64,000 nt of DNA from the NCBI GenBank assembly GCA_017559905.1, contig JAFYQF010000002.1, forward strand, positions 62,001-126,000, in the 5' to 3' direction. The DNA comes from a bacterium. Its GTDB lineage: Bacteria; Cyanobacteriota; Vampirovibrionia; Gastranaerophilales; Gastranaerophilaceae. Below are positions 1 through 64,000 of the stretch, one piece after another; within the stretch, counting starts at the first letter, position 1; each line of letters opens with the position of its first letter. The notes beneath the pieces are model-generated. The model was given only the letters and a program-made list of their open reading frames with translations. It searched no databases and was not told the DNA's origin. Made by a program: the position numbers and the translations under genes.

Positions 1-1
1 C

Positions 2-619
2 AAGGCTGACCGTGACACATTCTTTGAGAAATACGGACTCGATAAAAACAAAAAACTTGTAGCGATATTTCCTGGTTCAAGAAAGTTTGAGCTTGCGCAG
101 TTAATGAATATATTTGTAAAATCTGCAAATATTCTTAAAAACAAACATTCAGACATTCAGTTTGTAATTTCACACGCTCCAAACTTAAGCGATAGCGTTT
201 TTGATAAATACCTAGACAACAAAGATTACAAAATTATAAAAGGTGATAACCAAGCTTTGTTAAGCGTTGCCGACGCCTTAATACTTGCATCAGGGACTGT
301 TGCATTAGAAGCTTCATTATACGAAACACCTATGATTATTGCATATCGTGGACCTTGGATTTTGTATTTAATATATTTACTTGTAAGATGCATTAAAATG
401 GTATCTTTACCAAACATAATTGCAAACAAATTTATCGTTCCAGAAATAATTCAAGGCAAAGTAAATGCAAATAATATTTCATACGAAATTGAAAAAATAT
501 TATATGACAACGAATACAGAAACAATTATGTAAACGAACTTTCTAAAATAAAAGAACTTTTGTCAGAAAAAATTTCATCATTAGAAGTTGCGCAAGAACT
601 AACAAACGCGCTAAATTAA
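2..619 (+). CDS. lpxB: Lipid-A-disaccharide synthase, C-terminal part
   Basis: LpxB joins UDP-2,3-diacylglucosamine to lipid X to form the lipid A disaccharide at the inner face of the inner membrane. The gene enters from the left edge, so its start is outside the window; the frame is open from base 2. Visible family signatures are the 'FPGSRKFEL' donor-binding loop near the beginning, the 'ASGTVALEA' segment and the later 'VSLPNIIANKFIVPE' stretch, which matches the conserved 'SLPNILAG..VVPE' of LpxB. About 205 residues of a usual 380 are present. It supports an LPS-bearing outer membrane together with kdsA and kdsC elsewhere in the window. Confidence 0.93.
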   Translation, partial: KADRDTFFEKYGLDKNKKLVAIFPGSRKFELAQLMNIFVKSANILKNKHSDIQFVISHAPNLSDSVFDKYLDNKDYKIIKGDNQALLSVADALILASGTVALEASLYETPMIIAYRGPWILYLIYLLVRCIKMVSLPNIIANKFIVPEIIQGKVNANNISYEIEKILYDNEYRNNYVNELSKIKELLSEKISSLEVAQELTNALN

Positions 620-698
620 CATAAATTTACCAAACACTACCTAAATACGCAAATTTTAGATAAATTATACGTTTATTAAAACAGGTAGATGTTTTAAT

Positions 699-2366
699 AT
701 GGTAGATTTAATTACGACAAAAGTTAATAGTGCGCAAAACCCGTTTGCTGACTTCAAACATAAACAAGCGAACTATTATTTTGCGACAACAAATCCATAC
801 GGAGCAGATACCTTTGAATCAGAACAAACAAAAGAGAAGAAGCTAGGGAAGAAAATTGCATTATCCGCACTCGGCGTAGGTGTTGGGATATTATTTTTAA
901 TGAGAGGTCTACCTAAAAACGCATACAAAACCATCGACAAATGGATTGAAAACCTTGAAAATAAGCTTTACAAAGCCAGAAAAGATGGCAACGTAGGAAA
1001 AATGGAAGAATTCTACACTTTCTCCGCAAACAAGTTAACTTCATTTATGGAAAAAGCAAAAAGTATCAACAACTTCGTATCCATAAAAGACGTTTCGTTT
1101 GAAAAACTTATGGCAAAAACAAAAGTTACTAAAAAAATCCACAACAAAATCACAGAAATTTACGAATATATAGGAAGAAGAACAGTAAACAAAACATACA
1201 ACAAAACCAAATCAAAAATCTACCACCTATTCCAACATTTCGAAGATTTGGACGACAAACTTTTATTCCAAACAGGAAACAAAAGCAAATCGGTTACAAT
1301 AAACGGAGTGACCAAAACTGTCGAAGAATGGCTAAACGAAGTTGAAGACAAAAAGACATTCATTAGAAGAACTTGGAACTCCGCTTTTGGTCAACACGCA
1401 AGAGATGCTAGATTTACGCAGATGCAAGATGCTGTAAAACACATTTCTGAAGATGTTTGGAATGCAACATTAGGCAATCTAGACAACCTAACCAAACGGG
1501 ATTTATATGAAACATTTATCGCAGAAGAAAAACTTGCAGGTAGCAAACTTAAAATTATGAACAGTGCAAAACAACACCAATTTGCTATCACTCGTGACAT
1601 TGACGATATTTACAACAGTTCGGCAGACATAATTAGAAACATAACTTCTTTCGTCAACCCAAAAGACAAAGCATCACGTGAAATTATAAAAGAATTACGT
1701 CTAAAACTTTCTGATTACAAAAAACTTGCAGGACCAGAAGAAAAGACAAAACGAATTGAGCTTCACGATGAAATTAACAAGCTACTTTCATCACTATCAA
1801 AAACAATTACCGAAAACAAAAAAATCTACAAATACGATGACAATACAATTGAACACATGGTTGTTAATATTAAAGATATTGGGAAAATCCTTGGTGAAGA
1901 CGGAAAAGGTGCAATCCAAGAGATTTTAACAATATACAAACATCTTCTTCCAAAAGAAGATTACCTGAAATTAAAAGAAGTAGCTATCAAAACAGCACAC
2001 TCAATTGATGATGCGGTTAGCAAAGAAACGGATAGTTTCTTCGACATGAAACGTGATTTAAAACTAGGTTCAGCTCCAACAGATATCTTGTCAATATTAG
2101 CCGCAGTAGGCGCAATCGGAGTAGGACTAAAGACTGCAGAAAACAAAGACCAACAATATTCCGTACTTCTTAAAGCCGGAATTCCAGCATTGGGCGCAAT
2201 CGCAACTTCATTATATTTTTCTGCAAGTTTAGTATCTGGCGGCAGAGCAATGTTATATGGTGGTATTTCTGGTTTAATAATAAGCAAAATTGGCTCAATA
2301 TTAGATGATTACAGAAAAAAACATTTTCCAGTAAATCCTCAAGCACAAAGCCCTCAACAGGCTTAA
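699..2366 (+). CDS. Unknown protein with membrane segments at both ends
   Basis: I do not recognise a family. The 555-residue product has a hydrophobic segment at about residues 50-65, a long charged and probably helical middle rich in Lys, Glu and Asn (about 70-450), and two hydrophobic Gly/Ala-rich segments near 465-530, ending in a Pro/Gln-rich tail. This layout recurs in other unknown proteins of the window (9172, 10199, 57633). An 'aggt' about 14 bases before the ATG is a weak ribosome site. It is probably a lineage-specific membrane protein; no catalytic motif is evident. Confidence 0.75.
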   Translation: MVDLITTKVNSAQNPFADFKHKQANYYFATTNPYGADTFESEQTKEKKLGKKIALSALGVGVGILFLMRGLPKNAYKTIDKWIENLENKLYKARKDGNVGKMEEFYTFSANKLTSFMEKAKSINNFVSIKDVSFEKLMAKTKVTKKIHNKITEIYEYIGRRTVNKTYNKTKSKIYHLFQHFEDLDDKLLFQTGNKSKSVTINGVTKTVEEWLNEVEDKKTFIRRTWNSAFGQHARDARFTQMQDAVKHISEDVWNATLGNLDNLTKRDLYETFIAEEKLAGSKLKIMNSAKQHQFAITRDIDDIYNSSADIIRNITSFVNPKDKASREIIKELRLKLSDYKKLAGPEEKTKRIELHDEINKLLSSLSKTITENKKIYKYDDNTIEHMVVNIKDIGKILGEDGKGAIQEILTIYKHLLPKEDYLKLKEVAIKTAHSIDDAVSKETDSFFDMKRDLKLGSAPTDILSILAAVGAIGVGLKTAENKDQQYSVLLKAGIPALGAIATSLYFSASLVSGGRAMLYGGISGLIISKIGSILDDYRKKHFPVNPQAQSPQQA

Positions 2367-2367
2367 G

Positions 2368-2477
2368 CTTTCACAATTGTTAAAAAAAGTTAAGTAAAAA
2401 ACACAAAAAACGGCAAAATTTATTTTATTATAATTTTTAAGTACTAAAATTATAACGACCCCAAAAAATTGTGAAAG
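2368..2477 (+). promoter_or_regulatory. Inverted repeat that can mask a ribosome binding site; internal -10 box
   Basis: CTTTCACAATT at 2368-2378 is the exact reverse complement of AATTGTGAAAG at 2467-2477, 11 bp per arm. The right arm includes most of the GAAAGG ribosome site of the gene starting at 2486. In a read-through transcript from the upstream gene, pairing would hide that site. A TATAAT at 2429-2434 lies between the arms, so a transcript starting there would lack the left arm. Regulation is inferred from the geometry only. Confidence 0.4.
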
Positions 2478-2485
2478 GAAATAAA

Positions 2486-3433
2486 ATGGCAGCAATAATC
2501 AAACACGGTGTAAGTCTTCTTGAAAAAGGTGGTAGACATACATTTAAACTTAAAGGCAAAGCGTTAACTGCGTCACTACCTCAAATGAAAGATTTAGACA
2601 GGCCAGTATTAGAAGTTAGAATCAACGGTCGTGGAAAAGAAGGTTCTGCTTACGGCGTTAAACTATACACTGGAGGCAATGAAGACCCTGATTTAACTTT
2701 ATTTGGCAGAGTAGATTACAGAGGCAAAAGTCCAATTCTACAACTACGTGGTGATTATATGGAAGGCAAGGATTTTGCTGGGGGCTTCATTACAATAAAT
2801 ACTGGAGCTGAAGCAAACTACAGCAACACTGTTAATAAAAACAAAGATAGAATTCACTGGATGTCACGTTCTGAAGCTTTGAACGCAGAAATTTATGCAA
2901 ACACAGATGCACTAAAAAAAATAACAACACTATTGAACAAACTTGGACTGAACTTTGATTTAGAAGAAGAACTTACATCTGCATTTACAAACATGAACGA
3001 ATTTAACATCAAACTTGCTGAAGAACTAAACAAACTGAATCCTTTCAGATTAGAACCTTTGAAAAAAACTGCCAATGTTCAAAATGCATCTAACTCAATC
3101 AATGCAACAGTTAAAGAAGAAATAAAAATTAACCCATACGATTACTTTAAAGAAGATAAACCAACTCCTGCAAATACTAATAAGCAAGTCCTTAACCCGC
3201 TTAATAAACATCAGTTAATTGAAAACAAAAAACAACAAATTGCACAAATTGATTTAAACATAAAAACTCTTGAAGATAAGCTCACCACTGCAGAAAAAGA
3301 ATTTAAAGATGCAAAAGTTGGCGGAGATGCAATTACTAAAGCATCTAAAATCAAAATGATTAAAGAACAGCTTGAAACTACAAAACAAAGAAAAACTATT
3401 TACGAAAGAGAATTAGCAAATTTAAAAATATAA
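2486..3433 (+). CDS. Unknown protein with C-terminal coiled coil
   Basis: No family is recognised. I choose the ATG at 2486 because GAAAGG lies 6-8 bases before it; a GTG five codons upstream would place the ribosome site inside the gene. The 315-residue product starts with a compact, probably beta-rich region (about 1-110, with many Gly and short charged strands), then a helical region, a Pro/Asn-rich linker near 200-225, and a Lys/Glu/Gln-rich coiled coil over the last 70 residues. No signal peptide or membrane segment is seen, so it is probably cytoplasmic. Confidence 0.75.
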   Translation: MAAIIKHGVSLLEKGGRHTFKLKGKALTASLPQMKDLDRPVLEVRINGRGKEGSAYGVKLYTGGNEDPDLTLFGRVDYRGKSPILQLRGDYMEGKDFAGGFITINTGAEANYSNTVNKNKDRIHWMSRSEALNAEIYANTDALKKITTLLNKLGLNFDLEEELTSAFTNMNEFNIKLAEELNKLNPFRLEPLKKTANVQNASNSINATVKEEIKINPYDYFKEDKPTPANTNKQVLNPLNKHQLIENKKQQIAQIDLNIKTLEDKLTTAEKEFKDAKVGGDAITKASKIKMIKEQLETTKQRKTIYERELANLKI

Positions 3434-3440
3434 AAAATTC

Positions 3441-3468
3441 GGCGGATTTCCAATAATCCGCCTTTTTT
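3441..3468 (+). terminator. Rho-independent terminator
   Basis: GGCGGATT (3441-3448) pairs with AATCCGCC (3455-3462) across a 6-base loop and is followed by six T residues. It lies directly after the gene ending at 3433. Confidence 0.9.
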
Positions 3469-3502
3469 AATACAAATGTAGTATCAAAAAAGCCTTTATT
3501 TT

Positions 3503-3511
3503 TGCTATAAT
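3503..3511 (+). promoter_or_regulatory. Extended -10 promoter for dgt
   Basis: TGCTATAAT is a full extended -10 element 33 bases before the dgt start, just after the upstream terminator. No convincing -35 hexamer is seen, as is usual with extended -10 promoters. The predicted leader is about 27 bases. Confidence 0.5.
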
Positions 3512-3544
3512 TCAGGCAACAATGCAGAAGAATAGAGAAAGATT

Positions 3545-4570
3545 ATGACATTAACCGAAAATATCAGAGAAAAACTTGAAGAAAGAGAAATCCAAACCTT
3601 GAGCGAATTTGCGACAAAAAGCAAATATTCTAAAGGGAGAAAAATTCAAGAAGAAGAATGTGTTTTAAGAACAAGATTTCAAAGAGACAGGGACAGAATC
3701 ATACATTCAAAAGCGTTTAGAAGACTAAAGCACAAAACTCAAGTATTTCTATCACCATTTGATGACCATTTCCGCACACGATTAACGCATACACTGGAAG
3801 TGGCACAAATTGCAAGAACTATTGCCAGAGCCTTGAACTTGAACGAAGATTTGACAGAAGCTATCGCACTAGGACACGATTTGGGTCACACACCTTTTGG
3901 ACACTGCGGGGAAGGAGTTCTAAATGAACTTGTAAAAGGTGGTTTTCACCACAACATACAAAGCGTTAGAGTAGTAGAAATTTTAGAAAGGCTAAACCTT
4001 TGTGCAGAAACTATTGATGGGATTATGACCCACACTTGGGGCTTTGAACCCAAAACTCCAGAAGCACAAATAGTTCAACTCGCGGACAAAACAGCTTACA
4101 TAAATCACGACATCGAAGATTCTATACGTGCAGGCATTATTTCAGAAAGCGACTTACCAAAAGAATGCATAAAATATTTTTCATCAAACCAAAGTCAAAG
4201 ATTAAACAAAATGATTACAGAAATCATTAAAAACTCTATAGACAAACCAATAGTATCTATGGGTGAAGAAGCTTGGGGCTACACAACAGAACTCCGCAAA
4301 TGGATGTTTAACAATGTCTACATGGATTCACCTGCAAAACTTGAAGAAGACAAAGCTAGAAATGTTGTAAAAGAATTATTTTATTTTTACTGCGATAAAT
4401 TAAAAAACATTTGCGAAGAACACAGAATAGAAAGAATAGCGACAGACTACATTTCTGGAATGACAGACCGCTATGCGATTGAAAAATACAAAGAAAACTT
4501 TATTCCAACAGGTTTCCAATCTAGCGCAAAAGATGATTATCTCTACAGATTGGCAAATATTATCGAATAA
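3545..4570 (+). CDS. dgt: Deoxyguanosinetriphosphate triphosphohydrolase-like protein
   Basis: This is an HD-domain dNTPase that splits dGTP into deoxyguanosine and tripolyphosphate. The metal site is visible: His in 'RLTHTLEVAQ', the His-Asp pair in 'ALGHDLGHTPFGH' and the later Asp in 'QLADKTAYINHD'. The N-terminal 'SKAFRRLKHKTQVF' is also typical. At 341 residues it is the short type 2 dGTPase, found in cyanobacteria and many other bacteria, rather than the longer E. coli type. It is transcribed alone, between an extended -10 promoter and two terminator hairpins. Confidence 0.93.
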   Translation: MTLTENIREKLEEREIQTLSEFATKSKYSKGRKIQEEECVLRTRFQRDRDRIIHSKAFRRLKHKTQVFLSPFDDHFRTRLTHTLEVAQIARTIARALNLNEDLTEAIALGHDLGHTPFGHCGEGVLNELVKGGFHHNIQSVRVVEILERLNLCAETIDGIMTHTWGFEPKTPEAQIVQLADKTAYINHDIEDSIRAGIISESDLPKECIKYFSSNQSQRLNKMITEIIKNSIDKPIVSMGEEAWGYTTELRKWMFNNVYMDSPAKLEEDKARNVVKELFYFYCDKLKNICEEHRIERIATDYISGMTDRYAIEKYKENFIPTGFQSSAKDDYLYRLANIIE

Positions 4571-4604
4571 TTCTCCAACTGGGGAATAGCCCACTTTAAA
4601 AAAA

Positions 4605-4641
4605 CTCCCTTATTGTCTAATTGGCAACAAGGGAGCTTTTT
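4605..4641 (+). terminator. Terminator after dgt
   Basis: CTCCCTT (4605-4611) pairs with AAGGGAG (4629-4635), extended inward with one wobble pair, and CTTTTTC follows. Confidence 0.85.
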
Positions 4642-4694
4642 CGTTTAATATAATCATTAAATCTTTTTCATACTTCCAGCTATTCTTAATTCCT

Positions 4695-4717
4695 CGGAGT
4701 CATTTGACTCCGTTTTT
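4695..4717 (+). terminator. Second hairpin terminator
   Basis: CGGAGTC (4695-4701) and GACTCCG (4706-4712) form a 7-bp stem with a 4-base loop, followed by TTTTTA. It may back up the dgt terminator or end an unseen short transcript. Confidence 0.65.
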
Positions 4718-4799
4718 ATTTTGCACAGCCCAAATATTACCCTAACAAATAACTACCTGACTAATTTAATATTTTGTTTAAAATTTTAATATAATTTGT

Positions 4800-5720
4800 A
4801 TGAAAGAATTTTTAACCACACCAATTTCAAAAAACGTATCAAGAATTGCACTTTTATCATTCGTAATTCTTTGTTCGATACTTTTCATTTATAGAATATC
4901 AACCTACACCTATCTAACAGTCGAATTTAATGACGCACGACCTGTTCGCAACAAAATCCCTGTATACTACAAGGGTTATAGGATAGGAAAAGTTGAGAAA
5001 ATCAAACCTAGTCACGATTTTCAATCCACAAAAGTTACGTTAGTTTTATATCCTAAACACTTAAAACTACCTAACAACACAACTGCTCTTCTTACTAGAG
5101 AAAAAAGAGGAGATAGATTTGAGACAGACTTTATAAATTTAATTTACCCCGAAAACCCGTCTAATATAAATTTAAAAGACGGCGACAACATACTTGGAAT
5201 TACAACAGTCGACATAGAAAGCTTCTTTTCAGAAAAAGCAATTAGCGGAGAGTTAGACGCAATTACCCACAATGCGAACACTCTGTTAGAAGAACTTCAA
5301 ACAACAAGCCAAGCTCTAACATTGTTAATGAGCATCCTACAAGACACAGTAAACGAAAACCGACCATCAATAAAAATAATAACAAGCAATTTGGCAGAAA
5401 TGTCTAACCAATTTAGAATTTTTGCTACCAAATTAAACAGCTCTATAAATGAAAAAGAGCTTCAATCTACATTTGGCAACTTCAACAAAACCTCTGAAAA
5501 TTTTGAAAAGACATCGGACAACCTAAACTCCATAACAGAAAACATCAATAATAAAAACCAACAAATCTCTAAAACTTTAACTAATGTTGAAAAAGTTGCT
5601 AACGACGTTGCTATAATTACAACAGGTTTAAAAAACACGATGTCAAAAAACTTTGCAGGATTCCGATTACTTTTCGGGAAACCAATAAAACAAATTAATT
5701 GCAAAGATATTTGCGACTAA
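4800..5720 (+). CDS. MCE/MlaD-family lipid transport substrate-binding protein
   Basis: MCE proteins are the periplasmic lipid-carrying subunits of Mla-type ABC transporters, which move phospholipids between the membranes. The 306-residue product has one N-terminal membrane anchor (about 15-32) and then the MCE fold, including 'VYYKGYRIGKVEKIK', typical of 'VxYxGVxVGxVxxI'. A Ser/Thr/Asn-rich coiled coil fills the C-terminal half. No ATPase or permease gene lies beside it. TATAAT at 4790-4795 is only 4 bases before the ATG and no ribosome site is seen, so the mRNA may be leaderless. It converges with, and overlaps by 4 bases, the TPR gene on the other strand. Confidence 0.85.
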   Translation: MKEFLTTPISKNVSRIALLSFVILCSILFIYRISTYTYLTVEFNDARPVRNKIPVYYKGYRIGKVEKIKPSHDFQSTKVTLVLYPKHLKLPNNTTALLTREKRGDRFETDFINLIYPENPSNINLKDGDNILGITTVDIESFFSEKAISGELDAITHNANTLLEELQTTSQALTLLMSILQDTVNENRPSIKIITSNLAEMSNQFRIFATKLNSSINEKELQSTFGNFNKTSENFEKTSDNLNSITENINNKNQQISKTLTNVEKVANDVAIITTGLKNTMSKNFAGFRLLFGKPIKQINCKDICD

Positions 5721-6832
5721 TTACGTAGTTTTTCAGCTTCTTCATAACAGAAATTAGCCTCTTTAATTTTGTTCATTTCTAACAAAATATCGCCTTTAAT
5801 TTTATAATTATCAAAATTTTTCTGACGTAAGAGCGCCAAATTTATATATTTTAATGCCGTATTTAAATCATATAAACCGCAATACATTAAACAACGCCAA
5901 TAATCATAATTATCAAACTCTTGATTTTTATCTAAATCTTCCGCCTTATTAAGCAACTCTAAACCATCATCATACTCACGAAGTTTCCAGCTTGAAATTG
6001 CCTTATAATAATACGCATACGCAGATTTTTTGATTATTAACATTCTATTTGTAATATCATAACACTTTTTATATTCTTCCTGTTCCCAATAATAATCCGC
6101 CAAATATCTATAACTCCAAGCGCTCAATCGCTTGTCATTTTTGGCAAGATCAAAAAGAATTTCCAAAGCTTCATCTTCTTTTCCGACACTAATCAAGTAT
6201 TCTGCCATATCACTACGCAAAACACTTCTAAATGGTAGCGAAATCAAAGAATCTACTAACAAATGTATTGCTAATACAAAAAAATTACTATCAAATTGGG
6301 TTTTGTACTTCCAAGAAGATTTAATCGCATCAAAAAATGCCTTATACGCCAAATCATACTTCCAATGACCTGCATAAACATACGCTTTTCGAAACAAATA
6401 CCCAGCATTATCATTGTCAATATTCAAATACATAGTTTCATATTTATCACGCTCAATATTGTCGGATTTATTGGCAGCTGCGCAGATTAACTCATAAATC
6501 GCTAAATAGTAATCTTTTCCTGCTAAAGCCAATGCTTTTTTAAAATATTTTTCTGCTTTAACATAATTACCGTGATTTTCACGCAACAAAATACCCATAA
6601 TAAAATAAGAATATGCATAATTTTTATCGTACCAAATTGCTTGCCTTGCAAACTTCATAGCATTTTTGTAATTGCATCTGGCACTGTAAGCAGTAGCTAA
6701 AAACGCATAATTTTGCGCAGTAGCTTCCCCCTTTTTAATTTTCCACTTCAAGTATGGAATAACTAAAAAAGAAGACCAATACCCTATAAAAATCTTCGAA
6801 TCCTTATAATCTATGTAAATATTGTCGTACAT
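5717..6832 (-). CDS. Tetratricopeptide repeat protein
   Basis: The 371-residue product consists of successive TPR-like helix pairs, for example 'ALELLFDLAKND', 'SYRYLADYYWEQEEY' and 'DNYKIKGDILLEMNKIKEANFCYEEAEK', so it is probably a protein-protein interaction scaffold. There is no signal peptide. An ATG ten codons further upstream is possible, but AGGAAGG sits 6 bases before the ATG at 6832, so I use that. The partner is unknown. Confidence 0.82.
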   Translation of the reverse strand: MYDNIYIDYKDSKIFIGYWSSFLVIPYLKWKIKKGEATAQNYAFLATAYSARCNYKNAMKFARQAIWYDKNYAYSYFIMGILLRENHGNYVKAEKYFKKALALAGKDYYLAIYELICAAANKSDNIERDKYETMYLNIDNDNAGYLFRKAYVYAGHWKYDLAYKAFFDAIKSSWKYKTQFDSNFFVLAIHLLVDSLISLPFRSVLRSDMAEYLISVGKEDEALEILFDLAKNDKRLSAWSYRYLADYYWEQEEYKKCYDITNRMLIIKKSAYAYYYKAISSWKLREYDDGLELLNKAEDLDKNQEFDNYDYWRCLMYCGLYDLNTALKYINLALLRQKNFDNYKIKGDILLEMNKIKEANFCYEEAEKLRN

Positions 6833-6903
6833 TCTAACCTTCCTATTCCCTAATACGGTCACAAGAATTCAAAACTTCAATTATTTTTACAATAATTTAC
6901 ACA

Positions 6904-7182
6904 CTAAACCATCTCAAGATTTGTTAACGAAAAAGATGCCAAAACATTCTTGATTTCAGCAGAAACAAACTTGAATTTAAGAGTTTGCGCAGGAAATTTT
7001 TTATATAAATAAGACGAAGTCAAAACCAAAACTTTAACAGCATCGAACAAATTCATACCGCTCAAATCAAGTCCTGAATTATCAACCTCAACTTTTTTTA
7101 GCTTTTTCTTAATTTCTTCTGCCGCAAGAATTGGGTTAGAAGAAACTGGACATATAAATTTTTTTAAATTTGTATTACTCAT
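6904..7182 (-). CDS. Small unknown protein
   Basis: This is a 92-residue product of unrecognised family. It has a conserved-looking N-terminal 'KFICPVSSNPI' followed by a helical, charged region and no membrane segment. TGGGGAT lies 5 bases before the ATG. It is followed on the same strand by the TPR gene at 6832 after about 70 bases, so the two may be cotranscribed. Confidence 0.65.
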   Translation of the reverse strand: MSNTNLKKFICPVSSNPILAAEEIKKKLKKVEVDNSGLDLSGMNLFDAVKVLVLTSSYLYKKFPAQTLKFKFVSAEIKNVLASFSLTNLEMV

Positions 7183-7251
7183 AAATCCCCAAACGGCAAA
7201 AAATAAATATATTTTAAGATTTGGTATAAATTTAGTACAATTATATGATTT

Positions 7252-7272
7252 TCCTGTATAATTAAAACAGGA
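7252..7272 (+). promoter_or_regulatory. -10 box inside a 6-bp inverted repeat, upstream of kdsC
   Basis: TCCTGT (7252-7257) and ACAGGA (7267-7272) flank and partly include TATAAT at 7257-7262. This is the arrangement expected for an operator over a -10 box. It is the likely promoter of the kdsC-queD-uppP unit, giving a leader of about 70 bases. The -35 match is poor. Confidence 0.45.
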
Positions 7273-7341
7273 GTTGAAATATACTCATTTATTGGATTAG
7301 ACCGACTTAACGATATATTAGAGTTAGGAGTAGTTTAAAAT

Positions 7342-7830
7342 ATGAACGAACTTGAGTTGAGAGCTTCAAAAATAAAACTTGTAGCCTTTGATGTCGATGG
7401 TGTAATGACAGACGGCAGTATCACTTATGATGAAAACGGTATAGAATACAAAACCTTCAACGCAAAAGACGGACAAGGGATTACAAACCTAAAAAAAGCA
7501 GGAATCATCACTGCGATTATAACAGCACGCAACAACGGCACAGTTCAACATAGAGCTGAAAATTTAAAGTTTGATGAAATCCATCAAGGTTCAAAAAACA
7601 AACTTGAAACTCTTAATCAAATAATGCAAAAACACAGTTTTTCAATGGATGAAGTTGCGTATATGGGAGATGATTTGCCTGATATTTGCATTCTTGAAAA
7701 AGCAGGGCTTGCAGGATGCCCAAACGATGCAGTTGATGAGGTCAAAGCCATTGCAAAATTCATCTCAACTAAAAACGGCGGTAGAGGAGCAGTTAGGGAA
7801 TTCTGTGACTTTATAATCAAAAACAAGTAG
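7342..7830 (+). CDS. kdsC: 3-deoxy-D-manno-octulosonate 8-phosphate phosphatase (HAD IIIA)
   Basis: KdsC removes the phosphate from Kdo-8-phosphate, the step after KdsA in making Kdo for the LPS core. The 162-residue HAD protein shows the nucleophile motif 'FDVDGVMTDG', the motif II Thr region 'AIITARN', the Lys near 'GSKNKLETL' and the metal-binding 'YMGDDLPDICIL'. It is a capless C0-type HAD of normal length. TAGGAGTAG provides the ribosome site. It begins a unit with queD and uppP; kdsA is about 41 kb away. Confidence 0.9.
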   Translation: MNELELRASKIKLVAFDVDGVMTDGSITYDENGIEYKTFNAKDGQGITNLKKAGIITAIITARNNGTVQHRAENLKFDEIHQGSKNKLETLNQIMQKHSFSMDEVAYMGDDLPDICILEKAGLAGCPNDAVDEVKAIAKFISTKNGGRGAVREFCDFIIKNK

Positions 7831-7859
7831 ATTTAATAATAAAAGATAAGGGGATAATT

Positions 7860-8225
7860 ATGTACGAAATAAAAACACAAGCATTTTTTTCAGCTGCACA
7901 TCACCTTTTGAATTACGAAGGAGAATGTGAAAACCAACACGGACACAACTGGATGGTAGAAGCTTTTGTAAAAGGTGAATCTTTAGACAAAAGCAACATT
8001 CTAATTGATTACAAAGTTCTAAAGCGTGAATTGAACGAAGTTTTAGACATGCTTGATCACAAAGATATCAACGAAATTCCAGAATTCAAAAACGAAAGCC
8101 CATCTTCAGAGATGATAGCTGCATTTATTTATACAAAATTGAAAGAAAGAATTGTTCAATTGAGTAAAATTTCAGTTTGGGAAACTCAAACATCATGCGC
8201 TAGCTATTATGAAGAGGACCAATAA
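7860..8225 (+). CDS. queD: 6-carboxytetrahydropterin synthase QueD
   Basis: QueD converts dihydroneopterin triphosphate to 6-carboxytetrahydropterin, the second step of queuosine (preQ0) synthesis. The zinc ligands are visible as 'SAAHHLL' and 'NQHGHNW'; the catalytic Cys lies in 'YEGECENQHGH', and 'LDHKDINEI' and 'SVWET' are typical. The 121-residue length is usual. An AAGGGG-type ribosome site precedes the ATG. queC, for a later step of the pathway, is at 55060; queE is not in the window. Confidence 0.93.
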   Translation: MYEIKTQAFFSAAHHLLNYEGECENQHGHNWMVEAFVKGESLDKSNILIDYKVLKRELNEVLDMLDHKDINEIPEFKNESPSSEMIAAFIYTKLKERIVQLSKISVWETQTSCASYYEEDQ

Positions 8226-8228
8226 GCA

Positions 8229-9074
8229 ATGAATTTAATACAAGCAATATTAATGGGGATTGTGCAAGGTTTGAGCGAATTCTTGCCTATATCAAGTTCT
8301 GCACATCTTGTATTCACGTCAAATTTTTACAAGGTATTCAAGGGTATCGAAATTATACAACACTCTAACGAAGAAGTATTTTTCGATATCATGGTTCATT
8401 TAGGAACTTTAATTGCCGTTTTGATATTTTTCAGAAAAGAGATTTGGCAGATTATCGTTGCATTATGGCATGCAATAAAAACAAAAAACTTTAACAACAC
8501 AGACGCAAAACTTGGACTTTACATAATAACAGGTACTTTTTTAACAGTTCTACTTGCGCTCCCATTCAATAAAATTGCTGAAAAACTTGTATACACGCCA
8601 TCAATTGTAGGAATACTGCTTTTTATAACAGGATTTGTACTTTTAGGTAGCGAATACATGTCAAAACATTTTGTTGCAAAAAAAGAAAATGTAGATTTCA
8701 AAACATCTGTATTAATTGGCTTGGCTCAAGGACTTGCGGCATTACCTGGGTTTTCCAGATCAGGATGGACTATTGCAACTGGTCTGTTCTTCGGATTAGA
8801 CAGAACAACGGCAGCAAGATACTCTTTTCTTTTAAGTATCCCTATTATATTAGGCGCATCAATGATTTACCCAATTATAGAGATAGACATTCAAGAAGCT
8901 TTGACTTATAATTGGACTGCAATAATCATAGGAACAGTTGTTTCAGGGATTGTAGGATATTTGTGTATCAAATATTTTATGAAATTTATTTCAAAATTTT
9001 CACTTGCAATATTTGGCTGGTACTGCATATTAGCAGGGATTGGCACATTTATATTCTTTAGATTTTACGGTTAA
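8229..9074 (+). CDS. uppP: Undecaprenyl-diphosphatase UppP/BacA
   Basis: UppP dephosphorylates undecaprenyl pyrophosphate, recycling the lipid carrier for peptidoglycan and O-antigen. The 281-residue polytopic protein shows both signature motifs: 'QGLSEFLPISSSAHL' near the N terminus and 'LPGFSRSGWT' around residue 175. It begins 3 bases after queD stops, so it is translated from the same mRNA. Confidence 0.95.
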   Translation: MNLIQAILMGIVQGLSEFLPISSSAHLVFTSNFYKVFKGIEIIQHSNEEVFFDIMVHLGTLIAVLIFFRKEIWQIIVALWHAIKTKNFNNTDAKLGLYIITGTFLTVLLALPFNKIAEKLVYTPSIVGILLFITGFVLLGSEYMSKHFVAKKENVDFKTSVLIGLAQGLAALPGFSRSGWTIATGLFFGLDRTTAARYSFLLSIPIILGASMIYPIIEIDIQEALTYNWTAIIIGTVVSGIVGYLCIKYFMKFISKFSLAIFGWYCILAGIGTFIFFRFYG

Positions 9075-9171
9075 AATTTTTGTAAAAAAATGTAAAATCT
9101 AAAACTAGAAACTAACAAAATATTTCTTTCAGGAATGTTAATATGACTGCATAAGATATTGTGGAGTAATA

Positions 9172-10197
9172 ATGATTTTACCGGTAAATAGCAACACACA
9201 ACACAATCAGAAGTTTTCTGCGAGGAATAACGAAGAAAACAAAAAATATACGCACGACACATTATTACCAAATAATTTTTCGACACGTTTTCGTATAGGC
9301 ATGGACAAATTTACAAATGCCATCACTTTGTATCCTGCTAAAGGTCTAAAAGGCAACCGCAACGCAAACTTTTATGAATTTTTGACAATGGGACAAGTTC
9401 CATACCTTATAGGTAGCGGTATGTTAATGGGAGTATTCAACTTTGCAAACAAACACTTCAAATCGTTTGCAGAAAGCAAAGCCTCTAAAATCGGTAACAA
9501 GATGGCTTTAGGAGTTGTATTCTACGGAATAGCAAAAGACTTATCAAAATCATTAATTACAAAACCGGTAGAACTACTCACAGGAGTAGACACAGAAGTT
9601 CCTTATGCAAAAGTAAATTACGAACTTCCTGACGATTTATACGACACAGACATTACAAGCATTGAATACCACAAAGTATTTGAGAGTGTAGAATTTCCAA
9701 GATGGGATTTATTATACAGCCCATCAGACAGCGGAAAGCCAAGAAACGCTTACTACGACAGAGTTGCTAAAAAACTTGGATTAGGCTCTAACCTAAAAGA
9801 TTCTGACCAAGAAGTTAAACCAAGAATAAAAGAAATAGTTGTAAAATCAAAAGTTGCGCAAAATATTTCATCTTATCTATGGGCGGCAACTGGTGTAGCA
9901 GTAGCATTCCAACAACCTTGGGACGAATTTTTCAAATCTGCGACTTTCAAATTCTGGAAAGGTAAAGATTTCAAAAAGACATTATCATTATTCGGACAAA
10001 GCATGGAAAGAAGCTTGAAAGCATTCTACCGAGGAGAAGGAAACGGCATAACAAAACATGCCGGCAAAGCCCTATTATTCTCTGCTCTTGCGGTATCAGC
10101 ATTAGGTGTAGGCAACGTAATGTCAAGCTCGCAAAAACCTTCAAAACTTGACAGTGCCGACATTATAGAGAAAGAAAGAAAGTACGTGGTGAACTAA
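9172..10197 (+). CDS. Unknown membrane protein, short paralog of the next gene
   Basis: No known family. The 341-residue product has an N-terminal polar region with 'QKFSARN' (compare the F-x-G-like motif of other unknowns here), hydrophobic segments near 73-93, 105-120, 232-250 and 300-322, and a conserved-looking 'PRWDLLYS' block near residue 180. The next gene has the same order of elements with 'LPWDLYSDD', so the two look like paralogs, this one lacking a long central insert. It is the first gene of a three-gene unit with 1- and 3-base gaps that ends with a GH13 enzyme. Confidence 0.72.
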   Translation: MILPVNSNTQHNQKFSARNNEENKKYTHDTLLPNNFSTRFRIGMDKFTNAITLYPAKGLKGNRNANFYEFLTMGQVPYLIGSGMLMGVFNFANKHFKSFAESKASKIGNKMALGVVFYGIAKDLSKSLITKPVELLTGVDTEVPYAKVNYELPDDLYDTDITSIEYHKVFESVEFPRWDLLYSPSDSGKPRNAYYDRVAKKLGLGSNLKDSDQEVKPRIKEIVVKSKVAQNISSYLWAATGVAVAFQQPWDEFFKSATFKFWKGKDFKKTLSLFGQSMERSLKAFYRGEGNGITKHAGKALLFSALAVSALGVGNVMSSSQKPSKLDSADIIEKERKYVVN

Positions 10198-10198
10198 T

Positions 10199-12811
10199 AT
10201 GAAGACAAATTTAATCCAAAACTTCATACAAAATCAAAACACACAGCAAGCTCAACCTGCTCAAAAACCAAAGAGAAAGGAAGCTCCACATTTTGATATA
10301 CACCACGAATTAGCTAACCGAACATTTATTAAACCATTAAAAGGTCACGGCAGGTTAATAAATGGTAATCTTCTTGATGCACCTGTAACAATGGCAAAAA
10401 GTTTGGCTTATGATACAAAAGCTTTATTTAACGGCATAGACGGAGAAGCTAACGACCACCAATTAGGAAAATTAAATGATATCGGTATGAAACTTGGCGG
10501 TCTTACGATTGCAGGATATTTATTCACGAAAAAACAAACTCCACTAACTAAAGCAATGGAATTTGTAGGTTTAGGTTCATTTTTTGCATCAATGGCAATT
10601 TGGCCGAAACTTGCAATTCAACTTCCTGCACGATTAATCCACGGTTTCAACGTACAACAACAATATGAAGATAGCTTTGGACGTAAAAAACCATTCTACC
10701 AAGACCCACAATTCTTACCTTGGGATTTATACTCTGATGATGAAATAAACAAAATCGGGGATAGAATGGGAGTTCCAAAAGACTTGCCAAACAGAAGAGA
10801 ATTCATTCAAGAAAAAATGAAAAAAATTGCAATCCAAAACAATACTCTTTGGATGCTTACCGCAGGTTTCGCGACTCCTGTTATGAGTGCATTGATATGT
10901 AACGCTTTAGAAAAACCATTATCTAAACCACTATCAAACATGAGAAGTTCTAGCAATGACAACATTTTAGCTAACTTCAACAAAATAGTTAAAGAAAATA
11001 ATTACCAAAAAATTACAGAAGAAATAGAAAAAGCAATCAGCATAGACAGAAACAAACCTCTAACTAAAGAAATGGTAACAGAGTACGCTTATGTTATGTG
11101 TAAAGGCTTCCCTGCAGAAACAGCAGAAGCCCTAGCTGATGATTTGTGCGATGTAATTAAAATAGAAAACAACCTTATTGGAAATACTACAGCTAAAACA
11201 ATTTATGAAAACGCAAAGAAAGCGCTTAAAGCAGTAGAAATACCTGATAAAATTATAGACAGTGTAATTATGAAACCTGAAGAATTAATTCAATATTTCG
11301 AAGAAAAAGGTTTCTACGGAAATGATTACAACGTTGATGACATCGACAGAATTTATAGCGAATACGTAATTGACATGAGAAGCAGAATAAACAACTACAA
11401 TTCTGCAAATCCTGACAACAAAATTTCTAAAAAAGCATTTAACAAGATCATCGACATTATTGTTAGAGCTCCAGAGGAAGACAACCCTATACTAAAAGGG
11501 CTAAAAGTTGAACACGGCGCAATTCTTAACCCTAAAAATGAAGCTATTATAAAAGGTGTAGCTCAAACAATGAACGACTTGAGAGGAAACCTCAACGTTG
11601 TTAACAAATATCTATTACATCAATTAGGAACAGCTCCAGAAACAACAATAGCTGATTACTGGAATAACACAGTAGATAAATTAGTTAAAGCTTTAAAAAT
11701 CACGCCAAAAGAAATTGAAAACACTAGAGGCGATAGACTTTTAGTGACTGATTTATTACAAAAACGTTTTGACGACATTGCAACAGACAAAAACGCCTAC
11801 AAGGCAGTTATGTCAACAATGATTGAACAAATGACAGAACTTACCAAAACAATTAAGCAATCCAACGTTAACGAAACAACTCTAAATTCAAAAGAAGAAA
11901 CCAAATTTAACAAACAGCTTGATGCTATCTTCAAATCTTTTGAAGAAAACCTTAAAAAAGTAGCTGGCTTAAAAGATGGCGATATGGAAGGAATTTTGAG
12001 TGAAATGCTTGGTTCTAGAAAAAATCAAGAAGTTCCTCGTTCGGCAAACGGCGGATATAACGATTTATTCAAAAAGATTGCAAGCGATAGATTACTAGAA
12101 GTTAAAGCATCTTTCTTTAGAATATTAAACTCTCTAGACTTACATAGAAGAATTGCGGTAGGTGATCCAAAATACTACACTGCACTTCACGGAGAAATGT
12201 TGAGAGAAGCAAAAGAAGATGTTGTAGAACTTTCTAAACTTATCGGTATTAGTGGACACACTTCTGACTACTTAACAAAATTCTTCAAACAACGTAATCC
12301 TCAAATGGCACAAAAAGATAAGTCAAACATAGTTGTTGAAAACGGCAGAATGGTTAGAAAATACACTGCACAAAACAGATCTGGCGAAATTGTTGATTTG
12401 CCACAAGCAAAAGAATTATTTGTAGAGTCTATGAAACTACAATACGAAAACCCATTACTTGATGAAACAGTTGCACTATTTGGTTCAAAACATAAGGAAT
12501 TATTCAAAGAATTTGAAACATACAGAAGAACTGTTCTAAATGAAATCGGTAATGCTAATGCAATAGAAAAAGAACTTCACAAAGTTTCAGATGCAGGTTC
12601 TTCAGCGTCAAGTGCAAAAATCTTTAAACTTACTGGAGCAGCAACAGATGAAGTAATTGCAAACTTTGGACAACAAGCTTTCAATACAAGAAAATGGCTT
12701 AAAATCTTTGGAACAACGGGAGCAGCATTGCTTGGAGTTACAGTACTTTCACAATTCTTCTTTGGAAAGATGAAACTTCCACAAACACCACAGGAATCGA
12801 AAAAAGGATAA
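10199..12811 (+). CDS. Large unknown membrane protein
   Basis: The 870-residue product is of unrecognised family. It has a Gln/Pro/Lys-rich N terminus, hydrophobic segments near 98-113, 122-142 and 213-235, a 'LPWDLYSDD' block near 175 that matches the upstream gene, a long mainly helical soluble middle (about 240-830) and a final membrane helix near 832-856. The soluble domain would therefore lie between two sets of membrane helices. The start is one base after the upstream stop. Its job may relate to the GH13 enzyme encoded three bases downstream, but that is inferred from position only. Confidence 0.75.
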   Translation: MKTNLIQNFIQNQNTQQAQPAQKPKRKEAPHFDIHHELANRTFIKPLKGHGRLINGNLLDAPVTMAKSLAYDTKALFNGIDGEANDHQLGKLNDIGMKLGGLTIAGYLFTKKQTPLTKAMEFVGLGSFFASMAIWPKLAIQLPARLIHGFNVQQQYEDSFGRKKPFYQDPQFLPWDLYSDDEINKIGDRMGVPKDLPNRREFIQEKMKKIAIQNNTLWMLTAGFATPVMSALICNALEKPLSKPLSNMRSSSNDNILANFNKIVKENNYQKITEEIEKAISIDRNKPLTKEMVTEYAYVMCKGFPAETAEALADDLCDVIKIENNLIGNTTAKTIYENAKKALKAVEIPDKIIDSVIMKPEELIQYFEEKGFYGNDYNVDDIDRIYSEYVIDMRSRINNYNSANPDNKISKKAFNKIIDIIVRAPEEDNPILKGLKVEHGAILNPKNEAIIKGVAQTMNDLRGNLNVVNKYLLHQLGTAPETTIADYWNNTVDKLVKALKITPKEIENTRGDRLLVTDLLQKRFDDIATDKNAYKAVMSTMIEQMTELTKTIKQSNVNETTLNSKEETKFNKQLDAIFKSFEENLKKVAGLKDGDMEGILSEMLGSRKNQEVPRSANGGYNDLFKKIASDRLLEVKASFFRILNSLDLHRRIAVGDPKYYTALHGEMLREAKEDVVELSKLIGISGHTSDYLTKFFKQRNPQMAQKDKSNIVVENGRMVRKYTAQNRSGEIVDLPQAKELFVESMKLQYENPLLDETVALFGSKHKELFKEFETYRRTVLNEIGNANAIEKELHKVSDAGSSASSAKIFKLTGAATDEVIANFGQQAFNTRKWLKIFGTTGAALLGVTVLSQFFFGKMKLPQTPQESKKG

Positions 12812-12814
12812 AAA

Positions 12815-14539
12815 ATGATTAATTCAACAAATCTTTTAGCGCAAAAAGTAAATACAATCAAACAAACGCCAACACCTGAAGTTTCGGTTCCAGTAACAAC
12901 TTCAAAACCGAAAAACTCATCAGCATTGATTTCAGCGTATTTGAATAACCTTGCAATGATTAACACTCCAGCGGTAAAAAAATCAGAACCAAGTGCGCCT
13001 ATTGTATACAAAAACGATTTAAGAGACCTATTTAAAAACAACGAAGCTAAAATTTTGGCGATTATTCCTAGAACATTCAACGCACAAGACACCAACGGCA
13101 ATGAATTCATTGACGGTAACGAAAAAGTTGGAACTTTTAAAAATGCAATAGAAAGACTTGATGAAATTAAAGCTCAAGGATACAACACGTTCCACATTTT
13201 ACCAATAAACACTCCAGGTAGACTAAAAGCTATGGGTACAGCAGGTTCTGTATATTCTCCAAAAGATTTATTAGAAATAGACCCTGTTTTACTAGACCCG
13301 AATGATTCTAGAACACCAGTAGAACAGTTCAAAGCTTTCAACGATGAATGTCACAAACGTGGAATAAAAGTAATGCTAGATTTGCCAAGTTGCGCTTCTT
13401 ACGAAATGTTCCTTAAACGTCCAGAACTTATGGCAAAAGAACGTGATGGACTAGCAAAAACGCCTCAAGGATGGAACGATATCAGAATGTTTCAACCTTG
13501 GAACGATGAAGGCAAAAGAACTCTTAACCCTGCATTATTAGAAGAACATAGAAAATTTATTGATATGTGTATTGATGCTGGTGTTGACGGAATTAGAGCA
13601 GATGTATCTCGTGCTAAACCTGTTGAATTTTGGGACATCATTATTCCTTACTCAAGAATGCGTGACCCCCAATTTGGATGGCTAGCAGAAACTTACACAT
13701 ACGAAGATGCCTCTCCACAAGCGAATATGCCATTTGACAGGCCTGAAGATGCATTAAGAGCAGGCTTTGATATGATTTACGGACAGTACCACATTTTCCA
13801 TGAATGGCCTACAGCAAGCACATTTATGGATTACGTAAAAGATTGTCTTGATATGTCTTATAGATTAGAAAAAGGTAAATCTCTAATCGGCTCGTTTGCA
13901 ACCCACGACGACATTTCACCAATGTTCCACGGTGGAGTTGATTATTGCAATTTAACAACAGGACTACAAGCTACACTACCAATGTTGAACCCATATTTTG
14001 TAGACGGTTTTGACTCTGGTGATTATTATGATTACCAATACCGTGAAAAACTAAACCCTGTAACCAAAACCGATACTCACGAAATGACTGTTCACTATGG
14101 GAAATTAGATATTTTCAACCACTCAAGAAAACCTGGTGGTGATTATCCTGAAATTGGCAAATTTAGAACAAAAGCTTTTGAAGCAAGAGATGAATTTAAT
14201 GATGTAATCACAAAAGGTTCTTTCATTGAATTAGAAAAACTTGGTGATACAAACGATCAAATTATAGCATTTGCAAGACACTACAGAGGAAAAACTCTTG
14301 TTGTAGTTGCAAACAAAAACATAGATAGAGAAGTTGCAGCAGTAATTAAAGTTCCAACACTAAAAGCGGACCAAGATATCAATAACATATTCCTATCTTA
14401 TGGCAAAGAAAGTATTTTACAGGCGGCAGACGGCGAATTAAGAATAGATTTAGGTCCATCTAGAATTCACGCATTCGAAGTCGACACTCCTGATATCGAA
14501 AATCATACCAAAAAGGTTTATAAGCAAAATATAAATTAA
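12815..14539 (+). CDS. GH13-family alpha-glucosidase/amylase-like enzyme
   Basis: GH13 enzymes cleave or transfer alpha-glucosidic bonds. The TIM-barrel signatures are readable in the 574-residue product: nucleophile Asp263 in 'GIRADVSRAK', acid/base Glu292 in 'WLAETYTY' and the third Asp at 365 in 'FATHDD'. 'DTNGNEFIDGNE' (92-103) corresponds to the calcium loop found in many GH13 enzymes. Region I reads 'DLPSCASY', without the usual Asn-His, which is atypical for the -1 subsite. There is no signal peptide; a Pro/Thr-rich stretch of about 65 residues comes first. It closes the 9172-14539 unit. Substrate and direction (hydrolysis or transfer) cannot be told. Confidence 0.85.
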   Translation: MINSTNLLAQKVNTIKQTPTPEVSVPVTTSKPKNSSALISAYLNNLAMINTPAVKKSEPSAPIVYKNDLRDLFKNNEAKILAIIPRTFNAQDTNGNEFIDGNEKVGTFKNAIERLDEIKAQGYNTFHILPINTPGRLKAMGTAGSVYSPKDLLEIDPVLLDPNDSRTPVEQFKAFNDECHKRGIKVMLDLPSCASYEMFLKRPELMAKERDGLAKTPQGWNDIRMFQPWNDEGKRTLNPALLEEHRKFIDMCIDAGVDGIRADVSRAKPVEFWDIIIPYSRMRDPQFGWLAETYTYEDASPQANMPFDRPEDALRAGFDMIYGQYHIFHEWPTASTFMDYVKDCLDMSYRLEKGKSLIGSFATHDDISPMFHGGVDYCNLTTGLQATLPMLNPYFVDGFDSGDYYDYQYREKLNPVTKTDTHEMTVHYGKLDIFNHSRKPGGDYPEIGKFRTKAFEARDEFNDVITKGSFIELEKLGDTNDQIIAFARHYRGKTLVVVANKNIDREVAAVIKVPTLKADQDINNIFLSYGKESILQAADGELRIDLGPSRIHAFEVDTPDIENHTKKVYKQNIN

Positions 14540-14556
14540 GGCACATTAAATAAACC

Positions 14557-14592
14557 AAAGAATACAACCTCTCAAGGGTTGTATTTCTTTTT
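14557..14592 (+). terminator. Terminator after the GH13 unit
   Basis: AAAGAATACAACC (14557-14569) pairs with GGTTGTATTTCTTT (14577-14590) with one bulge, and T residues follow. Confidence 0.85.
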
Positions 14593-14650
14593 GGGATTTA
14601 ACTTTATTTTTTAATATGTTTGTTCTAAAATACTAAAAGAGGAAAGAGAT

Positions 14651-15007
14651 ATGTTACAAGAATTTTTATTTTCAAAGATACACAGAGCCACTGTAACTGA
14701 CGCAAACCTTAATTATGTCGGATCAATAACAATTGACGAAACATTACTAAAAGCGTCAAAAATTAAAGAGTGGCAAAAAGTCGAAATTTTAGATGTTAAC
14801 AATGGTGAAAGATTTCAAACTTATGTAATCAAAGGCAAAGCTGATTCAGGCTGTATATGTCTTAACGGTGCGGCTGCAAGAAAAGTTCAACCTGGAGACA
14901 AAGTTATTATTGTGACTTACACTTACCTAACGCCTGATGAAATCGACAAACACAAACCTACCGTTGTTATGGTAGACGACAAAAACAAAATAACAGAAAT
15001 AAACTAA
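14651..15007 (+). CDS. panD: Aspartate 1-decarboxylase proenzyme
   Basis: PanD makes beta-alanine from aspartate for pantothenate and CoA. The 118-residue proenzyme has the self-cleavage site Gly-Ser in 'YVGSITID' (about residues 24-25), which yields the pyruvoyl cofactor, and the conserved 'YVIKG' and 'LNGAAAR' segments. GAGGAAAGAG forms the ribosome site. It is transcribed alone. coaX (pantothenate kinase) lies at 36401. Confidence 0.95.
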
Positions 15008-15032
15008 AAAGACCGATTACTCGGTCTTTTTT
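15006..15032. terminator. Bidirectional terminator between panD and yajQ
   Basis: AAAAAGACCGA (15006-15016) and TCGGTCTTTTT (15021-15031) form a perfect stem with a 4-base loop and A/T runs on both sides, serving two converging genes. Confidence 0.92.
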
Positions 15033-15033
15033 A

Positions 15034-15534
15034 TTATCTGTAGTTTGTAAATTGTAGCGGATAATCATATTTTTCTTCATTAGCTCGAAGCATTCTTATA
15101 ACTTCTTGCAAATCATCTTTATCCTTGCCTGAAACCCTTACTGCATCGCCTTGAATTGAAGCTTGAACTTTTTTCTTCATATCTTTAATGTCAGCAGATA
15201 TTTTTTTAGCCAACTCTTGAGTCAAGCCTTTTCTCAAATTATATACCTGACGAACATTACCACCAAGAGCGTTTTCAATGCCTTGCGGGTCTAAAATTCT
15301 AATACTCAAATTTCTTTTTACTAATTTTGATTGCAAAATATCATAGATATTTCTCAATTTCATTTCGTCACTTGTTGTAACAGTAATAGCCTTATCTGCT
15401 TCTAGCTTGATTTCCGAATTAGAATTTTTCAAATCAAATCTTGAAGATATTTCTCTTTGAGCTTGGTCAACTGCGTTAACCAATTCTTGTTTATCAAATT
15501 CTGATACAACATCGAAACTACAATCTTTTGCCAT
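15034..15534 (-). CDS. yajQ: YajQ-family cyclic-di-GMP-binding / nucleotide-binding protein
   Basis: This is a UPF0234 protein. The family binds nucleotides, and some members bind cyclic di-GMP as transcription co-regulators. The 166-residue product starts 'MAKDCSFDVVSEFD' and contains 'SRFDLK' and 'VRVSGKDKDDLQEVI', all typical. The ORF extends further upstream, but AAGGGGG lies 6-8 bases before the ATG at 15534 and the family begins here. A specific function in this organism is unknown. Confidence 0.92.
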   Translation of the reverse strand: MAKDCSFDVVSEFDKQELVNAVDQAQREISSRFDLKNSNSEIKLEADKAITVTTSDEMKLRNIYDILQSKLVKRNLSIRILDPQGIENALGGNVRQVYNLRKGLTQELAKKISADIKDMKKKVQASIQGDAVRVSGKDKDDLQEVIRMLRANEEKYDYPLQFTNYR

Positions 15535-15642
15535 ATTAACCCCCTTTTTGTAATCGTTAAACCTTTTTAAAAAGAATAACACAAAAATACGGAGAAATAA
15601 ATCCTCCGTACTTCATCTCGGGTTTGCGTATAATAAAACTTT

Positions 15643-16023
15643 TTACGGTGTAACTCCAGAAGGTGGCGGTGGTGGTGGAGCAGGTGCTGGCGCTGGAGAA
15701 GTCTTACCCAAATTTTTAAACCAATTAGTCACTCCAGAACATTGTTTGCCAATCCATCCGAAAACACCTTTACCTTTCAAAATAGCACCCGTCGTAATCG
15801 CAGCTAAAATTAAACCAACATTTTTTAGAGTTTGCCATCTATCTTTCTTCTTTTTTTCAAAAACCACTATATCATTTTTGAGTTCTGGTTTCATCTGAAT
15901 TCCACCAAGATAATTTGTATAAGAGCCAAAATAAGGATATGGCACTCCTAGCATACCCATATTTGGATTACGCAAATCTTGATACATTATTGGCATTTGA
16001 AAATCATCTGATACTGATGGCAT
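15643..16023 (-). CDS. Small unknown protein with Pro-rich tail
   Basis: The 126-residue product has a Met/Pro/Tyr-rich N terminus, a basic stretch 'KKKKDR', one hydrophobic Gly-rich segment (about 68-85) and a C-terminal run alternating Ala-Pro then poly-Pro. TGGAGAA precedes the ATG. It may be a membrane-associated adaptor; no family is recognised. The gene at 16036 lies just upstream on the same strand. Confidence 0.65.
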   Translation of the reverse strand: MPSVSDDFQMPIMYQDLRNPNMGMLGVPYPYFGSYTNYLGGIQMKPELKNDIVVFEKKKKDRWQTLKNVGLILAAITTGAILKGKGVFGWIGKQCSGVTNWFKNLGKTSPAPAPAPPPPPPSGVTP

Positions 16024-16035
16024 AACATTTCTCCA

Positions 16036-16254
16036 TTATTGAAATAATATTATTATGCTGATAAATAATGACAACGCCATTATCTCAACGAATTTTTCAA
16101 CCATTCTAGTAATTTTTGTGTCATACGTTTTAACTTCTTTTTGTTTTTTATCTTGCGCTTGTTCTGATACCGCAATATCAATATACGAACAATCTCCAAA
16201 ATTTTGACAAGCTAAATTACCGTTGACGTAGTTTCCCTTAACTGTCATAGTCAT
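16036..16254 (-). CDS. Small tail-anchored unknown protein
   Basis: The 72-residue product has a polar N-terminal half containing two Cys ('LACQNFGDCSY') and a C-terminal membrane helix (about 53-71) ending at the terminus, so it is a possible tail-anchored protein. TTGGAGAATG provides the ribosome site. A TATATATATA stretch upstream may hold its -10 box. It is probably cotranscribed with the gene at 15643. Confidence 0.6.
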   Translation of the reverse strand: MTMTVKGNYVNGNLACQNFGDCSYIDIAVSEQAQDKKQKEVKTYDTKITRMVEKFVEIMALSLFISIIILFQ

Positions 16255-16406
16255 TCTCCAAAATTTTCCCTTGATATATATATAAAAAATTTTTCTTCTA
16301 ATGAATTGCGTTTTAGTTCCGATTTGTAACTTTTTGTAAAGAATATCGGGAATTTAGATGACGAAAAATAAGAAACCACTTGCTAAAATATTTTTGGAGA
16401 TTAAAT

Positions 16407-17344
16407 ATGGAACAAATTGACGATATAAAAACCTTTAAAATGAATTTTCATAAAAATTACCACGAATTTTTATTGCCAAATTTAACATTATTTGAAAAAC
16501 AAAGAAAATGGCAACTAATTAAAGCTATACTCTTGACAATAATATTATTGTGTGCGAGTGTTGCATATTTTTGGGTAATTATTAAATTTGAAATAAAAGG
16601 GAGACATACTGGAGATCCTGGCATAATTTTATTAGCGCTAGGGCTATCACAATATTGGATACACAAAAAATCATTTGAAGGTAAACTTAAAGATTTGATA
16701 AATTTATCAAATCTATATGCAAATGCTTTGGAAATATTGAATACAAAAATTACTATTCTGATGACGAACTTCGAAGGTTTTCTAATGTTGGATTATTTAG
16801 TGAGTTCACAACTTCAACAACAGACGATGGTTTCAAAGGGGAATACAAAAATGTTAATATTGAAATTATTGAAAGTGAATTCGAAAGAGGTTCTGGAAGA
16901 AATAGTACAACTGTTTTCAAAGGACTTTTAATTAAACTTGATATGAACAAAAACTTCAAAGGTCACACTCTTTTGATGGAAGATAAATTATTTCACAAAT
17001 CTCCACTACCTAATTTAAAACATACAGAACTCGAAGATATAAAATTTGAAAAAAGATTTGATGTATTTACAGACGATGAAATCGAAGCACGCTATATTCT
17101 TACACCTACATTTATGGAAAGATTAACTGCAATTAGAACAGCTTTCAAGTGTAAAAATGTAAGATGCGCATTTTATCAAAACCAATTATTTATAGCAATG
17201 AGCACTAATCAAGATTTATTTTCTTTAGGAAGTCTTATAAAACCAGTTGCTGACCCTAAACAATTCACAGAATTTTGTGCTCAATTTGTTTCTGTTTTGG
17301 CGTTAATTGATCATTTGAAACTGGATACAAGAGCAGTATTATAG
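16407..17344 (+). pseudogene. DUF3137 gene broken by a frameshift
   Basis: The first frame (ATG at 16407 after TGGAGA) encodes the N-terminal helices and two membrane segments of a DUF3137 protein and runs to 16931. The family's core appears in the -1 frame, open from 16691: 'NVGLFSEF', 'FKGEYKNV', 'TTVFKGLLIKLDMNKNFKGH' and 'DDEIEARYILTPTFMERL'. The ATG at 16943 in that frame is internal to the domain, not a true start. Frames would join if about five bases (TTGAT near 16690-16697) were removed. A mutation, an assembly error or, less likely, programmed slippage would explain this. The protein's role is unknown. Confidence 0.8.
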
Positions 17345-17345
17345 C

Positions 17346-17377
17346 AAAAAGTCCGCTCTTAATAGAACGGACTTTTT
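17346..17377. terminator. Bidirectional terminator
   Basis: AAAAAGTCCG (17346-17355) pairs with CGGACTTTTT (17368-17377), with further inner pairing. It lies between the DUF3137 gene and converging rplT. Confidence 0.9.
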
Positions 17378-17399
17378 AAATTTTATGAAAATTTTCAAC

Positions 17400-17750
17400 T
17401 TATTTTGCAGCTTTAGCAGCTTCGAAAACAACTGAAAATGCTTCAGGATCGTTAACTGCCATATCAGCAAGCATTTTTCTGTTAACGATGATGTTAGCTT
17501 TTTTACAAGCGTTTACGAATTTTGAATAGCTCATGCCTCTGTCTCTAACAGCTGCATTGATTCTAACAATCCACAAACGACGCATATTGCGTTTTGTAGT
17601 TCTTCTGTCTCTGTAAGCATATTTCAATGCTTTCATAACAGCTATGTTAGCAACTTTAAAAATTCTGCTTCTAGCGCCAATAAAGCCTTTAGCAAGTTTT
17701 AATATTTTCTTATGTCTTTTACGACTTACATTACCACGTTTTACTCTCAT
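17400..17750 (-). CDS. rplT: 50S ribosomal protein L20
   Basis: L20 binds 23S rRNA early in 50S assembly. The 116-residue basic protein starts '[20 protein letters not shown]' and contains '[17 protein letters not shown]' and 'NRKMLADMA', all diagnostic. It follows rpmI by 9 bases with an AGGAG ribosome site. In many bacteria L20 represses its own operon through the leader mRNA; the structured rpmI leader here would suit that. Confidence 0.98.
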
Positions 17751-17759
17751 TGTGTGCTC

Positions 17760-17969
17760 CTATCTTGAATACTTCTTGTATGGTAACTCATTAGATACCA
17801 GTTTTAAGTGTGACTCAGAAACGCCTACCATCTTGAAAATTCTGCGTTTTCTAGATGAAGACTTGTGTTGGAGCAAGTGGCCGATACCTGCTTGTCTTTT
17901 CATAATTTTACCGCTAGCTGTAACTTTGTAACGTTTTGCAGCGGATTTGTGTGTTTTCATTTTTGGCAT
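17760..17969 (-). CDS. rpmI: 50S ribosomal protein L35
   Basis: L35 is a small 50S protein. The 69-residue product starts 'MPKMKTHKSAAKRYKVTASG' as in the family and is very basic. AAGGAG precedes the ATG. The usual upstream neighbour infC (IF-3) is absent; instead a promoter and leader start the unit and nadE lies behind it. Confidence 0.97.
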   Translation of the reverse strand: MPKMKTHKSAAKRYKVTASGKIMKRQAGIGHLLQHKSSSRKRRIFKMVGVSESHLKLVSNELPYKKYSR

Positions 17970-18002
17970 TTTCTTCTCCTTTTATTAAGTTAAGTGTCAA
18001 CG

Positions 18003-18075
18003 AAAAACTTTAGGCATACCAAAGCCTTAAAGTTTTCGGCTACTAGATTATAATATGGTAAATCCCTATTTGCAA
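18003..18075 (-). promoter_or_regulatory. rpmI-rplT promoter and leader hairpin
   Basis: On the minus strand, TTGCAA (18075-18070), a 17-base spacer and TATAAT (18052-18047) form a good promoter. The leader from about 18040 starts with a hairpin in which AAAACTTTAAGGC pairs with GCCTAAAGTTTTT (18036-18024 with 18015-18003, one bulge). This is a plausible L20-responsive leader; that role is inferred from known autoregulation in other bacteria. Confidence 0.6.
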
Positions 18076-18115
18076 GGGGTTTGTAAATTTTGTAAACTAA
18101 AACACTGACTGTGAG

Positions 18116-19522
18116 CTAATTAAAACCTCTAACAATCGGGTAAGAAACTCCATTTAAGAAACTTCTTTCTGTCAATCTCAAGCCTAAACAACACTGTTTA
18201 CGCTTAAATTGAGTTCGTGAAATTTTTCTGATAGTTTCATCAACAACAGACTTGTCGTATTTTAGGTAGATATCATCTATTGGACAATTTTTTTCAACAT
18301 ACATTTCAATTATATCGTCAAGAACTTCGTATTCAGGAAGGCTATCTTGATCTTTTTGATTTGGACGAAGCTCTGCAGATGGAGCTTTGTCAATTATAGC
18401 TTGCGGAATAATTTCACCATTCCTATTTATATAATTTGACAATCTATATACATTTGTTTTTGTCAAATCGCAAATCATATTATATCCGCCTGCCAAATCT
18501 CCGTACAAAGTGCCGTAGCCCATCGCTGCTTCAGATTTATTACCTGTTGACAATAGCAAATAGCCATCTCTATTTGAAAAGAACATCATAATTAAGCCTC
18601 GAAGTCTTGCCTGAAGGTTTTCTTCAGCTAAATCATGAAGTCTTTCGTGCGCAATTTTTTCCATAAAATTGTCAAACAAAGGAGTTATTGAGTGTTTAAG
18701 GGTTTTTATCCCTAAATTTTGAGCCAACTCTACAGAATCATCTATACTACCCTGTGATGAAAACATACTTGGCATCATTACACCTAATACATTTTCTTTG
18801 CCTAACGCATCGACAGCCAACGCTGCAGTTAAGGCACTATCAATTCCGCCTGACAATCCTAAAACAACTTTTTTGAAACCTGTATTTTCACAGTATTCTT
18901 TCAACGCAAAAGTCGCAACTTTATAGACTGCTTCCATTGTATTTTCCATCGCAAACATTATAGATGATGTAAAATCCACAACTTGAACTGCTTCTTCACA
19001 CAATGGCATTTGCATAACTATTTCATTTTCAATATTTTTCGCAAAACTTCCACCTGCAAATATGCTTTCGTCAGCCATTCCTATTGCATTGACATAAATG
19101 AAATGCGCTTTTGCATCCATACTATCAACAAAATCATTGTATGTATTCATTGCAAAGTATCTATTTTTTGACAATACATAAATATCGCAATCAACATCTT
19201 CTATATATTCATCTGACACAAAGAATTTTTGTCCATCAATTTCAAAAAACTCAACTTCTTCCGCCGAACCATCTTTGATTAAAACATTACCGATTAAAAC
19301 AGCTTTTTCATAATTCTTATCAGCAATATTTTCATACATATCAATTTCTTTTTGGATTAAGAGCTCATCATAAACCAAATCTTTTCCACCTAATGACGCC
19401 AAGTCTGCTGATGGAAAAATTAGTAAATCGCAATCATTTTCTTCAATATGTTTAATTATATTTTCATAATTATAACTAAAATTTGCGGTCTTCAATTTTA
19501 TTTGTGCTACAGCTATTTTCAT
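18116..19522 (-). CDS. nadE: NAD(+) synthetase with degenerate glutaminase domain
   Basis: NadE amidates deamido-NAD to NAD. The C-terminal synthetase domain is intact: P-loop 'SGGIDS' (224-229), 'STGNKSEAAMGYGTLYGD' and 'KAPSAELRPNQKDQDSLP'. The N-terminal nitrilase-like domain, which normally supplies ammonia from glutamine, is shortened and has lost its Glu-Lys-Cys triad: 'FPS' (36-38) stands where 'FPE' is expected, and the 'LPNYGVFDE' and 'ICED' segments are missing. Later landmarks 'YVNAIGMADESIFAGGSF' remain. At 468 residues it is shorter than usual glutamine-dependent enzymes. It probably uses free ammonia. It is last in the murC-ftsQ cluster. Confidence 0.92.
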   Translation of the reverse strand: MKIAVAQIKLKTANFSYNYENIIKHIEENDCDLLIFPSADLASLGGKDLVYDELLIQKEIDMYENIADKNYEKAVLIGNVLIKDGSAEEVEFFEIDGQKFFVSDEYIEDVDCDIYVLSKNRYFAMNTYNDFVDSMDAKAHFIYVNAIGMADESIFAGGSFAKNIENEIVMQMPLCEEAVQVVDFTSSIMFAMENTMEAVYKVATFALKEYCENTGFKKVVLGLSGGIDSALTAALAVDALGKENVLGVMMPSMFSSQGSIDDSVELAQNLGIKTLKHSITPLFDNFMEKIAHERLHDLAEENLQARLRGLIMMFFSNRDGYLLLSTGNKSEAAMGYGTLYGDLAGGYNMICDLTKTNVYRLSNYINRNGEIIPQAIIDKAPSAELRPNQKDQDSLPEYEVLDDIIEMYVEKNCPIDDIYLKYDKSVVDETIRKISRTQFKRKQCCLGLRLTERSFLNGVSYPIVRGFN

Positions 19523-19531
19523 AAATTTCTC

Positions 19532-20392
19532 CTAATTTCCAAGCTTTAAGAACGGATTATCCCAGCGTAAATCAAGATACTTGATATCTGAATCCATTAA
19601 ATGAACTTGAGGTAATACAGAAGGCAGACGTTTAATTCTATCGTAAATTTCACTGTCTAACCTTCCCAATCTAATATTCACTGTTTTTATTTTTATATAA
19701 ATATCTTCAGGATTTCTCAAATCAATATATTCTACTGGTTCTTTTGAATATATTGAAACATGTTTTGCAAGGTCTTCCAACTCTTGTAACTTTTTCAAAT
19801 CCCATTGGGCGTAATCATCTCCCTTGTTGCCGTAAGACAAAACTAAAAGAGTTTTATATTCAGACTTCAAAGGCAAATATTCACGCCCTATCAAAGTTCC
19901 ATCTTTTGTGAAAAATGCAACAGGAGGAACTTTAACATCTGGTGATATTGAAATATATGGTTGACGCTCTCTTACAATAATCAACAATCTCGCAGGAAAA
20001 GCGTATCGTCTAATATAAACTTCTTCAATCGGTGTAAACTCCAATAATTTTTCTTTCAAATGTTTTGTGTCTGCCATATAAATCGGCACCTTTGGGACTT
20101 CTTCATTTTTCAATGACGCCAAAATTTTTGGAGTTGAAACGATATCATTATTCAAGATTTGAACAGATTCACCAGCAGTAAAAGCATTTTCTGCCAAATA
20201 CCACTGAGGCATTTGAGTCAAATAAACAAGAGCAAAAATAATTAAAAAATTCATAACCAAACACAAGAAAGTACGAAAAGCGTTCTGACGTTTTCGACCT
20301 TTTCTCACTTGACGGTTACGTTGCATCTTTTTAACAAGACGCTTTCCGTCTCTCAATTCACTTGGTTGTAATTTGAAATTATTATCGTCCAT
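19532..20392 (-). CDS. ftsQ: Cell division protein FtsQ (POTRA domain)
   Basis: FtsQ links early and late divisome proteins in the inner membrane. The 286-residue product has a basic cytoplasmic N terminus, one membrane helix (about 42-60) and an extracytoplasmic POTRA/FtsQ region with 'IEEVYIRRYAFPARLLIIVRERQP', the typical 'V..A.V.R.~P..L.I.V.ER.P' pattern. It follows murC, murB and ddl, the usual dcw order. Identity rests on that motif and on position, since FtsQ sequences diverge widely. Confidence 0.85.
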   Translation of the reverse strand: MDDNNFKLQPSELRDGKRLVKKMQRNRQVRKGRKRQNAFRTFLCLVMNFLIIFALVYLTQMPQWYLAENAFTAGESVQILNNDIVSTPKILASLKNEEVPKVPIYMADTKHLKEKLLEFTPIEEVYIRRYAFPARLLIIVRERQPYISISPDVKVPPVAFFTKDGTLIGREYLPLKSEYKTLLVLSYGNKGDDYAQWDLKKLQELEDLAKHVSIYSKEPVEYIDLRNPEDIYIKIKTVNIRLGRLDSEIYDRIKRLPSVLPQVHLMDSDIKYLDLRWDNPFLKLGN

Positions 20393-20400
20393 AATACCTA

Positions 20401-21351
20401 TTATTTATTCAATCCTACACTATTCAAAATCAATTGAACTAACTCATCATACGTAATACCCATCGCCAAAGCTTGCGCAGGCAAATCACTTGTTTCTGTC
20501 ATTCCTGGACTGGTATTAATTTCTAAAACGTATGGAACACCATCAACTATCAAAAAGTCTACTCTTGAAACACCGCTACAACCGGCAATTTCATACGCTT
20601 TTATAGCAATGTCTTTTACTCTTTTTGTCATATCAGCCGACAATTCTGCAGGAAGAATAAATTCTGTCATACCTTTTGTATATTTTGCTTCATAATCATA
20701 CCACTCATTTTTTGGTCGAAGCTCTAATATTTCTGTAGCAAAAGGCTTGCCATCATTTTCTAACACACCAACGGTTGCGCATACGCCAACCAAATATTCT
20801 TCAATAAGAACATCATCATTGTATTTAACAGCTTCAATATACGCTTTTTCAAGTTCATCAGGCGTGTTGACTTTTGTCATACCGAAACTTGAACCCTCAC
20901 ATACAGGTTTTGTTATCAAAGGATATTTTAAATTTTTAGTTTTTTCTATTACATCATCACCTTTTCTTACAAAAACAGATTTGATAAGCGGAATATCTTC
21001 ACAAGTTGAAAGAATACGTTTTGTATATTCTTTATTCATACAAACAGAACTAGCCATTACTCCACATCCAGAATAAGGAATTTGAAGAATTTCCAAGATA
21101 CCTTGAACACAACCATCTTCACCATATTTGCCGTGCAAAGCATTATACGCATATTCAAACTTGCCTTGTTTCAAAACCTCAGCAATATTTTCATCAACAA
21201 CAACTAATTCTGCATTGCTATACCCAAGTCTTTTCAAAGCCTCAAAACACCCTTTGCCTGAACGCATAGACACTTCAGCTTCGCTAGACATTCCGCCTGC
21301 AAGAACTGCTATCTTTGAATCTTTTTTTATTTTATTTTCAACAATTTGCAT
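20401..21351 (-). CDS. ddl: D-alanine--D-alanine ligase
   Basis: Ddl makes the D-Ala-D-Ala dipeptide of peptidoglycan. The 316-residue ATP-grasp protein shows 'GGMSSEAEVSMRSG' at the start, 'LHGKYGEDGCVQGILE', 'PLITKPVCEGSSFGMT', and the metal site 'LEINTSPGMTETS'. It overlaps the end of murB by 25 bases, so translation is probably coupled. Confidence 0.96.
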   Translation of the reverse strand: MQIVENKIKKDSKIAVLAGGMSSEAEVSMRSGKGCFEALKRLGYSNAELVVVDENIAEVLKQGKFEYAYNALHGKYGEDGCVQGILEILQIPYSGCGVMASSVCMNKEYTKRILSTCEDIPLIKSVFVRKGDDVIEKTKNLKYPLITKPVCEGSSFGMTKVNTPDELEKAYIEAVKYNDDVLIEEYLVGVCATVGVLENDGKPFATEILELRPKNEWYDYEAKYTKGMTEFILPAELSADMTKRVKDIAIKAYEIAGCSGVSRVDFLIVDGVPYVLEINTSPGMTETSDLPAQALAMGITYDELVQLILNSVGLNK

Positions 21352-22241
21352 ATTTCAACCTCTCTGTTGTTTTTATCACCCAAAAATCTCATTTCTGGTC
21401 TTAATTCAATATTATACTTCTTTTTAACTTCACTATACATCTTGAATATCAGTTCCAAAATATCTAATGACGTTCCGTTTTTGCCATTTATAATAAAATT
21501 GGCATGATTTTCCCAAACTTTTGCATCCCCAAAAGAAAAAGTCTTCGCTCCAACTGACTCTAACAATCTACCCGCAGAATCACCTTGAGGATTTCTAAAA
21601 ACGCTACCACAATTTGGTAACACCAATGAGGGTTGTTTAGCCTTTCTGAAATTCAAATTTTCTTGCATTTTCGCCGTAATACAATCTTTTTCGGCAGGTA
21701 TCAATTTAAATTTCGCAGACAACACAACTAAATCACGTTTTTGACAAACTGAAGTTCTATAAGAAAATTCCAACTGTTCTTTTAATAAAGTTACTAATCC
21801 ATTTTCTTTATCATAGCAAACAGCCTCAACCAAAGTATCACTAACTGACTGCCCGTGCGCACCAGCATTCATGAAAACTTCTCCGCCGATTGAACCAGGA
21901 AAAGCAATCATAAATTCTAATCCACTCAAGCCCTTATCACAAACTTCTTGCGACAATTTTGGACCTTTAACGCCACATTCAGCAACAACTGTGTCATTTT
22001 CAATTGTAATTTTATTTAAATGAGTTGTTAAAATTAAACTACCATCAAATCCATCAGATGATACTAAAGTGTTTGAAAGGTTTCCAAAAACTTGAGCACT
22101 AGGTTCTTCTTGCAAGACCTGCACAAACTCATCAATACTTTCAGGGTAGAAAACCTTTTTTACAGTTCCGCCACATTTGAAAGAAGTTAAATTTTTAATC
22201 TCAAAATTTTCTTTAATTTGCAATGTTTGCCAACCCTTCAT
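21327..22241 (-). CDS. murB: UDP-N-acetylenolpyruvoylglucosamine reductase
   Basis: MurB reduces UDP-GlcNAc-enolpyruvate to UDP-MurNAc using FAD and NADPH. The 304-residue product has 'TSFKCGGTVKKVFYP', 'FGNLSNTLVSSDGFDG', 'FMIAFPGSIGGEVFMNAGAHG', 'LPNCGSVFRNPQGDSAGRLLE' and the final 'ELRPEMRFLG'. It overlaps the murC 3' end by 29 bases. A TTG eight codons downstream with AAGGG before it is an alternative start. Confidence 0.96.
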   Translation of the reverse strand: MKGWQTLQIKENFEIKNLTSFKCGGTVKKVFYPESIDEFVQVLQEEPSAQVFGNLSNTLVSSDGFDGSLILTTHLNKITIENDTVVAECGVKGPKLSQEVCDKGLSGLEFMIAFPGSIGGEVFMNAGAHGQSVSDTLVEAVCYDKENGLVTLLKEQLEFSYRTSVCQKRDLVVLSAKFKLIPAEKDCITAKMQENLNFRKAKQPSLVLPNCGSVFRNPQGDSAGRLLESVGAKTFSFGDAKVWENHANFIINGKNGTSLDILELIFKMYSEVKKKYNIELRPEMRFLGDKNNREVEICKLLKIK

Positions 22242-23592
22242 TCACAGAAAAAAGTTCTTTACCCAATGCTGTAATTGTACCTGCACCTAAACCAATTACA
22301 ACATCACCATTTTCAAGATGAGGAAACAGTTGATCTGCAACTGCTTTCATATCACCAGCAAAGTGTTTACATGGAACATTCAATTTAGTAGACAATTCTT
22401 TTACAAAATCAGCACCACTAATACCCTCGATTGGAGATTCAGAAGCTGCGTAAACATCAGTTACTACAACCATATCCACGCCAGAAAAAGAATTTAAGAA
22501 ATCATTCCAAAGATTTTTCAAACGTGTATATCTATGAGGTTGAAATACTGCAATAACTCTTTTGTTCTTAAAACTTTCTGCACAAGAAAGAGTCGCCTTA
22601 ATTTCTGTTGGGTGGTGAGCATAATCATCATAAACAGTAATACCATCAAACTCACCGACTTTCTGAAATCTTCTACCCATGCCAGTAAAAGTCGCAAAAT
22701 GTTTCTTAACTTTTTCTATATCAACACCGGCTTGATGTAAACTTGCAACTACAGAAAGTGCATTATAGACATTATGTTTCCCACGCAAAATTATTGAAAT
22801 TGATGCTAACAAATTATTTTTAAAATAGACATCAAATGTCGTACAATCTTGGTTAAATTCAATATTTTTAGCTACATAATCCGCATCTTCATCTAACCCA
22901 AAAGTTAAAACTTTTTTTGCGTGAAGTTGGCTCAAAACTTCACAATCTTTGTTTATCAAAACTATTGAATCTTCTTTTACATTTGAAATAAATTTTTCAA
23001 ACGTTGCCAATAGAGATTTCATACCATCTTTATAAAAATCCAAATGGTCTGGTTCTAAATTATTAATCACTACGATATTTGGAGCATACTTAACTATAGT
23101 ACCATCACTTTCATCCAGTTCTGCTACAAAAAACTTGCCATTTGTAGATTGTGAATTCACACCTAATTCAGGAATAATACCACCGACAACAAACGAGGGT
23201 TCTAACCCTGCTAAATCCATCACATATGACGCCAAACCGCTTGTAGTAGTCTTGCCATGAGTTCCTGAAAACCCTATGAAAAACTTGTCTTGTTTTGAAA
23301 TTTCAGCAAGCAGATCTGAACGATGATAAATAGGTAATCCTAACCTTTTTGCTTTTTGCATTTCAGGATTATCTTCTTTTATTGCGGTACTAGCGACCAC
23401 AACGCAATCATCTGGTAAATTTTCTTCTGCATGACCTATATATACATTTGCACCTAGTTTTCTTAATTTATCAACATATTTACTGTCTTTTATATCAGAA
23501 CCAGAAACTTCGCAACCGTTTTCTAGCAAATATTTCGCCAAACCGCTCATTCCAATTCCGCCTATTGCTATAAAATGATATTTTTTATTCAA
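22213..23592 (-). CDS. murC: UDP-N-acetylmuramate--L-alanine ligase
   Basis: MurC adds L-Ala to UDP-MurNAc with ATP. The 459-residue protein starts with the Rossmann motif 'HFIAIGGIGMSGLA', has the ATP loop 'GTHGKTTTS', 'NNLEPDHLDFY', 'GRRFQKVGE' and 'DDYAHHPTEI', a normal MurC set. It leads the minus-strand cluster murC-murB-ddl-ftsQ-nadE. Confidence 0.97.
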   Translation of the reverse strand: MNKKYHFIAIGGIGMSGLAKYLLENGCEVSGSDIKDSKYVDKLRKLGANVYIGHAEENLPDDCVVVASTAIKEDNPEMQKAKRLGLPIYHRSDLLAEISKQDKFFIGFSGTHGKTTTSGLASYVMDLAGLEPSFVVGGIIPELGVNSQSTNGKFFVAELDESDGTIVKYAPNIVVINNLEPDHLDFYKDGMKSLLATFEKFISNVKEDSIVLINKDCEVLSQLHAKKVLTFGLDEDADYVAKNIEFNQDCTTFDVYFKNNLLASISIILRGKHNVYNALSVVASLHQAGVDIEKVKKHFATFTGMGRRFQKVGEFDGITVYDDYAHHPTEIKATLSCAESFKNKRVIAVFQPHRYTRLKNLWNDFLNSFSGVDMVVVTDVYAASESPIEGISGADFVKELSTKLNVPCKHFAGDMKAVADQLFPHLENGDVVIGLGAGTITALGKELFSVNEGLANIAN

Positions 23593-23697
23593 AGCTACAT
23601 CCCTATATTTACTATTTAACCTATTTACTTAATTATATTACAGAAATATTAGAAAAACCTGAATATTAACCTTTTGTAAAAATATAATTATCTTTTT

Positions 23698-23726
23698 ATT
23701 ACATACGATTTTTACAAAGTTATAAT
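23698..23726 (+). promoter_or_regulatory. Promoter of the GNAT gene
   Basis: ATTACA (23698-23703), a 17-base spacer and a perfect TATAAT (23721-23726) precede the ATG at 23749. The short leader holds AAGGAA. Confidence 0.55.
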
Positions 23727-23748
23727 TATCAAGTAAGGAAATTTTTAA

Positions 23749-24225
23749 ATGATTATTAACTCAATAAAACCACACATAATACCAGATAGGTTAATTTATA
23801 CACGTGGCGACACTAGTAAAATTTTTTCAACGAAAACAGGTATGCAATTAGGATACATAAAAACTCAAAAAAAACTAATTGCAGACAATGATTTTTACCC
23901 AAACTATCAAGGAGCAGACTCTCTGTATATTAAATATCTTGAGGTATTTGCTTTCGTAAGAAGACAAGGTGTCGGCTCTGAATTGATTAAATTTGCGAAA
24001 AACTTAAGTAGAAAGATGGGCGCAGAAGGTAGACTTCACTGCATCGCTTGGAACTTCGAACATCCAGGTAATCCTCCACACAAGTTTTACAGAGTTAACG
24101 GATTTACTACAACGGACCCCAACGTCAATGAATCAATAGACTTTGCAATAAAACACGATATCCCAATTCATCCAAAACTGACACAAGGAACTCCTATGTA
24201 CTTAAAGAATTTTTGGACTAAATAA
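23749..24225 (+). CDS. GNAT-family N-acetyltransferase-like protein
   Basis: The 158-residue product has 'YLEVFAFVRRQGVGSELIKFA', which fits the GNAT acetyl-CoA-binding motif A (R/Q-x-x-G-x-G/A) after a beta strand, and later 'HKFYRVNGFTTTD', which fits motif B ('FYxxxGF'). An AAGGAA ribosome site precedes the ATG. The substrate is unknown. It stands alone between divergent murC and a terminator. Confidence 0.75.
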   Translation: MIINSIKPHIIPDRLIYTRGDTSKIFSTKTGMQLGYIKTQKKLIADNDFYPNYQGADSLYIKYLEVFAFVRRQGVGSELIKFAKNLSRKMGAEGRLHCIAWNFEHPGNPPHKFYRVNGFTTTDPNVNESIDFAIKHDIPIHPKLTQGTPMYLKNFWTK

Positions 24226-24229
24226 TAAA

Positions 24230-24260
24230 AAAAAGACCGATATGAAAATCGGTCTTTTTT
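24230..24260. terminator. Bidirectional terminator
   Basis: AAAAAGACCGAT ending at 24241 pairs with ATCGGTCTTTTTT (24248-24260). It lies between the GNAT gene and converging leuS. Confidence 0.92.
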
Positions 24261-24275
24261 ATAAATTCGATATCA

Positions 24276-26759
24276 CTATTTAACAACAATGTTAACCAAT
24301 TTTTTAGGTACTACAATTGTTTTAACAATAGTTTTGCCATCAGTGAATTCTTTTACTCTTTCGCTTGCTAAAGCAAGAGCTTTCAAATCATCTTCAGAAG
24401 ATGACTCATCTGCTTCAATCTTGTCACGAAGCTTTCCATTCACTTGAACAATCAAAGTAATAGAACTTGCTTTTGCAAGATTTTCATCCCATTTTGGCCA
24501 ATCTTGAGCGTGGATAGAACCTTGACCACCTAATTCACTCCAAGCTTCTTCTGTTAAGTGAACAGCCACTGGTGACATCAATTTAATTAAAGATAAAATT
24601 GCAAAACTTAAAACATCTTTATCTTCAGCATCAAGTTCTGATTTTTTACCTTTCCAGTCATAGATGGCATTAACAAGTTCTCTGTATTTTGAAATTACTG
24701 TATTGAATTGGAAATCATTAGAAATATCGTTAGAAATCCCTTTGATTGCAATATGTACATTTCTCAACAAGTCATCGTTATCTTTTTTCTTCAATGCGCC
24801 TGCAACAAGTTCGGTATGAGAGAAGTTAACATATTCAGCACTTGAAGAAATTAATCTCCAAACTCTATTCAAGAATTTGTAACAGCCTTCAACACCCGCG
24901 TCAGACCAGTCAAAATCCCTTGCTGGTGGTGAGTCTGAAAGAATAAACAACCTTGCAGTATCTGCACCATAATTTTCAAAGATTTCATCAGGGTCAACTG
25001 TATTGCCTTTAGATTTTGACATTTTAGCGCCATCTTTCAATACCATACCCTGAGTTAACAAGTTTTTGAAAGGTTCATCAAAGTCAAGTAAACCTAAATC
25101 TCTCAACGCTTTTGTGAAAAATCTTGAATATAACAAGTGAAGAATTGCGTGTTCAATACCGCCTACATATTGATCAACAGGTAACCAGTGGTTAACTTTA
25201 TCTTTTGCAAAAGGCATATCAGCATTTTTAGCATCAGAATATCTTAAATAATACCAGCTTGAACAAACAAACGTATCCATTGTGTCAGTTTCACGTCTTG
25301 CTTTTCCGCCACAAATTGGACAAGTTGTTTCTGCAAAAGTTTTTGAGGTTGTGATAGGTGATTTTCCAACTACAGAGAAGTCAACATCTTTTGGTAACAA
25401 TACTGGTAATTGGTCTTCTGGAATAGGTTGAATTCCGCACTTGTCACAATATACAATCGGAATTGGAGCGCCCCAATATCTTTGTCTTGAAACTAACCAA
25501 TCACGAAGCCTGTACTGTGTTTTGAATTCACCAAAACCTTCATCTACAGCTTTTTGAGTAATGGCTTTTTTAGCATCCTCGTTGTTTATTCCATTGAATT
25601 CACCTGAATTCACTAACACACCTGGTTCAACATAAGCTTCTTCTGAACAATCTGAAGGATTTTCAGGATTTTCAATAACAACTTTCATCGGAAGTTTATA
25701 TTTTTTCGCAAAATCGAAGTCCCTAGTATCGTGAGTAGGAACAGCCATAACTGCACCTGTACCATATTCAACAAGCGCATAATCTGCAGTCCATAATGGG
25801 AATTCTTCTCCATTAAATGGGTTTATACAATGAGTACCAAGAGGAACACCTGTTTTAACTCTATCAGTTGAAAGTCTTTCGATTTCTGACATTTTGCGAG
25901 CATTAGCACGATATTCTTCTACCGCAGCTTTGTTTTCAGGAGTTGTCAATTTTTCAATATCTTTGTACTCTGGAGCAACTACAAGATATGTAATACCATA
26001 AACTGTATCAGGTCTTGTTGTATAAACAGGAACTTCCATACCTGGAATTTCTTTAACTTTGAATTTTAACAATGCACCTTGAGATTTTCCAATCCAATTT
26101 GCTTGCATTGTTTTAACATTATCTCCCCAACCTGGAAGTTTATCTAAATCTTTAAGAAGAACTTCTGCGTAATCTGTAATTTTCAAGAACCATTGAGAAA
26201 GATATTTCTTCTCAACAACACTATCACATCTCCAGCATTTGCCATCAATAACTTGTTCGTTAGCAAGTACTGTACCGCATTCATTACACCAGTTTACTGC
26301 CGCTTCTTTTTTGTACGCTAAACCTTTTTTGTACAATTGCAAGAACAACCATTGAGTCCATTTATAGTAATCTGGTTTGCAAGTAGTAACTTCTCTATCC
26401 CAGTCATAAGAAAGCCCTAGCATTTTGAGTTGTTTTGTCATATAAGCAATGTTTTCATCAGTCCAAGTTTCAGGATTTGCACCGTGTTTCATAGCAGCAT
26501 TTTCTGCTGGTAACCCGAAGCTGTCCCATCCCATTGGGTGAAGAACATTAAAACCATTCATCTTTTTAAATCTACCAATTACGTCAGTAATTGTATAGTT
26601 TCTAACGTGTCCCATGTGAAGTTTTCCTGATGGGTACGGAAACATTGATAACGCATAATATTTTGGTTTATCGCTATCATCTTCAGTTCTAAAAGATTTA
26701 TTATCTTCCCAAACTTTCTGCCATTTCTTTTCAATTTCCTGCGGATAATATGATTCTTT
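24276..26759 (-). CDS. leuS: Leucyl-tRNA synthetase
   Basis: LeuS charges tRNA-Leu. The product of about 827 residues has 'FPYPSGKLHMGH' (HIGH motif), a zinc knuckle 'WCNECGTVLANEQ..CWRCDS', the CP1 editing domain with 'TTRPDTVYG', 'DTMDTFVCSSWYYLR' and 'KMSKSKGN'. The ATG at 26759 (start MKESYYPQEIEKKWQ) is preceded by GGGAG; the ORF extends 16 codons further without a better start. Confidence 0.97.
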   Translation of the reverse strand, partial: KESYYPQEIEKKWQKVWEDNKSFRTEDDSDKPKYYALSMFPYPSGKLHMGHVRNYTITDVIGRFKKMNGFNVLHPMGWDSFGLPAENAAMKHGANPETWTDENIAYMTKQLKMLGLSYDWDREVTTCKPDYYKWTQWLFLQLYKKGLAYKKEAAVNWCNECGTVLANEQVIDGKCWRCDSVVEKKYLSQWFLKITDYAEVLLKDLDKLPGWGDNVKTMQANWIGKSQGALLKFKVKEIPGMEVPVYTTRPDTVYGITYLVVAPEYKDIEKLTTPENKAAVEEYRANARKMSEIERLSTDRVKTGVPLGTHCINPFNGEEFPLWTADYALVEYGTGAVMAVPTHDTRDFDFAKKYKLPMKVVIENPENPSDCSEEAYVEPGVLVNSGEFNGINNEDAKKAITQKAVDEGFGEFKTQYRLRDWLVSRQRYWGAPIPIVYCDKCGIQPIPEDQLPVLLPKDVDFSVVGKSPITTSKTFAETTCPICGGKARRETDTMDTFVCSSWYYLRYSDAKNADMPFAKDKVNHWLPVDQYVGGIEHAILHLLYSRFFTKALRDLGLLDFDEPFKNLLTQGMVLKDGAKMSKSKGNTVDPDEIFENYGADTARLFILSDSPPARDFDWSDAGVEGCYKFLNRVWRLISSSAEYVNFSHTELVAGALKKKDNDDLLRNVHIAIKGISNDISNDFQFNTVISKYRELVNAIYDWKGKKSELDAEDKDVLSFAILSLIKLMSPVAVHLTEEAWSELGGQGSIHAQDWPKWDENLAKASSITLIVQVNGKLRDKIEADESSSEDDLKALALASERVKEFTDGKTIVKTIVVPKKLVNIVVK

Positions 26760-26908
26760 CATCTTTTTCTCCCTAATTCTCTCGCACATAAAAATTATCA
26801 CAAACAAATCTCAATCTCAAATTTTAATAAAGATTTTTTAAGCTCTACAAAATTTAATTTATTTAAACTATTACAGTTTTTGATAATTTGTATTATAATT
26901 AATACATT

Positions 26909-27823
26909 ATGAAGAGAGTTATTTTACCATTAATTTTAAGTATCGCATTCTTAAGCATTCCGCAAGTTTCTGCAGAAGCAGGAGTAATTAGCGATTATAA
27001 AGCAAAAATTTCTAAAAACAGAGAACTTAAAAGCGCAAGAAACACTATTACTAAAATCTTTACCAATCAAGACAAATACACAAACGCTCACGATTTAGAA
27101 AAATTGTCAGAACTCTATGACGAAAGCTTTGTGAATAGTGATGGCTTTGATAAAAAAGTTTACTTTAAACTTATCAAAAAAACGTGGGAAACTTACCCAT
27201 CAATAATTTACGATTCAGAATTACTTGAAATCAGAATTAATGGTGACTACGCAACTGTATACGCTTACGAAACAGCTAGCGCAACAACATTAGAACAAAC
27301 AGAAAACATTGAAGCATACGGAGAACTTCGTTCTCAAGCTAATACAATGTATCACTTAAAAAAACGTGGCGAAAATTGGACAATTGTATCTGAACAAGTT
27401 TTGAACGAAAAATCTCAACTTAAATATGGCGATGCAAGATTTATAAAAATGGATTTATCTGCACCTGAATTAGTTAAAGCAGGAGATGAATACACTGCGT
27501 TTCTAGACATTGAACTTACTGACAAAGAAGGCGCAGTTGCAACAATTGACAATCAACATATCATCCACCCTCTAAAACAAGCGGATGAAGCTTTCAGACA
27601 ATTGTCAGATGAAAACGAATTAGAAAGAGTGTTTATTGCAAATAAACAAAATTTAAACGAATACGCAACAGCATCAATTGGTATTGCAAAAGCTGAAGTG
27701 TATGATGAAACAAAAACTCGAGTTTACTTAAGTGGTATAGCATTTCTTATGACAAGAGTAAATGTTATTCCCGAAAACAAATATATAAAAGTAGAGGATG
27801 AAAATGCACAGACAGATAAGTAG
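26909..27823 (+). CDS. Exported NTF2-like (SnoaL-fold) protein
   Basis: The 304-residue product has a signal peptide (about 1-22, 'SVSAEA'-like end 'QVSAEAG') and then a region resembling the NTF2-like fold: 'HDLEKLSELYDESFVNSDGFDKKVY', then 'GDYATVYAYETASATT' and 'YHLKKRGENWTIVSEQ'. The C-terminal half is beta-rich and not assigned. It probably acts in the periplasm; function unknown. TATAAT at 26894-26899 lies 9 bases before the ATG with no ribosome site between, so the leader would be only a few bases. Its end overlaps lspA by 20 bases. Confidence 0.75.
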   Translation: MKRVILPLILSIAFLSIPQVSAEAGVISDYKAKISKNRELKSARNTITKIFTNQDKYTNAHDLEKLSELYDESFVNSDGFDKKVYFKLIKKTWETYPSIIYDSELLEIRINGDYATVYAYETASATTLEQTENIEAYGELRSQANTMYHLKKRGENWTIVSEQVLNEKSQLKYGDARFIKMDLSAPELVKAGDEYTAFLDIELTDKEGAVATIDNQHIIHPLKQADEAFRQLSDENELERVFIANKQNLNEYATASIGIAKAEVYDETKTRVYLSGIAFLMTRVNVIPENKYIKVEDENAQTDK

Positions 27824-28268
27824 TTGTTTGTATTTAATTGTATGTTTTGTATTTTTTCTATGGGTAGATTTATATTTTTCAACCCAAATCATTAGACAAC
27901 TAAACAGCGGGATGGTAATTTCTACAAAGGTTTTCGCACTTACTTTTGTAAAAAATTACGGTGCAGCATTTAGTATTCTTCAAGATTCTAGAGAATTGCT
28001 AATTATTTTATCTGTGGTAGCAATCACCCTATTATTTGGATATGTATTAAATAACCTAAAATCAATTTCACTAAAAAGCATATTCTTCATATCATTGCTT
28101 TCAGCAGGGATTGCTGGGAATTTACACGAAAGAATTGCTTACGGATACGTGAGAGATTTTTTTGAAATCCGAGCATTTAACTTCCCTGTTTTTAATATTT
28201 CTGATATATTTATAACTATCGGTGTAATCGCACTGATAATCCTCATTCTTATAAAGAAAACCAAATAA
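27804..28268 (+). CDS. lspA: Lipoprotein signal peptidase (signal peptidase II) with Glu at one catalytic position
   Basis: LspA cleaves signal peptides of prolipoproteins in the inner membrane. The product of about 154 residues has four membrane helices, 'FVKNYGAAFSI' (family NxGaaF) and 'AGIAGNLHERIAYGYVRDFFE' (family GGxxGNLxDRxxxGxVvDf). The second catalytic Asp is present in 'NISD' (about residue 134), but the first, in 'GNLxDR', is Glu109. I prefer the ATG at 27804, 6 bases after AGAGG, over the ATG at 27798. The gene sits within the end of the upstream exported-protein gene and before rluD. Confidence 0.88.
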   Translation: MHRQISSCLYLIVCFVFFLWVDLYFSTQIIRQLNSGMVISTKVFALTFVKNYGAAFSILQDSRELLIILSVVAITLLFGYVLNNLKSISLKSIFFISLLSAGIAGNLHERIAYGYVRDFFEIRAFNFPVFNISDIFITIGVIALIILILIKKTK

Positions 28269-28284
28269 ATCGGAAATAAACAAA

Positions 28285-29193
28285 ATGATATTCTTTGTTG
28301 ATGAAAATGATGAAAACATAAGACTTGACAGTTTTTTAACATCTGTCACTACTGATTTGTCACGTTCTAGATTACAATCTCTAATCAAATCAGGAGCGGT
28401 TAAAGTCAACAACTCCGACAAAAAACCATCTTACATAATTAAAGATGGTGACAAAATAGAATTAGAAATTCCCGAAAATGAAATTCTTAAAATTGAGCCA
28501 GAAAACATTTCACTAGATATCATTTGGGAAGATGAAAATATGCTTGTTGTAAACAAACCTTCAGGAATGCTTACACACCCAACAACCATTGAAAAAAGTG
28601 GGACTTTAGTCAATGCGCTTTTATATAAATATAACAACAATCTTTCTGACATTAACGGAGAATTCAGGAGAGGAATTCTTCACAGACTAGACAGAAATAC
28701 TTCTGGCTTATTAATGATTGCAAAAAACAACAAAACCCACGAATATTTAGCAGAAAAAATTAAAAACCACGAATTTACAAAAAAATATATAACAATTGTC
28801 AAAGGCAATTATCCACTTGATGAAGATATTATTGAATACCCAATCGGTAGACATCCTACCCAACCTCACAAAATGGCAGTTGTTGAGAACGGAAAAGAAA
28901 GTACGACAATAGTTAAAGTCATAAAACGATTTAAAGATGCTACACAGCTTGATGTAACTCTTATAACAGGAAGAACTCACCAAATCAGAGTACATTTAAG
29001 CAAAAAAGGACATCCTGTCTTTAACGACACGTTATACGGCGCAGGACAATCAAAAGTTAAAACTGAAGAACAAGTGTTACAATCGTATTACTTGAGGTTT
29101 ACAAAACCATTTTCTGATGAAATAATAGAGTTACAAATCGAACCTGATGAAAAAATTAAAAAAGTTATAAACTACTTGGAGAGTAAAAAATGA
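28285..29193 (+). CDS. rluD: RluA-family 23S rRNA pseudouridine synthase (RluD-like)
   Basis: Enzymes of this family isomerise uridine to pseudouridine in 23S rRNA. The 302-residue product has an N-terminal S4 RNA-binding domain ('ENIRLDSFLTS'), then the catalytic motif 'HRLDRNTSGLLMIAKN' with its Asp, and 'TGRTHQIRVHL'. Immediately after lspA, as in many bacteria. The exact target uridines are inferred from the RluD type. Confidence 0.92.
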   Translation: MIFFVDENDENIRLDSFLTSVTTDLSRSRLQSLIKSGAVKVNNSDKKPSYIIKDGDKIELEIPENEILKIEPENISLDIIWEDENMLVVNKPSGMLTHPTTIEKSGTLVNALLYKYNNNLSDINGEFRRGILHRLDRNTSGLLMIAKNNKTHEYLAEKIKNHEFTKKYITIVKGNYPLDEDIIEYPIGRHPTQPHKMAVVENGKESTTIVKVIKRFKDATQLDVTLITGRTHQIRVHLSKKGHPVFNDTLYGAGQSKVKTEEQVLQSYYLRFTKPFSDEIIELQIEPDEKIKKVINYLESKK

Positions 29194-29534
29194 AAAAATT
29201 ATACTATGTTTTTGTAACAATATTAATCGTTATTTTCACAGCATTAATTGTAGCATTCAACGGGGGAAACGGCACTGAATTCACAATGTTTGCATGGAAA
29301 GCAACTATTTCAACTCAATTATTAATCTTATGTAGTTTACTTATTGGTTTTGGAATTGGAATACTCTTTATGCTTCAATTCGTTATAAAAGGAAACTCAT
29401 CAATTAAAGCATACGAGAGACGACTAGAAAAGACATCTGTATCTAACGATTCTAGCACTGCAAAAATAAAAGTATTAGAAGCTAAAATTGAGGTTTTAGA
29501 AAAAGCTCTTGATGATGCTCTTAAAAATCAATAA
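29190..29534 (+). CDS. LapA/DUF1049-like membrane protein
   Basis: The 114-residue product has two membrane helices (about 5-22 and 43-65) with the 'FNGGNGTEFTMF' beta segment between them, as in the LapA (lipopolysaccharide assembly protein A, DUF1049) domain, and a C-terminal coiled coil. Its ATG overlaps the rluD stop (ATGA-type), so translation is coupled. Confidence 0.78.
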   Translation: MKKLYYVFVTILIVIFTALIVAFNGGNGTEFTMFAWKATISTQLLILCSLLIGFGIGILFMLQFVIKGNSSIKAYERRLEKTSVSNDSSTAKIKVLEAKIEVLEKALDDALKNQ

Positions 29535-29576
29535 CATACTAGCAAAAAATTTTATGTTTAGATTTTATTAGCTAAT

Positions 29577-30365
29577 ATGCGAATCCCGTCATTAGAGATT
29601 TTAAATATTATTAGAAGTCGGAGCTTAAAAGCTCCAAAGTTTGAGCTATTTAACGACTGCAAAATCATCTCAAAACTCAATGCCATTGACAAAATGGGCA
29701 ACTCTATTGAACTAAGAACTCATTATGGTACAGAATATTCTCTAACGCCTTGCTTTATCACAGAAATTTTCACAAAAGACTCTCCATACGCAGTCGGATA
29801 TAATACCTTTTCCATAGCGAAAAAAGACTTCGTTTTAAATGGGAATAGCATGCAGGTAAACAAAGAACTTCAAAAAAAATATGGATATGGAGAAGTTTTA
29901 CGTCTTGCAAGTATTATTGATTTACTTGAGAACTCTCTTGATAAAATTTCAATATTTGCACTCACCGAAGCAATTCCATTTCACCACAAATACAAATTCA
30001 AACCCAATATTCCCCTACGAAAAGATGAAATAGAAGATTTATTAATCAAAATTAGTAGACAAAGGAACCCAAAATTACAACAACATTCCCAAACTGCAAA
30101 AGGGATTCTTAATGAACTAATATACTACAACTTCGGAATGAGTAATAATAAATACACAAACCTAACAAAAAAAATAAACCTTTTAGTTAGTAATTATTTA
30201 AAAACTACAGAAAAAAACAACCTAGCTTGGGAATCTTCAATCTCTACATCTGGAGTATCTTTCAGAACTGATATAGAAATGGATTTAGATAGAAATTCAA
30301 TATATGAAAATAAAGATTTTTTCAATGAGAAATTTTTAGCACACGGAATTGATTATAAAATTTAG
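29577..30365 (+). CDS. Unknown soluble protein
   Basis: The 262-residue product is of unrecognised family. It has no signal peptide or membrane helix; the first 80 residues look beta-rich ('GNSIELRTHYGTEYSL'), the rest helical. No ribosome site precedes the ATG at 29577, and a weak TATTAG lies 5 bases before it, so initiation may be leaderless. The product is translated from its own unit after lapA and ends at a strong terminator. Confidence 0.65.
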   Translation: MRIPSLEILNIIRSRSLKAPKFELFNDCKIISKLNAIDKMGNSIELRTHYGTEYSLTPCFITEIFTKDSPYAVGYNTFSIAKKDFVLNGNSMQVNKELQKKYGYGEVLRLASIIDLLENSLDKISIFALTEAIPFHHKYKFKPNIPLRKDEIEDLLIKISRQRNPKLQQHSQTAKGILNELIYYNFGMSNNKYTNLTKKINLLVSNYLKTTEKNNLAWESSISTSGVSFRTDIEMDLDRNSIYENKDFFNEKFLAHGIDYKI

Positions 30366-30370
30366 ACATT

Positions 30371-30401
30371 AAAAAGCCCTGTTATAAAACAGGGCTTTTT
30401 T
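30371..30401. terminator. Bidirectional terminator
   Basis: AAAAAGCCCTGTT (30371-30383) pairs perfectly with AACAGGGCTTTTT (30388-30400). Confidence 0.93.
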
Positions 30402-30406
30402 AATTT

Positions 30407-30679
30407 TTAAGCTTCTTGATTTGCACCTTTTTGCTGGTTAATTAAATCTTGAAGTTTATCTCTTAATTCGTCGCCTTTTCTTTGCATATCAGAAACAACA
30501 TCATCCGCTTTTGATTGAATTTCTTTTACTGTTTCATCAGCACGGCGAAGGGTATCTCTAGCCGTATCTGCAATTAAAGCTCTTGTTTCTTCACCAGATT
30601 TTGGAGCAAGCAAAATACCTGCAATCGCACCAATTGCCCCACCTACCAAAAATCCTGCTAAAAATTTAGTTGCTGACAT
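30407..30679 (-). CDS. YtxH-domain protein
   Basis: The 90-residue product starts with a Gly/Ala-rich membrane segment 'FLVGGAIGAIAGILLAPKSGEETR', the YtxH signature, and continues as a charged amphipathic helix with repeated Asp/Lys spacing. Such proteins are general-stress or envelope-associated in other bacteria. A second copy lies at 31172 with a DUF948 gene between them, the pairing also seen in Firmicutes. Confidence 0.85.
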   Translation of the reverse strand: MSATKFLAGFLVGGAIGAIAGILLAPKSGEETRALIADTARDTLRRADETVKEIQSKADDVVSDMQRKGDELRDKLQDLINQQKGANQEA

Positions 30680-30785
30680 AATTAATTACTCCTTTACTGT
30701 TTAATTCGGTCTACTTTAGCTAATATACCTGATATTTGACTCTCATTTTAAGCATTTATTTTAAGAAAATTATTCTCTTTAAGTG

Positions 30786-31151
30786 CTATCTTTTATTTTT
30801 TGAGAACAAGCCCATCACGGTAACAAATCCTTTCATTAATCCACCAAACAAAGAATCTGAAAGCATTTTTGTCTTACCTAAAGTTTTTTCTACTGCATTT
30901 TTAAAGCTGTCTACATTTTTGTCAGTATTTCTTATAAGTTCATTTACCGAATGTAATGTTTCATTAATTTCCTGCAATGTAGGCTTTAATTCAGTATTAA
31001 TCAAAATTGATGTTTCATTTACATTTTTAGATAAAGCTGACAAATCAATCAGTAATTTCACCAAAAAACCACCAACCACTAGAACTACAAACCCTGTAGC
31101 CCAAGCTAAAAATGTCAACCCATTATTCAATGCTATTTGTGAATATTCCAT
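30786..31151 (-). CDS. DUF948-family membrane protein
   Basis: The 121-residue product has one N-terminal membrane helix (about 14-36) and a long helical coiled-coil region 'SALSKNVNETSILINTELKPTLQEINETL', which fits DUF948. It lies between two YtxH-domain genes on the same strand. Function unknown; probably an envelope-anchored coiled coil. Confidence 0.78.
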   Translation of the reverse strand: MEYSQIALNNGLTFLAWATGFVVLVVGGFLVKLLIDLSALSKNVNETSILINTELKPTLQEINETLHSVNELIRNTDKNVDSFKNAVEKTLGKTKMLSDSLFGGLMKGFVTVMGLFSKNKR

Positions 31152-31171
31152 TTATTTAGTTTCCTTTTTAT

Positions 31172-31492
31172 TTAGTAATCAAATTCAGAAGCTTCTGAAC
31201 CCAAATCTTCTAGTTCTTTAGCTTTCAAAAGTTTCTTTGATTTTACCATATTGTTGTATTTTCTAAATTGTCTTTCTAGCTTATATTTCATCAAGTCCAC
31301 ATTTTCCATAGCTTGACGTTTAGCTTCAGCAATAGCTGGAGAATGTTTTTCATATAATTCACAAGCTGCGTCTTTTAATTCTTTTCTTGATTCTTCACCT
31401 GGTTTTGGAGCGAATAAAACGCCCGCAACAAGCCCACCAACAACACCTGCTAATAAGCCCATACCAAACATTAAGGATTTATTCTTACTCAT
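31172..31492 (-). CDS. YtxH-domain protein, second copy
   Basis: The 106-residue product has 'FGMGLLAGVVGGLVAGVLFAPKPGEESR' near the N terminus, the YtxH membrane segment and 'APKPGEE' motif, then a charged helix rich in Lys and Glu. It lies 20 bases upstream of the DUF948 gene, so the two are cotranscribed. Confidence 0.83.
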   Translation of the reverse strand: MSKNKSLMFGMGLLAGVVGGLVAGVLFAPKPGEESRKELKDAACELYEKHSPAIAEAKRQAMENVDLMKYKLERQFRKYNNMVKSKKLLKAKELEDLGSEASEFDY

Positions 31493-31555
31493 AATTTACC
31501 TCTTCTTTCGTTGATATACTAATTATAGCATTACTTTTAAAATTTGACAAGATTA

Positions 31556-31915
31556 TTAAGCCGAAAGCCTGTCCCAGACTTCTTTTACAAACAATGCACC
31601 CTGACAAACCTGAACAATTCTTCTACTTTTATGTTTAAATACAAAAATCGCCAAATACAAAGCGCCTGTGACAACAGCTCCCGCAATATAACGATTTCGC
31701 TTCTTATTCAAAATATCAAAGAAAGAATCCTTCTTCTCTTTAACCAAATGAATACCACCTCTAGCGCCAACCAAAGCTTTTTCCAGCTGCGGTTTCAATG
31801 CAACAACTTCTTTTTGCAGTTTTTTCACGGCTCTGTCCGCTTGGACAATTTTTGAAATCAAAGTCCACACAATAATCAATTCAGCTATAAAAATTGTTGC
31901 AATAAATAAAAACAT
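31556..31915 (-). CDS. Unknown small membrane protein
   Basis: The 119-residue product has a membrane helix at about 3-20, a coiled coil (25-60) and a second hydrophobic segment (75-93). AAGAAG precedes the ATG. Its position upstream of the YtxH/DUF948 genes on the same strand suggests one envelope-stress unit. No family is recognised. Confidence 0.65.
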   Translation of the reverse strand: MFLFIATIFIAELIIVWTLISKIVQADRAVKKLQKEVVALKPQLEKALVGARGGIHLVKEKKDSFFDILNKKRNRYIAGAVVTGALYLAIFVFKHKSRRIVQVCQGALFVKEVWDRLSA

Positions 31916-31995
31916 TTTAAATATTTCTTCTTTTGTATTATATTTGAATTATAAAGTATTTAAGAGAGATTTGAAATACGCCTAAAGGACTATTT

Positions 31996-33339
31996 ATGAT
32001 AGACAAATTGAGATTTTACACATCACTAATTTTGGCAAGAATGGCGTTCTTGGGAATTAAAACATTCTCAAAATCAGAAGGAACATCATTTGCAGGAATG
32101 ATTGTTTTTAAATTCTATCCAAAATTTCTTACCCACTGCAAAAATTACATAAAAGAAAAAAGTATCACAGTAACTGGCACAAACGGGAAAACAACAACTT
32201 CGGGTTTAATCTCACACATTATAGAAAACGCTAACCAAAAGGTTATCCACAACCTCAAAGGCGCAAATATGTTAACGGGCATAATCAATGTTTTCGCACT
32301 AAATCTTTCACCTTTCAAAAGCTTTGATTATGCTGTAATTGAAGCTGATGAAGCTTACCTTACAAAGGTATATGACTATATGGCTTTTGACTATTTAGTT
32401 GTTACAAACTTATTTAGAGATCAACTTGACCGATATGGCGAGATTTCAACAACTGCAAACTATATCAAAAACGCTATCAGCAAAAACCCAAAACTTAAAT
32501 TAGTATTAAACGCTGACGATCCTTTAGTTTCAACGTTCAACACTACAGAAAGCGCAGTATTTTATGGTTTTGAAGATGTTCAATTTGACTGCAACTATGA
32601 TGAACACTCAAAATCACCATCAGAAATTTTCAATTGTACTTGCAATAGCGCATTAGAATACAACAAAAGATTTTTCGCACAACAAGGACATTATTATTGC
32701 CCTAAATGCGGATATCAACGTCCAAAATGCGATTATAGCGCTCGTGCTATAATCCACAACGATTATTCAGAAATAAAAATTTCAAACAATGAAATTGAAT
32801 ATGATTTCAGAGTGAATCTTGTAGGATTATACAATGCTTACAACGCACTAGCAGCAATCTCTCTAGCTTTTGAATTAGGTTTAAACCAAGCAGAAATTCA
32901 AAAAGCCCTAAACAGTTTCAAATCAATGTTCGGCAGAGCTGAAAAGAGGACTATTGAGGGCAGACAAACATTAATCCAATTAATCAAAAACCCAACAGGT
33001 GCAAGCGAAGTTTTAAAAACCGTTGACCTGAATTCAACAATACTAATCGCAATTAACGATGAATATGCCGATGGGCGTGATATGAGTTGGCTATGGGATA
33101 GCAATTTTGAGAAACTAAAAGATGCAAACAAAAAAATAATAGTGTCAGGAAAGCGTGCAAATGACGTCGCTGTTCGCCTAAAATATGCGGGAGTAGACAC
33201 AAACAATATAATCATTGAGCCTGATATAGAAAAATCAATAACACGTATACTTGAGAGCTCAAAAGTTGGTGACAATATTACAATATTGCCGTCATACACA
33301 GCTTTACTAAAAATAAACAAACTAAAACTAAAAAAATAG
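31996..33339 (+). CDS. murT: MurT-like Mur ligase (DUF1727), lipid II isoglutaminyl synthase subunit
   Basis: MurT with the glutaminase GatD amidates the D-Glu of lipid II to D-isoglutamine. The 447-residue product has the ATP loop 'TGTNGKTTTSG', 'EADEAYLTKVYDY', 'LFRDQLDRYGE' and an inserted Cys4 zinc ribbon ('NCTC..CPKCGYQRPKC') that is characteristic of MurT, then the DUF1727 tail with 'IAINDEYADGRDMSWLWD'. It lies 13 bases before pdxJ; no gatD is adjacent or elsewhere in the window. Confidence 0.9.
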   Translation: MIDKLRFYTSLILARMAFLGIKTFSKSEGTSFAGMIVFKFYPKFLTHCKNYIKEKSITVTGTNGKTTTSGLISHIIENANQKVIHNLKGANMLTGIINVFALNLSPFKSFDYAVIEADEAYLTKVYDYMAFDYLVVTNLFRDQLDRYGEISTTANYIKNAISKNPKLKLVLNADDPLVSTFNTTESAVFYGFEDVQFDCNYDEHSKSPSEIFNCTCNSALEYNKRFFAQQGHYYCPKCGYQRPKCDYSARAIIHNDYSEIKISNNEIEYDFRVNLVGLYNAYNALAAISLAFELGLNQAEIQKALNSFKSMFGRAEKRTIEGRQTLIQLIKNPTGASEVLKTVDLNSTILIAINDEYADGRDMSWLWDSNFEKLKDANKKIIVSGKRANDVAVRLKYAGVDTNNIIIEPDIEKSITRILESSKVGDNITILPSYTALLKINKLKLKK

Positions 33340-33352
33340 AAAGAGGTAAATA

Positions 33353-34063
33353 ATGCTTTTAGGAGTAAATATTGATCACGTTGCAACATTAAGAAACGCA
33401 AGAGGCGGAATAGAACCTAGCGTAATTGATGCAGCAAGAATTGCAGAAGAAAACGGCGCTACATCTATTACAACTCACTTAAGAGAAGATAGAAGACACA
33501 TTAAAGATGAAGATGTTTACACGCTTACTAAAACATTAAAAACAAAACTAAACCTCGAAATGGCGATGGCAGAAGATATTCAAAAAATAGCTTTGGAAAT
33601 TAAACCTCACTCAATTTGCCTTGTTCCAGAAAAAAGACAAGAAATCACAACAGAAGGCGGACTAGATGTTGCTGGACAACTTGACAAAGTAACCAAATTC
33701 ATTAAACCTTTATTAGATGCAGGCATCATTGTTAGTTTGTTTATTGACCCAGATTCAGAACAAGTAAAAGCCTCTGCAAAAACTGGTGCTCAATATATCG
33801 AAATGCACACTGGAACATATTCTGAAACTTTTGGCACAGAAAAAGAAGAAGCTGAATTCCTAAAACTTAAAAACGCTGCAAAATTAGCACAATCACTAGG
33901 CTTAACTGTAAACGCTGGTCACGGCTTAAATTACGAAAACGTTCACAGAATGCACGAAATTGAAGGTTTGTACGAACTAAATATAGGTCACTCAATTATC
34001 TCACGTGCAGTTTTCACTGGATTACCAGAAGCTGTTAGCAAGATGAAAGAACTTATTAAATAA
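33353..34063 (+). CDS. pdxJ: Pyridoxine 5'-phosphate synthase
   Basis: PdxJ condenses 3-amino-2-oxopropyl phosphate with deoxyxylulose 5-phosphate to pyridoxine 5'-phosphate (DXP-dependent B6 route). The 236-residue TIM barrel starts 'LLGVNIDHVATLRNARGG' and has 'ITTHLREDRRHI', 'EMAMAED', 'IEMHTGTYS' and 'VNAGHGLNYENV'. AAAGAGG gives the ribosome site. Confidence 0.97.
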   Translation: MLLGVNIDHVATLRNARGGIEPSVIDAARIAEENGATSITTHLREDRRHIKDEDVYTLTKTLKTKLNLEMAMAEDIQKIALEIKPHSICLVPEKRQEITTEGGLDVAGQLDKVTKFIKPLLDAGIIVSLFIDPDSEQVKASAKTGAQYIEMHTGTYSETFGTEKEEAEFLKLKNAAKLAQSLGLTVNAGHGLNYENVHRMHEIEGLYELNIGHSIISRAVFTGLPEAVSKMKELIK

Positions 34064-34070
34064 AGGAAAA

Positions 34071-34388
34071 ATGATGAAATCTAAAGAAGAAATTATAGAA
34101 GAAATGCAACAAGTTGCAGAGCAAATGCGCCTTGATGATATAGAAGAAAATCCAGACGTAATCAACGATTACTTTGACTGTGCATGTTGCGGACAATACA
34201 AATGTCTTGCAGGTTCTATCCAATACGGGCAATACAGACTTTGCAACGATTGTGTGCTTATTGCAGAAACCAGTTTTGCACTAAACAAAATAAAAGATAT
34301 TCAAGAATTAATCGACGCAATGGAAGACAATCGCCTTGAAGGTATGTGCGAATTCTTGAAACAAGAAGAACAAAGAAAACTTAATTAA
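34071..34388 (+). CDS. Small zinc-ribbon-like protein
   Basis: The 105-residue product has a CxxC pair in 'FDCACCGQYKC' and another in 'RLCNDC', spaced as in a zinc ribbon, with acidic helices on both sides. It follows pdxJ by 7 bases with an AAAGGA ribosome site. Function unknown. Confidence 0.7.
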   Translation: MMKSKEEIIEEMQQVAEQMRLDDIEENPDVINDYFDCACCGQYKCLAGSIQYGQYRLCNDCVLIAETSFALNKIKDIQELIDAMEDNRLEGMCEFLKQEEQRKLN

Positions 34389-34396
34389 AATCATTT

Positions 34397-34482
34397 AACT
34401 AACACTTAAGCGTGTCTTTTTTACACTTAACTAATACTTAAGTGTAACTTGCGTTTTCAAAAAACTAATACTAAAGTATTAC
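34397..34482. repeat. Three operator-like 20-bp palindromic repeats
   Basis: AACTAACACTTAAGCGTGTC (34397-34416), AACTAATACTTAAGTGTAAC (34429-34448) and AACTAATACTAAAGTATTAC (34463-34482) are direct repeats, each an imperfect palindrome, with starts 32 and 34 bases apart (about three helix turns). TTACACTTA/TAAGTGTAA and TAATACT/AGTATTA are perfect arms. They end 7 bases before a TTTACA that could be a -35 box. They look like a cooperative repressor or activator site; the factor is unknown. Confidence 0.65.
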
Positions 34483-34488
34483 ATTTTC

Positions 34489-34516
34489 TTTACATAATAG
34501 TTATAAATAATAATAT
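34489..34516 (+). promoter_or_regulatory. Candidate promoter of the structured RNA upstream of rex
   Basis: TTTACA (34489-34494), a 16-base spacer and TAATAT (34511-34516) could start transcription near 34523, directly after the repeat array. The -10 match is poor, so this is tentative. Confidence 0.35.
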
Positions 34517-34736
34517 CTTGGGTATATATATTATATCAAAACAAGATATCCAATGTGCTTAATAAAAAGTTTTGTTTTCATTAACCCCGACATTAGCTTG
34601 CTTTGGCAGAAGTGCAACCATTAATATTTGCAGTGCGGTTGCTGCCACGACCGCGCTCCTTAATATATCAGACTAACCAAAGATATTTTTTGCTAATCAT
34701 ATAAGGACTGAGCGGAGTGACTTCCGCTCTTTTTAT
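34512..34736 (+). ncRNA. Candidate structured RNA or rex leader ending in a terminator
   Basis: This non-coding stretch has strong pairing potential. AATATCTTGG (34512-34521) can close with CCAAAGATATT (34677-34687), one bulge; ATATATTA (34526-34533) with TAATATAT (34661-34668); AGTGCGGT (34632-34639) with ACCGCGCT (34650-34657). Competing folds exist: ATATCTTG with CAAGATAT (34542-34549), and GCAACC/GGCA (34614, 34605) with GGTTGCTGCC (34637-34646). It ends in a terminator hairpin. Size and rod shape recall 6S RNA, while alternative folds recall a riboswitch; neither is shown. SRP RNA, tmRNA and RNase P motifs are absent. Confidence 0.4.
34710..34736 (+). terminator. Terminator just before rex
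   Basis: GAGCGGA (34710-34716) pairs with TCCGCTC (34723-34729) and TTTTTATTTTA follows. It ends the candidate RNA 20 bases before the rex start. Confidence 0.8.
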
Positions 34737-34743
34737 TTTAGTG

Positions 34744-34749
34744 TATAAT
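34744..34749 (+). promoter_or_regulatory. rex -10 box, six bases before ATG
   Basis: A perfect TATAAT ends 6 bases before the rex ATG (34756), predicting transcription from the start codon itself. No good -35 is seen; the preceding terminator occupies that place. Confidence 0.5.
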
Positions 34750-34755
34750 GAAGAT

Positions 34756-35370
34756 ATGGATAAGAAGATTTCAGAGAAAGTAATCAACCGTTTAACGCTT
34801 TATCATTACATTTTAGACGATTACGAAAAAAAAGACATTGAATTCATTGCGAGTAATCAGATGGCGTCACTATTGAATATTGACGATTCACAAGTTCGCA
34901 AAGATATTAGTATCCTAAACAATTCTGGCAAAGGTCGAGTTGGTTACATCGTAAAAGAACTAAAAAAATCAATTGAAACGACATTGGGTTTTGCAAAAAC
35001 CAAGAATGCCTTTATTATCGGAGCAGGAAACTTGGGAATGGCGCTTGCAAAATACGACAACTTTACCAATTACGGTTTAAATATCGTTGCGTTATTTGAC
35101 AACGACGACAAAAAAATTGGCAAAACGATTAATAACAAACTTGTATTAGACATTGAAAAACTACCAAACTTAAGCAAAAAATCAGGAGTCGACATTGCAA
35201 TTCTGACAGTCCCACGAGAATACGCACAAATTATGGCTGATTTCCTAGTACAAGCTAACATCAAGTATATTTGGAATTTCACACCTGCAGTATTATCAGT
35301 TCCAAAAGACGTACAAGTTTGGAACGAAAATTTGATGGGTAATTTCCTACAATTTACATACAATATTTAG
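34756..35370 (+). CDS. rex: Redox-sensing transcriptional repressor Rex
   Basis: Rex is a dimeric repressor that senses the NADH/NAD ratio and controls fermentation and respiration genes. The 204-residue product has an N-terminal winged helix ('LTLYHYILDDY', 'SQVRKDISILNNSGKGRVGY') and a Rossmann domain with 'IIGAGNLGMALAKY' and 'FDNDDKKIGK'. I choose the ATG at 34756, where the family begins. A Rex site (TTGTGAA-N4-TTCACAA) is not visible upstream. Confidence 0.93.
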   Translation: MDKKISEKVINRLTLYHYILDDYEKKDIEFIASNQMASLLNIDDSQVRKDISILNNSGKGRVGYIVKELKKSIETTLGFAKTKNAFIIGAGNLGMALAKYDNFTNYGLNIVALFDNDDKKIGKTINNKLVLDIEKLPNLSKKSGVDIAILTVPREYAQIMADFLVQANIKYIWNFTPAVLSVPKDVQVWNENLMGNFLQFTYNI

Positions 35371-35402
35371 CAAAAATATTCTTGCCTGAACTTTAAAATA
35401 TT

Positions 35403-36404
35403 ATGAAAGTAAATTCAAAATTTAATATAAATAATAATCTACATCATAATATTAAACCGCAGACGTTCACAGGTAAAACTTTAAAGGATTTAAAAACACT
35501 AAAAAAGAATACTAACGCACTAAAGGATATAGTTTCTATACAAAATTTAGGACTTAATAGCATTAAAAATGTTCATTCAGGCGAATATGGAACAATTTGC
35601 AAAGGTTCAATTCCTTTAAGAAATTTCAATGACTACATAAACGAAGAACAATTGTTTAATCTTTATAAAAAAGGGATATCAACTAATAGAAATGGGTATG
35701 CAAATTCATTTTTAAAAACATCTGCAGATAATCCAATTTCAACATCCTACGTTCACGACTGCTCTGTTATGTACCTTCACAACAAAGACACTAACACCCA
35801 TATGCTTTACCATACACTGTGGAATACGCAAAAGAAATATTTTAAATTTCTTATTGAAAACTTCATGCCAGAAGGTGTTACAAACGCTGGACTTGCACCT
35901 GGTTGTAAATATTGGACACTCAAACACGAATGGACTTTACAGGATATGTTCAAAGCAATAAAAGAAGTAAACAAAGACACTATAATAAATGTTTATCATA
36001 ACAACAGCCCTTATCCAGAAATAGTTGGGCACAAAGGTAAACTCTTTGAAATTCCAAACAGAGAAGTTCTTGCTCAAAAATGTATTGAGCCAAGAGATTA
36101 TGGACAAGCCAGCTTTAGTATTTCTGATATACAAGAAATCCACACAATCGATAGAATCGAACAAGACTGGACTACAAAAGACGATTTAACAGAACTCAAA
36201 AATGAATTTATTCAATCAGATTATGACATAGAGATAAAGAAAGTCTTATCCAACTTAATAGACAGATACGTTGAAGCTCTTGAGAAAATCGAACACTGCA
36301 AAACAAAAGCCGACTTAATTAATCTAAAAATAACTCAAGGAATTGATTTCGTTAAACAATTTTATGACAAAATTAACGAAAGACTAACAAAACTATTTAT
36401 CTAA
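35403..36404 (+). CDS. Unknown protein with CheD/CNF-like Cys-His pattern
   Basis: I know no family for this 333-residue product. Its N terminus carries 'KPQTFTGKTL', the F-x-G motif seen in other unknowns here. Around residue 120, 'STSYVHDCSVMYLHNKDT' followed by 'HMLYHTL' places Cys120 and His137 17 residues apart, the spacing and strand pattern of CheD and related glutamine deamidases. The C-terminal 90 residues are helical. This resemblance is a hypothesis from pattern alone. No ribosome site precedes the ATG. The gene ends in a 4-base overlap with converging coaX. Confidence 0.6.
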   Translation: MKVNSKFNINNNLHHNIKPQTFTGKTLKDLKTLKKNTNALKDIVSIQNLGLNSIKNVHSGEYGTICKGSIPLRNFNDYINEEQLFNLYKKGISTNRNGYANSFLKTSADNPISTSYVHDCSVMYLHNKDTNTHMLYHTLWNTQKKYFKFLIENFMPEGVTNAGLAPGCKYWTLKHEWTLQDMFKAIKEVNKDTIINVYHNNSPYPEIVGHKGKLFEIPNREVLAQKCIEPRDYGQASFSISDIQEIHTIDRIEQDWTTKDDLTELKNEFIQSDYDIEIKKVLSNLIDRYVEALEKIEHCKTKADLINLKITQGIDFVKQFYDKINERLTKLFI

Positions 36405-37168
36405 ACTTCAACTGGCAATCTATTTAACTGATACAGATATCTCAAACCCTCAAGCGTCAAAGTTGGATTTATAAAATCGAAAGGTCTTTTCATATAAGTT
36501 GCAATCAATGAAGAATATCCACCAGTTGCAACGATAGTAGCTTTTTCACCCAATTCAGCTTCACACTGTTCAACCAAACCATCGATCATACAAGCCGCAC
36601 CCCTGATTACACCCGACAAAATCGCATCAATTGTGTTATCACCTATTGCTTTTTCAGAAACAGCAACATCTATTCTTGGCAACTTTGAAGTGAATGTATT
36701 TAGAGATTTCAACTGAAGATTAAGACCTGGAGCAATTACACCGCCAATAAATTCCCCATTTGAATTAACTATATCAAAAGAAGTTGCAGTTCCAAAATCA
36801 ATCACTATCACAGGCTTTTTGTACAAAACATAAGCACCAGCAGCATTTGCAATTCTATCAGCACCTGCTTCTTTAGGATTTTTCAACTTTATTTGAATAC
36901 CAGTATTAATTTCAGTATTCAAAAACAAAGGCTCTATTTTAAAAACATTCCTTACAGCATTTTGGAATTTCTTATTCAACTCCTCAACTACTGAAGAAAT
37001 AATACAGCCATCAATCGCAAATTGCTTAAATAAAGATTTTAAAAGGACTTCGTATTCTTCTAAAGGTAAGTCCTTGTCCGAAGCTAATCTAAACTCCTCT
37101 ACCAATGCATCATCCTCAAACAAACCCAATGTAATACTGGTATTTCCTATATCGGCTGTTAACAACAT
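36401..37168 (-). CDS. coaX: Type III pantothenate kinase
   Basis: CoaX phosphorylates pantothenate, the first step to CoA. The 255-residue product has the phosphate-binding 'TADIGNTSITLGLF' at the start, 'GADRIANAAGAY', 'IDFGTATSFD', 'GGVIAPGLNL' and 'ATGGYSSLI'. Its ribosome site AAAGGA is within a hairpin that also ends the upstream transcript. It uses pantothenate; panD is also in the window. Confidence 0.96.
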   Translation of the reverse strand: MLLTADIGNTSITLGLFEDDALVEEFRLASDKDLPLEEYEVLLKSLFKQFAIDGCIISSVVEELNKKFQNAVRNVFKIEPLFLNTEINTGIQIKLKNPKEAGADRIANAAGAYVLYKKPVIVIDFGTATSFDIVNSNGEFIGGVIAPGLNLQLKSLNTFTSKLPRIDVAVSEKAIGDNTIDAILSGVIRGAACMIDGLVEQCEAELGEKATIVATGGYSSLIATYMKRPFDFINPTLTLEGLRYLYQLNRLPVEV

Positions 37169-37170
37169 AA

Positions 37171-37200
37171 AAAATAGTCCTTTCTTTCAAGGACTATTTT
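37171..37200 (-). terminator. Hairpin between the small gene at 37232 and coaX, overlapping the coaX ribosome site
   Basis: On the minus strand AAAATAGTCCTT (37200-37189) pairs with AAGGACTATTTT (37182-37171) and a T run follows directly before the coaX ATG. The AAGGA of coaX lies in the stem, so formation both ends transcription and hides the ribosome site. Confidence 0.6.
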
Positions 37201-37231
37201 ATACCAAAGATATTAATATGCAAAATTTCGA

Positions 37232-37450
37232 TTAAGCTTGTACACCCCCTGTGGTTGTTTGATTACCATCGGGATGACCTAGCAAATTACCGATACCACC
37301 TGCTGGCATAAATGCTACTTGTGCATATGGTACGTGAATTGAATTCATTTTCTTTTTGAAATCATCATTCTGTCCTATCACAGGTGTATTATAATTTTCA
37401 TATGAGCAATTAACTCTTTTGTTTCCATCAATACGCATGTTATCCGACAT
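37232..37450 (-). CDS. Small unknown protein
   Basis: The 72-residue product starts at the ATG at 37450, 8 bases after GAGGAG. It is polar at the N terminus with a Gly/Pro-rich middle 'FMPAGGIGNLLGHPDG' and a Thr/Gly tail. No family is recognised. It may be cotranscribed with coaX across an attenuating hairpin. Confidence 0.6.
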   Translation of the reverse strand: MSDNMRIDGNKRVNCSYENYNTPVIGQNDDFKKKMNSIHVPYAQVAFMPAGGIGNLLGHPDGNQTTTGGVQA

Positions 37451-37593
37451 AACAATACTCCTCAATATTCTCTAAGACCACTATATATTTCTTATACATA
37501 TATAAAGTATATTATTCCAATATAATTGCTTGATTTATCATGAATAGTTACATTTCTTTACAAACCCACTCTATGTAGCAATATCAGGGTTTG

Positions 37594-37622
37594 TTGACAA
37601 ATAAACTTGGCTAAAATATAAT
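37594..37622 (+). promoter_or_regulatory. Consensus promoter of hisS, leaderless
   Basis: TTGACA (37594-37599), a 17-base spacer and TATAAT (37617-37622) match the sigma-70 consensus perfectly. The ATG begins 7 bases after the -10 box (6 between), where transcription is expected to start, and no ribosome site is present. Confidence 0.88.
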
Positions 37623-37628
37623 CACTTT

Positions 37629-38873
37629 ATGGCTAAAATTATTAATGTTGTAAAAGGAACAAAAGACATACTTCCACAAGATGCACCGATGTGGCACTTG
37701 TTAGAGAAGAATGCACTAGATATATTCACAAAATATGGATATAAAGAGATTAGAACACCTATTTTTGAGGTAACAGAACTATTTGCAAGAGGGGTTGGCG
37801 ACACAACCGACATCGTAAACAAAGAGATGTACACTTTTGAAAAAAGTGACCGTTCACTCACTTTACGTCCAGAAAACACTGCGGGCGTAGTTCGTTCATA
37901 TATTGAAAACAGCATGAGCCGACTATCTGCACCGGTTAAACTTTGGTACAAAGGTCCAATGTTCCGCTACGAAAGACCTCAAGCAGGACGTCAAAGACAA
38001 TTCCACCAAGTTGGAGTTGAAATGTTTGGTGTAAAAGATGCAACAGCAGACGCTGAAGTTATACTTTTAGCCGTAAACTACTTAAAATCATTAGGACTAA
38101 ACGATTTAGAAGTTGAGATAAACTCACTTGGATGTCCTGAATGCAGAGAAGTTTACAAAAACAAGATAAAAGAAGTTTTAAAACCTGAATTTGACAATCT
38201 TTGCGAAGATTGCCAAAACAGGTACGAAAAAAATCCATTAAGACTTTTAGATTGCAAAGTTGACAGTTGCAAGGAAATTTTTGAAAAACCTGAAATAAAA
38301 GCAGTAATCAAATCTGACTTTATATGTGAGTCTTGCGCTGGCCACTACTCTAAACTAAAATCTTACCTTGATGAACTAGATGTAAAATACATTGAAAACA
38401 AGCTTTTAGTAAGAGGTTTGGACTATTATAACCGTACAGTATTTGAAATCAAATCAAACAATCTTGGCTCACAAAACGCAGTTTGCGGTGGTGGAAGATA
38501 TGACAGTTTAGTCAAAAACCTTGGTGGAGAAGACACACCAGCTATTGGTTGGGCAATGGGAATGGAAAGACTAATCTCATTAATCCCTACAATAGAGCCT
38601 AAAAAGCTTGACGGATACATAGTTTCAAACTCTCCAGCAGACGCGTTTAAATTAGCTTCAGAACTTCGTGACGCAGGCTTGGTAGTTGAGTTCGACTTGC
38701 AGAACAAAAAGTTCACCAAACAGCTAGAAAAGGCTTCTAAAGTAGCAAATTACGCCTTTATACTTGGCGAAGACGAAGTTAAAAACAATATGGTTTCTGT
38801 AAAAAATCTGTCTACATCAACACAAAAACAATTAGACAGAAAACAACTTTGGAGTGAATATAAAAATGTCTAA
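37629..38873 (+). CDS. hisS: Histidyl-tRNA synthetase
   Basis: HisS charges tRNA-His. The 414-residue class II synthetase has 'GTKDILPQDAPMW', motif 2 'YRYERPQAGRQRQFHQ', 'LVRGLDYYNRTVFE', 'GGGRYDSLV' and motif 3 'GWAMGMERLI', followed by the anticodon-binding domain. The translation start lies on the predicted transcription start. Its stop overlaps the ATG of the next gene. Confidence 0.97.
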   Translation: MAKIINVVKGTKDILPQDAPMWHLLEKNALDIFTKYGYKEIRTPIFEVTELFARGVGDTTDIVNKEMYTFEKSDRSLTLRPENTAGVVRSYIENSMSRLSAPVKLWYKGPMFRYERPQAGRQRQFHQVGVEMFGVKDATADAEVILLAVNYLKSLGLNDLEVEINSLGCPECREVYKNKIKEVLKPEFDNLCEDCQNRYEKNPLRLLDCKVDSCKEIFEKPEIKAVIKSDFICESCAGHYSKLKSYLDELDVKYIENKLLVRGLDYYNRTVFEIKSNNLGSQNAVCGGGRYDSLVKNLGGEDTPAIGWAMGMERLISLIPTIEPKKLDGYIVSNSPADAFKLASELRDAGLVVEFDLQNKKFTKQLEKASKVANYAFILGEDEVKNNMVSVKNLSTSTQKQLDRKQLWSEYKNV

Positions 38874-39213
38874 AAAACTTGAAGAAGTTATTAAAAAGTT
38901 ATCGAATGTATTAAGTAAGACATTTGATGACTACAGAGGTTTGTACGTATTTGGAGTACACGCAGACGGCGAAGACCACAAAGATGAAGACATCGAAATC
39001 GTCGGGATTTTTGGCACAGTTGACAAATCAAAACTGGAAGACATTTGGCCGATTATAGGCAAAGTTGAAGCTGAAACTGACACTTTTATCGAATTATACC
39101 CTCACACAACCAAAAGCCTAAAAGAAGACGACGTAATAGGGGACGAAGTTTTGGAAGAAGGCATATTTTATAATGCGTTAGGAATTAGACAAGACAACGG
39201 TTTAGAGGGTTAA
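38866..39213 (+). CDS. Unknown protein, possibly degenerate nucleotidyltransferase fold
   Basis: The 115-residue product starts at the ATG at 38866, 9 bases after GGAGTG and overlapping the hisS stop. 'YVFGVHADGEDHKDEDIEIVG' recalls the minimal nucleotidyltransferase pattern (GS-x-A-x-G.. DxD), but the Gly-Ser is replaced by Gly-Val, so activity is doubtful. The acidic C terminus is unassigned. Translational coupling to hisS is likely. Confidence 0.55.
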   Translation: MSKKLEEVIKKLSNVLSKTFDDYRGLYVFGVHADGEDHKDEDIEIVGIFGTVDKSKLEDIWPIIGKVEAETDTFIELYPHTTKSLKEDDVIGDEVLEEGIFYNALGIRQDNGLEG

Positions 39214-39299
39214 AAACCGTTTACAATCTATTGATTTATTCAAAAAATATGATATATTAAAGATATTCGAAAAATGGTAACCACAGATAGGGGAAATTT

Positions 39300-39491
39300 A
39301 TGGACAAAATCACTATTCGTTCTGACAGAGACACAGACTACACTTTCCAATACAAAGGGGAAGACGTAACACTAAAAGCAAGAAGTATTATCAGCATTGC
39401 AGACGGTCTTAACCACGTTGTATTACCGACTTGCGCAATGAAGATTGCAAACAACTTAATTATCATCAAAAACGACGTAAAAAAAGATTAA
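39300..39491 (+). CDS. Small unknown protein
   Basis: The 63-residue product is probably a small beta barrel or strand-rich protein: alternating charged and hydrophobic residues, no membrane segment, a single Cys in 'LPTCAMK'. AGGGG precedes the ATG. It ends before a terminator. No family is recognised. Confidence 0.65.
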   Translation: MDKITIRSDRDTDYTFQYKGEDVTLKARSIISIADGLNHVVLPTCAMKIANNLIIIKNDVKKD

Positions 39492-39518
39492 CAACACATA
39501 ACAAATGATAAAAAAATG

Positions 39519-39555
39519 GCAAACCTAGATTATGCAACAAGGTTTGCTATTTTTT
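39519..39555 (+). terminator. Terminator after the gene at 39300
   Basis: GCAAACCT (39519-39526) pairs with AGGTTTGC (39540-39547) and TATTTTTT follows. It overlaps the end of the converging TPR gene. Confidence 0.85.
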
Positions 39556-41059
39556 GTGAAATTTTTTGAGCCAATTCTTGATTATCAGCATTAATTGCTT
39601 GGATCTTAGCTTTTTCTAAAAGCCCTTTAGCCTTGTTATTGCATCCGTAATCAATCATAATTTCAGCAGCATCCATATAATTTTGGGCAGCTTTAAGAGG
39701 TGATTTAGCATCAGAATAATGTTGAACAGCTTTTGAATAAGATCTCAAAGCTTCTTGAGGTTCGCCAAATCTATCATAAGCTTTTGCAAGAGTAGAAGAA
39801 ACAAATCCTTTAACTTTTGCGTTATCAGTTTCAGCAGCCAATTCATCAGCCACAGTTAGATAATCAAGCGCATCGTTCTCATACATATCAGTATAAATTT
39901 TGCCCATTTTAGCTAAAGATGTTGATTGAGCCGCAAGATTTTCACCTTCACCGCCATAAGCTACAGAGCTATAATAATGGTCAAGAGCTGGTTTAACTTG
40001 ATTAGCGTCATCGTAAATTTGTGCCATTGAATAGTGAGCTTTTGTTTTTACATTGTAGTCAGTAGTTTGATTAATTGATTGATTGTAACTTTTCAACGCT
40101 TGAGGAAGATAGTCATAATCATCATAGATTTTACCGACTTCAAAATATATTTTAGCGCCAGTTTCTGTGTCACCAACTTCGTTTGCTCTAACTAAAGCCT
40201 TTTGGAAAGTCTTTATAGCCTTTTGAGGTTCGTGAGCGTACGCAAGTTTTTTAGACTGCAAGAAAAGAGATTTCAATTCTTTATCTTGAGGAATATAAAC
40301 TTTAGTTTTAGCCTCGTCCTCTTGAACTGGGTTTACAACAGAACTTTTAACTTCTACTTCAGTATAGACAGGTTTTTCTGCAACGACTTGTGATTTTGGT
40401 TGTTGATCTGTAGAACCTTCTGGGAACTTAACCAAGAATTGTGGATTTACATCACCTTCATTATATTTAAAATCGATATCTTGTAAGAATAAAGCGCCAA
40501 CCCAATTTTCAACAACTTTTGAATCTTTGTTTAAAGTTGCAGAAATATACTTGTCCAAAAGTTTTGATGCATTCATTAAATCAGCTTTTACAAGAGCGAT
40601 ATCAGGGTTTTCTTTAGAAACTTGCGCCTTGATAATGCCAATGCGGTTGTCGATTTCAGCGCTTAATTCAGCGGGAGTACCGATAGCCACTGCAGTATTT
40701 TTAAAATCTTTTAAGATTTGAGCGATATTAATACTTGTAGAGCGAGGAGTAGTCATATTAGAAACTGTTTGAGGTCTTTGAACAGTTTCAGCACCTGCAT
40801 TCTGAACATATTGCCCGTAAAGATGTTGCGCACGTTGAGATTGAGTAGGAGTGATATTGTTGTGAGAAGTTACGTACTGATTTTTAGCTTCTTCAACATA
40901 TTGAAGTCCCTTGCTACGAGCTTGGGAATTAGCACGTTCTTCTTGTTCAGCTTGGGTAGCTTTTTTAGCGGCGTCATCGTCTTGTTTTTTGCGAACAAGG
41001 TTTTTGCCGTCACGCATTACATATGGACTTTGGTATAAGCTGTTTAAATTCAACCCCAT
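39530..41059 (-). CDS. TPR protein of a Gastranaerophilales type
   Basis: The product of about 509 residues starts 'MGLNLNSLYQSPYVMRDGKN', then a Gln/Asn-rich low-complexity stretch (20-110), a helical segment, a Val/Glu/Lys linker and at least six TPR repeats in the C-terminal half ('ALKSYNQSINQTTDYNVKTKAH', 'ALRSYSKAVQHYSDA'). The frame also allows a GTG 7 codons upstream; neither start has a clear ribosome site. It is probably a cytoplasmic scaffold. Function unknown. Confidence 0.78.
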   Translation of the reverse strand: MGLNLNSLYQSPYVMRDGKNLVRKKQDDDAAKKATQAEQEERANSQARSKGLQYVEEAKNQYVTSHNNITPTQSQRAQHLYGQYVQNAGAETVQRPQTVSNMTTPRSTSINIAQILKDFKNTAVAIGTPAELSAEIDNRIGIIKAQVSKENPDIALVKADLMNASKLLDKYISATLNKDSKVVENWVGALFLQDIDFKYNEGDVNPQFLVKFPEGSTDQQPKSQVVAEKPVYTEVEVKSSVVNPVQEDEAKTKVYIPQDKELKSLFLQSKKLAYAHEPQKAIKTFQKALVRANEVGDTETGAKIYFEVGKIYDDYDYLPQALKSYNQSINQTTDYNVKTKAHYSMAQIYDDANQVKPALDHYYSSVAYGGEGENLAAQSTSLAKMGKIYTDMYENDALDYLTVADELAAETDNAKVKGFVSSTLAKAYDRFGEPQEALRSYSKAVQHYSDAKSPLKAAQNYMDAAEIMIDYGCNNKAKGLLEKAKIQAINADNQELAQKISQKIANLVA

Positions 41060-41134
41060 ACTGGTTTTACAATACCTCACTAATCTACTTTTTGCGTCAA
41101 TTTATAACGCTACTTACTTACTATAACCTGACTT

Positions 41135-41170
41135 GAAGATATTGTTATCATACTTTCGTATGATATCTTC
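41135..41170. repeat. Long imperfect inverted repeat
   Basis: GAAGAT and ATCATAC on the left (41135-41140 and 41147-41153) pair with GTATGAT and ATCTTC on the right (41158-41170), leaving a 6-base bulge. It opens the repeat-rich, gene-poor stretch between the TPR gene and rqcP. Confidence 0.5.
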
Positions 41171-41242
41171 AGAAAATATTTAAGGATTATTTTTGTAAAA
41201 TCAAGTATTGCATGAATTTGTTATCATTCTAATACCATTTTT

Positions 41243-41411
41243 GTCATTCTGATGAGCGCAAGCGAAGAAGAATCTCTGATTACGTCATTCTGAAGCACAA
41301 AGTGCTGAAGAATCCCCGTTTCGTCATTCTGAAACTCGTCAGAGTTGAAGAATCCTTTTTTTGAGATCCTTCACTTCGTTCAGGATAACAGAGAAAAGAT
41401 TCAGGATGGCA
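41243..41411. repeat. Cluster of 'cattctga...gaagaatc' hairpin repeats
   Basis: Three direct copies begin with GTCATTCTGA and end with GAAGAATC (41243-41276, 41284-41316, 41323-41356), about 40 bases apart. Between the constant ends each has a different but self-complementary core (for example AGCAC/GTGCT, AACTC/GAGTT). An inverted copy lies at 41363-41390 (GATCCTTCACTTCGTTCAGGA) and a partial inverted one at 41396-41411. Repeats of this look occur widely in genomes as non-coding interspersed hairpins. The stretch 41060-41440 holds no gene that I can support. Confidence 0.8.
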
Positions 41412-41450
41412 AATGTTGTAAAATTCTTTTTATACGAAACGGCGGGATTT

Positions 41451-41710
41451 TTAATCCCGCCGTCCTGCTTTATTTACTGTAACTTGTTTTGTAAACCAGC
41501 TACATTTATATCCAGGTTTTGGTACTGCCATCAATACATATTGACCGTTTACTTTTCCGCCACCTGCACCTACCAATGTTTGCAAACCTTACGCCGTCTT
41601 GGAAGTTATTGATTGGCAAATACCATTCAACACCCTCGTTTGTTACGGCGTTCACTTGACCCGCTGTACAGTTTGGTTCTGTGCCTGGTTTTATATTTAA
41701 ATTTCTATAT
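41451..41710 (-). pseudogene. Decayed gene fragment
   Basis: On the minus strand about 85 residues can be read in two frames: first 'NLNIKPGTEPNCTAGQVN' and 'EWYLPINNFQDGV', then after a shift near 41580-41595 'LVGAGGGKVNGQYVLMAVPK' and 'GYKCSWFTKQV', ending at a TAA at 41453-41451. There is no start codon upstream. The sequence looks protein-like in both parts, so it is a remnant with lost 5' end. The family is not known; a secreted or pilin-like C terminus is possible. A GC-rich palindrome at 41440-41462 covers its end. Confidence 0.5.
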
Positions 41711-41747
41711 TATAACTCACCTTTTGGCAATCCGCGAGGGTGGAATT

Positions 41748-41990
41748 TTATAAAACTTCATATAACGTTGAAGACTCTTGAACACTGACATTGTTCAACG
41801 GGATGCGCAAAACTCTAACTACAACCTCTCTATTTGCATATTCTATTTTTATAATATCGCCTTCTTTTAGTTGTTTTGCTGGCTTTGCAGGGTTATCATT
41901 CACAAACACTCGCCCCATCTCTGAAACTTCGTTTGCTACCGTTCTTCTCTTTATTAATCTTGAAACTTTTAAAAACTTGTCTAATCGCAT
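41748..41990 (-). CDS. rqcP: S4-domain RNA-binding protein, RqcP (YabO/Hsp15 family)
   Basis: RqcP binds stalled 50S subunits with RqcH and helps add C-terminal alanine tails in ribosome-associated quality control. The 80-residue product is almost entirely an S4 domain: 'MRLDKFLKVSRLIKRRTVANEV', 'GRVFVNDNPAKPAKQLKEGD'. Length and start match the family. It lies next to the decayed region. Confidence 0.85.
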   Translation of the reverse strand: MRLDKFLKVSRLIKRRTVANEVSEMGRVFVNDNPAKPAKQLKEGDIIKIEYANREVVVRVLRIPLNNVSVQESSTLYEVL

Positions 41991-42075
41991 ATATTCCTCT
42001 TTTTAACATTTAGTCTATCACAGAAATTTGTTTATGTTATAATCGTTTTTGAGGGAAATGGAGTATTTATTTATA

Positions 42076-42882
42076 ATGAAAAGATTATTTATTAATTTGT
42101 TTGCTATTTTGACACTTTTGACAAGCCCAGCGCTTGCTAAAGATATTAAATTCGTTCAAGTGACAGACGTTCACTATGCTTTAAATAACGATTTTTCTCA
42201 AGAAGTTTTGGAAAAAGCTGTTAATGATATTAACAAAATCGACGACGTTTCTTTCGTTATCTTTACTGGCGACAACATTAACCGCCCTAAACAAAAAGAT
42301 TTAGTTAGCTTTGTTAAAACTATAAACAAGCTAAATGCACCTTATTACATTGCTTTTGGCGACCACGACGTCTACAAAGCTGGAGGACTTTCTAAAGAAA
42401 ATTACATCAAAACTATTAAAACTTATAATTGGTTCTACAAGCCTTCTCAACCAAATTACGTTATCAAAAAGAAAGGCTTCGTTTTTATTGTGCTTGACGG
42501 AGCTAAAGAAATAATACCAGGTGCTATCGGTTATTATAAAGACAATACAATATCTTGGCTTGATAAACAACTTACTAGATACGAAAAACGCCCTGTAATT
42601 ATTCTACAGCATTTCCCGCTTTTACCACCAAAAGAACTTAATTCGCACAAAGTTTACCAGCCTGAAAAGTATTTTGAAGTGCTAAATAAACATAAAAATG
42701 TCATTGCTATAGTTTCTGGTCACTACCACTTGAATGGAGAAAAAATGCAGAATGGAATTTATCATATTTCAACTCCTGCACTTTTAAAACCACCTTATAG
42801 CTACAAAATTATTGACATTGTAACTACTAAAGAATTCTCTCCTATGATTTATACTGAATTGCGACCTGTTGACGTAAAATAA
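42076..42882 (+). CDS. Exported calcineurin-like metallophosphoesterase
   Basis: The product of about 268 residues has a signal peptide (about 1-21, ending 'SPALA') and then the metal-binding motifs of the family in order: 'TDVHY' (DxH), 'FTGDNIN' (GDx), 'FGDHDVY' (in place of GNHD), 'LQHFPLLP' and 'SGHYH' (GHxH). It would act outside the cytoplasm on phosphoesters of unknown nature. The ATG at 42076 gives a proper signal peptide; an ATG at 42058 in the same frame has poorer spacing to GAGGG. TATAAT at 42038-42043 suggests its own promoter. Confidence 0.85.
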   Translation: MKRLFINLFAILTLLTSPALAKDIKFVQVTDVHYALNNDFSQEVLEKAVNDINKIDDVSFVIFTGDNINRPKQKDLVSFVKTINKLNAPYYIAFGDHDVYKAGGLSKENYIKTIKTYNWFYKPSQPNYVIKKKGFVFIVLDGAKEIIPGAIGYYKDNTISWLDKQLTRYEKRPVIILQHFPLLPPKELNSHKVYQPEKYFEVLNKHKNVIAIVSGHYHLNGEKMQNGIYHISTPALLKPPYSYKIIDIVTTKEFSPMIYTELRPVDVK

Positions 42883-42890
42883 TTCTATGG

Positions 42891-42919
42891 TTGCATTTTT
42901 CAAGGAAGGATATTATAAT
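42891..42919 (+). promoter_or_regulatory. Promoter of the CorC-like gene
   Basis: TTGCAT (42891-42896), a 17-base spacer and TATAAT (42914-42919) precede the ATG at 42958, giving a leader of about 32 bases with AAAGGA. Confidence 0.55.
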
Positions 42920-42957
42920 CAACTTATTATTAGTTATATGAAAAGTAAAGGAATAAA

Positions 42958-44313
42958 ATGGAAGAGTCGGGCAATATAGTATTTAATTTGTTTGTAATCG
43001 CTTTCTTGCTGTTTTCAAACGGTTTTTTTGTTGCAGCAGAATTTGCAATGGTTAAGGTTCGAAAAACAAGAATAGAACAACTTGTTAATGAAGGTAACTT
43101 CAACGCAAAAATAGCTCTTGAAGCTATTAAAGATTTAGATAAATTTATTGCTGCAGTTCAACTCGGTGTAACAATATCAAGCCTTGGTTTAGGTTGGGTC
43201 GGGGAAAGCACCGTAGCTAGAATTATTGAACCTATTTTTGCTTACTTACCTAACGTTAGCCAAAGCATTGCAACTCACACAGTTTCAGGCTCAATTGCAT
43301 TCGCCCTAATTACATTTATGCACGTTGTTATCGGCGAACTTATTCCAAAATCTATAGCATTGGAATACCCTGAACAAACTTCGCTTATTATTGCAAGACC
43401 GATGCATGCAATTTCATTCATATTCACTCCATTTATCTGGATGCTTAACGGATTTGGCAACTTTGTATTGAGACTATTCAAAGTTCCGCACCAACATAAA
43501 GCATCTTTAGCTCACTCCACAGAAGAACTTGATATGCTAATTAACGCTAGCTATGACAGCGGTGTTCTTAATGAAACCGAAAAAGATATTCTTCATAACG
43601 TATTTAAATTTTCAGACCTAACAGCTAAACAAGTTATGACTCCTAGAACAAACATGATTTGCATTCCAAATGATATGAGTTTAGACGAATTAAACAAACT
43701 TGCTACTGAAAACCAATACACAAGATACCCTGTTTACGATGAAGACATCGACCATATCACAGGTTTGGTTCACGTAAAAGATTTGTATTCTCTTTCAATT
43801 AAAAATTTAGAATGTCCTATCAAGGAAATAGAAAGAGAAATATTACTAGTTCCAGAAACTATCACAATGGATAACCTAGTTCTAGAATTCAAAAAACGCA
43901 AAGGTCAAATGGCAATAGTTATTGATGAATTCGGTGGGACTTCTGGACTTATCACTCTTGAAGACGTTCTTGAAGAAATATTCGGAGAAGTGCAAGATGA
44001 ATTCGACGAAGAAGAAGAAATCTGCGATATCATTGAAATTGAACCTAACCATTACACTGCAAACGCAATGGTGCGACTTGATGAAATGGCGGAGTTCTTC
44101 TCAATGAACGAAGACAAAATTGATGACGAAGATATCGACACTATCGGCGGACTTGTAGTTAAATTATTAGGAAGAATCGCAGAAGTTAACGATACAGTAA
44201 CTTTTGAAAACCTAACATTCACAGTTAATGAAGTCGACGGCGCAAGAATAGTTAAGTTAGATATCGTTAAATTAGATCCCGAACAAAAAGATTCAGAAGA
44301 TACAAAAGATTAA
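42958..44313 (+). CDS. CNNM/CorC-type hemolysin-family membrane protein
   Basis: The family (CNNM, CorB/CorC, TlyC) is linked to magnesium and cobalt transport. The 451-residue product has the DUF21/CNNM membrane region (about 8-185, 'ELIPKSIALEYPEQ'), two CBS domains ('QVMTPRTNMICIPNDMS', 'GLVHVKDLYSL', 'VIDEFGGTSGLITLEDVLEEIFGE') and a C-terminal CorC_HlyC domain ('DEDIDTIGGLVVKLLGRI'). It is a single-gene unit between its promoter and a strong terminator. Confidence 0.93.
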   Translation: MEESGNIVFNLFVIAFLLFSNGFFVAAEFAMVKVRKTRIEQLVNEGNFNAKIALEAIKDLDKFIAAVQLGVTISSLGLGWVGESTVARIIEPIFAYLPNVSQSIATHTVSGSIAFALITFMHVVIGELIPKSIALEYPEQTSLIIARPMHAISFIFTPFIWMLNGFGNFVLRLFKVPHQHKASLAHSTEELDMLINASYDSGVLNETEKDILHNVFKFSDLTAKQVMTPRTNMICIPNDMSLDELNKLATENQYTRYPVYDEDIDHITGLVHVKDLYSLSIKNLECPIKEIEREILLVPETITMDNLVLEFKKRKGQMAIVIDEFGGTSGLITLEDVLEEIFGEVQDEFDEEEEICDIIEIEPNHYTANAMVRLDEMAEFFSMNEDKIDDEDIDTIGGLVVKLLGRIAEVNDTVTFENLTFTVNEVDGARIVKLDIVKLDPEQKDSEDTKD

Positions 44314-44316
44314 ACC

Positions 44317-44353
44317 AAAATCCCTTAAACAAATTTAGTTTAAGGGATTTTTT
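44317..44353 (+). terminator. Terminator
   Basis: AAAATCCCTTAAAC (44317-44330) pairs perfectly with GTTTAAGGGATTTT (44338-44351) and T residues follow. Confidence 0.93.
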
Positions 44354-44410
44354 AGATTATTAGGCAATTGAATTTTGTAACTTTTAACATAATAATTTTA
44401 CAGGAGTAAA

Positions 44411-44977
44411 ATGGGAATTCTTGTGAAATTATTAGCTCTACTATTTACATTTTTAGAAACACTTTGTTGTCTCCCAGCAATAGCTTGTGACAACAATTAT
44501 GTATACGTGAGCACAGCAATAAATAGTCCGATAGCTGATATTAAAAACAAACTAGAAAAAACACTCCCAAATAACGCTAACATTATTTACACATTCGTTC
44601 CCAGAGGTCTAATTATTAGCGTAGATGAAAATCATTTCTTTTCTGGTGAAAGTATTTGTATAAAATGTTCTGGCGCAACAATTCTTGATGGAATCGCATC
44701 AGTCATAGCTGAAATCGAAAACGATTGCACAATAGAAAGCCACACTGAAGGTCATTCTAGCAACTCTGGAGATTACAAAACAAATTGGGAAATCTCAATG
44801 GCTCGTGCAAACAGCATCGCTGACTATTTTATTTATTGCAAAAAGATTCCAACAAAAAGAGTTTTCCCACTCGGTTTTGGAGAAATTATGCCATTCAACG
44901 ACAACGTTTCTAACAATGCAATAGGCTTTGACAAACGCATTGACTTTGTTATCTTCTATTATGGATATGAGCGTTGA
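44411..44977 (+). CDS. Exported OmpA/MotB C-terminal domain protein
   Basis: The 188-residue product has a signal peptide (about 1-25) and an OmpA-like peptidoglycan-binding domain in its second half: 'TIESHTEGHSSNSG', 'NWEISMARANSIADYF', 'FGEIMPFNDN' and 'DKRIDFVI' (usually NRRIDI). It is probably periplasmic or outer-membrane-associated. Two Cys pairs may form disulfides. ACAGGAG precedes the ATG. It converges with the sigma-factor gene. Confidence 0.82.
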   Translation: MGILVKLLALLFTFLETLCCLPAIACDNNYVYVSTAINSPIADIKNKLEKTLPNNANIIYTFVPRGLIISVDENHFFSGESICIKCSGATILDGIASVIAEIENDCTIESHTEGHSSNSGDYKTNWEISMARANSIADYFIYCKKIPTKRVFPLGFGEIMPFNDNVSNNAIGFDKRIDFVIFYYGYER

Positions 44978-44980
44978 AAT

Positions 44981-45805
44981 CTAAACAATCTTTTGTCTTA
45001 ATCTTGAAGAACGGTCTTCGCTTAAAATGTTTTTCAACTTCATAATAGATTGAGCGTGAAGTTGGCAAACTCTGGATTCTGACATATTCATAGTAGCACC
45101 GATTTCCTTAAGCGTCATGTTCTCTTGATAGTAAAGAACCATTATAACTCTTTCACGTTCAGGAAGTCTTTGCAAAGCTTTTTCCAACTGTTGCTTAACG
45201 TTCTTTTCTTCCATTTGCTCTTGAGGATTTAATTTGTGAGTATCCTCGATAGTATCAATAATTTCCATACTATCTTCACTCGAACCTCGTTTGTCATAAA
45301 TAGAAGTTATTGTAGTATCTTCAGATAAAATTTGACTTACTTTGTCTGGGTCCATATCCAAAGCTTGCGCAACTTCTGTTGTCGTAGGCATTCTGCCAAG
45401 CTCTTGCTTTAATTCTTCTTGTTTATTTTTTATATCTTTTATCTTTTTGCGAACGCTTCTTGGCAAAAAGTCTTGAGCCCTAACTTTATCAAGGATAGCT
45501 CCTCGAATTCTAATCAAAGCATAAGTTTCAAATCTGGTATTCTTTTGTGGAGAATATCTTTCTATAGCATTAATCAAGCCCTCTACGCCATATCCAGCAA
45601 TATCTTCAATAGACATTGTTATTGGCAAAGTTGCTTTTACACGGCCAACTACATAACGAATTAGATAAATATATTGAACAATAAGTTTATCTCGCACCGC
45701 TTTTTGGGTTTTATCTCTAAAGTATTCCTCCCACAGTGCAATTAATTCATCTTCCGCAAGTCTTTTTATATTGTTGTAAGATGTGAAATCAAATCCTTGA
45801 TCCAT
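44981..45805 (-). CDS. RNA polymerase sigma factor, FliA/WhiG (sigma-28) type
   Basis: The product of about 274 residues has the order of sigma regions seen in FliA and WhiG: region 2 'DIAGYGVEGLINAIERYSP' and 'FETYALIRIRGAILDKVRAQD', region 3 'ELGRMPTTTEVAQALDMD', region 4 'LPERERVIMVLYYQENMTLKEIG' and 'SESRVCQLHAQ'. It lacks the N-terminal region 1.1 of primary sigma factors. The ATG at 45805 follows GGGCGG. No flagellar gene or anti-sigma gene is nearby, so it may control motility or another alternative regulon. Confidence 0.88.
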   Translation of the reverse strand: MDQGFDFTSYNNIKRLAEDELIALWEEYFRDKTQKAVRDKLIVQYIYLIRYVVGRVKATLPITMSIEDIAGYGVEGLINAIERYSPQKNTRFETYALIRIRGAILDKVRAQDFLPRSVRKKIKDIKNKQEELKQELGRMPTTTEVAQALDMDPDKVSQILSEDTTITSIYDKRGSSEDSMEIIDTIEDTHKLNPQEQMEEKNVKQQLEKALQRLPERERVIMVLYYQENMTLKEIGATMNMSESRVCQLHAQSIMKLKNILSEDRSSRLRQKIV

Positions 45806-45921
45806 TAATCCGCCCAAATATTAATTTATGTTACATTATAATTCTATACAATCCTTAAAAAGTAACATCATTTAAAAGGTTGAAGTTTAACACTCCTGAT
45901 TAAAGTAAGTGGAGGATAGTA

Positions 45922-45950
45922 TTCACAAATATTGAGCAATGTGCTATAAT
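45922..45950 (+). promoter_or_regulatory. Strong promoter with a long leader
   Basis: TTCACA (45922-45927, five of six consensus), a 17-base spacer and TATAAT (45945-45950) precede the ATG at 46094. The expected leader is about 137 bases and contains ATGTAAAT/ATTTACAT arms (45991-45998 and 46015-46022). The leader has no ORF that I can support. Confidence 0.7.
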
Positions 45951-46093
45951 TCGTATAACTAATGGCAATATAATTTAAATAGAGAGTTTTATGTAAATAT
46001 TTGTAAACATGCTAATTTACATGTAGCAAATAACAACATTTAGAATTTTTATTTAAATTATACAAGTGTGTATTAACAAGGAAGGACACAAAT

Positions 46094-46918
46094 ATGGTAG
46101 ATGCAGTAAACAACAACAACCGTAATACGGTTATTGCAGCGTCAGGATTAGGTTTAGGCGCTGTGGCTGGTGGAGCTTATGGTTATACAAAATCATTATT
46201 GAAAGATAATGCTCCTACAGATGCTTTTGTTAGATCTTATGTAAAAAACGATGCAAAAGCTAAAATTGATGAAGCTAAAAATGCTATTTACGGAGATGCA
46301 TTCAAAGATGCAGACGTAGCAGCATTGAAAAAAGAATTAAAAGACAACGCAACTAAATACGGTTTAGCTGAAGTTAAAGCTGACGCTGATGGCAATGGCG
46401 CTAAAACTTTAGACGAAGTTATTGAAGAATTTGCTAAAGACACTGACAAAGATTCTTTGAAAGAAAAAATGTCTAAAGCTGCTGGCGATACAAAATCTGC
46501 AGAATTCAAAAATGCAGACGATATGCTTAACTTGAAAAAAGCTGCAGAAGGTCTAGCTGATGACGCTGACGAGGCTGCTCGTACAGCTTTTGTTAAAAAC
46601 AACGCAGAACTTCTTGGCGTAGCTGAAGCTGACGTTGAAAATGTTGGTAAAAAGACAGTTGCTGAATTAAAACAAATGGCTGACGATGCAACAAAACCTT
46701 TAGCAGATGCTAAAGCAAATATTTTAGCACAATTTGATAATGGCAAACTAAAAACTTTACCTGAAAACGCTGATGAAGCAGCAAAAGCAGCTTTCAAAGC
46801 AGTTAAAGATGCAGCATCTAACGCAAAACTTTGGGCTGGTGCAAAATGGGCTGGTATCGGAGCTGCTACACTAGGTGCCGCTTCTTACCTTTACGCAAAA
46901 ATGACAGACAAAGCATAA
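46094..46918 (+). CDS. Ala/Lys/Asp-rich protein with membrane segments at both ends
   Basis: The 274-residue product is dominated by Ala, Lys, Asp and Glu. It has a Gly-rich hydrophobic segment at about 14-32 ('AASGLGLGAVAGGAYGY'), a long charged helical region with repeated 'ADEAA'-like patterns, and a final Gly/Ala membrane segment near 250-268. AAGGAAGG is a strong ribosome site and the promoter is strong, so it is probably abundant. Composition resembles LEA-like or histone-like helical proteins, but no family is assigned. Confidence 0.7.
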   Translation: MVDAVNNNNRNTVIAASGLGLGAVAGGAYGYTKSLLKDNAPTDAFVRSYVKNDAKAKIDEAKNAIYGDAFKDADVAALKKELKDNATKYGLAEVKADADGNGAKTLDEVIEEFAKDTDKDSLKEKMSKAAGDTKSAEFKNADDMLNLKKAAEGLADDADEAARTAFVKNNAELLGVAEADVENVGKKTVAELKQMADDATKPLADAKANILAQFDNGKLKTLPENADEAAKAAFKAVKDAASNAKLWAGAKWAGIGAATLGAASYLYAKMTDKA

Positions 46919-46950
46919 AAAAAATAGCATAGACCATATTTAATTATATA

Positions 46951-46979
46951 AAAACCTCACCTGATAGGTGAGGTTTTTG
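46951..46979. terminator. Bidirectional terminator
   Basis: AAAACCTCACCT (46951-46962) pairs with AGGTGAGGTTTT (46966-46977) with a 3-base loop. Confidence 0.92.
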
Positions 46980-47005
46980 TCATTAAAAATTAGTTTTAAA
47001 TAATT

Positions 47006-48220
47006 TTATGGTTTCAATATTGAAATAACAAATTTATCGTTAAAATACTTATTCGCACAAGCTTGGAGTTGTTCTGAAGTCACAGCTTTTACTCTCTCTT
47101 TAGTTTTGTCATTAAAATCAAAACCTAAATCCAAAATACCATAATGAGCATAATTGCAAGCTTGTTGAGCATTAGTTTCAAATGAAAATGCCCATTTACC
47201 CAATATATTATTTTTAGCGTCTTCTAGTTCATCTTCTCCAACTGGTATTGTTTTAATTTTTTCAATTTCTTCACCAAAACCAGCTAATGAAACATCTATA
47301 TTTTTAGGTTCGGTTGCTATGTAAATAGAAAAAGTTGCACCATTCAACATAGTTTCATAAGAACTTCTCACGACATACGCCAACCCTTTTTTATCACGAA
47401 GTTCTAGGAACAACCTAGAAGAAAGTCCACTAGCACCCAATATAATATTTAATAATATTAAAGCTGGATAATCTTCACTATCTACAGATTCAACTCTCCA
47501 CCCTTTGATAATATGTGCTTGGTTTGCATCAGGTTTTATTATTTCGTAATTTTTCACTTCATTCAATTCGCTAGGAAATTGACGAACCAAACCAGCCTGC
47601 CCACAAGACAAATCACCCAAATATTCATTCAAAACATTTTCAACATTTGAATAATCTACATCACCGACTACGGTTATGATTTTTTTTGAGTCGTTCAACA
47701 ATTTTTGGTATGTTTCAACAACTTGTTGTTTAGTAATATTTTTAAGATTTTCTAAAATTACAGTATTTGAATATCCGTAACTGTGACCTTCAAAAATATT
47801 TTTTGTATAACCGTCAGAAGCTTTAGCTCTTGCTGCATCCAACTCTGCAACAATTTCACCTTCTAATTTCACAATTTCTTTATCAAATTCTTCAAACGTT
47901 GAATTTTTCACCAAATCATTAACAAGCTCAATTGCTTTTTCAAAATCTTCATTTAGGCATACAAATCTGAATCTCAAATAATCCGCACGCATTTCTACTG
48001 AAAAATCAATACCATTATTGTCAAATTCAAGCGCAATTTGTTCTGCACTACGAGATTTTGTACCCTGAAACAATAGCCTTGCCACAAGCGAATTCACACC
48101 TGGAGCAACTTCTCCATCAACTAACGCAAAGTTCATACAAAATGCAATTCTGGGAGTATTCAAATTCTTTTTGTAAAACAATTCTATATTATTTTTTAAC
48201 CTTATAATTTTTGATTCCAT
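47006..48220 (-). CDS. M16-family protein lacking the zinc site
   Basis: The 404-residue product has the two-lobed M16 fold: 'NTPRIAFCMNFALVDGEVAPGV', 'LLFQGTKSR', 'VKLEGEIVAELD', 'GYSNTVILENLKNITKQQV' and 'ASGLSSRLFLELRDKKGLAYVV'. The zinc motif HxxEH expected after 'PGV' is replaced by S44-L-V-A-R48, so it cannot bind zinc in the normal way. Non-catalytic M16 subunits usually pair with an active one; none is in the window. No signal peptide is seen. Confidence 0.85.
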   Translation of the reverse strand: MESKIIRLKNNIELFYKKNLNTPRIAFCMNFALVDGEVAPGVNSLVARLLFQGTKSRSAEQIALEFDNNGIDFSVEMRADYLRFRFVCLNEDFEKAIELVNDLVKNSTFEEFDKEIVKLEGEIVAELDAARAKASDGYTKNIFEGHSYGYSNTVILENLKNITKQQVVETYQKLLNDSKKIITVVGDVDYSNVENVLNEYLGDLSCGQAGLVRQFPSELNEVKNYEIIKPDANQAHIIKGWRVESVDSEDYPALILLNIILGASGLSSRLFLELRDKKGLAYVVRSSYETMLNGATFSIYIATEPKNIDVSLAGFGEEIEKIKTIPVGEDELEDAKNNILGKWAFSFETNAQQACNYAHYGILDLGFDFNDKTKERVKAVTSEQLQACANKYFNDKFVISILKP

Positions 48221-48293
48221 AATCTCTCTCCTATGTCGAAAATATTACCACAATTTAAGATAAATAACAATTAACTTGTTTTATAAGTTATGC

Positions 48294-48322
48294 TTGTAAT
48301 TTTCAACTCTTTTAATTATAAT
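48294..48322 (+). promoter_or_regulatory. kdsA promoter, leaderless
   Basis: TTGTAA (48294-48299), a 17-base spacer and TATAAT (48317-48322) lie 6 bases before the ATG at 48329; no ribosome site is seen. The geometry is identical to hisS. Confidence 0.75.
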
Positions 48323-48328
48323 TGACTT

Positions 48329-49153
48329 ATGGGAAATATTGAAAAGATTAAATTAAACAATTTTGAGATTGGTTCTGACAGGTTAACTATTTTAGCAGGG
48401 CCATGTGCTGCAGAAAGTGCAGAAATTTTAGATGAGACAGCTAGAGTGTTGAAAGCAGTGACACAAAAACTTGGTATTAACTTTGTGTTCAAATCTTCTT
48501 TTGACAAAGCAAACCGTTCTTCAATAACTTCTTACAGAGGTCCTGGAATTGAAAAAGGGTTAGAAATGTTGAATACTATCAAAACAAAATACAACGTTCC
48601 GATAGTAACAGACATTCACCTTCCTGAACAAGCTGAAGTTGCAGCTCAAGTTGCAGATATTATTCAGATACCAGCATTCTTGTGCAGACAAACAGACTTG
48701 CTTGTTGCAGCAGCTAAAACAGGTAAAATTGTAAACATAAAAAAAGGACAATTTTTAGCACCTGAACAAATGGGAACGTTGGTAAGAAAAGTTGAAGACT
48801 CTGGTAACAAAAAGATTTTGCTTACCGACAGAGGCGTAACTTTTGGCTACAACAACTTGGTTACTGATTTCAGGGCAATACCTATAATGCAAAGTTTTGG
48901 CTATCCTGTAGTGTTCGATGCAACACACAGCGTTCAACTACCAGGAGCAAATGGAGTTTGTTCAGGCGGAGATAGAAGATTTGTTCCAATCCTTGCAAAA
49001 TCTGCGGTTGCAGCCGGAGCTGATGTTCTATTTTTTGAAGTTCATCCAAACCCTGACAAAGCGCTTTGCGATGGACCAAACATGCTTAAACTAGACTCTG
49101 TTGAAGAAGTATTTTCAACTTGCAAAAAAATATACGAAATTGTGAGAGCTTAA
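48329..49153 (+). CDS. kdsA: 3-deoxy-8-phosphooctulonate synthase
   Basis: KdsA condenses arabinose 5-phosphate with phosphoenolpyruvate to Kdo-8-phosphate for LPS. The 274-residue TIM barrel has 'AGPCAAESAE', 'FVFKSSFDKANRSS', 'RGPGIEKGL', 'IPAFLCRQTDLL' and 'VFDATHSVQLPG'. It leads a unit with an MBL hydrolase (start 2 bases after its stop) and pheS. Confidence 0.97.
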   Translation: MGNIEKIKLNNFEIGSDRLTILAGPCAAESAEILDETARVLKAVTQKLGINFVFKSSFDKANRSSITSYRGPGIEKGLEMLNTIKTKYNVPIVTDIHLPEQAEVAAQVADIIQIPAFLCRQTDLLVAAAKTGKIVNIKKGQFLAPEQMGTLVRKVEDSGNKKILLTDRGVTFGYNNLVTDFRAIPIMQSFGYPVVFDATHSVQLPGANGVCSGGDRRFVPILAKSAVAAGADVLFFEVHPNPDKALCDGPNMLKLDSVEEVFSTCKKIYEIVRA

Positions 49154-49154
49154 A

Positions 49155-49775
49155 ATGATTATAAAACAATACATAGCAGGTCCAATAGATGCAAACAATT
49201 ACCTCGTTGCAGATGAAGTTTCAAAAGAAGCAGTCTTAATTGATTGCTCTGACAGAACTCAAAAACTTATTGATGACGTGAAAGAATTGGGATTAAAAGT
49301 AAAACACATCCTATTCACACACGGACATTTTGACCATGTTATGGGTGCTAATATAATGAAAGAAGAACTCAATACAGAGGTTCTAGGTAGCGAAAAAGAT
49401 TTGGAACAAACAGATCTAACCAAAACAATTTTGCAGTCAATGGGAATTCCACTTATTGAAGACCCTAAATATGACAGGTTTATTGATGAAAACTCAAAAT
49501 TAAATATAGGTGATATTGAAATTAAAGTTATTGAAACTCCTGGTCACACAGAAGGCGGACTTTGTTACCTAATTGAGGACAAATTATTTTCAGGAGATAC
49601 GCTTTTCAAGAACTGTGTCGGCAGAACAGATTTGCCTGGTGGAAGTTTTGCAAAACTTGAAAATAGTGTCAAAAATGTTCTATACAAACTAGATGATATG
49701 ACTCAAGTTTTACCTGGACACGGAGATATAACAACAATAGCTTACGAAAAAAAATTCAACGAAATCGTACGATAA
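49155..49775 (+). CDS. Metallo-beta-lactamase-fold hydrolase (glyoxalase II-like)
   Basis: The 206-residue product has the metal-binding 'THGHFDHVMGA', then 'ETPGHTEGG', 'FSGDTLF' and 'LPGHGDITT', the typical ligand series of the glyoxalase II/YcbL group. The true substrate is unknown; thioester hydrolysis is a usual guess. Cytoplasmic. It is between kdsA and pheS in one unit. Confidence 0.9.
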   Translation: MIIKQYIAGPIDANNYLVADEVSKEAVLIDCSDRTQKLIDDVKELGLKVKHILFTHGHFDHVMGANIMKEELNTEVLGSEKDLEQTDLTKTILQSMGIPLIEDPKYDRFIDENSKLNIGDIEIKVIETPGHTEGGLCYLIEDKLFSGDTLFKNCVGRTDLPGGSFAKLENSVKNVLYKLDDMTQVLPGHGDITTIAYEKKFNEIVR

Positions 49776-49784
49776 GAGGCAATT

Positions 49785-50819
49785 ATGAAAGAACAACTAG
49801 AAAAAATTTATGACAATGCAAAAACTGATATCGAAAAATCATCTTCTATTAATGATTTAGAAGAAATTCGAGCTAAATATTTAAGCAGAAAAGGTGAATT
49901 TAACGAAATCAAAAAGAACCTTAAAAACTTATCTGACGAAGATAAAAGAATTGTAGGTTCTTTAGCTAACGAAATTACTCAAAAACTTGAATCTGCTTTA
50001 AAGCTTAAACATGACGAATTTTATAAAAAAGAATTAGATGCAAAACTTTTGAAAGAAAGAATTGATATAACTCTACCTGGTAAATTTGTTAGACAAGGTA
50101 AACCTCACCCACTAACAACTACCACTAATGAAATCGTTTCTATCTTCCAAAGTTTAGGATTTTCTGTTGTTCCAAATGAACATTCTCCAGAAGTAGAAAC
50201 TGAATATTACAACTTTGATGCGCTTAACGTTCCTAAAGATCACCCAGCAAGAGATATGCAAGACACTTTTTACGTTCAACACGCGTCAAATGTTATCTTA
50301 AGAAGCCAAACTTCTGGCGCACAAATTCACGCAATGGAAGGTAAAAATCCACCAATTAGAATTATTGCTCCTGGAAGAGTTTACAGAAATGAAAGTGTAA
50401 ACGCTCGTAAAAACAACTTCTTCCACCAAATCGAAGGTCTTTATGTAGATAAAGATATCACATTTGGCGATTTGAAAGGTGTTTTAAACGAATTTATTAG
50501 AATTTACTTTGGGGCAAGCCGTCCTACACGTTTCAGAAACAGCTTCTTCCCATTCACAGAACCTTCTGCAGAAATTGACGTTCAATGCATTATGTGTGAA
50601 GGCAAAGGTTGCAGAACTTGCTCTGGAACAGGCTGGCTAGAAATACTTGGCGCTGGTATGGTTGACCCTAATGTATTGCGAAACGTAGGAATTGACCCTG
50701 ATGTATATTCAGGATTTGCTTTCGGTATGGGGGTTGAAAGACTTGCAATGCTGAAATATGCAATTGATGACATCAGGCTATTCTTTAATGATGATGAAAG
50801 ATTCTTAAACCAATTCTAA
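49785..50819 (+). CDS. pheS: Phenylalanyl-tRNA synthetase alpha subunit
   Basis: PheS pairs with PheT to charge tRNA-Phe. The 344-residue product has an N-terminal coiled coil, 'HPLTTTTNEIVSIFQSLGF', 'DTFYV', 'PGRVYRNESVNARKNNFFHQIEG', 'FRNSFFPFTEPSAEIDV' and motif 3 'GFAFGMGVERLAML'. A terminator follows directly, so pheT is not in this unit and not in the window, unlike the common pheST order. Confidence 0.97.
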   Translation: MKEQLEKIYDNAKTDIEKSSSINDLEEIRAKYLSRKGEFNEIKKNLKNLSDEDKRIVGSLANEITQKLESALKLKHDEFYKKELDAKLLKERIDITLPGKFVRQGKPHPLTTTTNEIVSIFQSLGFSVVPNEHSPEVETEYYNFDALNVPKDHPARDMQDTFYVQHASNVILRSQTSGAQIHAMEGKNPPIRIIAPGRVYRNESVNARKNNFFHQIEGLYVDKDITFGDLKGVLNEFIRIYFGASRPTRFRNSFFPFTEPSAEIDVQCIMCEGKGCRTCSGTGWLEILGAGMVDPNVLRNVGIDPDVYSGFAFGMGVERLAMLKYAIDDIRLFFNDDERFLNQF

Positions 50820-50823
50820 AAAT

Positions 50824-50852
50824 AAAAAGGCGGTTTTAAAAACCGCCTTTTT
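50824..50852 (+). terminator. Terminator after pheS
   Basis: AAAAAGGCGGTTT (50824-50836) pairs with AAACCGCCTTTTT (50840-50852). Confidence 0.93.
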
Positions 50853-50968
50853 ATTTATTAATTATTAATCACAACCTTGAGGAACACAATAACCTGTTAA
50901 ATAATACTATTATAAGTAACTCACAAACATTATATAAATAATTGTAATCGCATACAATATTATTACAA

Positions 50969-52027
50969 TTATTGTACAACTTTGTTTAAGCCGTGTGGCT
51001 TATCAACATTACGTTTCAATTTTTTAGCTATTTCTAGCGCCAGCAATTGAACAATAACAACTATACAAAATGATTTTACAATATTTGATTCACAATTAAT
51101 ATTTATATTAAAATCGGGTTTTACTTTTTCGTTTGAATTTCCGATTATGCAAAGTAGTGGATTATAATTTTCCTGAATTTTATTTAGGTTTTTTATCGCA
51201 TTGTAACTCAAATCATCAATTGAAATGTGAATTTGCGCAATTTTATTATTTAACACTGCAACGTGACCATGCATAAACTCACCCAAAATATTTGAATACA
51301 CATTTATATATGAGGTTTCTTTTATTTTTAAAGAAGCTTCCTTTGCAATAGCATAAGAAATTCCATCTGCAGTCACCACCAAATTCTTAAATTCAGACAA
51401 CGGTTTTGCTATATCTTTAACTGTATCGTGTAATTGATATACCAATTCAACACCTTCTGGCAATAATTTTAAATCATCAATATAATGCATAATGTCAATG
51501 CCTTTAAATTGAGCATATTTCAACACTATCAATACACAACAAAGCATTTGAGAAGTTAAAGATTTTGTTGCCGCAATAGATTGTTCTTCGCCAGCATAGC
51601 AATCAATCTTATAATCTGAAGCCTGCCAAATCGTTGAGTCCTTTCTATTTGTGATACAAAGTTTTCGCATTCCAAACTCTTTTGCTTTATTCAAGGCACT
51701 GTTTGTATCTGAAGTTTCTCCAGATTGAGTTATGAATATATACAAAATATCGTTTGAACTAGGAACAACAGATTTCAATAAAAATTCGCTAGAATAAATC
51801 GCTCTAGCCTCAATATTCGCAATACTACCAAACAAATCTGCAGCAAACCTTGCACAATGATAGGAAGATCCGCTAGCAACCAAAATCACACTTTTGACAT
51901 CACTCGGCAAATCAATCAAAATTTCATCGTTATCATTTATGTACGTAGAAAGAATATTTTCTAAAACAGAATTCTGCTCGAAGATTTCTTCTTCCATACT
52001 TGATTTTTTCTCTTCTTTAAATAACAT
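50969..52027 (-). CDS. Double SIS-domain sugar isomerase/deaminase-like protein
   Basis: The product of about 352 residues resembles the isomerase half of GlmS and AgaS-type proteins: 'LVASGSSYHCARFAADLF', 'FITQSGETSDTNSAL', 'SIAATKSLTSQ', 'ILGEFMHGHVAVL' and the final 'DKPHGLNKVV', close to the GlmS end. There is no glutaminase domain. It probably acts on an amino-sugar phosphate. The ATG at 52027, 5 bases after CAGG, is preferred over a GTG two codons upstream. Confidence 0.85.
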   Translation of the reverse strand: MLFKEEKKSSMEEEIFEQNSVLENILSTYINDNDEILIDLPSDVKSVILVASGSSYHCARFAADLFGSIANIEARAIYSSEFLLKSVVPSSNDILYIFITQSGETSDTNSALNKAKEFGMRKLCITNRKDSTIWQASDYKIDCYAGEEQSIAATKSLTSQMLCCVLIVLKYAQFKGIDIMHYIDDLKLLPEGVELVYQLHDTVKDIAKPLSEFKNLVVTADGISYAIAKEASLKIKETSYINVYSNILGEFMHGHVAVLNNKIAQIHISIDDLSYNAIKNLNKIQENYNPLLCIIGNSNEKVKPDFNININCESNIVKSFCIVVIVQLLALEIAKKLKRNVDKPHGLNKVVQ

Positions 52028-52040
52028 AAACACCTGCTAA

Positions 52041-52075
52041 AAACTAAAAACTGCCCCCTCAAAAAGAGAGGGCAA
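52041..52075 (-). terminator. Terminator after gatB
   Basis: On the minus strand TTGCCCTC pairs with GAGGGGGCAG around a T-rich loop and GTTTTTAGTTTTT follows, between gatB and the SIS gene. Confidence 0.8.
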
Positions 52076-52081
52076 TTTATA

Positions 52082-53524
52082 TTAACCAAGAATTTCTTTT
52101 ACTAAATCATTAACGGCTTTAGGGTTAGCTCTACCTTTAGTTTCTTTCATAACTTGTCCTACAAAGAAACCTAACAATTGAACTTTACCGTTTCTGTAAG
52201 CTGTAACCTGATCTGGATTTGCATCAACAACTTTTTGGACAATAGCCTTGATAGCACCCTCATCAGAAATTTGACTTAAACCTCTGCTTTCAACAATAGC
52301 TGAAGCTTTTTCACCAGTTTTCATCATATCAATAATAATTTGTTTACCGATATTATTTGAAATTGTATTTTTTTCAATCAAGCCAATCAACTCTGCTAAA
52401 TTATCAGGAGTCAATTTTGTTTCAGAAAGTTCTAAATGTTCTTCTTTCAAATATGCAGCAATTTCACCCATAATAAAGTTTACTGCAATTTTTGGAGTAG
52501 CACCTAATTTCAAAACTTCATCAAAGAATAACGCAAGTCCCATTTGCTCAACAATTACGCTAGCATCATATTCGCTTAAACCTAGTCCCATATATCTTTG
52601 ACGTTTTTGTTCAGGAAGTTCTGGCATCTTGTCTTTGATTTCTTGAACCCATTCTCTTGAAATTTCTAATGGCAACAAATCTGGTTCTGGGAAGTATCTG
52701 TAATCGTGAGCATCTTCTTTACCACGCATTGATTTTGTTTCTCTTGCATTATCATCCCAAAGTCTTGTTTCTTGAACAACTTGTCCACCTTCTTCTACAA
52801 TATCAATTTGTCTATCAATTTCATATTCAATAGCTCTTTGAAGTGCAGAAAAACTGTTTACGTTTTTGATTTCAGCACGAGTACCAAACTCTTTTGAACC
52901 TTTTGGCATAATAGAAATATTAGCGTCACATCTCATTGAACCTTCTTCCAAGTTCCCATCACAAACACCAATGTAACGAACAATATTTCTTAATTCTTCC
53001 ATATACATTCTTGCTTCTTCGGAACTTCTCATATCAGGTTCAGAAACGATTTCTAACAAAGGAGTTCCAGCTCTGTTTAAGTCAACTAACGAATAGCTTG
53101 AACCTGCAATACCAGCCGCACCTGCGTGAACTAATTTACCAGCATCTTCTTCCAAGTGAGCACGAGTAATTCCGATTCTTTTACCTTTAATATCAATGTA
53201 ACCATTTACACAAATAGGTTCATCATATTGCGAAATTTGGTAACCTTTCGGCAAATCAGGATAGAAATATTGTTTTCTATCAAATTTACAACGATTTGGA
53301 ATTTCACAGTTAAGAGCAAGACCTGTCAATATGCCCATATTTACAACTTCTTTATTCAAAACAGGTAACACACCAGGCATACCTAAAGTAATTGGGCAAG
53401 TTTGAGTATTTGGTTCTTTACCAAACTCTGTACCGTCAGGTGCAAAGATTTTTGATTTAGTTTTCAATTGCGCGTGAACTTCTAACCCAATCACGACTTC
53501 GTACTTATCTCTTAAGCTTTCCAT
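52082..53524 (-). CDS. gatB: Aspartyl/glutamyl-tRNA(Asn/Gln) amidotransferase subunit B
   Basis: GatB, with GatA and GatC, converts misacylated Glu-tRNA-Gln and/or Asp-tRNA-Asn to the amidated forms. The 480-residue product has 'VVIGLEVHAQLKTKSKIF', 'CPITLGMPGVLPVLN', 'YFYPDLPKGYQISQYD', 'EEGSMRCDANIS' and the C-terminal YqeY-like helical domain. A good AAGGAG precedes the ATG. gatA and gatC are not adjacent. Confidence 0.97.
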   Translation of the reverse strand: MESLRDKYEVVIGLEVHAQLKTKSKIFAPDGTEFGKEPNTQTCPITLGMPGVLPVLNKEVVNMGILTGLALNCEIPNRCKFDRKQYFYPDLPKGYQISQYDEPICVNGYIDIKGKRIGITRAHLEEDAGKLVHAGAAGIAGSSYSLVDLNRAGTPLLEIVSEPDMRSSEEARMYMEELRNIVRYIGVCDGNLEEGSMRCDANISIMPKGSKEFGTRAEIKNVNSFSALQRAIEYEIDRQIDIVEEGGQVVQETRLWDDNARETKSMRGKEDAHDYRYFPEPDLLPLEISREWVQEIKDKMPELPEQKRQRYMGLGLSEYDASVIVEQMGLALFFDEVLKLGATPKIAVNFIMGEIAAYLKEEHLELSETKLTPDNLAELIGLIEKNTISNNIGKQIIIDMMKTGEKASAIVESRGLSQISDEGAIKAIVQKVVDANPDQVTAYRNGKVQLLGFFVGQVMKETKGRANPKAVNDLVKEILG

Positions 53525-53614
53525 AACTTCTCCTTATATATCGACTTTTTAATTTCTCTTAAAATCACGCCAAGTCTAGCCTAGCTACTACTTAATTCTA
53601 TCACAAACAAAGAT

Positions 53615-54487
53615 TTATTCAGCTTCAACCCTTGCTGGAAAATTATTTTTTAACAAATCTTCGGCCACCTTAAATGCTGTATCTTGACTGCTATAAGAGC
53701 CAGCTTGCAACGTATATGAACCATTCACATTTTTTACAAATGTATTCATACTTAAGCCTGCTTCAGCAATAATAACTTTTGCAACTTCAGCTTGTGCTGC
53801 AGAATCGTAATTTCCAACATACACTTTATAAACTCTTGTTGTAGCCGTAGGAATAGGTGCAACAGGAGCTTTTGCAACAGTTGCAACTGGCGCTGTTACT
53901 ACTTTTGGCTGAACTGACACAGGTGCAGACACTGTTGAAGTTTTAGGAGTCGGAGCTACTGCAGATGGAACTGGAGCCGATTCCGCCGCTTGAAGTTTAG
54001 CTTCTTTTGCAGCATTTCTAGCTTGAATTTCTTTTATTTGCTCTTTTACAGATTGCGGAATCAAAGAATCTTCTTCTGAACTCAAAATAATTGGTTCTTT
54101 TTTATTTGCATTTGCAACTTCTGCGTTATTATTTTTATGAGTTGGGATTACAACTTTCTCGTCCAATTCATAAGAAAAGCCTGAATCAACGGCTCCAGTA
54201 AAGCTGTTATCTTCATCCTGAATCTGTTTTAACCTGTCATCAATGCTACCTTTCACAATAGCGTCACTTTCTTGTTCATACACAACTTCAGGTTCTTCAC
54301 CGATTGCTAAATCAACCTTTGGTGAAACCATTTTAGCTACACCTAAAAATACTAACAACAATACAAAAAATGTTGATACAAATATCACAAAACTCTGATG
54401 TGGCTTTTTTGCCAATCTTTTTTTGTATTCTCTATAGCTTATGTGATCAGGTTTTATTAACTCTTTTGCGGGTTGTTCATCTATCAT
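53615..54487 (-). CDS. SPOR-domain membrane protein
   Basis: The 290-residue product has a basic cytoplasmic N terminus, one membrane helix (about 32-53), a long Glu/Asp- then Ala/Pro/Val-rich linker (about 60-215) and a C-terminal SPOR domain ('RVYKVYVGNYDSAAQAEVAKVI' and 'GSYTLQAGSYSSQDTAFKVAEDL'). SPOR domains bind denuded peptidoglycan at division sites. GAGGAG precedes the ATG. It is last in the HEAT-queC-DUF366-SPOR unit. Confidence 0.87.
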   Translation of the reverse strand: MIDEQPAKELIKPDHISYREYKKRLAKKPHQSFVIFVSTFFVLLLVFLGVAKMVSPKVDLAIGEEPEVVYEQESDAIVKGSIDDRLKQIQDEDNSFTGAVDSGFSYELDEKVVIPTHKNNNAEVANANKKEPIILSSEEDSLIPQSVKEQIKEIQARNAAKEAKLQAAESAPVPSAVAPTPKTSTVSAPVSVQPKVVTAPVATVAKAPVAPIPTATTRVYKVYVGNYDSAAQAEVAKVIIAEAGLSMNTFVKNVNGSYTLQAGSYSSQDTAFKVAEDLLKNNFPARVEAE

Positions 54488-54489
54488 TG

Positions 54490-55044
54490 CTAGACTCCTC
54501 TAACTTTAGTGCTGGCAAGAACTATATCTTCAAGCTCATCCACATAATTTTTCATTATTTCATTTGCAAAATCTTCAATATCAGTTATGCCCAAATCATT
54601 CTCAAGTCCACAAGCCCTGACTGGTGCACCATCTGAATTAATATTTATTCCGGTATGGATTAAAATTGATGTCATTGATTTTGTAGCGATTGAGACTGTT
54701 AACTTTTTATCATCCACAAACAAGTCATCGCCACTTCTGCAAACTTTAATTCCACGACGTTCTAAAGCCTCTTTTATTTGACAAATCAAAAGCCTTTGGC
54801 GAAAAACACCTTCAACCAATTCAACATTAAATTGTTCAGTAATGAAACTCAACATATTTTTGCTATAAATAGGCTCATTATTGATTACATCTTCAATATC
54901 AACCATCTCTGTAAGTTTCACTTCGCACTCACCTACAAAGCCAACAATCGCATCACCTTGTATTTTAAAATTCTTGTAAATCCAATGGGGCGCAAGCTGA
55001 TAACCTTCATATTTTATTTCGTTTTCAATTAATTTATACTTCAT
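54490..55044 (-). CDS. DUF366-family protein
   Basis: The 184-residue product matches the DUF366 pattern: 'YQLAPHWIYKNFKIQGDAIVGFVGEC', 'MLSFITEQF', 'RQRLLICQIKEAL' and 'SIATKSMTSILIHTGIN'. Biochemical function is not known. It lies 15 bases after queC on the same mRNA and 2 bases before the SPOR gene. Confidence 0.8.
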   Translation of the reverse strand: MKYKLIENEIKYEGYQLAPHWIYKNFKIQGDAIVGFVGECEVKLTEMVDIEDVINNEPIYSKNMLSFITEQFNVELVEGVFRQRLLICQIKEALERRGIKVCRSGDDLFVDDKKLTVSIATKSMTSILIHTGININSDGAPVRACGLENDLGITDIEDFANEIMKNYVDELEDIVLASTKVRGV

Positions 55045-55059
55045 TTTTACTCTCTTGGT

Positions 55060-55728
55060 TTATCCAAACAATCTTGTTATTAACTCTGTATTATTATTAT
55101 ACAACAAAGCATTTTTAAGTCTTGTACAAGATTCACAAATTCCACAATGACCTTCTCCACCTTGATAACAACTATACACAAGCTCAAGAGGAATGAAATT
55201 TTCCACTGCAAGTTTTACTATCTCATTTTTATCACAATTAATGAGTGGTGCCAATACTTTTGGGTGTTTTCTTGTCGAAAATTCAAATTCCAAATTTACT
55301 CTTTCAATAAATTCTTTTGTATTATCAGGAAAAGTTTGCGCTTCTTCTTGGTTTGCACCAATAATTATATAATCATAATCTTCACTATCCGCAAAACTTC
55401 CAGCTATATTCAAAAACAATCCATTTCGATTTGGAACCCAAACTTTTTTAGAACTTTCTTCATAATCAAGCAACCCATCTCCAGTCGGAATACTCTCATC
55501 GGATACTAAAGAAGTATGCGTAATTTCTTTTAGAAAATCTAATTTTATTACTTTATGCTCAATATTGTAAAACTCACAAATTTTTGCAGAAGTTTTTATT
55601 TCAGACATCGCTGATTTCTGCCCATAATCAAAAGTTAAAGCCAAACTAACTCCATAATCCGCAGAAGTTAATCCCAAACTAACTAATGAATCCAATCCGC
55701 CAGAAAGTAAAATTACAGATTTAGTCAT
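55060..55728 (-). CDS. queC: 7-cyano-7-deazaguanine synthase QueC
   Basis: QueC makes preQ0 from 7-carboxy-7-deazaguanine with ATP and ammonia. The 222-residue product has the PP-loop 'LLSGGLDSLVSL', 'FDYGQKSAMSEI', 'VWVPNRNGLFLNIA' and the zinc cysteines 'SCYQGGEGHCGICESCTRLK'. Its ATG overlaps the end of the HEAT gene by 8 bases after GAGGAG. Confidence 0.96.
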   Translation of the reverse strand: MTKSVILLSGGLDSLVSLGLTSADYGVSLALTFDYGQKSAMSEIKTSAKICEFYNIEHKVIKLDFLKEITHTSLVSDESIPTGDGLLDYEESSKKVWVPNRNGLFLNIAGSFADSEDYDYIIIGANQEEAQTFPDNTKEFIERVNLEFEFSTRKHPKVLAPLINCDKNEIVKLAVENFIPLELVYSCYQGGEGHCGICESCTRLKNALLYNNNTELITRLFG

Positions 55729-56713
55729 CTAACTCCTCTTTAAATTTTTCGGCAAATTCAGCATCTTCATCAGTTTCATATTCATCAATCATTGAGACAG
55801 CTTCCATTTTTAAAATATCAGAATATATCGGCTCTCTAATTATTTCATCCAAAACTGAACGACCTTGCAAGTTATAAAGTGCAACTAATGCATTCTTCTT
55901 AACTTCGTCATCATCATCCAATAAACAGCCTTTTATTACATCATAACTTTCTGGATGTTCACTTTCCATAATAGCTTCAATTGCATTTATTCTAATTTGA
56001 GCTGACGGATCCATCAAAGTCATCTTTAAGGCGTTAAAAACCCTTTGATTGTCGCTTAAACGCAACTTACCCAAAGCCTCAATTACTCTTTCTTTCAAGA
56101 AAGTAAACTTGTCAATTATTCCTTGTTTAGTTTCTAAAATACTAACCAAAGGATCTACTGCACGCATATCACCCAACATTCCCAACGCAGATGCAGCAGA
56201 TTCTCTTAAATAAACAGATTTTTCATCTTCATCCTGAACAACATCAATCAATGGTGCTACCGCATACTTATCACCAATTTTGCCCAACGCATCTGCACAA
56301 GCAAAACGAACCTTGTAATTTTCGTCTTTATTATTCAAACAATACAACAACGGTGTAACAGCAGAAGTATCACGATAATTTGCAATAGCTTTTGCACTCA
56401 TTACACGTACATTTGTATAATATTCTTTTTCTTTTGGGTTAAGCCCATCAGTATTCTTTAGCAACAAAGTATCAATCAACACTGCTAAAGTTGAATGATT
56501 TCTAAACCTATCAGCCAGACTAATCACATAAATCAAAACATCAGGAGATTTTGAATTAGTTAATACAAAATTATAAATACGAATCAAATCTTCACGTTCG
56601 AAAATCAAATCCAAAACGTCAAGTTGTTTCATAACCCTATCAACATCTAATGTCGCCAACAAATTATATTTTTCAGCAATTGCCTCTAAATTTAATCCGT
56701 TTTCTTCAGTCAT
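55721..56713 (-). CDS. HEAT-repeat protein
   Basis: The product of about 330 residues consists of HEAT/PBS-lyase-like repeats: 'AVTPLLYCLNNKDENYKVRFACADALGKIGD', 'AVAPLIDVVQDEDEKSVYLRESAASALGMLGD', 'AVDPLVSIL'. Such proteins are scaffolds, and in cyanobacteria they include bilin lyases; no lyase role is suggested here. The ATG at 56713 has GGAGTTAGGA before it. It is first in the unit with queC. Confidence 0.85.
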   Translation of the reverse strand: MTEENGLNLEAIAEKYNLLATLDVDRVMKQLDVLDLIFEREDLIRIYNFVLTNSKSPDVLIYVISLADRFRNHSTLAVLIDTLLLKNTDGLNPKEKEYYTNVRVMSAKAIANYRDTSAVTPLLYCLNNKDENYKVRFACADALGKIGDKYAVAPLIDVVQDEDEKSVYLRESAASALGMLGDMRAVDPLVSILETKQGIIDKFTFLKERVIEALGKLRLSDNQRVFNALKMTLMDPSAQIRINAIEAIMESEHPESYDVIKGCLLDDDDEVKKNALVALYNLQGRSVLDEIIREPIYSDILKMEAVSMIDEYETDEDAEFAEKFKEELDD

Positions 56714-56796
56714 TCCTAACTCCAATTTCCCCTTCTTATGTTATTCTAAAATACTATAAAAAGGTTTTTATTTCAAGTTATTCACATTTTTTTATA

Positions 56797-56827
56797 TAGA
56801 AAAGCCCTAATTAAATTAGGGCTTTTT
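56797..56827 (-). terminator. Terminator after the paralogous pair
   Basis: AAAAGCCCTAATT (56800-56812) pairs with AATTAGGGCTTTT (56814-56826), with T runs on the minus-strand side. Confidence 0.88.
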
Positions 56828-56829
56828 TA

Positions 56830-57633
56830 TTATGCATTTAACTTTTGTTGTCTTTCTTTTTTGTAAGTTAAATATTTATCGCCTAATTTATTCGCAATCG
56901 GTGTTACAGCTACCGGAACGATGTATCTATATATCAATGTGAAAATTAACAACTTTTTAGCTACATCCATACCTCTTAAGCGAATAGCTAATGCTTGTTT
57001 TTTAGCTGCGCCCAATTCTGGTAGGGTATCTTTGTGTTGAACAAAGTCTACCAAGTCTAATTTATTTAGACCTTTTGCTTTTAATTGTTCATTGAATGTA
57101 TTCATTTTTTCTAGAATTTTTTCATCTTTACTAAATAGTTCAGCATATCTATTTGTTTTCTTTTTCCACCAACCGATTAGAGCTCCATCTAATCCGTAAG
57201 CACCTGCAGTTGACACACCGAATGTTAATGCTTGGTTTGTCATTAGAACAGTTTTTCTATCACTATCCATTTGATCTTCAGGAATTTTCGCTGTTCTGTA
57301 CATATACATACCAGAACCTGTAGCAGCACCTATTGTCAAAATGTGATTTGTGATAAGTTTACTATTCTCATATTTATTAGCAAATTTACCAACAAGATCA
57401 GTGTTCATCAATTTTGCAGTAAAGTTTTTCGCTAACCAATCAGTAGCTGTATCCCAGGCTTCTTCTAACGGTTGGAAAAATTTTGATTTTGCAGTCATTG
57501 TTTCAACAATAGACCCAGCAGTAGCTGATGCACCACCTTTAAAACTTGGAGCTGTGTATACATTTTGTTGAAGCGGTTTTTGTTGAAGTGTTCTATAATT
57601 TTGTCTGTTATTTTGAATATTTGAAACTAACAT
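56830..57633 (-). CDS. Unknown membrane protein with 'PSFKGG' motif
   Basis: The 267-residue product has a Gln/Asn-rich N terminus ending in 'APSFKGGASA' (about 28-37), then hydrophobic segments near 96-110, 130-150 and 225-245 with a charged helical region between. Its middle ('GVSTAGAYGLDGALIGWWKKK') and end ('YIVPVAVTPIANKLG') resemble segments of the upstream gene's product, so the two look paralogous. The start codon overlaps the upstream stop by one base. No family or function is known. Confidence 0.72.
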   Translation of the reverse strand: MLVSNIQNNRQNYRTLQQKPLQQNVYTAPSFKGGASATAGSIVETMTAKSKFFQPLEEAWDTATDWLAKNFTAKLMNTDLVGKFANKYENSKLITNHILTIGAATGSGMYMYRTAKIPEDQMDSDRKTVLMTNQALTFGVSTAGAYGLDGALIGWWKKKTNRYAELFSKDEKILEKMNTFNEQLKAKGLNKLDLVDFVQHKDTLPELGAAKKQALAIRLRGMDVAKKLLIFTLIYRYIVPVAVTPIANKLGDKYLTYKKERQQKLNA

Positions 57634-58430
57634 TATTGAACACCTCCTTTCACTGCGCTAAATGCCGAACTGTTTAATGAAGCATTCGCAAATTTTTTAT
57701 TCATATCTTCATTTTTAACTTCCTGAACTGGTTTTTGTTCAGCTACTTTTGCACCCTTTGGTTTCTTTTCAATTCCAAATACATATTTTAAAATTGGAGG
57801 AATCAAAGCGATTGTAATTATTGAACGAGGGATACCGATTATAATATCTGGACCCATTTTCATTAATGTTTCTACGTTTTTGAATTTAGGAGTTTTTACC
57901 ATACCTGCAGCTTTCAAATCACCCAAATATTCTTCTGCTTTTTTACCTAGATATTTAGCAGGGTTTTGCTTAACTTTTTTCATAGCTGCATCAAATGGAG
58001 TCATAATTATTGTTGCTGAAATAAATCCAATAATACCAGAAGCAACAGAGTGCGCTGCAGCATTTATTTTATCTTGTTTTTCTTTTTCTTTACCACCAGG
58101 TAACGCCATAATTGTAGCTGGTCTTAAAATACCTGCTAGCACCAAAGAAAATAATGCGTTACACGAAATTGGGTGAGCTTCTGCATACTCTAAAAGATTT
58201 CCAAAAAGCTTACTGTTTAACATTTTATCAAATGTACCCAATTTTTTAGCGGCAACCTCACTCGCTTCCTGCGCTAGATTACCGCTAAAATTCACATTAT
58301 ATCCTCTTGTCGTATTTTTCTTGTCACACAAATTCGCACCTGTTCGCTCGTTAATCGATTGCGTGCCCTTGTGGACCTCGGAATATCCCGATAAATAGGG
58401 GTTGTTGTAATTTAATAAATTAATTTTCAT
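57633..58430 (-). CDS. Unknown membrane protein with 'NFSG' motif
   Basis: The 265-residue product has an N-terminal 'GYNVNFSGNLAQE' (about 43-55), hydrophobic segments near 87-103, 127-150 and 200-225, and a polar Lys/Gln/Asn-rich tail. It is similar in layout and in parts of its sequence to the product of the next gene. GGTGG precedes the ATG. It is the first gene of a two-gene unit. Confidence 0.72.
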   Translation of the reverse strand: MKINLLNYNNPYLSGYSEVHKGTQSINERTGANLCDKKNTTRGYNVNFSGNLAQEASEVAAKKLGTFDKMLNSKLFGNLLEYAEAHPISCNALFSLVLAGILRPATIMALPGGKEKEKQDKINAAAHSVASGIIGFISATIIMTPFDAAMKKVKQNPAKYLGKKAEEYLGDLKAAGMVKTPKFKNVETLMKMGPDIIIGIPRSIITIALIPPILKYVFGIEKKPKGAKVAEQKPVQEVKNEDMNKKFANASLNSSAFSAVKGGVQ

Positions 58431-58558
58431 GTTCCACCAAAATGTTATGTAATGTCTTGTACATTTATTCTAAATCAAAAAATAAAAAAAATTGCGCTCA
58501 TTTTTAAAAAACTTTACAATTTATTTAATTTATTTATTAAAAACAAGCTGTAATTATG

Positions 58559-58592
58559 AAAGCACGTAGGTTTTCTGTTTTCCTACGTGCTT
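58559..58592 (-). terminator. Hairpin after nadC
   Basis: AAGCACGTAGG (58560-58570) pairs with CCTACGTGCTT (58582-58592) over an 11-base loop. The T tract is weak, but the position right after nadC suits a terminator. The 195-base gap also holds the upstream region of the gene at 58430. Confidence 0.6.
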
Positions 58593-58625
58593 AATAAATA
58601 GTGTTTATTATACACTTGATATATT

Positions 58626-59453
58626 CTACATATCTAACGCTATATCAAGAGCTGGAGCTTTCGCAACAATTGCACTCGATGATATAATATCTACTCCAGT
58701 TGAAGCTATTTCATTAACTGTTGAAAGATTAACATTACCACTAGCTTCAACAATAGCTTTTCCATCAATCATAACAACAGCTTTTTTCATTTGTTCTATG
58801 GTCATATTATCTAGCATAATAATATCAGCTTTTGCAGTTATAGCTTCTGCTACTTGTTCTAAAGTATCACATTCAACTTCAATTTTATGTGCGTGAGAAA
58901 GATTTTTACGAATTTTTTCCACCGCTTTAGTTATTGAACCTGCCAAACGAATATGATTATCTTTTATCATCGCACAATCTGACAAGTTAAATCTATGTAG
59001 CGCCCCACCACCAGTTTTTACTGCATGTTTTTCAAACATTCTAAAATTTGGAGTTGTTTTTCTTGTATCAACAATTTTTGCAGAATAAGGAGCAATTGCT
59101 TCTTGATACTTATGAGTTTCAGTAGCTATACCACTCATTCTTTGAATATAATTCAGAGAAAGCCTTTCACCCATGAGAAGCTCTTTTGCAGGTCCAGACA
59201 ATGTTGCTAACTTATCACCTTTTTTGATAGCGTCGCCATCTTTGAAATGAAATTCAATCTTGATATCTTCTGATAACATTTTATAAACAGTCTTAAAAAC
59301 TTCAACGCCACAAAGAATACCATCATTTCTAGTATTCAAATATCCTTCAAGCCTATCTGTTTCTTCAGCCAAATTTTCAGTAGCAATATCGCCAAAACCG
59401 ATATCCTCAATTAAAGCGGCTCTAACATGATCTTCCATAATAAACTTATTTAA
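58626..59453 (-). CDS. nadC: Nicotinate-nucleotide pyrophosphorylase (carboxylating)
   Basis: NadC converts quinolinate and PRPP to nicotinate mononucleotide. The product of about 275 residues has 'ALIEDIGFGDIATENL', 'MSGIATETH', 'VDTRKTTPNFRMFEKHAVKTGGGALHRFNLSD', 'IEVECDTLEQV' and 'EASGNVNLSTV'. I choose the TTG at 59453, which has AGGAG 7 bases before it; the ATG at 59438 has no ribosome site. It follows nadB by 22 bases. Confidence 0.93.
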   Translation of the reverse strand, partial: LNKFIMEDHVRAALIEDIGFGDIATENLAEETDRLEGYLNTRNDGILCGVEVFKTVYKMLSEDIKIEFHFKDGDAIKKGDKLATLSGPAKELLMGERLSLNYIQRMSGIATETHKYQEAIAPYSAKIVDTRKTTPNFRMFEKHAVKTGGGALHRFNLSDCAMIKDNHIRLAGSITKAVEKIRKNLSHAHKIEVECDTLEQVAEAITAKADIIMLDNMTIEQMKKAVVMIDGKAIVEASGNVNLSTVNEIASTGVDIISSSAIVAKAPALDIALDM

Positions 59454-59475
59454 CAATTTTAATTCTCCTATTCTA

Positions 59476-61164
59476 TTAAACTTCCATTGCAAGCATTTCG
59501 CACATAACAGCATCACAAATCATAAGTTTTGCTGAATGCTGTTGTTTCAAGAATTTTTTAACTTCTTGAATTGCACTTTTTGTCATACAGTTATGGACAC
59601 CCTCAAAATCTATTTCAGGATAATCTGTACGGAAATGCGCACCTCTTGATTCTTTTCTTCTTAACGCTGATGTAATAACCATCTCCGCAACAATAAGCAT
59701 ATTTTTAAATTCATACTCTTGTTTTGAAAGGCATTTATCTGTCCTGTGGAATTGAGCTTTCAAGTCATCTAGCTCAATCAAAGCATTAGACAAAGAATCT
59801 GAACTTCTTATTATACCAGCACCATTCCACATAATTTCTTGTAACTTTTTGCGCATAGAAGATACATCAATTTCTTCAAGGTATATTTCGTCTGAATATT
59901 TTTCTATAGCTTCTAATATTTTAGAATCAATTTGTTTTGGAGCATTCAACTCAAAATGTTGAAGATAATCAGCTACTTCATAAGCACAAACTACACATTC
60001 CAACAATGAATTGCTTGCAAGCCTGTTACTACCATGCAAACCTGTTGAAGAAACTTCCCCGATTGCATATAAATTTTTAATTGAAGTTTCACCGTTCAAA
60101 TTAGTTTTCACGCCACCCATCATATAATGAGCCGCTGGCGCTACTGGGATAAAATCTCTTGCAATATCAATTCCATGTTCTAAACATTTTTTTGAAATAG
60201 TTGGAAAACGTTTTGCCAATTTTTCTTTATCAATACAAGTTGCATTCAAATATACGCAATCAGTATTTTTTGATTTCATTTCATTGTAGTTGGCTCTTGT
60301 AACAATATCTCTAGGCGCAAGTTCTCTTTTTTCATGATACTGCGACATAAACTCAATACCATCAGCATCTACTAATTTTGCGCCTTCACCTCTCACGGCT
60401 TCTGATATCAAAAACCTATTTTCATCTCCATCAATAGCCAAAGCTGTCGGATGGAACTGAACAAACTCCATATCTTGAACAACAGCACCTGCATTATAAG
60501 CTAATGCCATACCATCACCAGTTGCACCAATAGGATTTGTAGTGTATTTATATAATTGACCAATACCACCGGTTGCTAAGATTACCGCAGATGAATACAC
60601 AACTTCATATTCGCCTGTTATGTTATTAAAAACAATAACGCCTTTACATTCACCATTATTGTTAACCAAAATTTCTACAATAGAAGTATCTTCATAGATA
60701 TCAATATTTTGATTTTCTTTAACTTTCTCACAAAGGGCGATTTGCATCATTTTGCCAGTGGCATCACCGCCTGAATGAAGCACACGTCTGACAGAATGAG
60801 CTGCCTCTAACGTAAAAGTTAATTCACCAGTCTCATCTCTATCAAATTCAACGCCAAAATCAAGTAAATCTTCAACTACCTTATCTGAACTTTCAGAAAT
60901 AAACTTCACAGAGCTTAATTCACTCAATCCAGCGCCAGCTCTAATAGTATCAACCACATGCGAATCCACAGAGTCTGATTTGTTTGATTTCAAAACGGCA
61001 ACCATACCTCCCTGTGCGTAGCGTGAATTACTTTCTCCCAAAGTCGATTTTGTTACAAGAAGGATTCCGTCGGGTAAATTTGTTTGTTGTTCAATCTTCA
61101 ATGCAGCGTATAGTCCAGAAATTCCACTACCTACCACCACTGCTGAATATTTAGAATATTTCAT
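59476..61164 (-). CDS. nadB: L-aspartate oxidase
   Basis: NadB oxidises aspartate to iminoaspartate for quinolinate synthesis. The product of about 562 residues has the FAD motif 'VVVGSGISGLYAAL', 'SNSRYAQGGMVAV', 'HVVDTIRAGAGL', 'EAAHSVRRVLHSGGDATG', 'QFHPTALAID', 'PAAHYMMGGVKTNLNG' and 'GSNRLASNSLLECVV'. The ATG at 61164 follows AAGGGAT. nadA (quinolinate synthase) is not in the window, although it is usually next to nadB. Confidence 0.95.
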   Translation of the reverse strand: MKYSKYSAVVVGSGISGLYAALKIEQQTNLPDGILLVTKSTLGESNSRYAQGGMVAVLKSNKSDSVDSHVVDTIRAGAGLSELSSVKFISESSDKVVEDLLDFGVEFDRDETGELTFTLEAAHSVRRVLHSGGDATGKMMQIALCEKVKENQNIDIYEDTSIVEILVNNNGECKGVIVFNNITGEYEVVYSSAVILATGGIGQLYKYTTNPIGATGDGMALAYNAGAVVQDMEFVQFHPTALAIDGDENRFLISEAVRGEGAKLVDADGIEFMSQYHEKRELAPRDIVTRANYNEMKSKNTDCVYLNATCIDKEKLAKRFPTISKKCLEHGIDIARDFIPVAPAAHYMMGGVKTNLNGETSIKNLYAIGEVSSTGLHGSNRLASNSLLECVVCAYEVADYLQHFELNAPKQIDSKILEAIEKYSDEIYLEEIDVSSMRKKLQEIMWNGAGIIRSSDSLSNALIELDDLKAQFHRTDKCLSKQEYEFKNMLIVAEMVITSALRRKESRGAHFRTDYPEIDFEGVHNCMTKSAIQEVKKFLKQQHSAKLMICDAVMCEMLAMEV

Positions 61165-61386
61165 TTCTATATCCCTTTTTGTCTGTCCCATACATTTTAA
61201 CGTAAAGTTATTTTTTTTTCTAGCTCCAAAAGTAAAAATTTTATTAAGTTTTTACAGAAAAAAAATCAAATTTAACATCAAATTTATAAACACAAAATAT
61301 AATCTCAAAAACTCAAAATCTTGCCGATTAAAAATACAAGAATAAAACTTTTAATTAGAATGCACAGAAATAATTTGGAGGATAAA

Positions 61387-62055
61387 ATGAACAATTCAAC
61401 AATAAAAATTCTGCTTGTCGAAGACCAAAAGCTTATGCGTGTCGGATTAAAATCTCTATTTGAAGAACATCCTGAATTAGAAATCATTGCCGAAGCCCAA
61501 AATGGCAAAGAAGCTATCGAAAAGCACAAAACAATTCACCCAGATGTTACACTTATGGATATCGGGTTGCCTGATATAAGCGGAATAGAAGTCACTAAAA
61601 AGGTACTAGAAGCGAACTCTAACGCAAAAGTCATAATTCTAACTTCCCACATATCAGAACAAGAAATATTAGACTCACTTCACGCCGGAGCTTGCGCATA
61701 CGTCTTGAAAGATATAAACACAGAAATACTCAAAATGATTATTAAAACAGTTAAAGACGGAGCAATGTGGCTTGACCCTCAAGTTGTACCGATTCTAAGA
61801 GAAAAGAATTGTGGAGTAATTCCACCTCGTCAAATGTCAAGAGCTATGTTCAAAGAACAACACGCCAATCTCACTCAAAGAGAATACGAAGTTCTTAAAT
61901 TAGTTGTAGACGGCAAATCAAATTACGAAATTGCAGAAGAACTCACAATAAGCGAACACACAGCCAAAGCTCACGTCTGCAATATTATTCAAAAACTTGT
62001 AGTTGACGATAGAACCCAAGCCGCAGTAAAAGCTCTAAAAGAAGGATTGGTTTAA
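61387..62055 (+). CDS. NarL/FixJ-family response regulator (LuxR-type HTH)
   Basis: The product of about 222 residues has a receiver domain ('KILLVEDQKLMRVGLKSLF', phosphoacceptor Asp in 'VTLMDIGLPDISG', 'VIILTSH', and the Lys in 'YVLKDI') and a C-terminal LuxR HTH ('LTQREYEVLKLVVDGKSNYEIAEELTISEHTAKAHVCNI'). TTGGAGG sits 7 bases before the ATG at 61387. No histidine kinase gene is adjacent, so it is an orphan here. Confidence 0.93.
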   Translation: MNNSTIKILLVEDQKLMRVGLKSLFEEHPELEIIAEAQNGKEAIEKHKTIHPDVTLMDIGLPDISGIEVTKKVLEANSNAKVIILTSHISEQEILDSLHAGACAYVLKDINTEILKMIIKTVKDGAMWLDPQVVPILREKNCGVIPPRQMSRAMFKEQHANLTQREYEVLKLVVDGKSNYEIAEELTISEHTAKAHVCNIIQKLVVDDRTQAAVKALKEGLV

Positions 62056-62145
62056 CGCAACATAACTTTTTGTAACAATAAAACCTTTTTATCTAAAGTT
62101 AGAACACACAATAACCGTAATTATTTTTGTAGAAAGGTTTTAATT

Positions 62146-62484
62146 ATGGCAAGAAAAGATATTGATAAATTTTTAGAAGAAATCGCAATTTCCACAGCTT
62201 GGGCAGAAGACTTCGCTAACGAAATTAAGGATGAAAAAACATTTGAAGCTATCAAAGAAATCGCTAACCTTAAAAATAAACAAGGAGATCGCCTTTATGA
62301 TAACTTCCAATTATTTCAATTTTTAGGCGAAGAAACAGAACAAAAAGCAAACCTTGCAAAAAGATTTCTTCAAGACAATCCTGAATTTTCTACCAAAAAC
62401 TTTAATCTACCAATGATTAACTATATTCTAAAAAACGATTTGTCAGAAGAAGCAATTGACGCTTTAATTAAAAATGCCAGATAA
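62146..62484 (+). CDS. Small helical unknown protein
   Basis: The 112-residue product is acidic and helical with Phe/Leu-spaced amphipathic pattern ('DKFLEEIAIS', 'FQLFQFLGEETEQKANLAKRFL'), no membrane segment and no known family. AGAAAGG precedes the ATG. It ends 3 bases from converging rnhA. Confidence 0.68.
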   Translation: MARKDIDKFLEEIAISTAWAEDFANEIKDEKTFEAIKEIANLKNKQGDRLYDNFQLFQFLGEETEQKANLAKRFLQDNPEFSTKNFNLPMINYILKNDLSEEAIDALIKNAR

Positions 62485-62486
62485 AA

Positions 62487-62978
62487 TTAAGCATCAACGC
62501 CGTCATCAATTAACAAGTTTTCTGATTTTGAAGAACTTACTGCCAAGCGGTCACAACGTTCATTAAATTCGTGCCCGTTATGTCCCTTAACCCAAATGAG
62601 TTCTATATCGTGCTGTTCCATAGCTTTTAACAAACGTAACCACAAATCAACATTTTTCACTGGTTTTTTAGCTGCAGTACGCCAATTATTCTTTTTCCAA
62701 TTTTCAATCCATTTTTGTTCAAAAGCATCAATAAAATACTTACTATCAGAACAAATTTTTACCCTACAAGGTTTTTTAAGCGCTTCCAAACCAACAATAA
62801 CAGCCAACAATTCCATTCTATTATTTGTTGTGACTTTATAGCCTGCCGTCAATTCTTTTTCATGACAATAACCGGTAGCATCAGTATGTCTTAAAATAGT
62901 ACCATACCCACCAGCACCAGGATTACCGCTACAAGCGCCATCTGTATACATCTCTATTAAAGTTTTCTCTCCAGCCAT
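62487..62978 (-). CDS. rnhA: Ribonuclease HI
   Basis: RNase HI degrades RNA in RNA/DNA hybrids. The 163-residue product keeps all four acidic catalytic residues: Asp in 'MYTDGACSGNPG', Glu in 'NNRMELLAV', Asp in 'CSDSKYFIDA' and Asp in 'NERCDRLA'. The ATG has no ribosome site; a TATTAT box ends 7 bases before it. Confidence 0.96.
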   Translation of the reverse strand: MAGEKTLIEMYTDGACSGNPGAGGYGTILRHTDATGYCHEKELTAGYKVTTNNRMELLAVIVGLEALKKPCRVKICSDSKYFIDAFEQKWIENWKKNNWRTAAKKPVKNVDLWLRLLKAMEQHDIELIWVKGHNGHEFNERCDRLAVSSSKSENLLIDDGVDA

Positions 62979-62985
62979 AACTGCG

Positions 62986-63014
62986 ATAATATCGTTAATA
63001 TAAGTTCAAGTCAA
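62986..63014 (-). promoter_or_regulatory. rnhA promoter, leaderless
   Basis: On the minus strand TTGACT (63014-63009), a 17-base spacer and TATTAT (62991-62986) lie 7 bases before the ATG at 62978. Five of six bases match consensus in each box. Confidence 0.75.
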
Positions 63015-63689
63015 TTATCTTTTATATTTTTTCAAACGTTGCTTTTCACTTTTTTCTATTCGATTTGATTCTATTATTTTTTGAATTGATTTGTTGTACG
63101 TAAAATCATCTAATTTTGACTTTTTCAAATATTCTTCACTCAACTCGGGATACTTTATATAACAAACCGAAACAAGCCAAGCAACAGCCATTTGTGCATA
63201 ATAATCTTTTGACGAAAATTCATCTACTATCGCAACGATTTTATCCAAATAATATTCTTCAACGTAATAATTTAACAACATTACAAACCCAAAACGAAGT
63301 TCATATTCTTTTTTTGACTTCAAATACGGTTGTAAGAAATCAAAAACATCTTGTTTATAAAATTTTACAAACTTTAGTCCGCAACAAAAGCTGTCGCACA
63401 CAGACCAATTGTCTATTTTTACAACAAAATCTTTTATCAATTGCAAATCTTGCGAGCTCTTTGCAACCAATCCAATAACCATTCCCTGGAGCATAACTTC
63501 TTCCATATATTTTGGAGTGATATTTAAAAAGCTTTGCCAATCTGATATAGATATATTTTTCGCTAACTTACGCAAAATCGGCAATCTAACTCCTAACACA
63601 TTTTTCACATTTGGAAGTAATGATGCCGAAAATTTTTGATAATCAGACTCTGCCAAATATTCCAGTTGTATTCTTATATCCTTAACCAT
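63015..63689 (-). CDS. AlkD-like DNA alkylation repair protein
   Basis: AlkD-type HEAT-like glycosylases excise positively charged alkylated bases. The 224-residue product has 'GVRLPILRKLAKNI', 'IDNWSVCDSF' with the key Trp and Asp, 'RFGFVMLLNYYVEEYY' with the Arg, and 'YYAQMAVAWLVSVCYIKYP'. The residue set suggests an active enzyme. Its ATG is 6 bases after TATAAT, without a ribosome site. Confidence 0.87.
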   Translation of the reverse strand: MVKDIRIQLEYLAESDYQKFSASLLPNVKNVLGVRLPILRKLAKNISISDWQSFLNITPKYMEEVMLQGMVIGLVAKSSQDLQLIKDFVVKIDNWSVCDSFCCGLKFVKFYKQDVFDFLQPYLKSKKEYELRFGFVMLLNYYVEEYYLDKIVAIVDEFSSKDYYAQMAVAWLVSVCYIKYPELSEEYLKKSKLDDFTYNKSIQKIIESNRIEKSEKQRLKKYKR

Positions 63690-63695
63690 ACGTAA

Positions 63696-63701
63696 ATTAT
63701 A
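63696..63701 (-). promoter_or_regulatory. alkD-like gene -10 box, six bases before ATG
   Basis: TATAAT on the minus strand (63701-63696) is followed by 6 bases and the ATG at 63689. The -35 position reads TATTCA, three of six. Confidence 0.6.
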
Positions 63702-63712
63702 TCATGTATTTG

Positions 63713-63741
63713 TTGACTTGAATATTTTAAAAAACTATAAT
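63713..63741 (+). promoter_or_regulatory. Promoter of the last gene
   Basis: TTGACT (63713-63718), a 17-base spacer and TATAAT (63736-63741) precede the ATG at 63778 and overlap the divergent alkD-like promoter. Confidence 0.75.
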
Positions 63742-63777
63742 CAAGGAATAATCTGGTTAAAATAAAGGAGTTTGAGA

Positions 63778-64000
63778 ATGCTAGAAAATATTAAAAATTG
63801 GTTTTGCACACACTTTGACATTAAAGCTTATCCAACAACATACATTAATATTCTTGTTGCCTTGTTGATTTTCCCTTGTTTATTATTCCTACCTTCAAGA
63901 TGGGGGTACGAAAACGGAGTTTTAGAGAATATTCAGATGATTGTATTATTCGCAGGAGTATTTTTGGCGCTAAAAAGCAAGGTTGATAAAAAATTCTTTA
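63778..64000 (+). CDS. Membrane protein of unknown function, 5' part
   Basis: The first 74 residues are visible. They contain two hydrophobic segments ('INILVALLIFPCLLFLP', about residues 22-38, and 'MIVLFAGVFLAL', about 55-66) around a short polar loop. AAAGGAG precedes the ATG. The rest lies beyond the window; no family can be assigned. Confidence 0.75.
   Translation, partial: MLENIKNWFCTHFDIKAYPTTYINILVALLIFPCLLFLPSRWGYENGVLENIQMIVLFAGVFLALKSKVDKKFF

Follow-up and report, generated by a model that had tools for sequence, protein, structure and literature searches.

A candidate small-RNA gene of Gastranaerophilales that may derive from a type IV prepilin gene

We propose that the region between p105 and rex in the window (the whole 64,000-nucleotide stretch of DNA analysed here) harbours a stand-alone small-RNA gene of ~200 nt, at about 34535-34736, that is specific to its genus, was exapted from a prepilin gene and acts in trans. 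We put the probability of this reading at about 0.6. The species of the window belongs to the order Gastranaerophilales, whose members are gut-dwelling relatives of cyanobacteria, and its genus is labelled g1 in our comparison with other genera. By computation, the region is conserved in g1, one of its hairpins covaries, its promoter is shared with pilin genes, sister genera carry pilin genes at the same place, and the neighbouring rex gene is independent of it. The transcription of the gene and the pilin ancestry of its RNA are deduced from these patterns. The account was settled after trying several regions, alignments and hypotheses.

Genomic context and conservation

In the window, pdxJ (33353-34063) is followed by p105 (to 34388), the RNA element and rex (34756-35370, forward strand). 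The latter matches the redox-sensing transcriptional repressor model NF003994 of NCBIfam with 224 bits, above the cut-off, and is a neighbour that lies outside the RNA gene. The RNA region was found in 13 of the 14 g1 genomes, the window's own counted, and the order pdxJ-p105-element-rex is identical in all 13. The single g1 genome that does not have it is 78% complete, and neither rex nor p105 turned up there in our searches. As for p105 (34071-34388), it codes for a conserved protein of 105 residues with a CACCGQYKC motif, is a neighbour of pdxJ in many of the family's genera, and has no match in Pfam or NCBIfam.

In the g1 alignment, mean pairwise identity is 84% in the conserved core (34580-34665, forward strand), and the promoter block has a mean identity of 87%. 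The fourfold-degenerate sites of pdxJ, p105 and rex show 44% identity, as does the spacer upstream. Promoter and core are thus far above the identity of the fourfold sites, and both must therefore be under selection.

The 241-nt region folds better than its shuffles (z -2.8, with 1 of 200 as good), and so does its opposite strand (z -3.7), which means that energy alone cannot fix the strand. The strand is fixed instead by the promoter, the terminator and the U-G pairs of hairpin B, which, read on the opposite strand, would turn into A-C mismatches. The consensus fold of the core alignment has a z-score of -5.0 against column-shuffled alignments, with single-core values ranging from -0.6 to -4.5 across species.

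Promoter and terminator

The promoter boxes, like the pair tables used below, were taken from one g1 alignment and two sub-alignments of it. Upstream of the core lies a palindromic, operator-like box, TAATACTAAAGTATTA (34466-34481, forward strand), which is conserved in all 13 g1 members and common to prepilin genes. It is also present upstream of the prepilin genes of g2, g11, g14 and g40, and in other members of g1 (L024-L028) a paralogous prepilin gene has it upstream as well. Positions 34398-34481 hold three spaced copies of a AACTAATACTTAAGTGT-like motif, the last of which is the palindrome itself. The next box, TTTACATAATAGTTATAAA (34489-34507, forward strand), is near-invariant, and its 3' half, GTTATA (34500-34505), is the likely -35 element. 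The whole box looks like HLR1, the cyanobacterial element to which RpaB binds (PMC6331805), a likeness that goes no further than resemblance. Promoter alignment places the putative -10 element, TATATA, at 34523-34528 (forward strand) within GGGTATATAT. The spacing of exactly 17 nt between the two elements recurs at unrelated promoters of the family (L019, L021, L022 and L029) and at prepilin promoters; the recurrent layout in the family is GTTATA (or GTTTAA), 17 nt, and a TATAAT-like hexamer after GGG. The exact promoter pattern occurs at this locus only within its own genome.

The same alignment predicts a transcript start at about 34535. The initial annotation had let the element begin at 34512 with a long-range closing helix, whose 5' strand (34512-34521) would, given a start near 34535, sit upstream in the promoter spacer and probably not be transcribed. 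Transcription might also, though less probably, begin near 34512, and the closing helix is unconserved even so. At the other end, the proposed terminator is real: an 8-pair stem (34710-34729) followed by the T-run TTTTTATTTT forms an intrinsic terminator (34710-34739, forward strand) that is conserved in the genus. Between them, promoter, conserved core and terminator delimit a predicted small RNA of ~200 nt (34535-34736, forward strand), which, as expected of an independent bacterial sRNA gene, would have both its own promoter and its own terminator.

Two competing hairpins in the core

The core can adopt two hairpins. Segment 1, TGGCAGAAGTGCAACC (34604-34619, forward strand), is the 5' arm of hairpin A, and its pairing positions are invariant in 13 species. 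Segment 2, GGTTGCTGCCA (34637-34647, forward strand), is the 3' arm of hairpin A and shares bases with both the 5' arm and the loop of hairpin B (34633-34656, forward strand; arms 34633-34640 and 34649-34656, loop GCTGCCAC). All eight pairs of hairpin B are present in 13 of 13 species, with 100% of the cells of the pair table paired. One pair takes four forms, being A-U in nine species, C-G in two, G-C in one and G-U in one, and U-G variants occur at other pairs. The covariation score of hairpin B is higher than those of 500 of 500 shuffles and of all slid controls. As both-sided changes affect one base pair only, this covariation lends support to the hairpin and is not a proof.

Hairpin A can also form in all 13 species. 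Its ten shared pairs never vary, so that it shows no covariation, and such invariance is uninformative about structure. At an eleventh position, column 66 of the alignment can pair either with column 47, in hairpin A, or with column 81, in hairpin B, and it covaries with 81; this indicates that, where the two conflict, evolution retained hairpin B. Hairpin B is favoured by about 5-13 kcal/mol in all 13 species and is predicted to dominate. Hairpin A is predicted to occur chiefly in transcripts truncated ahead of segment 3 (34649-34656), where its pairs have a mean probability of 0.42-0.55. The GCAACC sequence in segment 1 is not needed for hairpin B. A pairing between segments 1 and 3 was also considered and rejected, as it is not retained across species.

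The four helices named in the initial annotation are all present in the window sequence, but only the inner competing pair is conserved. The alternative pairings 34632-34639 with 34650-34657 and 34605-34619 with 34637-34646 are kept in 13 of 13 g1 members, and the alignment of relatives in search of compensatory changes yielded them at one pair of hairpin B. The outer pair, based on 34512-34521, does not hold. The closing helix 34512-34521/34677-34687 is intact in the window's species only and retains 0-5 of its 10 pairs in the 12 relatives, and its alternative, 34513-34520/34542-34549, retains 3-6 of 8 pairs there.

Prepilin genes at this locus in sister genera

In g11, g14, g40 and one of three g2 genomes, a prepilin gene (Pfam N_methyl) follows p105 behind the same promoter. 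The g1 element resembles these type IV prepilin genes (PF07963 / TIGR02532) in its locus, its promoter and its collinear 5' coding end, the core matching the prepilin coding region AFTLAEV...VVAA. Unlike them, it has neither an open frame nor a ribosome-binding site, and its core is structured. Judged against the prepilin genes that occupy the syntenic position, homology appears strong for g2 and g11, with at least 992 of 1000 shuffles beaten in direct alignments of the core for 10 of 12 pairs. For g40 the resemblance is mixed and only partial, and there is none to the g14 pilins. The likeness was first spotted by eye in the g1 alignment and then tested, and the shuffle counts are thus not free of selection.

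When a covariance model of the element was run against 383 genomes of the order, it gave 13 strong matches, all in g1, and most of the 17 weak ones correspond to the N-terminal (5') coding sequence of prepilins. An exact-pattern scan of GTDB-species contigs returned, besides g1, one Bacteroidetes and one Chlorobiota MAG, which we take as chance matches. Of note, the 5' end of the prepilin genes of L181 and L193 (L014) carries a duplicated N-terminal motif (FALAEGAAHA...AFTLAEV; FTLAEGATHVANFSNPGKNAFTLAEV), which looks like a short segment inserted or copied in frame.

The genus g7 (L064, L129-L133, L135-L137 and L139-L141) has a different, strongly conserved RNA of ~100 nt between p105 and rex. 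It lies behind the same promoter, ends in a terminator hairpin carrying CAACC and is present in two tandem copies in L141. It has no match in Rfam, and its own model matches more than 20 genomes, nearly all of g7. The genus g22 has the promoter and a pilin-3'UTR-like remnant without an open reading frame (alignment score 166, with 2 of 1000 shuffles as high). Most g7 RNA copies, the g22 remnant and the 3'UTR of the g11 pilin also contain GCAACC.

In a tree of pdxJ, p105 and rex, the sRNA-bearing g7 groups with the pilin-bearing g14 with a support of 0.99, and g1 groups with the pilin-bearing g11 with a low support of 0.53. The simplest history would be a pilin-to-RNA conversion that took place at least twice. 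This is not proven: given the low support for g1 and g11, its direction rests on parsimony. It is tempting to go further and suppose that in this family one pilin locus was repeatedly converted into a small-RNA gene (in g1, in g7 and perhaps in g22), with the pilin promoter kept each time, and that the RNAs regulate the pilins still present or the old pilin regulon. We regard this as possible, if doubtful.

How the RNA might act

As the prepilin gene turned into an RNA gene, the promoter, the operator boxes, part of the 5' coding sequence and the terminator would have been retained, and the remaining pilin reading frame would have been lost. The predicted transcript would end up folded as hairpin B, with the invariant strand upstream of it, UGGCAG-AAGU-GCAACCAUU, left free, and hairpin A could form only before segment 3 is made. 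Most likely, the RNA would then act in trans by base pairing through this free strand, under the former pilin regulation. The strand AGUGCAACCAUU is nearly invariant across g1 and not needed for hairpin B, and base pairing through it is the mechanism that we prefer, with low confidence; what we say of the mode of action and of the targets is guesswork. A search for Hfq gave no match, with a model that also misses a cyanobacterial control.

The main alternative to base pairing is that the RNA mimics pilin mRNA, its pilin-like CTTTGGCAGAAG...GTTGCTGCC being kept to titrate a binder of the 5' coding end of prepilin mRNAs. The best-conserved blocks of the core are indeed those that match prepilin coding sequence, and the promoter is common to pilin genes. 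However, hairpins A and B could equally explain the conservation, and we know of no protein or RNA that binds the 5' coding end of prepilin mRNAs. Furthermore, elsewhere in the window's own genome the 18-base string of segment 1 is matched only twice, each time with 3 mismatches. Such a sponge thus seems rather unlikely to us.

Is the element simply a decaying pilin pseudogene without function? Its collinear resemblance to the 5' end of pilin genes would fit, as would the remnant found in g22. Nevertheless, a promoter and a core far more conserved than fourfold-degenerate sites, together with the compensatory changes in hairpin B, are not what a pseudogene would be expected to show, and we consider this explanation unlikely.

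Independence from rex

The initial annotation had also envisaged a leader that decides read-through into rex. In g1 the element is directly upstream of rex and ends in a terminator, as such a leader would. However, rex has its own -10 element, TATAAT (34744-34749, forward strand), beyond the terminator and 6 nt before the ATG, and this spacing of 6-7 nt is conserved in g1. The rex transcript is thus probably leaderless and would start after the terminator. In one g1 member, L006, ~70 bp more separate the terminator from rex, and in some g7 species the comparable RNA is set apart from rex by other sequence, from several hundred up to nearly 1,000 bases long. In addition, the terminator stem pairs only with itself in the consensus fold and has no competing partner there. 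A cis-acting leader, or a riboswitch-like attenuator, is quite improbable on these grounds.

Other readings of the element

A short coding gene, for a pilin-like or regulatory peptide, is less probable still. Short open frames do exist in the region, one of them running through the TTG-GCA-GAA codons (LAE). However, no reading frame is conserved among g1 species: the distances between conserved blocks differ by 1-4 nt, which shifts the frame, loop length varies as well, and the frame is broken in different ways in different species. Nor is a ribosome-binding site seen ahead of the core. The RNA would therefore appear both conserved and non-coding, in keeping with an independent bacterial sRNA gene.

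The 6S-like shape noted at first, for which a similar length (near 180-200 nt for a stand-alone gene) and a closing helix intact in one species would speak, is hardly credible as a sign of 6S RNA (RF00013), because no relative keeps that helix, and with it the closing stem that would enclose a central bubble, the element scores with no Rfam model, and the genome's 6S-like match is located elsewhere, on another contig, at G000:C14:109058-109231. The Rfam covariance search of the window, at both gathering and permissive levels, returned chance-level matches only, none of them to 6S, and the loci of the sister genera gave nothing above chance. As for the 6S-like match, it reaches 33.7 of 46.4 bits, below the Rfam cut-off, and is found in most of g1 as well; matches in other families of the order exceed the cut-off.

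Discussion

The stand-alone RNA with competing pairings and a terminator, the other option of the initial annotation, is upheld as a prediction by its conservation, the covariation in one hairpin, and the conserved promoter and terminator. Among known systems, 3'UTR-derived sRNAs such as CpxQ (PMC4817254) are comparable in that the RNA comes from a locus which, in the same genome or in relatives, also has a protein gene behind that promoter. The g1 element differs in that its frame is gone and that the part kept resembles the 5' coding end. The pilE-associated noncoding RNA of Neisseria gonorrhoeae, which is reported to act in cis in the antigenic variation of the expressed pilE (PMC3547852), is likewise a small RNA at a pilin locus; in contrast, no pilin gene remains at the g1 locus. 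Our literature search found no described small RNA of the order Gastranaerophilales, and Rfam has no matching family. A search by title for pseudogene-derived sRNAs gave nothing relevant.

Bacterial small RNAs are common, and their origins are seldom visible. Here, the protein gene still lies behind the same promoter in sister genera, which could allow each step from pilin gene to RNA gene to be traced.

Follow-up and report, generated by a model that had tools for sequence, protein, structure and literature searches.

The hisS locus of a gut-dwelling, non-photosynthetic member of the Cyanobacteriota (Gastranaerophilales) raises the question of whether an mRNA of this lineage can begin directly with its start codon, without any 5' leader. 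The gene lies in the window, by which the whole stretch of 64,000 nucleotides of DNA analysed here is meant; no psbA-family gene was found in the 1.84-Mb genome to which the window belongs. The hisS gene has its closest relatives in genomes of Candidatus Gastranaerophilales / Melainabacteria. According to the original prediction, a consensus promoter stands so close to hisS that transcription should start on the ATG itself, and the same spacing recurs at kdsA, rex, rnhA and an alkD-like gene. The hisS arrangement of TTGACA, 17 bases, TATAAT, 6 bases and ATG (37594–37631) is present as described, and we infer that the A of the ATG at 37629 is the +1 of this gene. Coordinates of all features are collected in Table 1.

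Table 1. Promoter elements, genes and other features of the window considered in this work
Feature	Position	Strand	Remarks
Terminator-like hairpin and T run 5' of rex	34710..34739	+	GAGCGGA..TCCGCTC, then TTTTTATTTT (read from sequence)
−10 element TATAAT of rex	34744..34749	+	6 bases to ATG 34756
rex, redox-sensing repressor, leaderless-type	34756..35370	+	NF003994; start is ATG 34756, not the upstream GTGs
−35 element TTGACA of hisS	37594..37599	+	Exact at a spacer of 16–18 in 60/68 leaderless-type orthologues
−10 element TATAAT of hisS	37617..37622	+	17-base spacer from −35
Discriminator CACTTT of hisS	37623..37628	+	6 bases, −10 to start codon
hisS, histidine--tRNA ligase	37629..38873	+	TIGR00442, 474 bits vs. 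cut-off 287
−10 element TATAAT of kdsA	48317..48322	+	6 bases to ATG 48329
kdsA, KDO-8-phosphate synthase, leaderless-type	48329..49153	+	NF003543
rnhA, ribonuclease HI	62487..62978	−	NF001236; few relatives have rnhA
−10-like TATTAT of rnhA	62986..62991	−	7 bases to ATG 62978; weak case
alkD-like gene, leaderless-type	63015..63689	−	Name taken from the original prediction
−10 element TATAAT of the alkD-like gene, extended (TGATATAAT)	63696..63701	−	6 bases to ATG 63689

The hisS start and its orthologues

The hisS promoter is the sole TTGACA-N16-18-TATAAT located 3–12 bases from any ATG in the 1.84-Mb genome. When 80 hisS orthologues were compared, 68 proved to have a −10 box adjoining the ATG, at exactly 6 bases in 67 of them and at 7 bases in one. 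The discriminators of these 68 genes represent 47 different sequences, and all 68 have T at position −1. An exact TTGACA is separated from the −10 box by 17 bases in 51 leaderless-type orthologues, by 16 in 8 and by 18 in one. Since this spacer varies between 16 and 18 bases and the distance from the −10 box to the ATG is fixed, the −35 element may move and the −10 box may not. Such a pattern would be the expected outcome of selection on a +1 at the A of AUG with a pyrimidine before it. The predicted leaderless state of hisS is strongly supported by the exact −10-to-ATG distance, kept in 68 of the 80 orthologues despite the sequence turnover in between.

The layout is missing in the other 12 orthologues, in 11 of which the homologous start is preceded by a Shine-Dalgarno-like sequence, and the HisS protein tree requires at least three switches between leaderless and Shine-Dalgarno starts. 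The orthologues of the Shine-Dalgarno type (L050, L059, L061, L066, L067, L071 and L076–L080) belong to at least two separate clades.

The intergenic space 5' of hisS is 460 bases long, which leaves room for a second, upstream promoter supplying a leadered mRNA that is the one translated, the proximal start then being a minor one. In our opinion, this is quite improbable: the orthologues diverge beyond about −40, the 68 share no conserved Shine-Dalgarno sequence in front of the ATG, and a distal promoter would leave both the fixed distance of 6 bases and the invariant T at −1 unexplained. A search of Rfam gave no matches within the window, and there is consequently no known leader RNA at hisS. 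Start calls made from sequence alone are often wrong, and it may be supposed that the true start codon is situated downstream, the −10 box merely appearing adjacent to an ATG. This explanation has a very low probability, as protein conservation extends to the first hisS codons (MAKIINVVKGTKDILP in the window's copy), beginning at codon 2 in the orthologue comparison; no further in-frame ATG occurs until after the conserved KGTKD motif, the Shine-Dalgarno-led orthologues begin at the homologous place, and internal ATGs of the same genes form no comparable class.

Other starts in the window

The layouts of kdsA and rex are as claimed, and both genes keep 6–7 bases across the genus. In kdsA, this spacing is common to the 12 other genus members that have the locus and to most members of the family, and it survives shifts of the start codon by 1–4 codons relative to the protein; outside the family, Shine-Dalgarno leaders appear. 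A promoter is expected at rex because a terminator-like hairpin stands directly 5' of the gene. Of 13 genus members (the window included), 12 have a rex spacing of 6 bases and one of 7, and a GGAGG leader is found in a sister genus. In-frame GTG codons are also located 5' of rex (34717–34755), so that the longest open reading frame begins inside the terminator hairpin and the −10 box; the start of rex may be misplaced by automatic annotation.

The spacings of the two genes read from the other strand are likewise as predicted. The alkD-like gene has TATAAT at 6 bases; rnhA has a spacing of 7 bases, with the hexamer TATTAT, not TATAAT. No NCBIfam match was obtained for the alkD-like gene, its distribution among relatives is patchy, and the 6-base layout is present in two of five distant relatives read (L009 and L165). 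The sole close rnhA orthologue is Shine-Dalgarno-led and starts four codons upstream, and the leaderless case of rnhA is therefore not corroborated. These two genes adjoin (62487–63689) and both occur in few relatives, and the window may therefore close with an accessory segment.

A genome-wide class of starts

The genome was sampled as stretches totalling 845 kb of the 1.84 Mb. At a GC content of 33%, TATAAT is often near an ATG by chance, and the TATAAT-N-ATG background is about 19 per spacing in this sample. Nevertheless, the probability that chance accounts for the layout is very low. The spacing histogram for all ATGs in the 845 kb has the predicted peak, with 46 occurrences at a spacing of 6 bases and 40 at 7, the mean being 19. 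The excess is limited to these spacings and to ATG, no TATAAT peak at 6–7 bases being found before GTG, TTG, CTG, AAG or ACG in the same sample, and the reversed pattern is without the excess (92 vs. 22, the window's genome). Moreover, the spacing is conserved gene by gene in hisS, kdsA and rex. For these three genes, the counts rule chance out; for rnhA it may still be the explanation.

At unambiguous ATG starts, exact TATAAT was found 9 times at a spacing of 6 bases, whereas the other spacings have 1.07 on average (Poisson P ~2e-6); in the same count over the own genome and the family the values are 13 and 1.76 (P ~5e-8). The one-mismatch peak in 20 other, lightly sampled family genomes is weak (9 vs. 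5.2, P 0.08).

An unsupervised mixture of position matrices was applied to 562 starts from the window's genome and 20 family members. One of its classes, comprising 14%, has the consensus '..TTttat.tTAtAAT...a.T' followed by ATG, and the other is of the purine-rich Shine-Dalgarno type. Cross-validation raised the held-out likelihood by 111 for two classes, two or three classes being supported in register; in a jittered-register control the held-out likelihood fell and one class was supported. Two classes are not favoured over one by the BIC, in which the 136 additional parameters carry a penalty. When the −1 column was held out, the leaderless-type class had T at this position in 80% of cases (49% in the rest) and C in 9%, in agreement with a pyrimidine–purine initiator at −1/+1. 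A Shine-Dalgarno 4-mer was found in 6% of the leaderless-type class vs. 83% of the rest, and an extended −10 TG in 32% vs. 4%.

Leaderless-type genes tend to come first in their transcription unit: 58% of the class have a divergent upstream neighbour (27% of the rest), and a same-strand gap of less than 30 bases precedes 11% (30% of the rest). The class includes dnaE, polA and era, as well as ispG, proB, ribE and trmFO, which were recognized by eye from translations. The name of housekeeping genes, given to it originally, is appropriate for hisS, kdsA, dnaE, polA and era and inappropriate for rnhA and the alkD-like gene, both patchy accessory genes. The share of leaderless-type genes, estimated from the mixture together with the excess counts, is about 10%, somewhere within 5–14%; the value is approximate because genes were called with a home-made program, and a part of the starts is misassigned. 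That such starts form a regular class in this lineage is backed by the spacing histogram, by the mixture model and by pattern counts across the phylum.

Distribution in Cyanobacteriota

In the family, 82 of 85 genomes contain more copies of TATAAT-N6-ATG than of TATAAT-N10-ATG (9,890 vs. 6,396), but among psbA-bearing cyanobacterial genomes the same is true of just 12 of 85 (2,530 vs. 3,609). Five other families without a psbA match (f3, f5, f9, f12 and f13) gave pooled counts of 305 for N6 vs. 149 for N10. Small samples from three of these five families have a TAnnnT peak 6 bases before ATG (14 vs. 2.8, P ~1.5e-6). No spacing peak was found in f41 (G210), a family of the same order, and N6 is barely above N10 (162 vs. 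155) in f2, a family of the same class; the leaderless class is therefore not uniform in the order or the class.

Absence of psbA presumably marks non-photosynthetic families, the psbA search giving by name the genomes with a match and part of the rest. It may be suggested, as a tentative reading with slightly less than an even chance, that leaderless initiation is regular throughout the non-photosynthetic branches of Cyanobacteriota and that oxygenic cyanobacteria have lost it or have it in reduced form.

In contrast to other genomes, two psbA-bearing genomes of one genus, G095 and G097, have N10 counts (83 and 110) that are strongly raised over both N6 (25 and 26) and the reversed control. 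This N10 excess may reflect a family of repeats or another spacing of starts.

Proposed transcription and translation

It is very probable that hisS and about 10% of the genes in this Gastranaerophilales family give leaderless mRNA from sigma-70-type promoters. The −10 box of such a promoter would end 6, sometimes 7, bases before the AUG, and RNA polymerase would begin at the A of this AUG, give or take one base; a true +1 one to three bases away from this A is possible. The 5'-terminal AUG would then be bound directly by ribosomes, without Shine-Dalgarno pairing; most other genes of the same genome have an ordinary Shine-Dalgarno leader. The layout, its excess at this spacing, its restriction to AUG, its conservation and its alternation with Shine-Dalgarno leaders are demonstrated here, and the +1 position and this mode of ribosome entry are what we infer from the sequence.

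The five starts of the window were originally said to have no ribosome site, in contrast to their neighbours inside operons. Indeed, a Shine-Dalgarno-like 4-mer is absent shortly before all five, and most other genes carry one. Two genus members retain CACCTCCTTT in their 16S tails, and in these two and three genomes of the same order the tails read ...GGATCACCTCCTTT; the anti-Shine-Dalgarno, taken here from relatives as the assembly of the window's own genome is without a 16S gene, is therefore intact, and leaderless and Shine-Dalgarno starts consequently coexist. The 16S rRNA genes are absent from the assemblies of the window's genome and of many genus relatives, a common gap in metagenome assemblies. 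Entry of leaderless mRNA through the 70S ribosome is established in other bacteria, according to work cited in PMC12340547.

Comparison with known systems

Leaderless genes are known foremost from Actinobacteria and Deinococcus-Thermus, with scattered occurrence in other phyla, and for Cyanobacteria the same surveys reported many genomes devoid of both signals, or a weak signal of unknown kind (PMC3160421, PMC12340547, PMC9581028). The class described here resembles the TA-led class of Zheng et al. 2011 (PMC3160421) in having a TATAAT-like signal some 10 bases ahead of the start and no Shine-Dalgarno, in its mixture with Shine-Dalgarno-led genes in one genome and in the extended TG of low-GC genomes. 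However, the list of leaderless phyla in that study is without Cyanobacteria, many of which had neither signal, whereas the Gastranaerophilales lineage has both. In Deinococcus-Thermus (PMC12340547), a −10 box adjoining the ORF likewise acts as a promoter and gives leaderless mRNA, the −35 often being dispensable; almost one third of ORFs are of this kind there, compared with about a tenth here, where hisS has a perfect −35.

An extensive leaderless transcriptome, mapped by 5' ends, is also reported for Mycobacterium tuberculosis (PMC3898074); unlike those experimentally mapped starts, the present ones are deduced from sequence, with the signal at AUG only. Synechococcus elongatus UTEX 2973 (PMC6091082) belongs to the same phylum and has 19 leaderless transcripts, but this is a handful, with a median leader of 52 nt. 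The psbA-bearing genomes, unlike the Gastranaerophilales family, have no N6 excess. No paper joining leaderless initiation with Gastranaerophilales or Melainabacteria was found in the open-access literature searched, the coverage of which was partial, and the starts considered here are of a known kind, in a lineage from which they seem to be unreported.

Conclusions

The original prediction is supported for hisS, kdsA and rex and for a regular class in the lineage. A branch of Cyanobacteriota that lives in the gut and is for the most part uncultured thereby joins the groups in which leaderless genes form a regular class. Gene finders that expect a Shine-Dalgarno sequence or a long leader may misplace starts such as that of rex in these metagenome-assembled genomes. 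Leaderless genes cannot carry 5'-leader regulation, and the orthologues of hisS, kdsA and rex that switch between leaderless and Shine-Dalgarno starts are natural matched pairs. As the oxygenic relatives are without the signal, the gain or loss of leaderless initiation is traceable inside one phylum.
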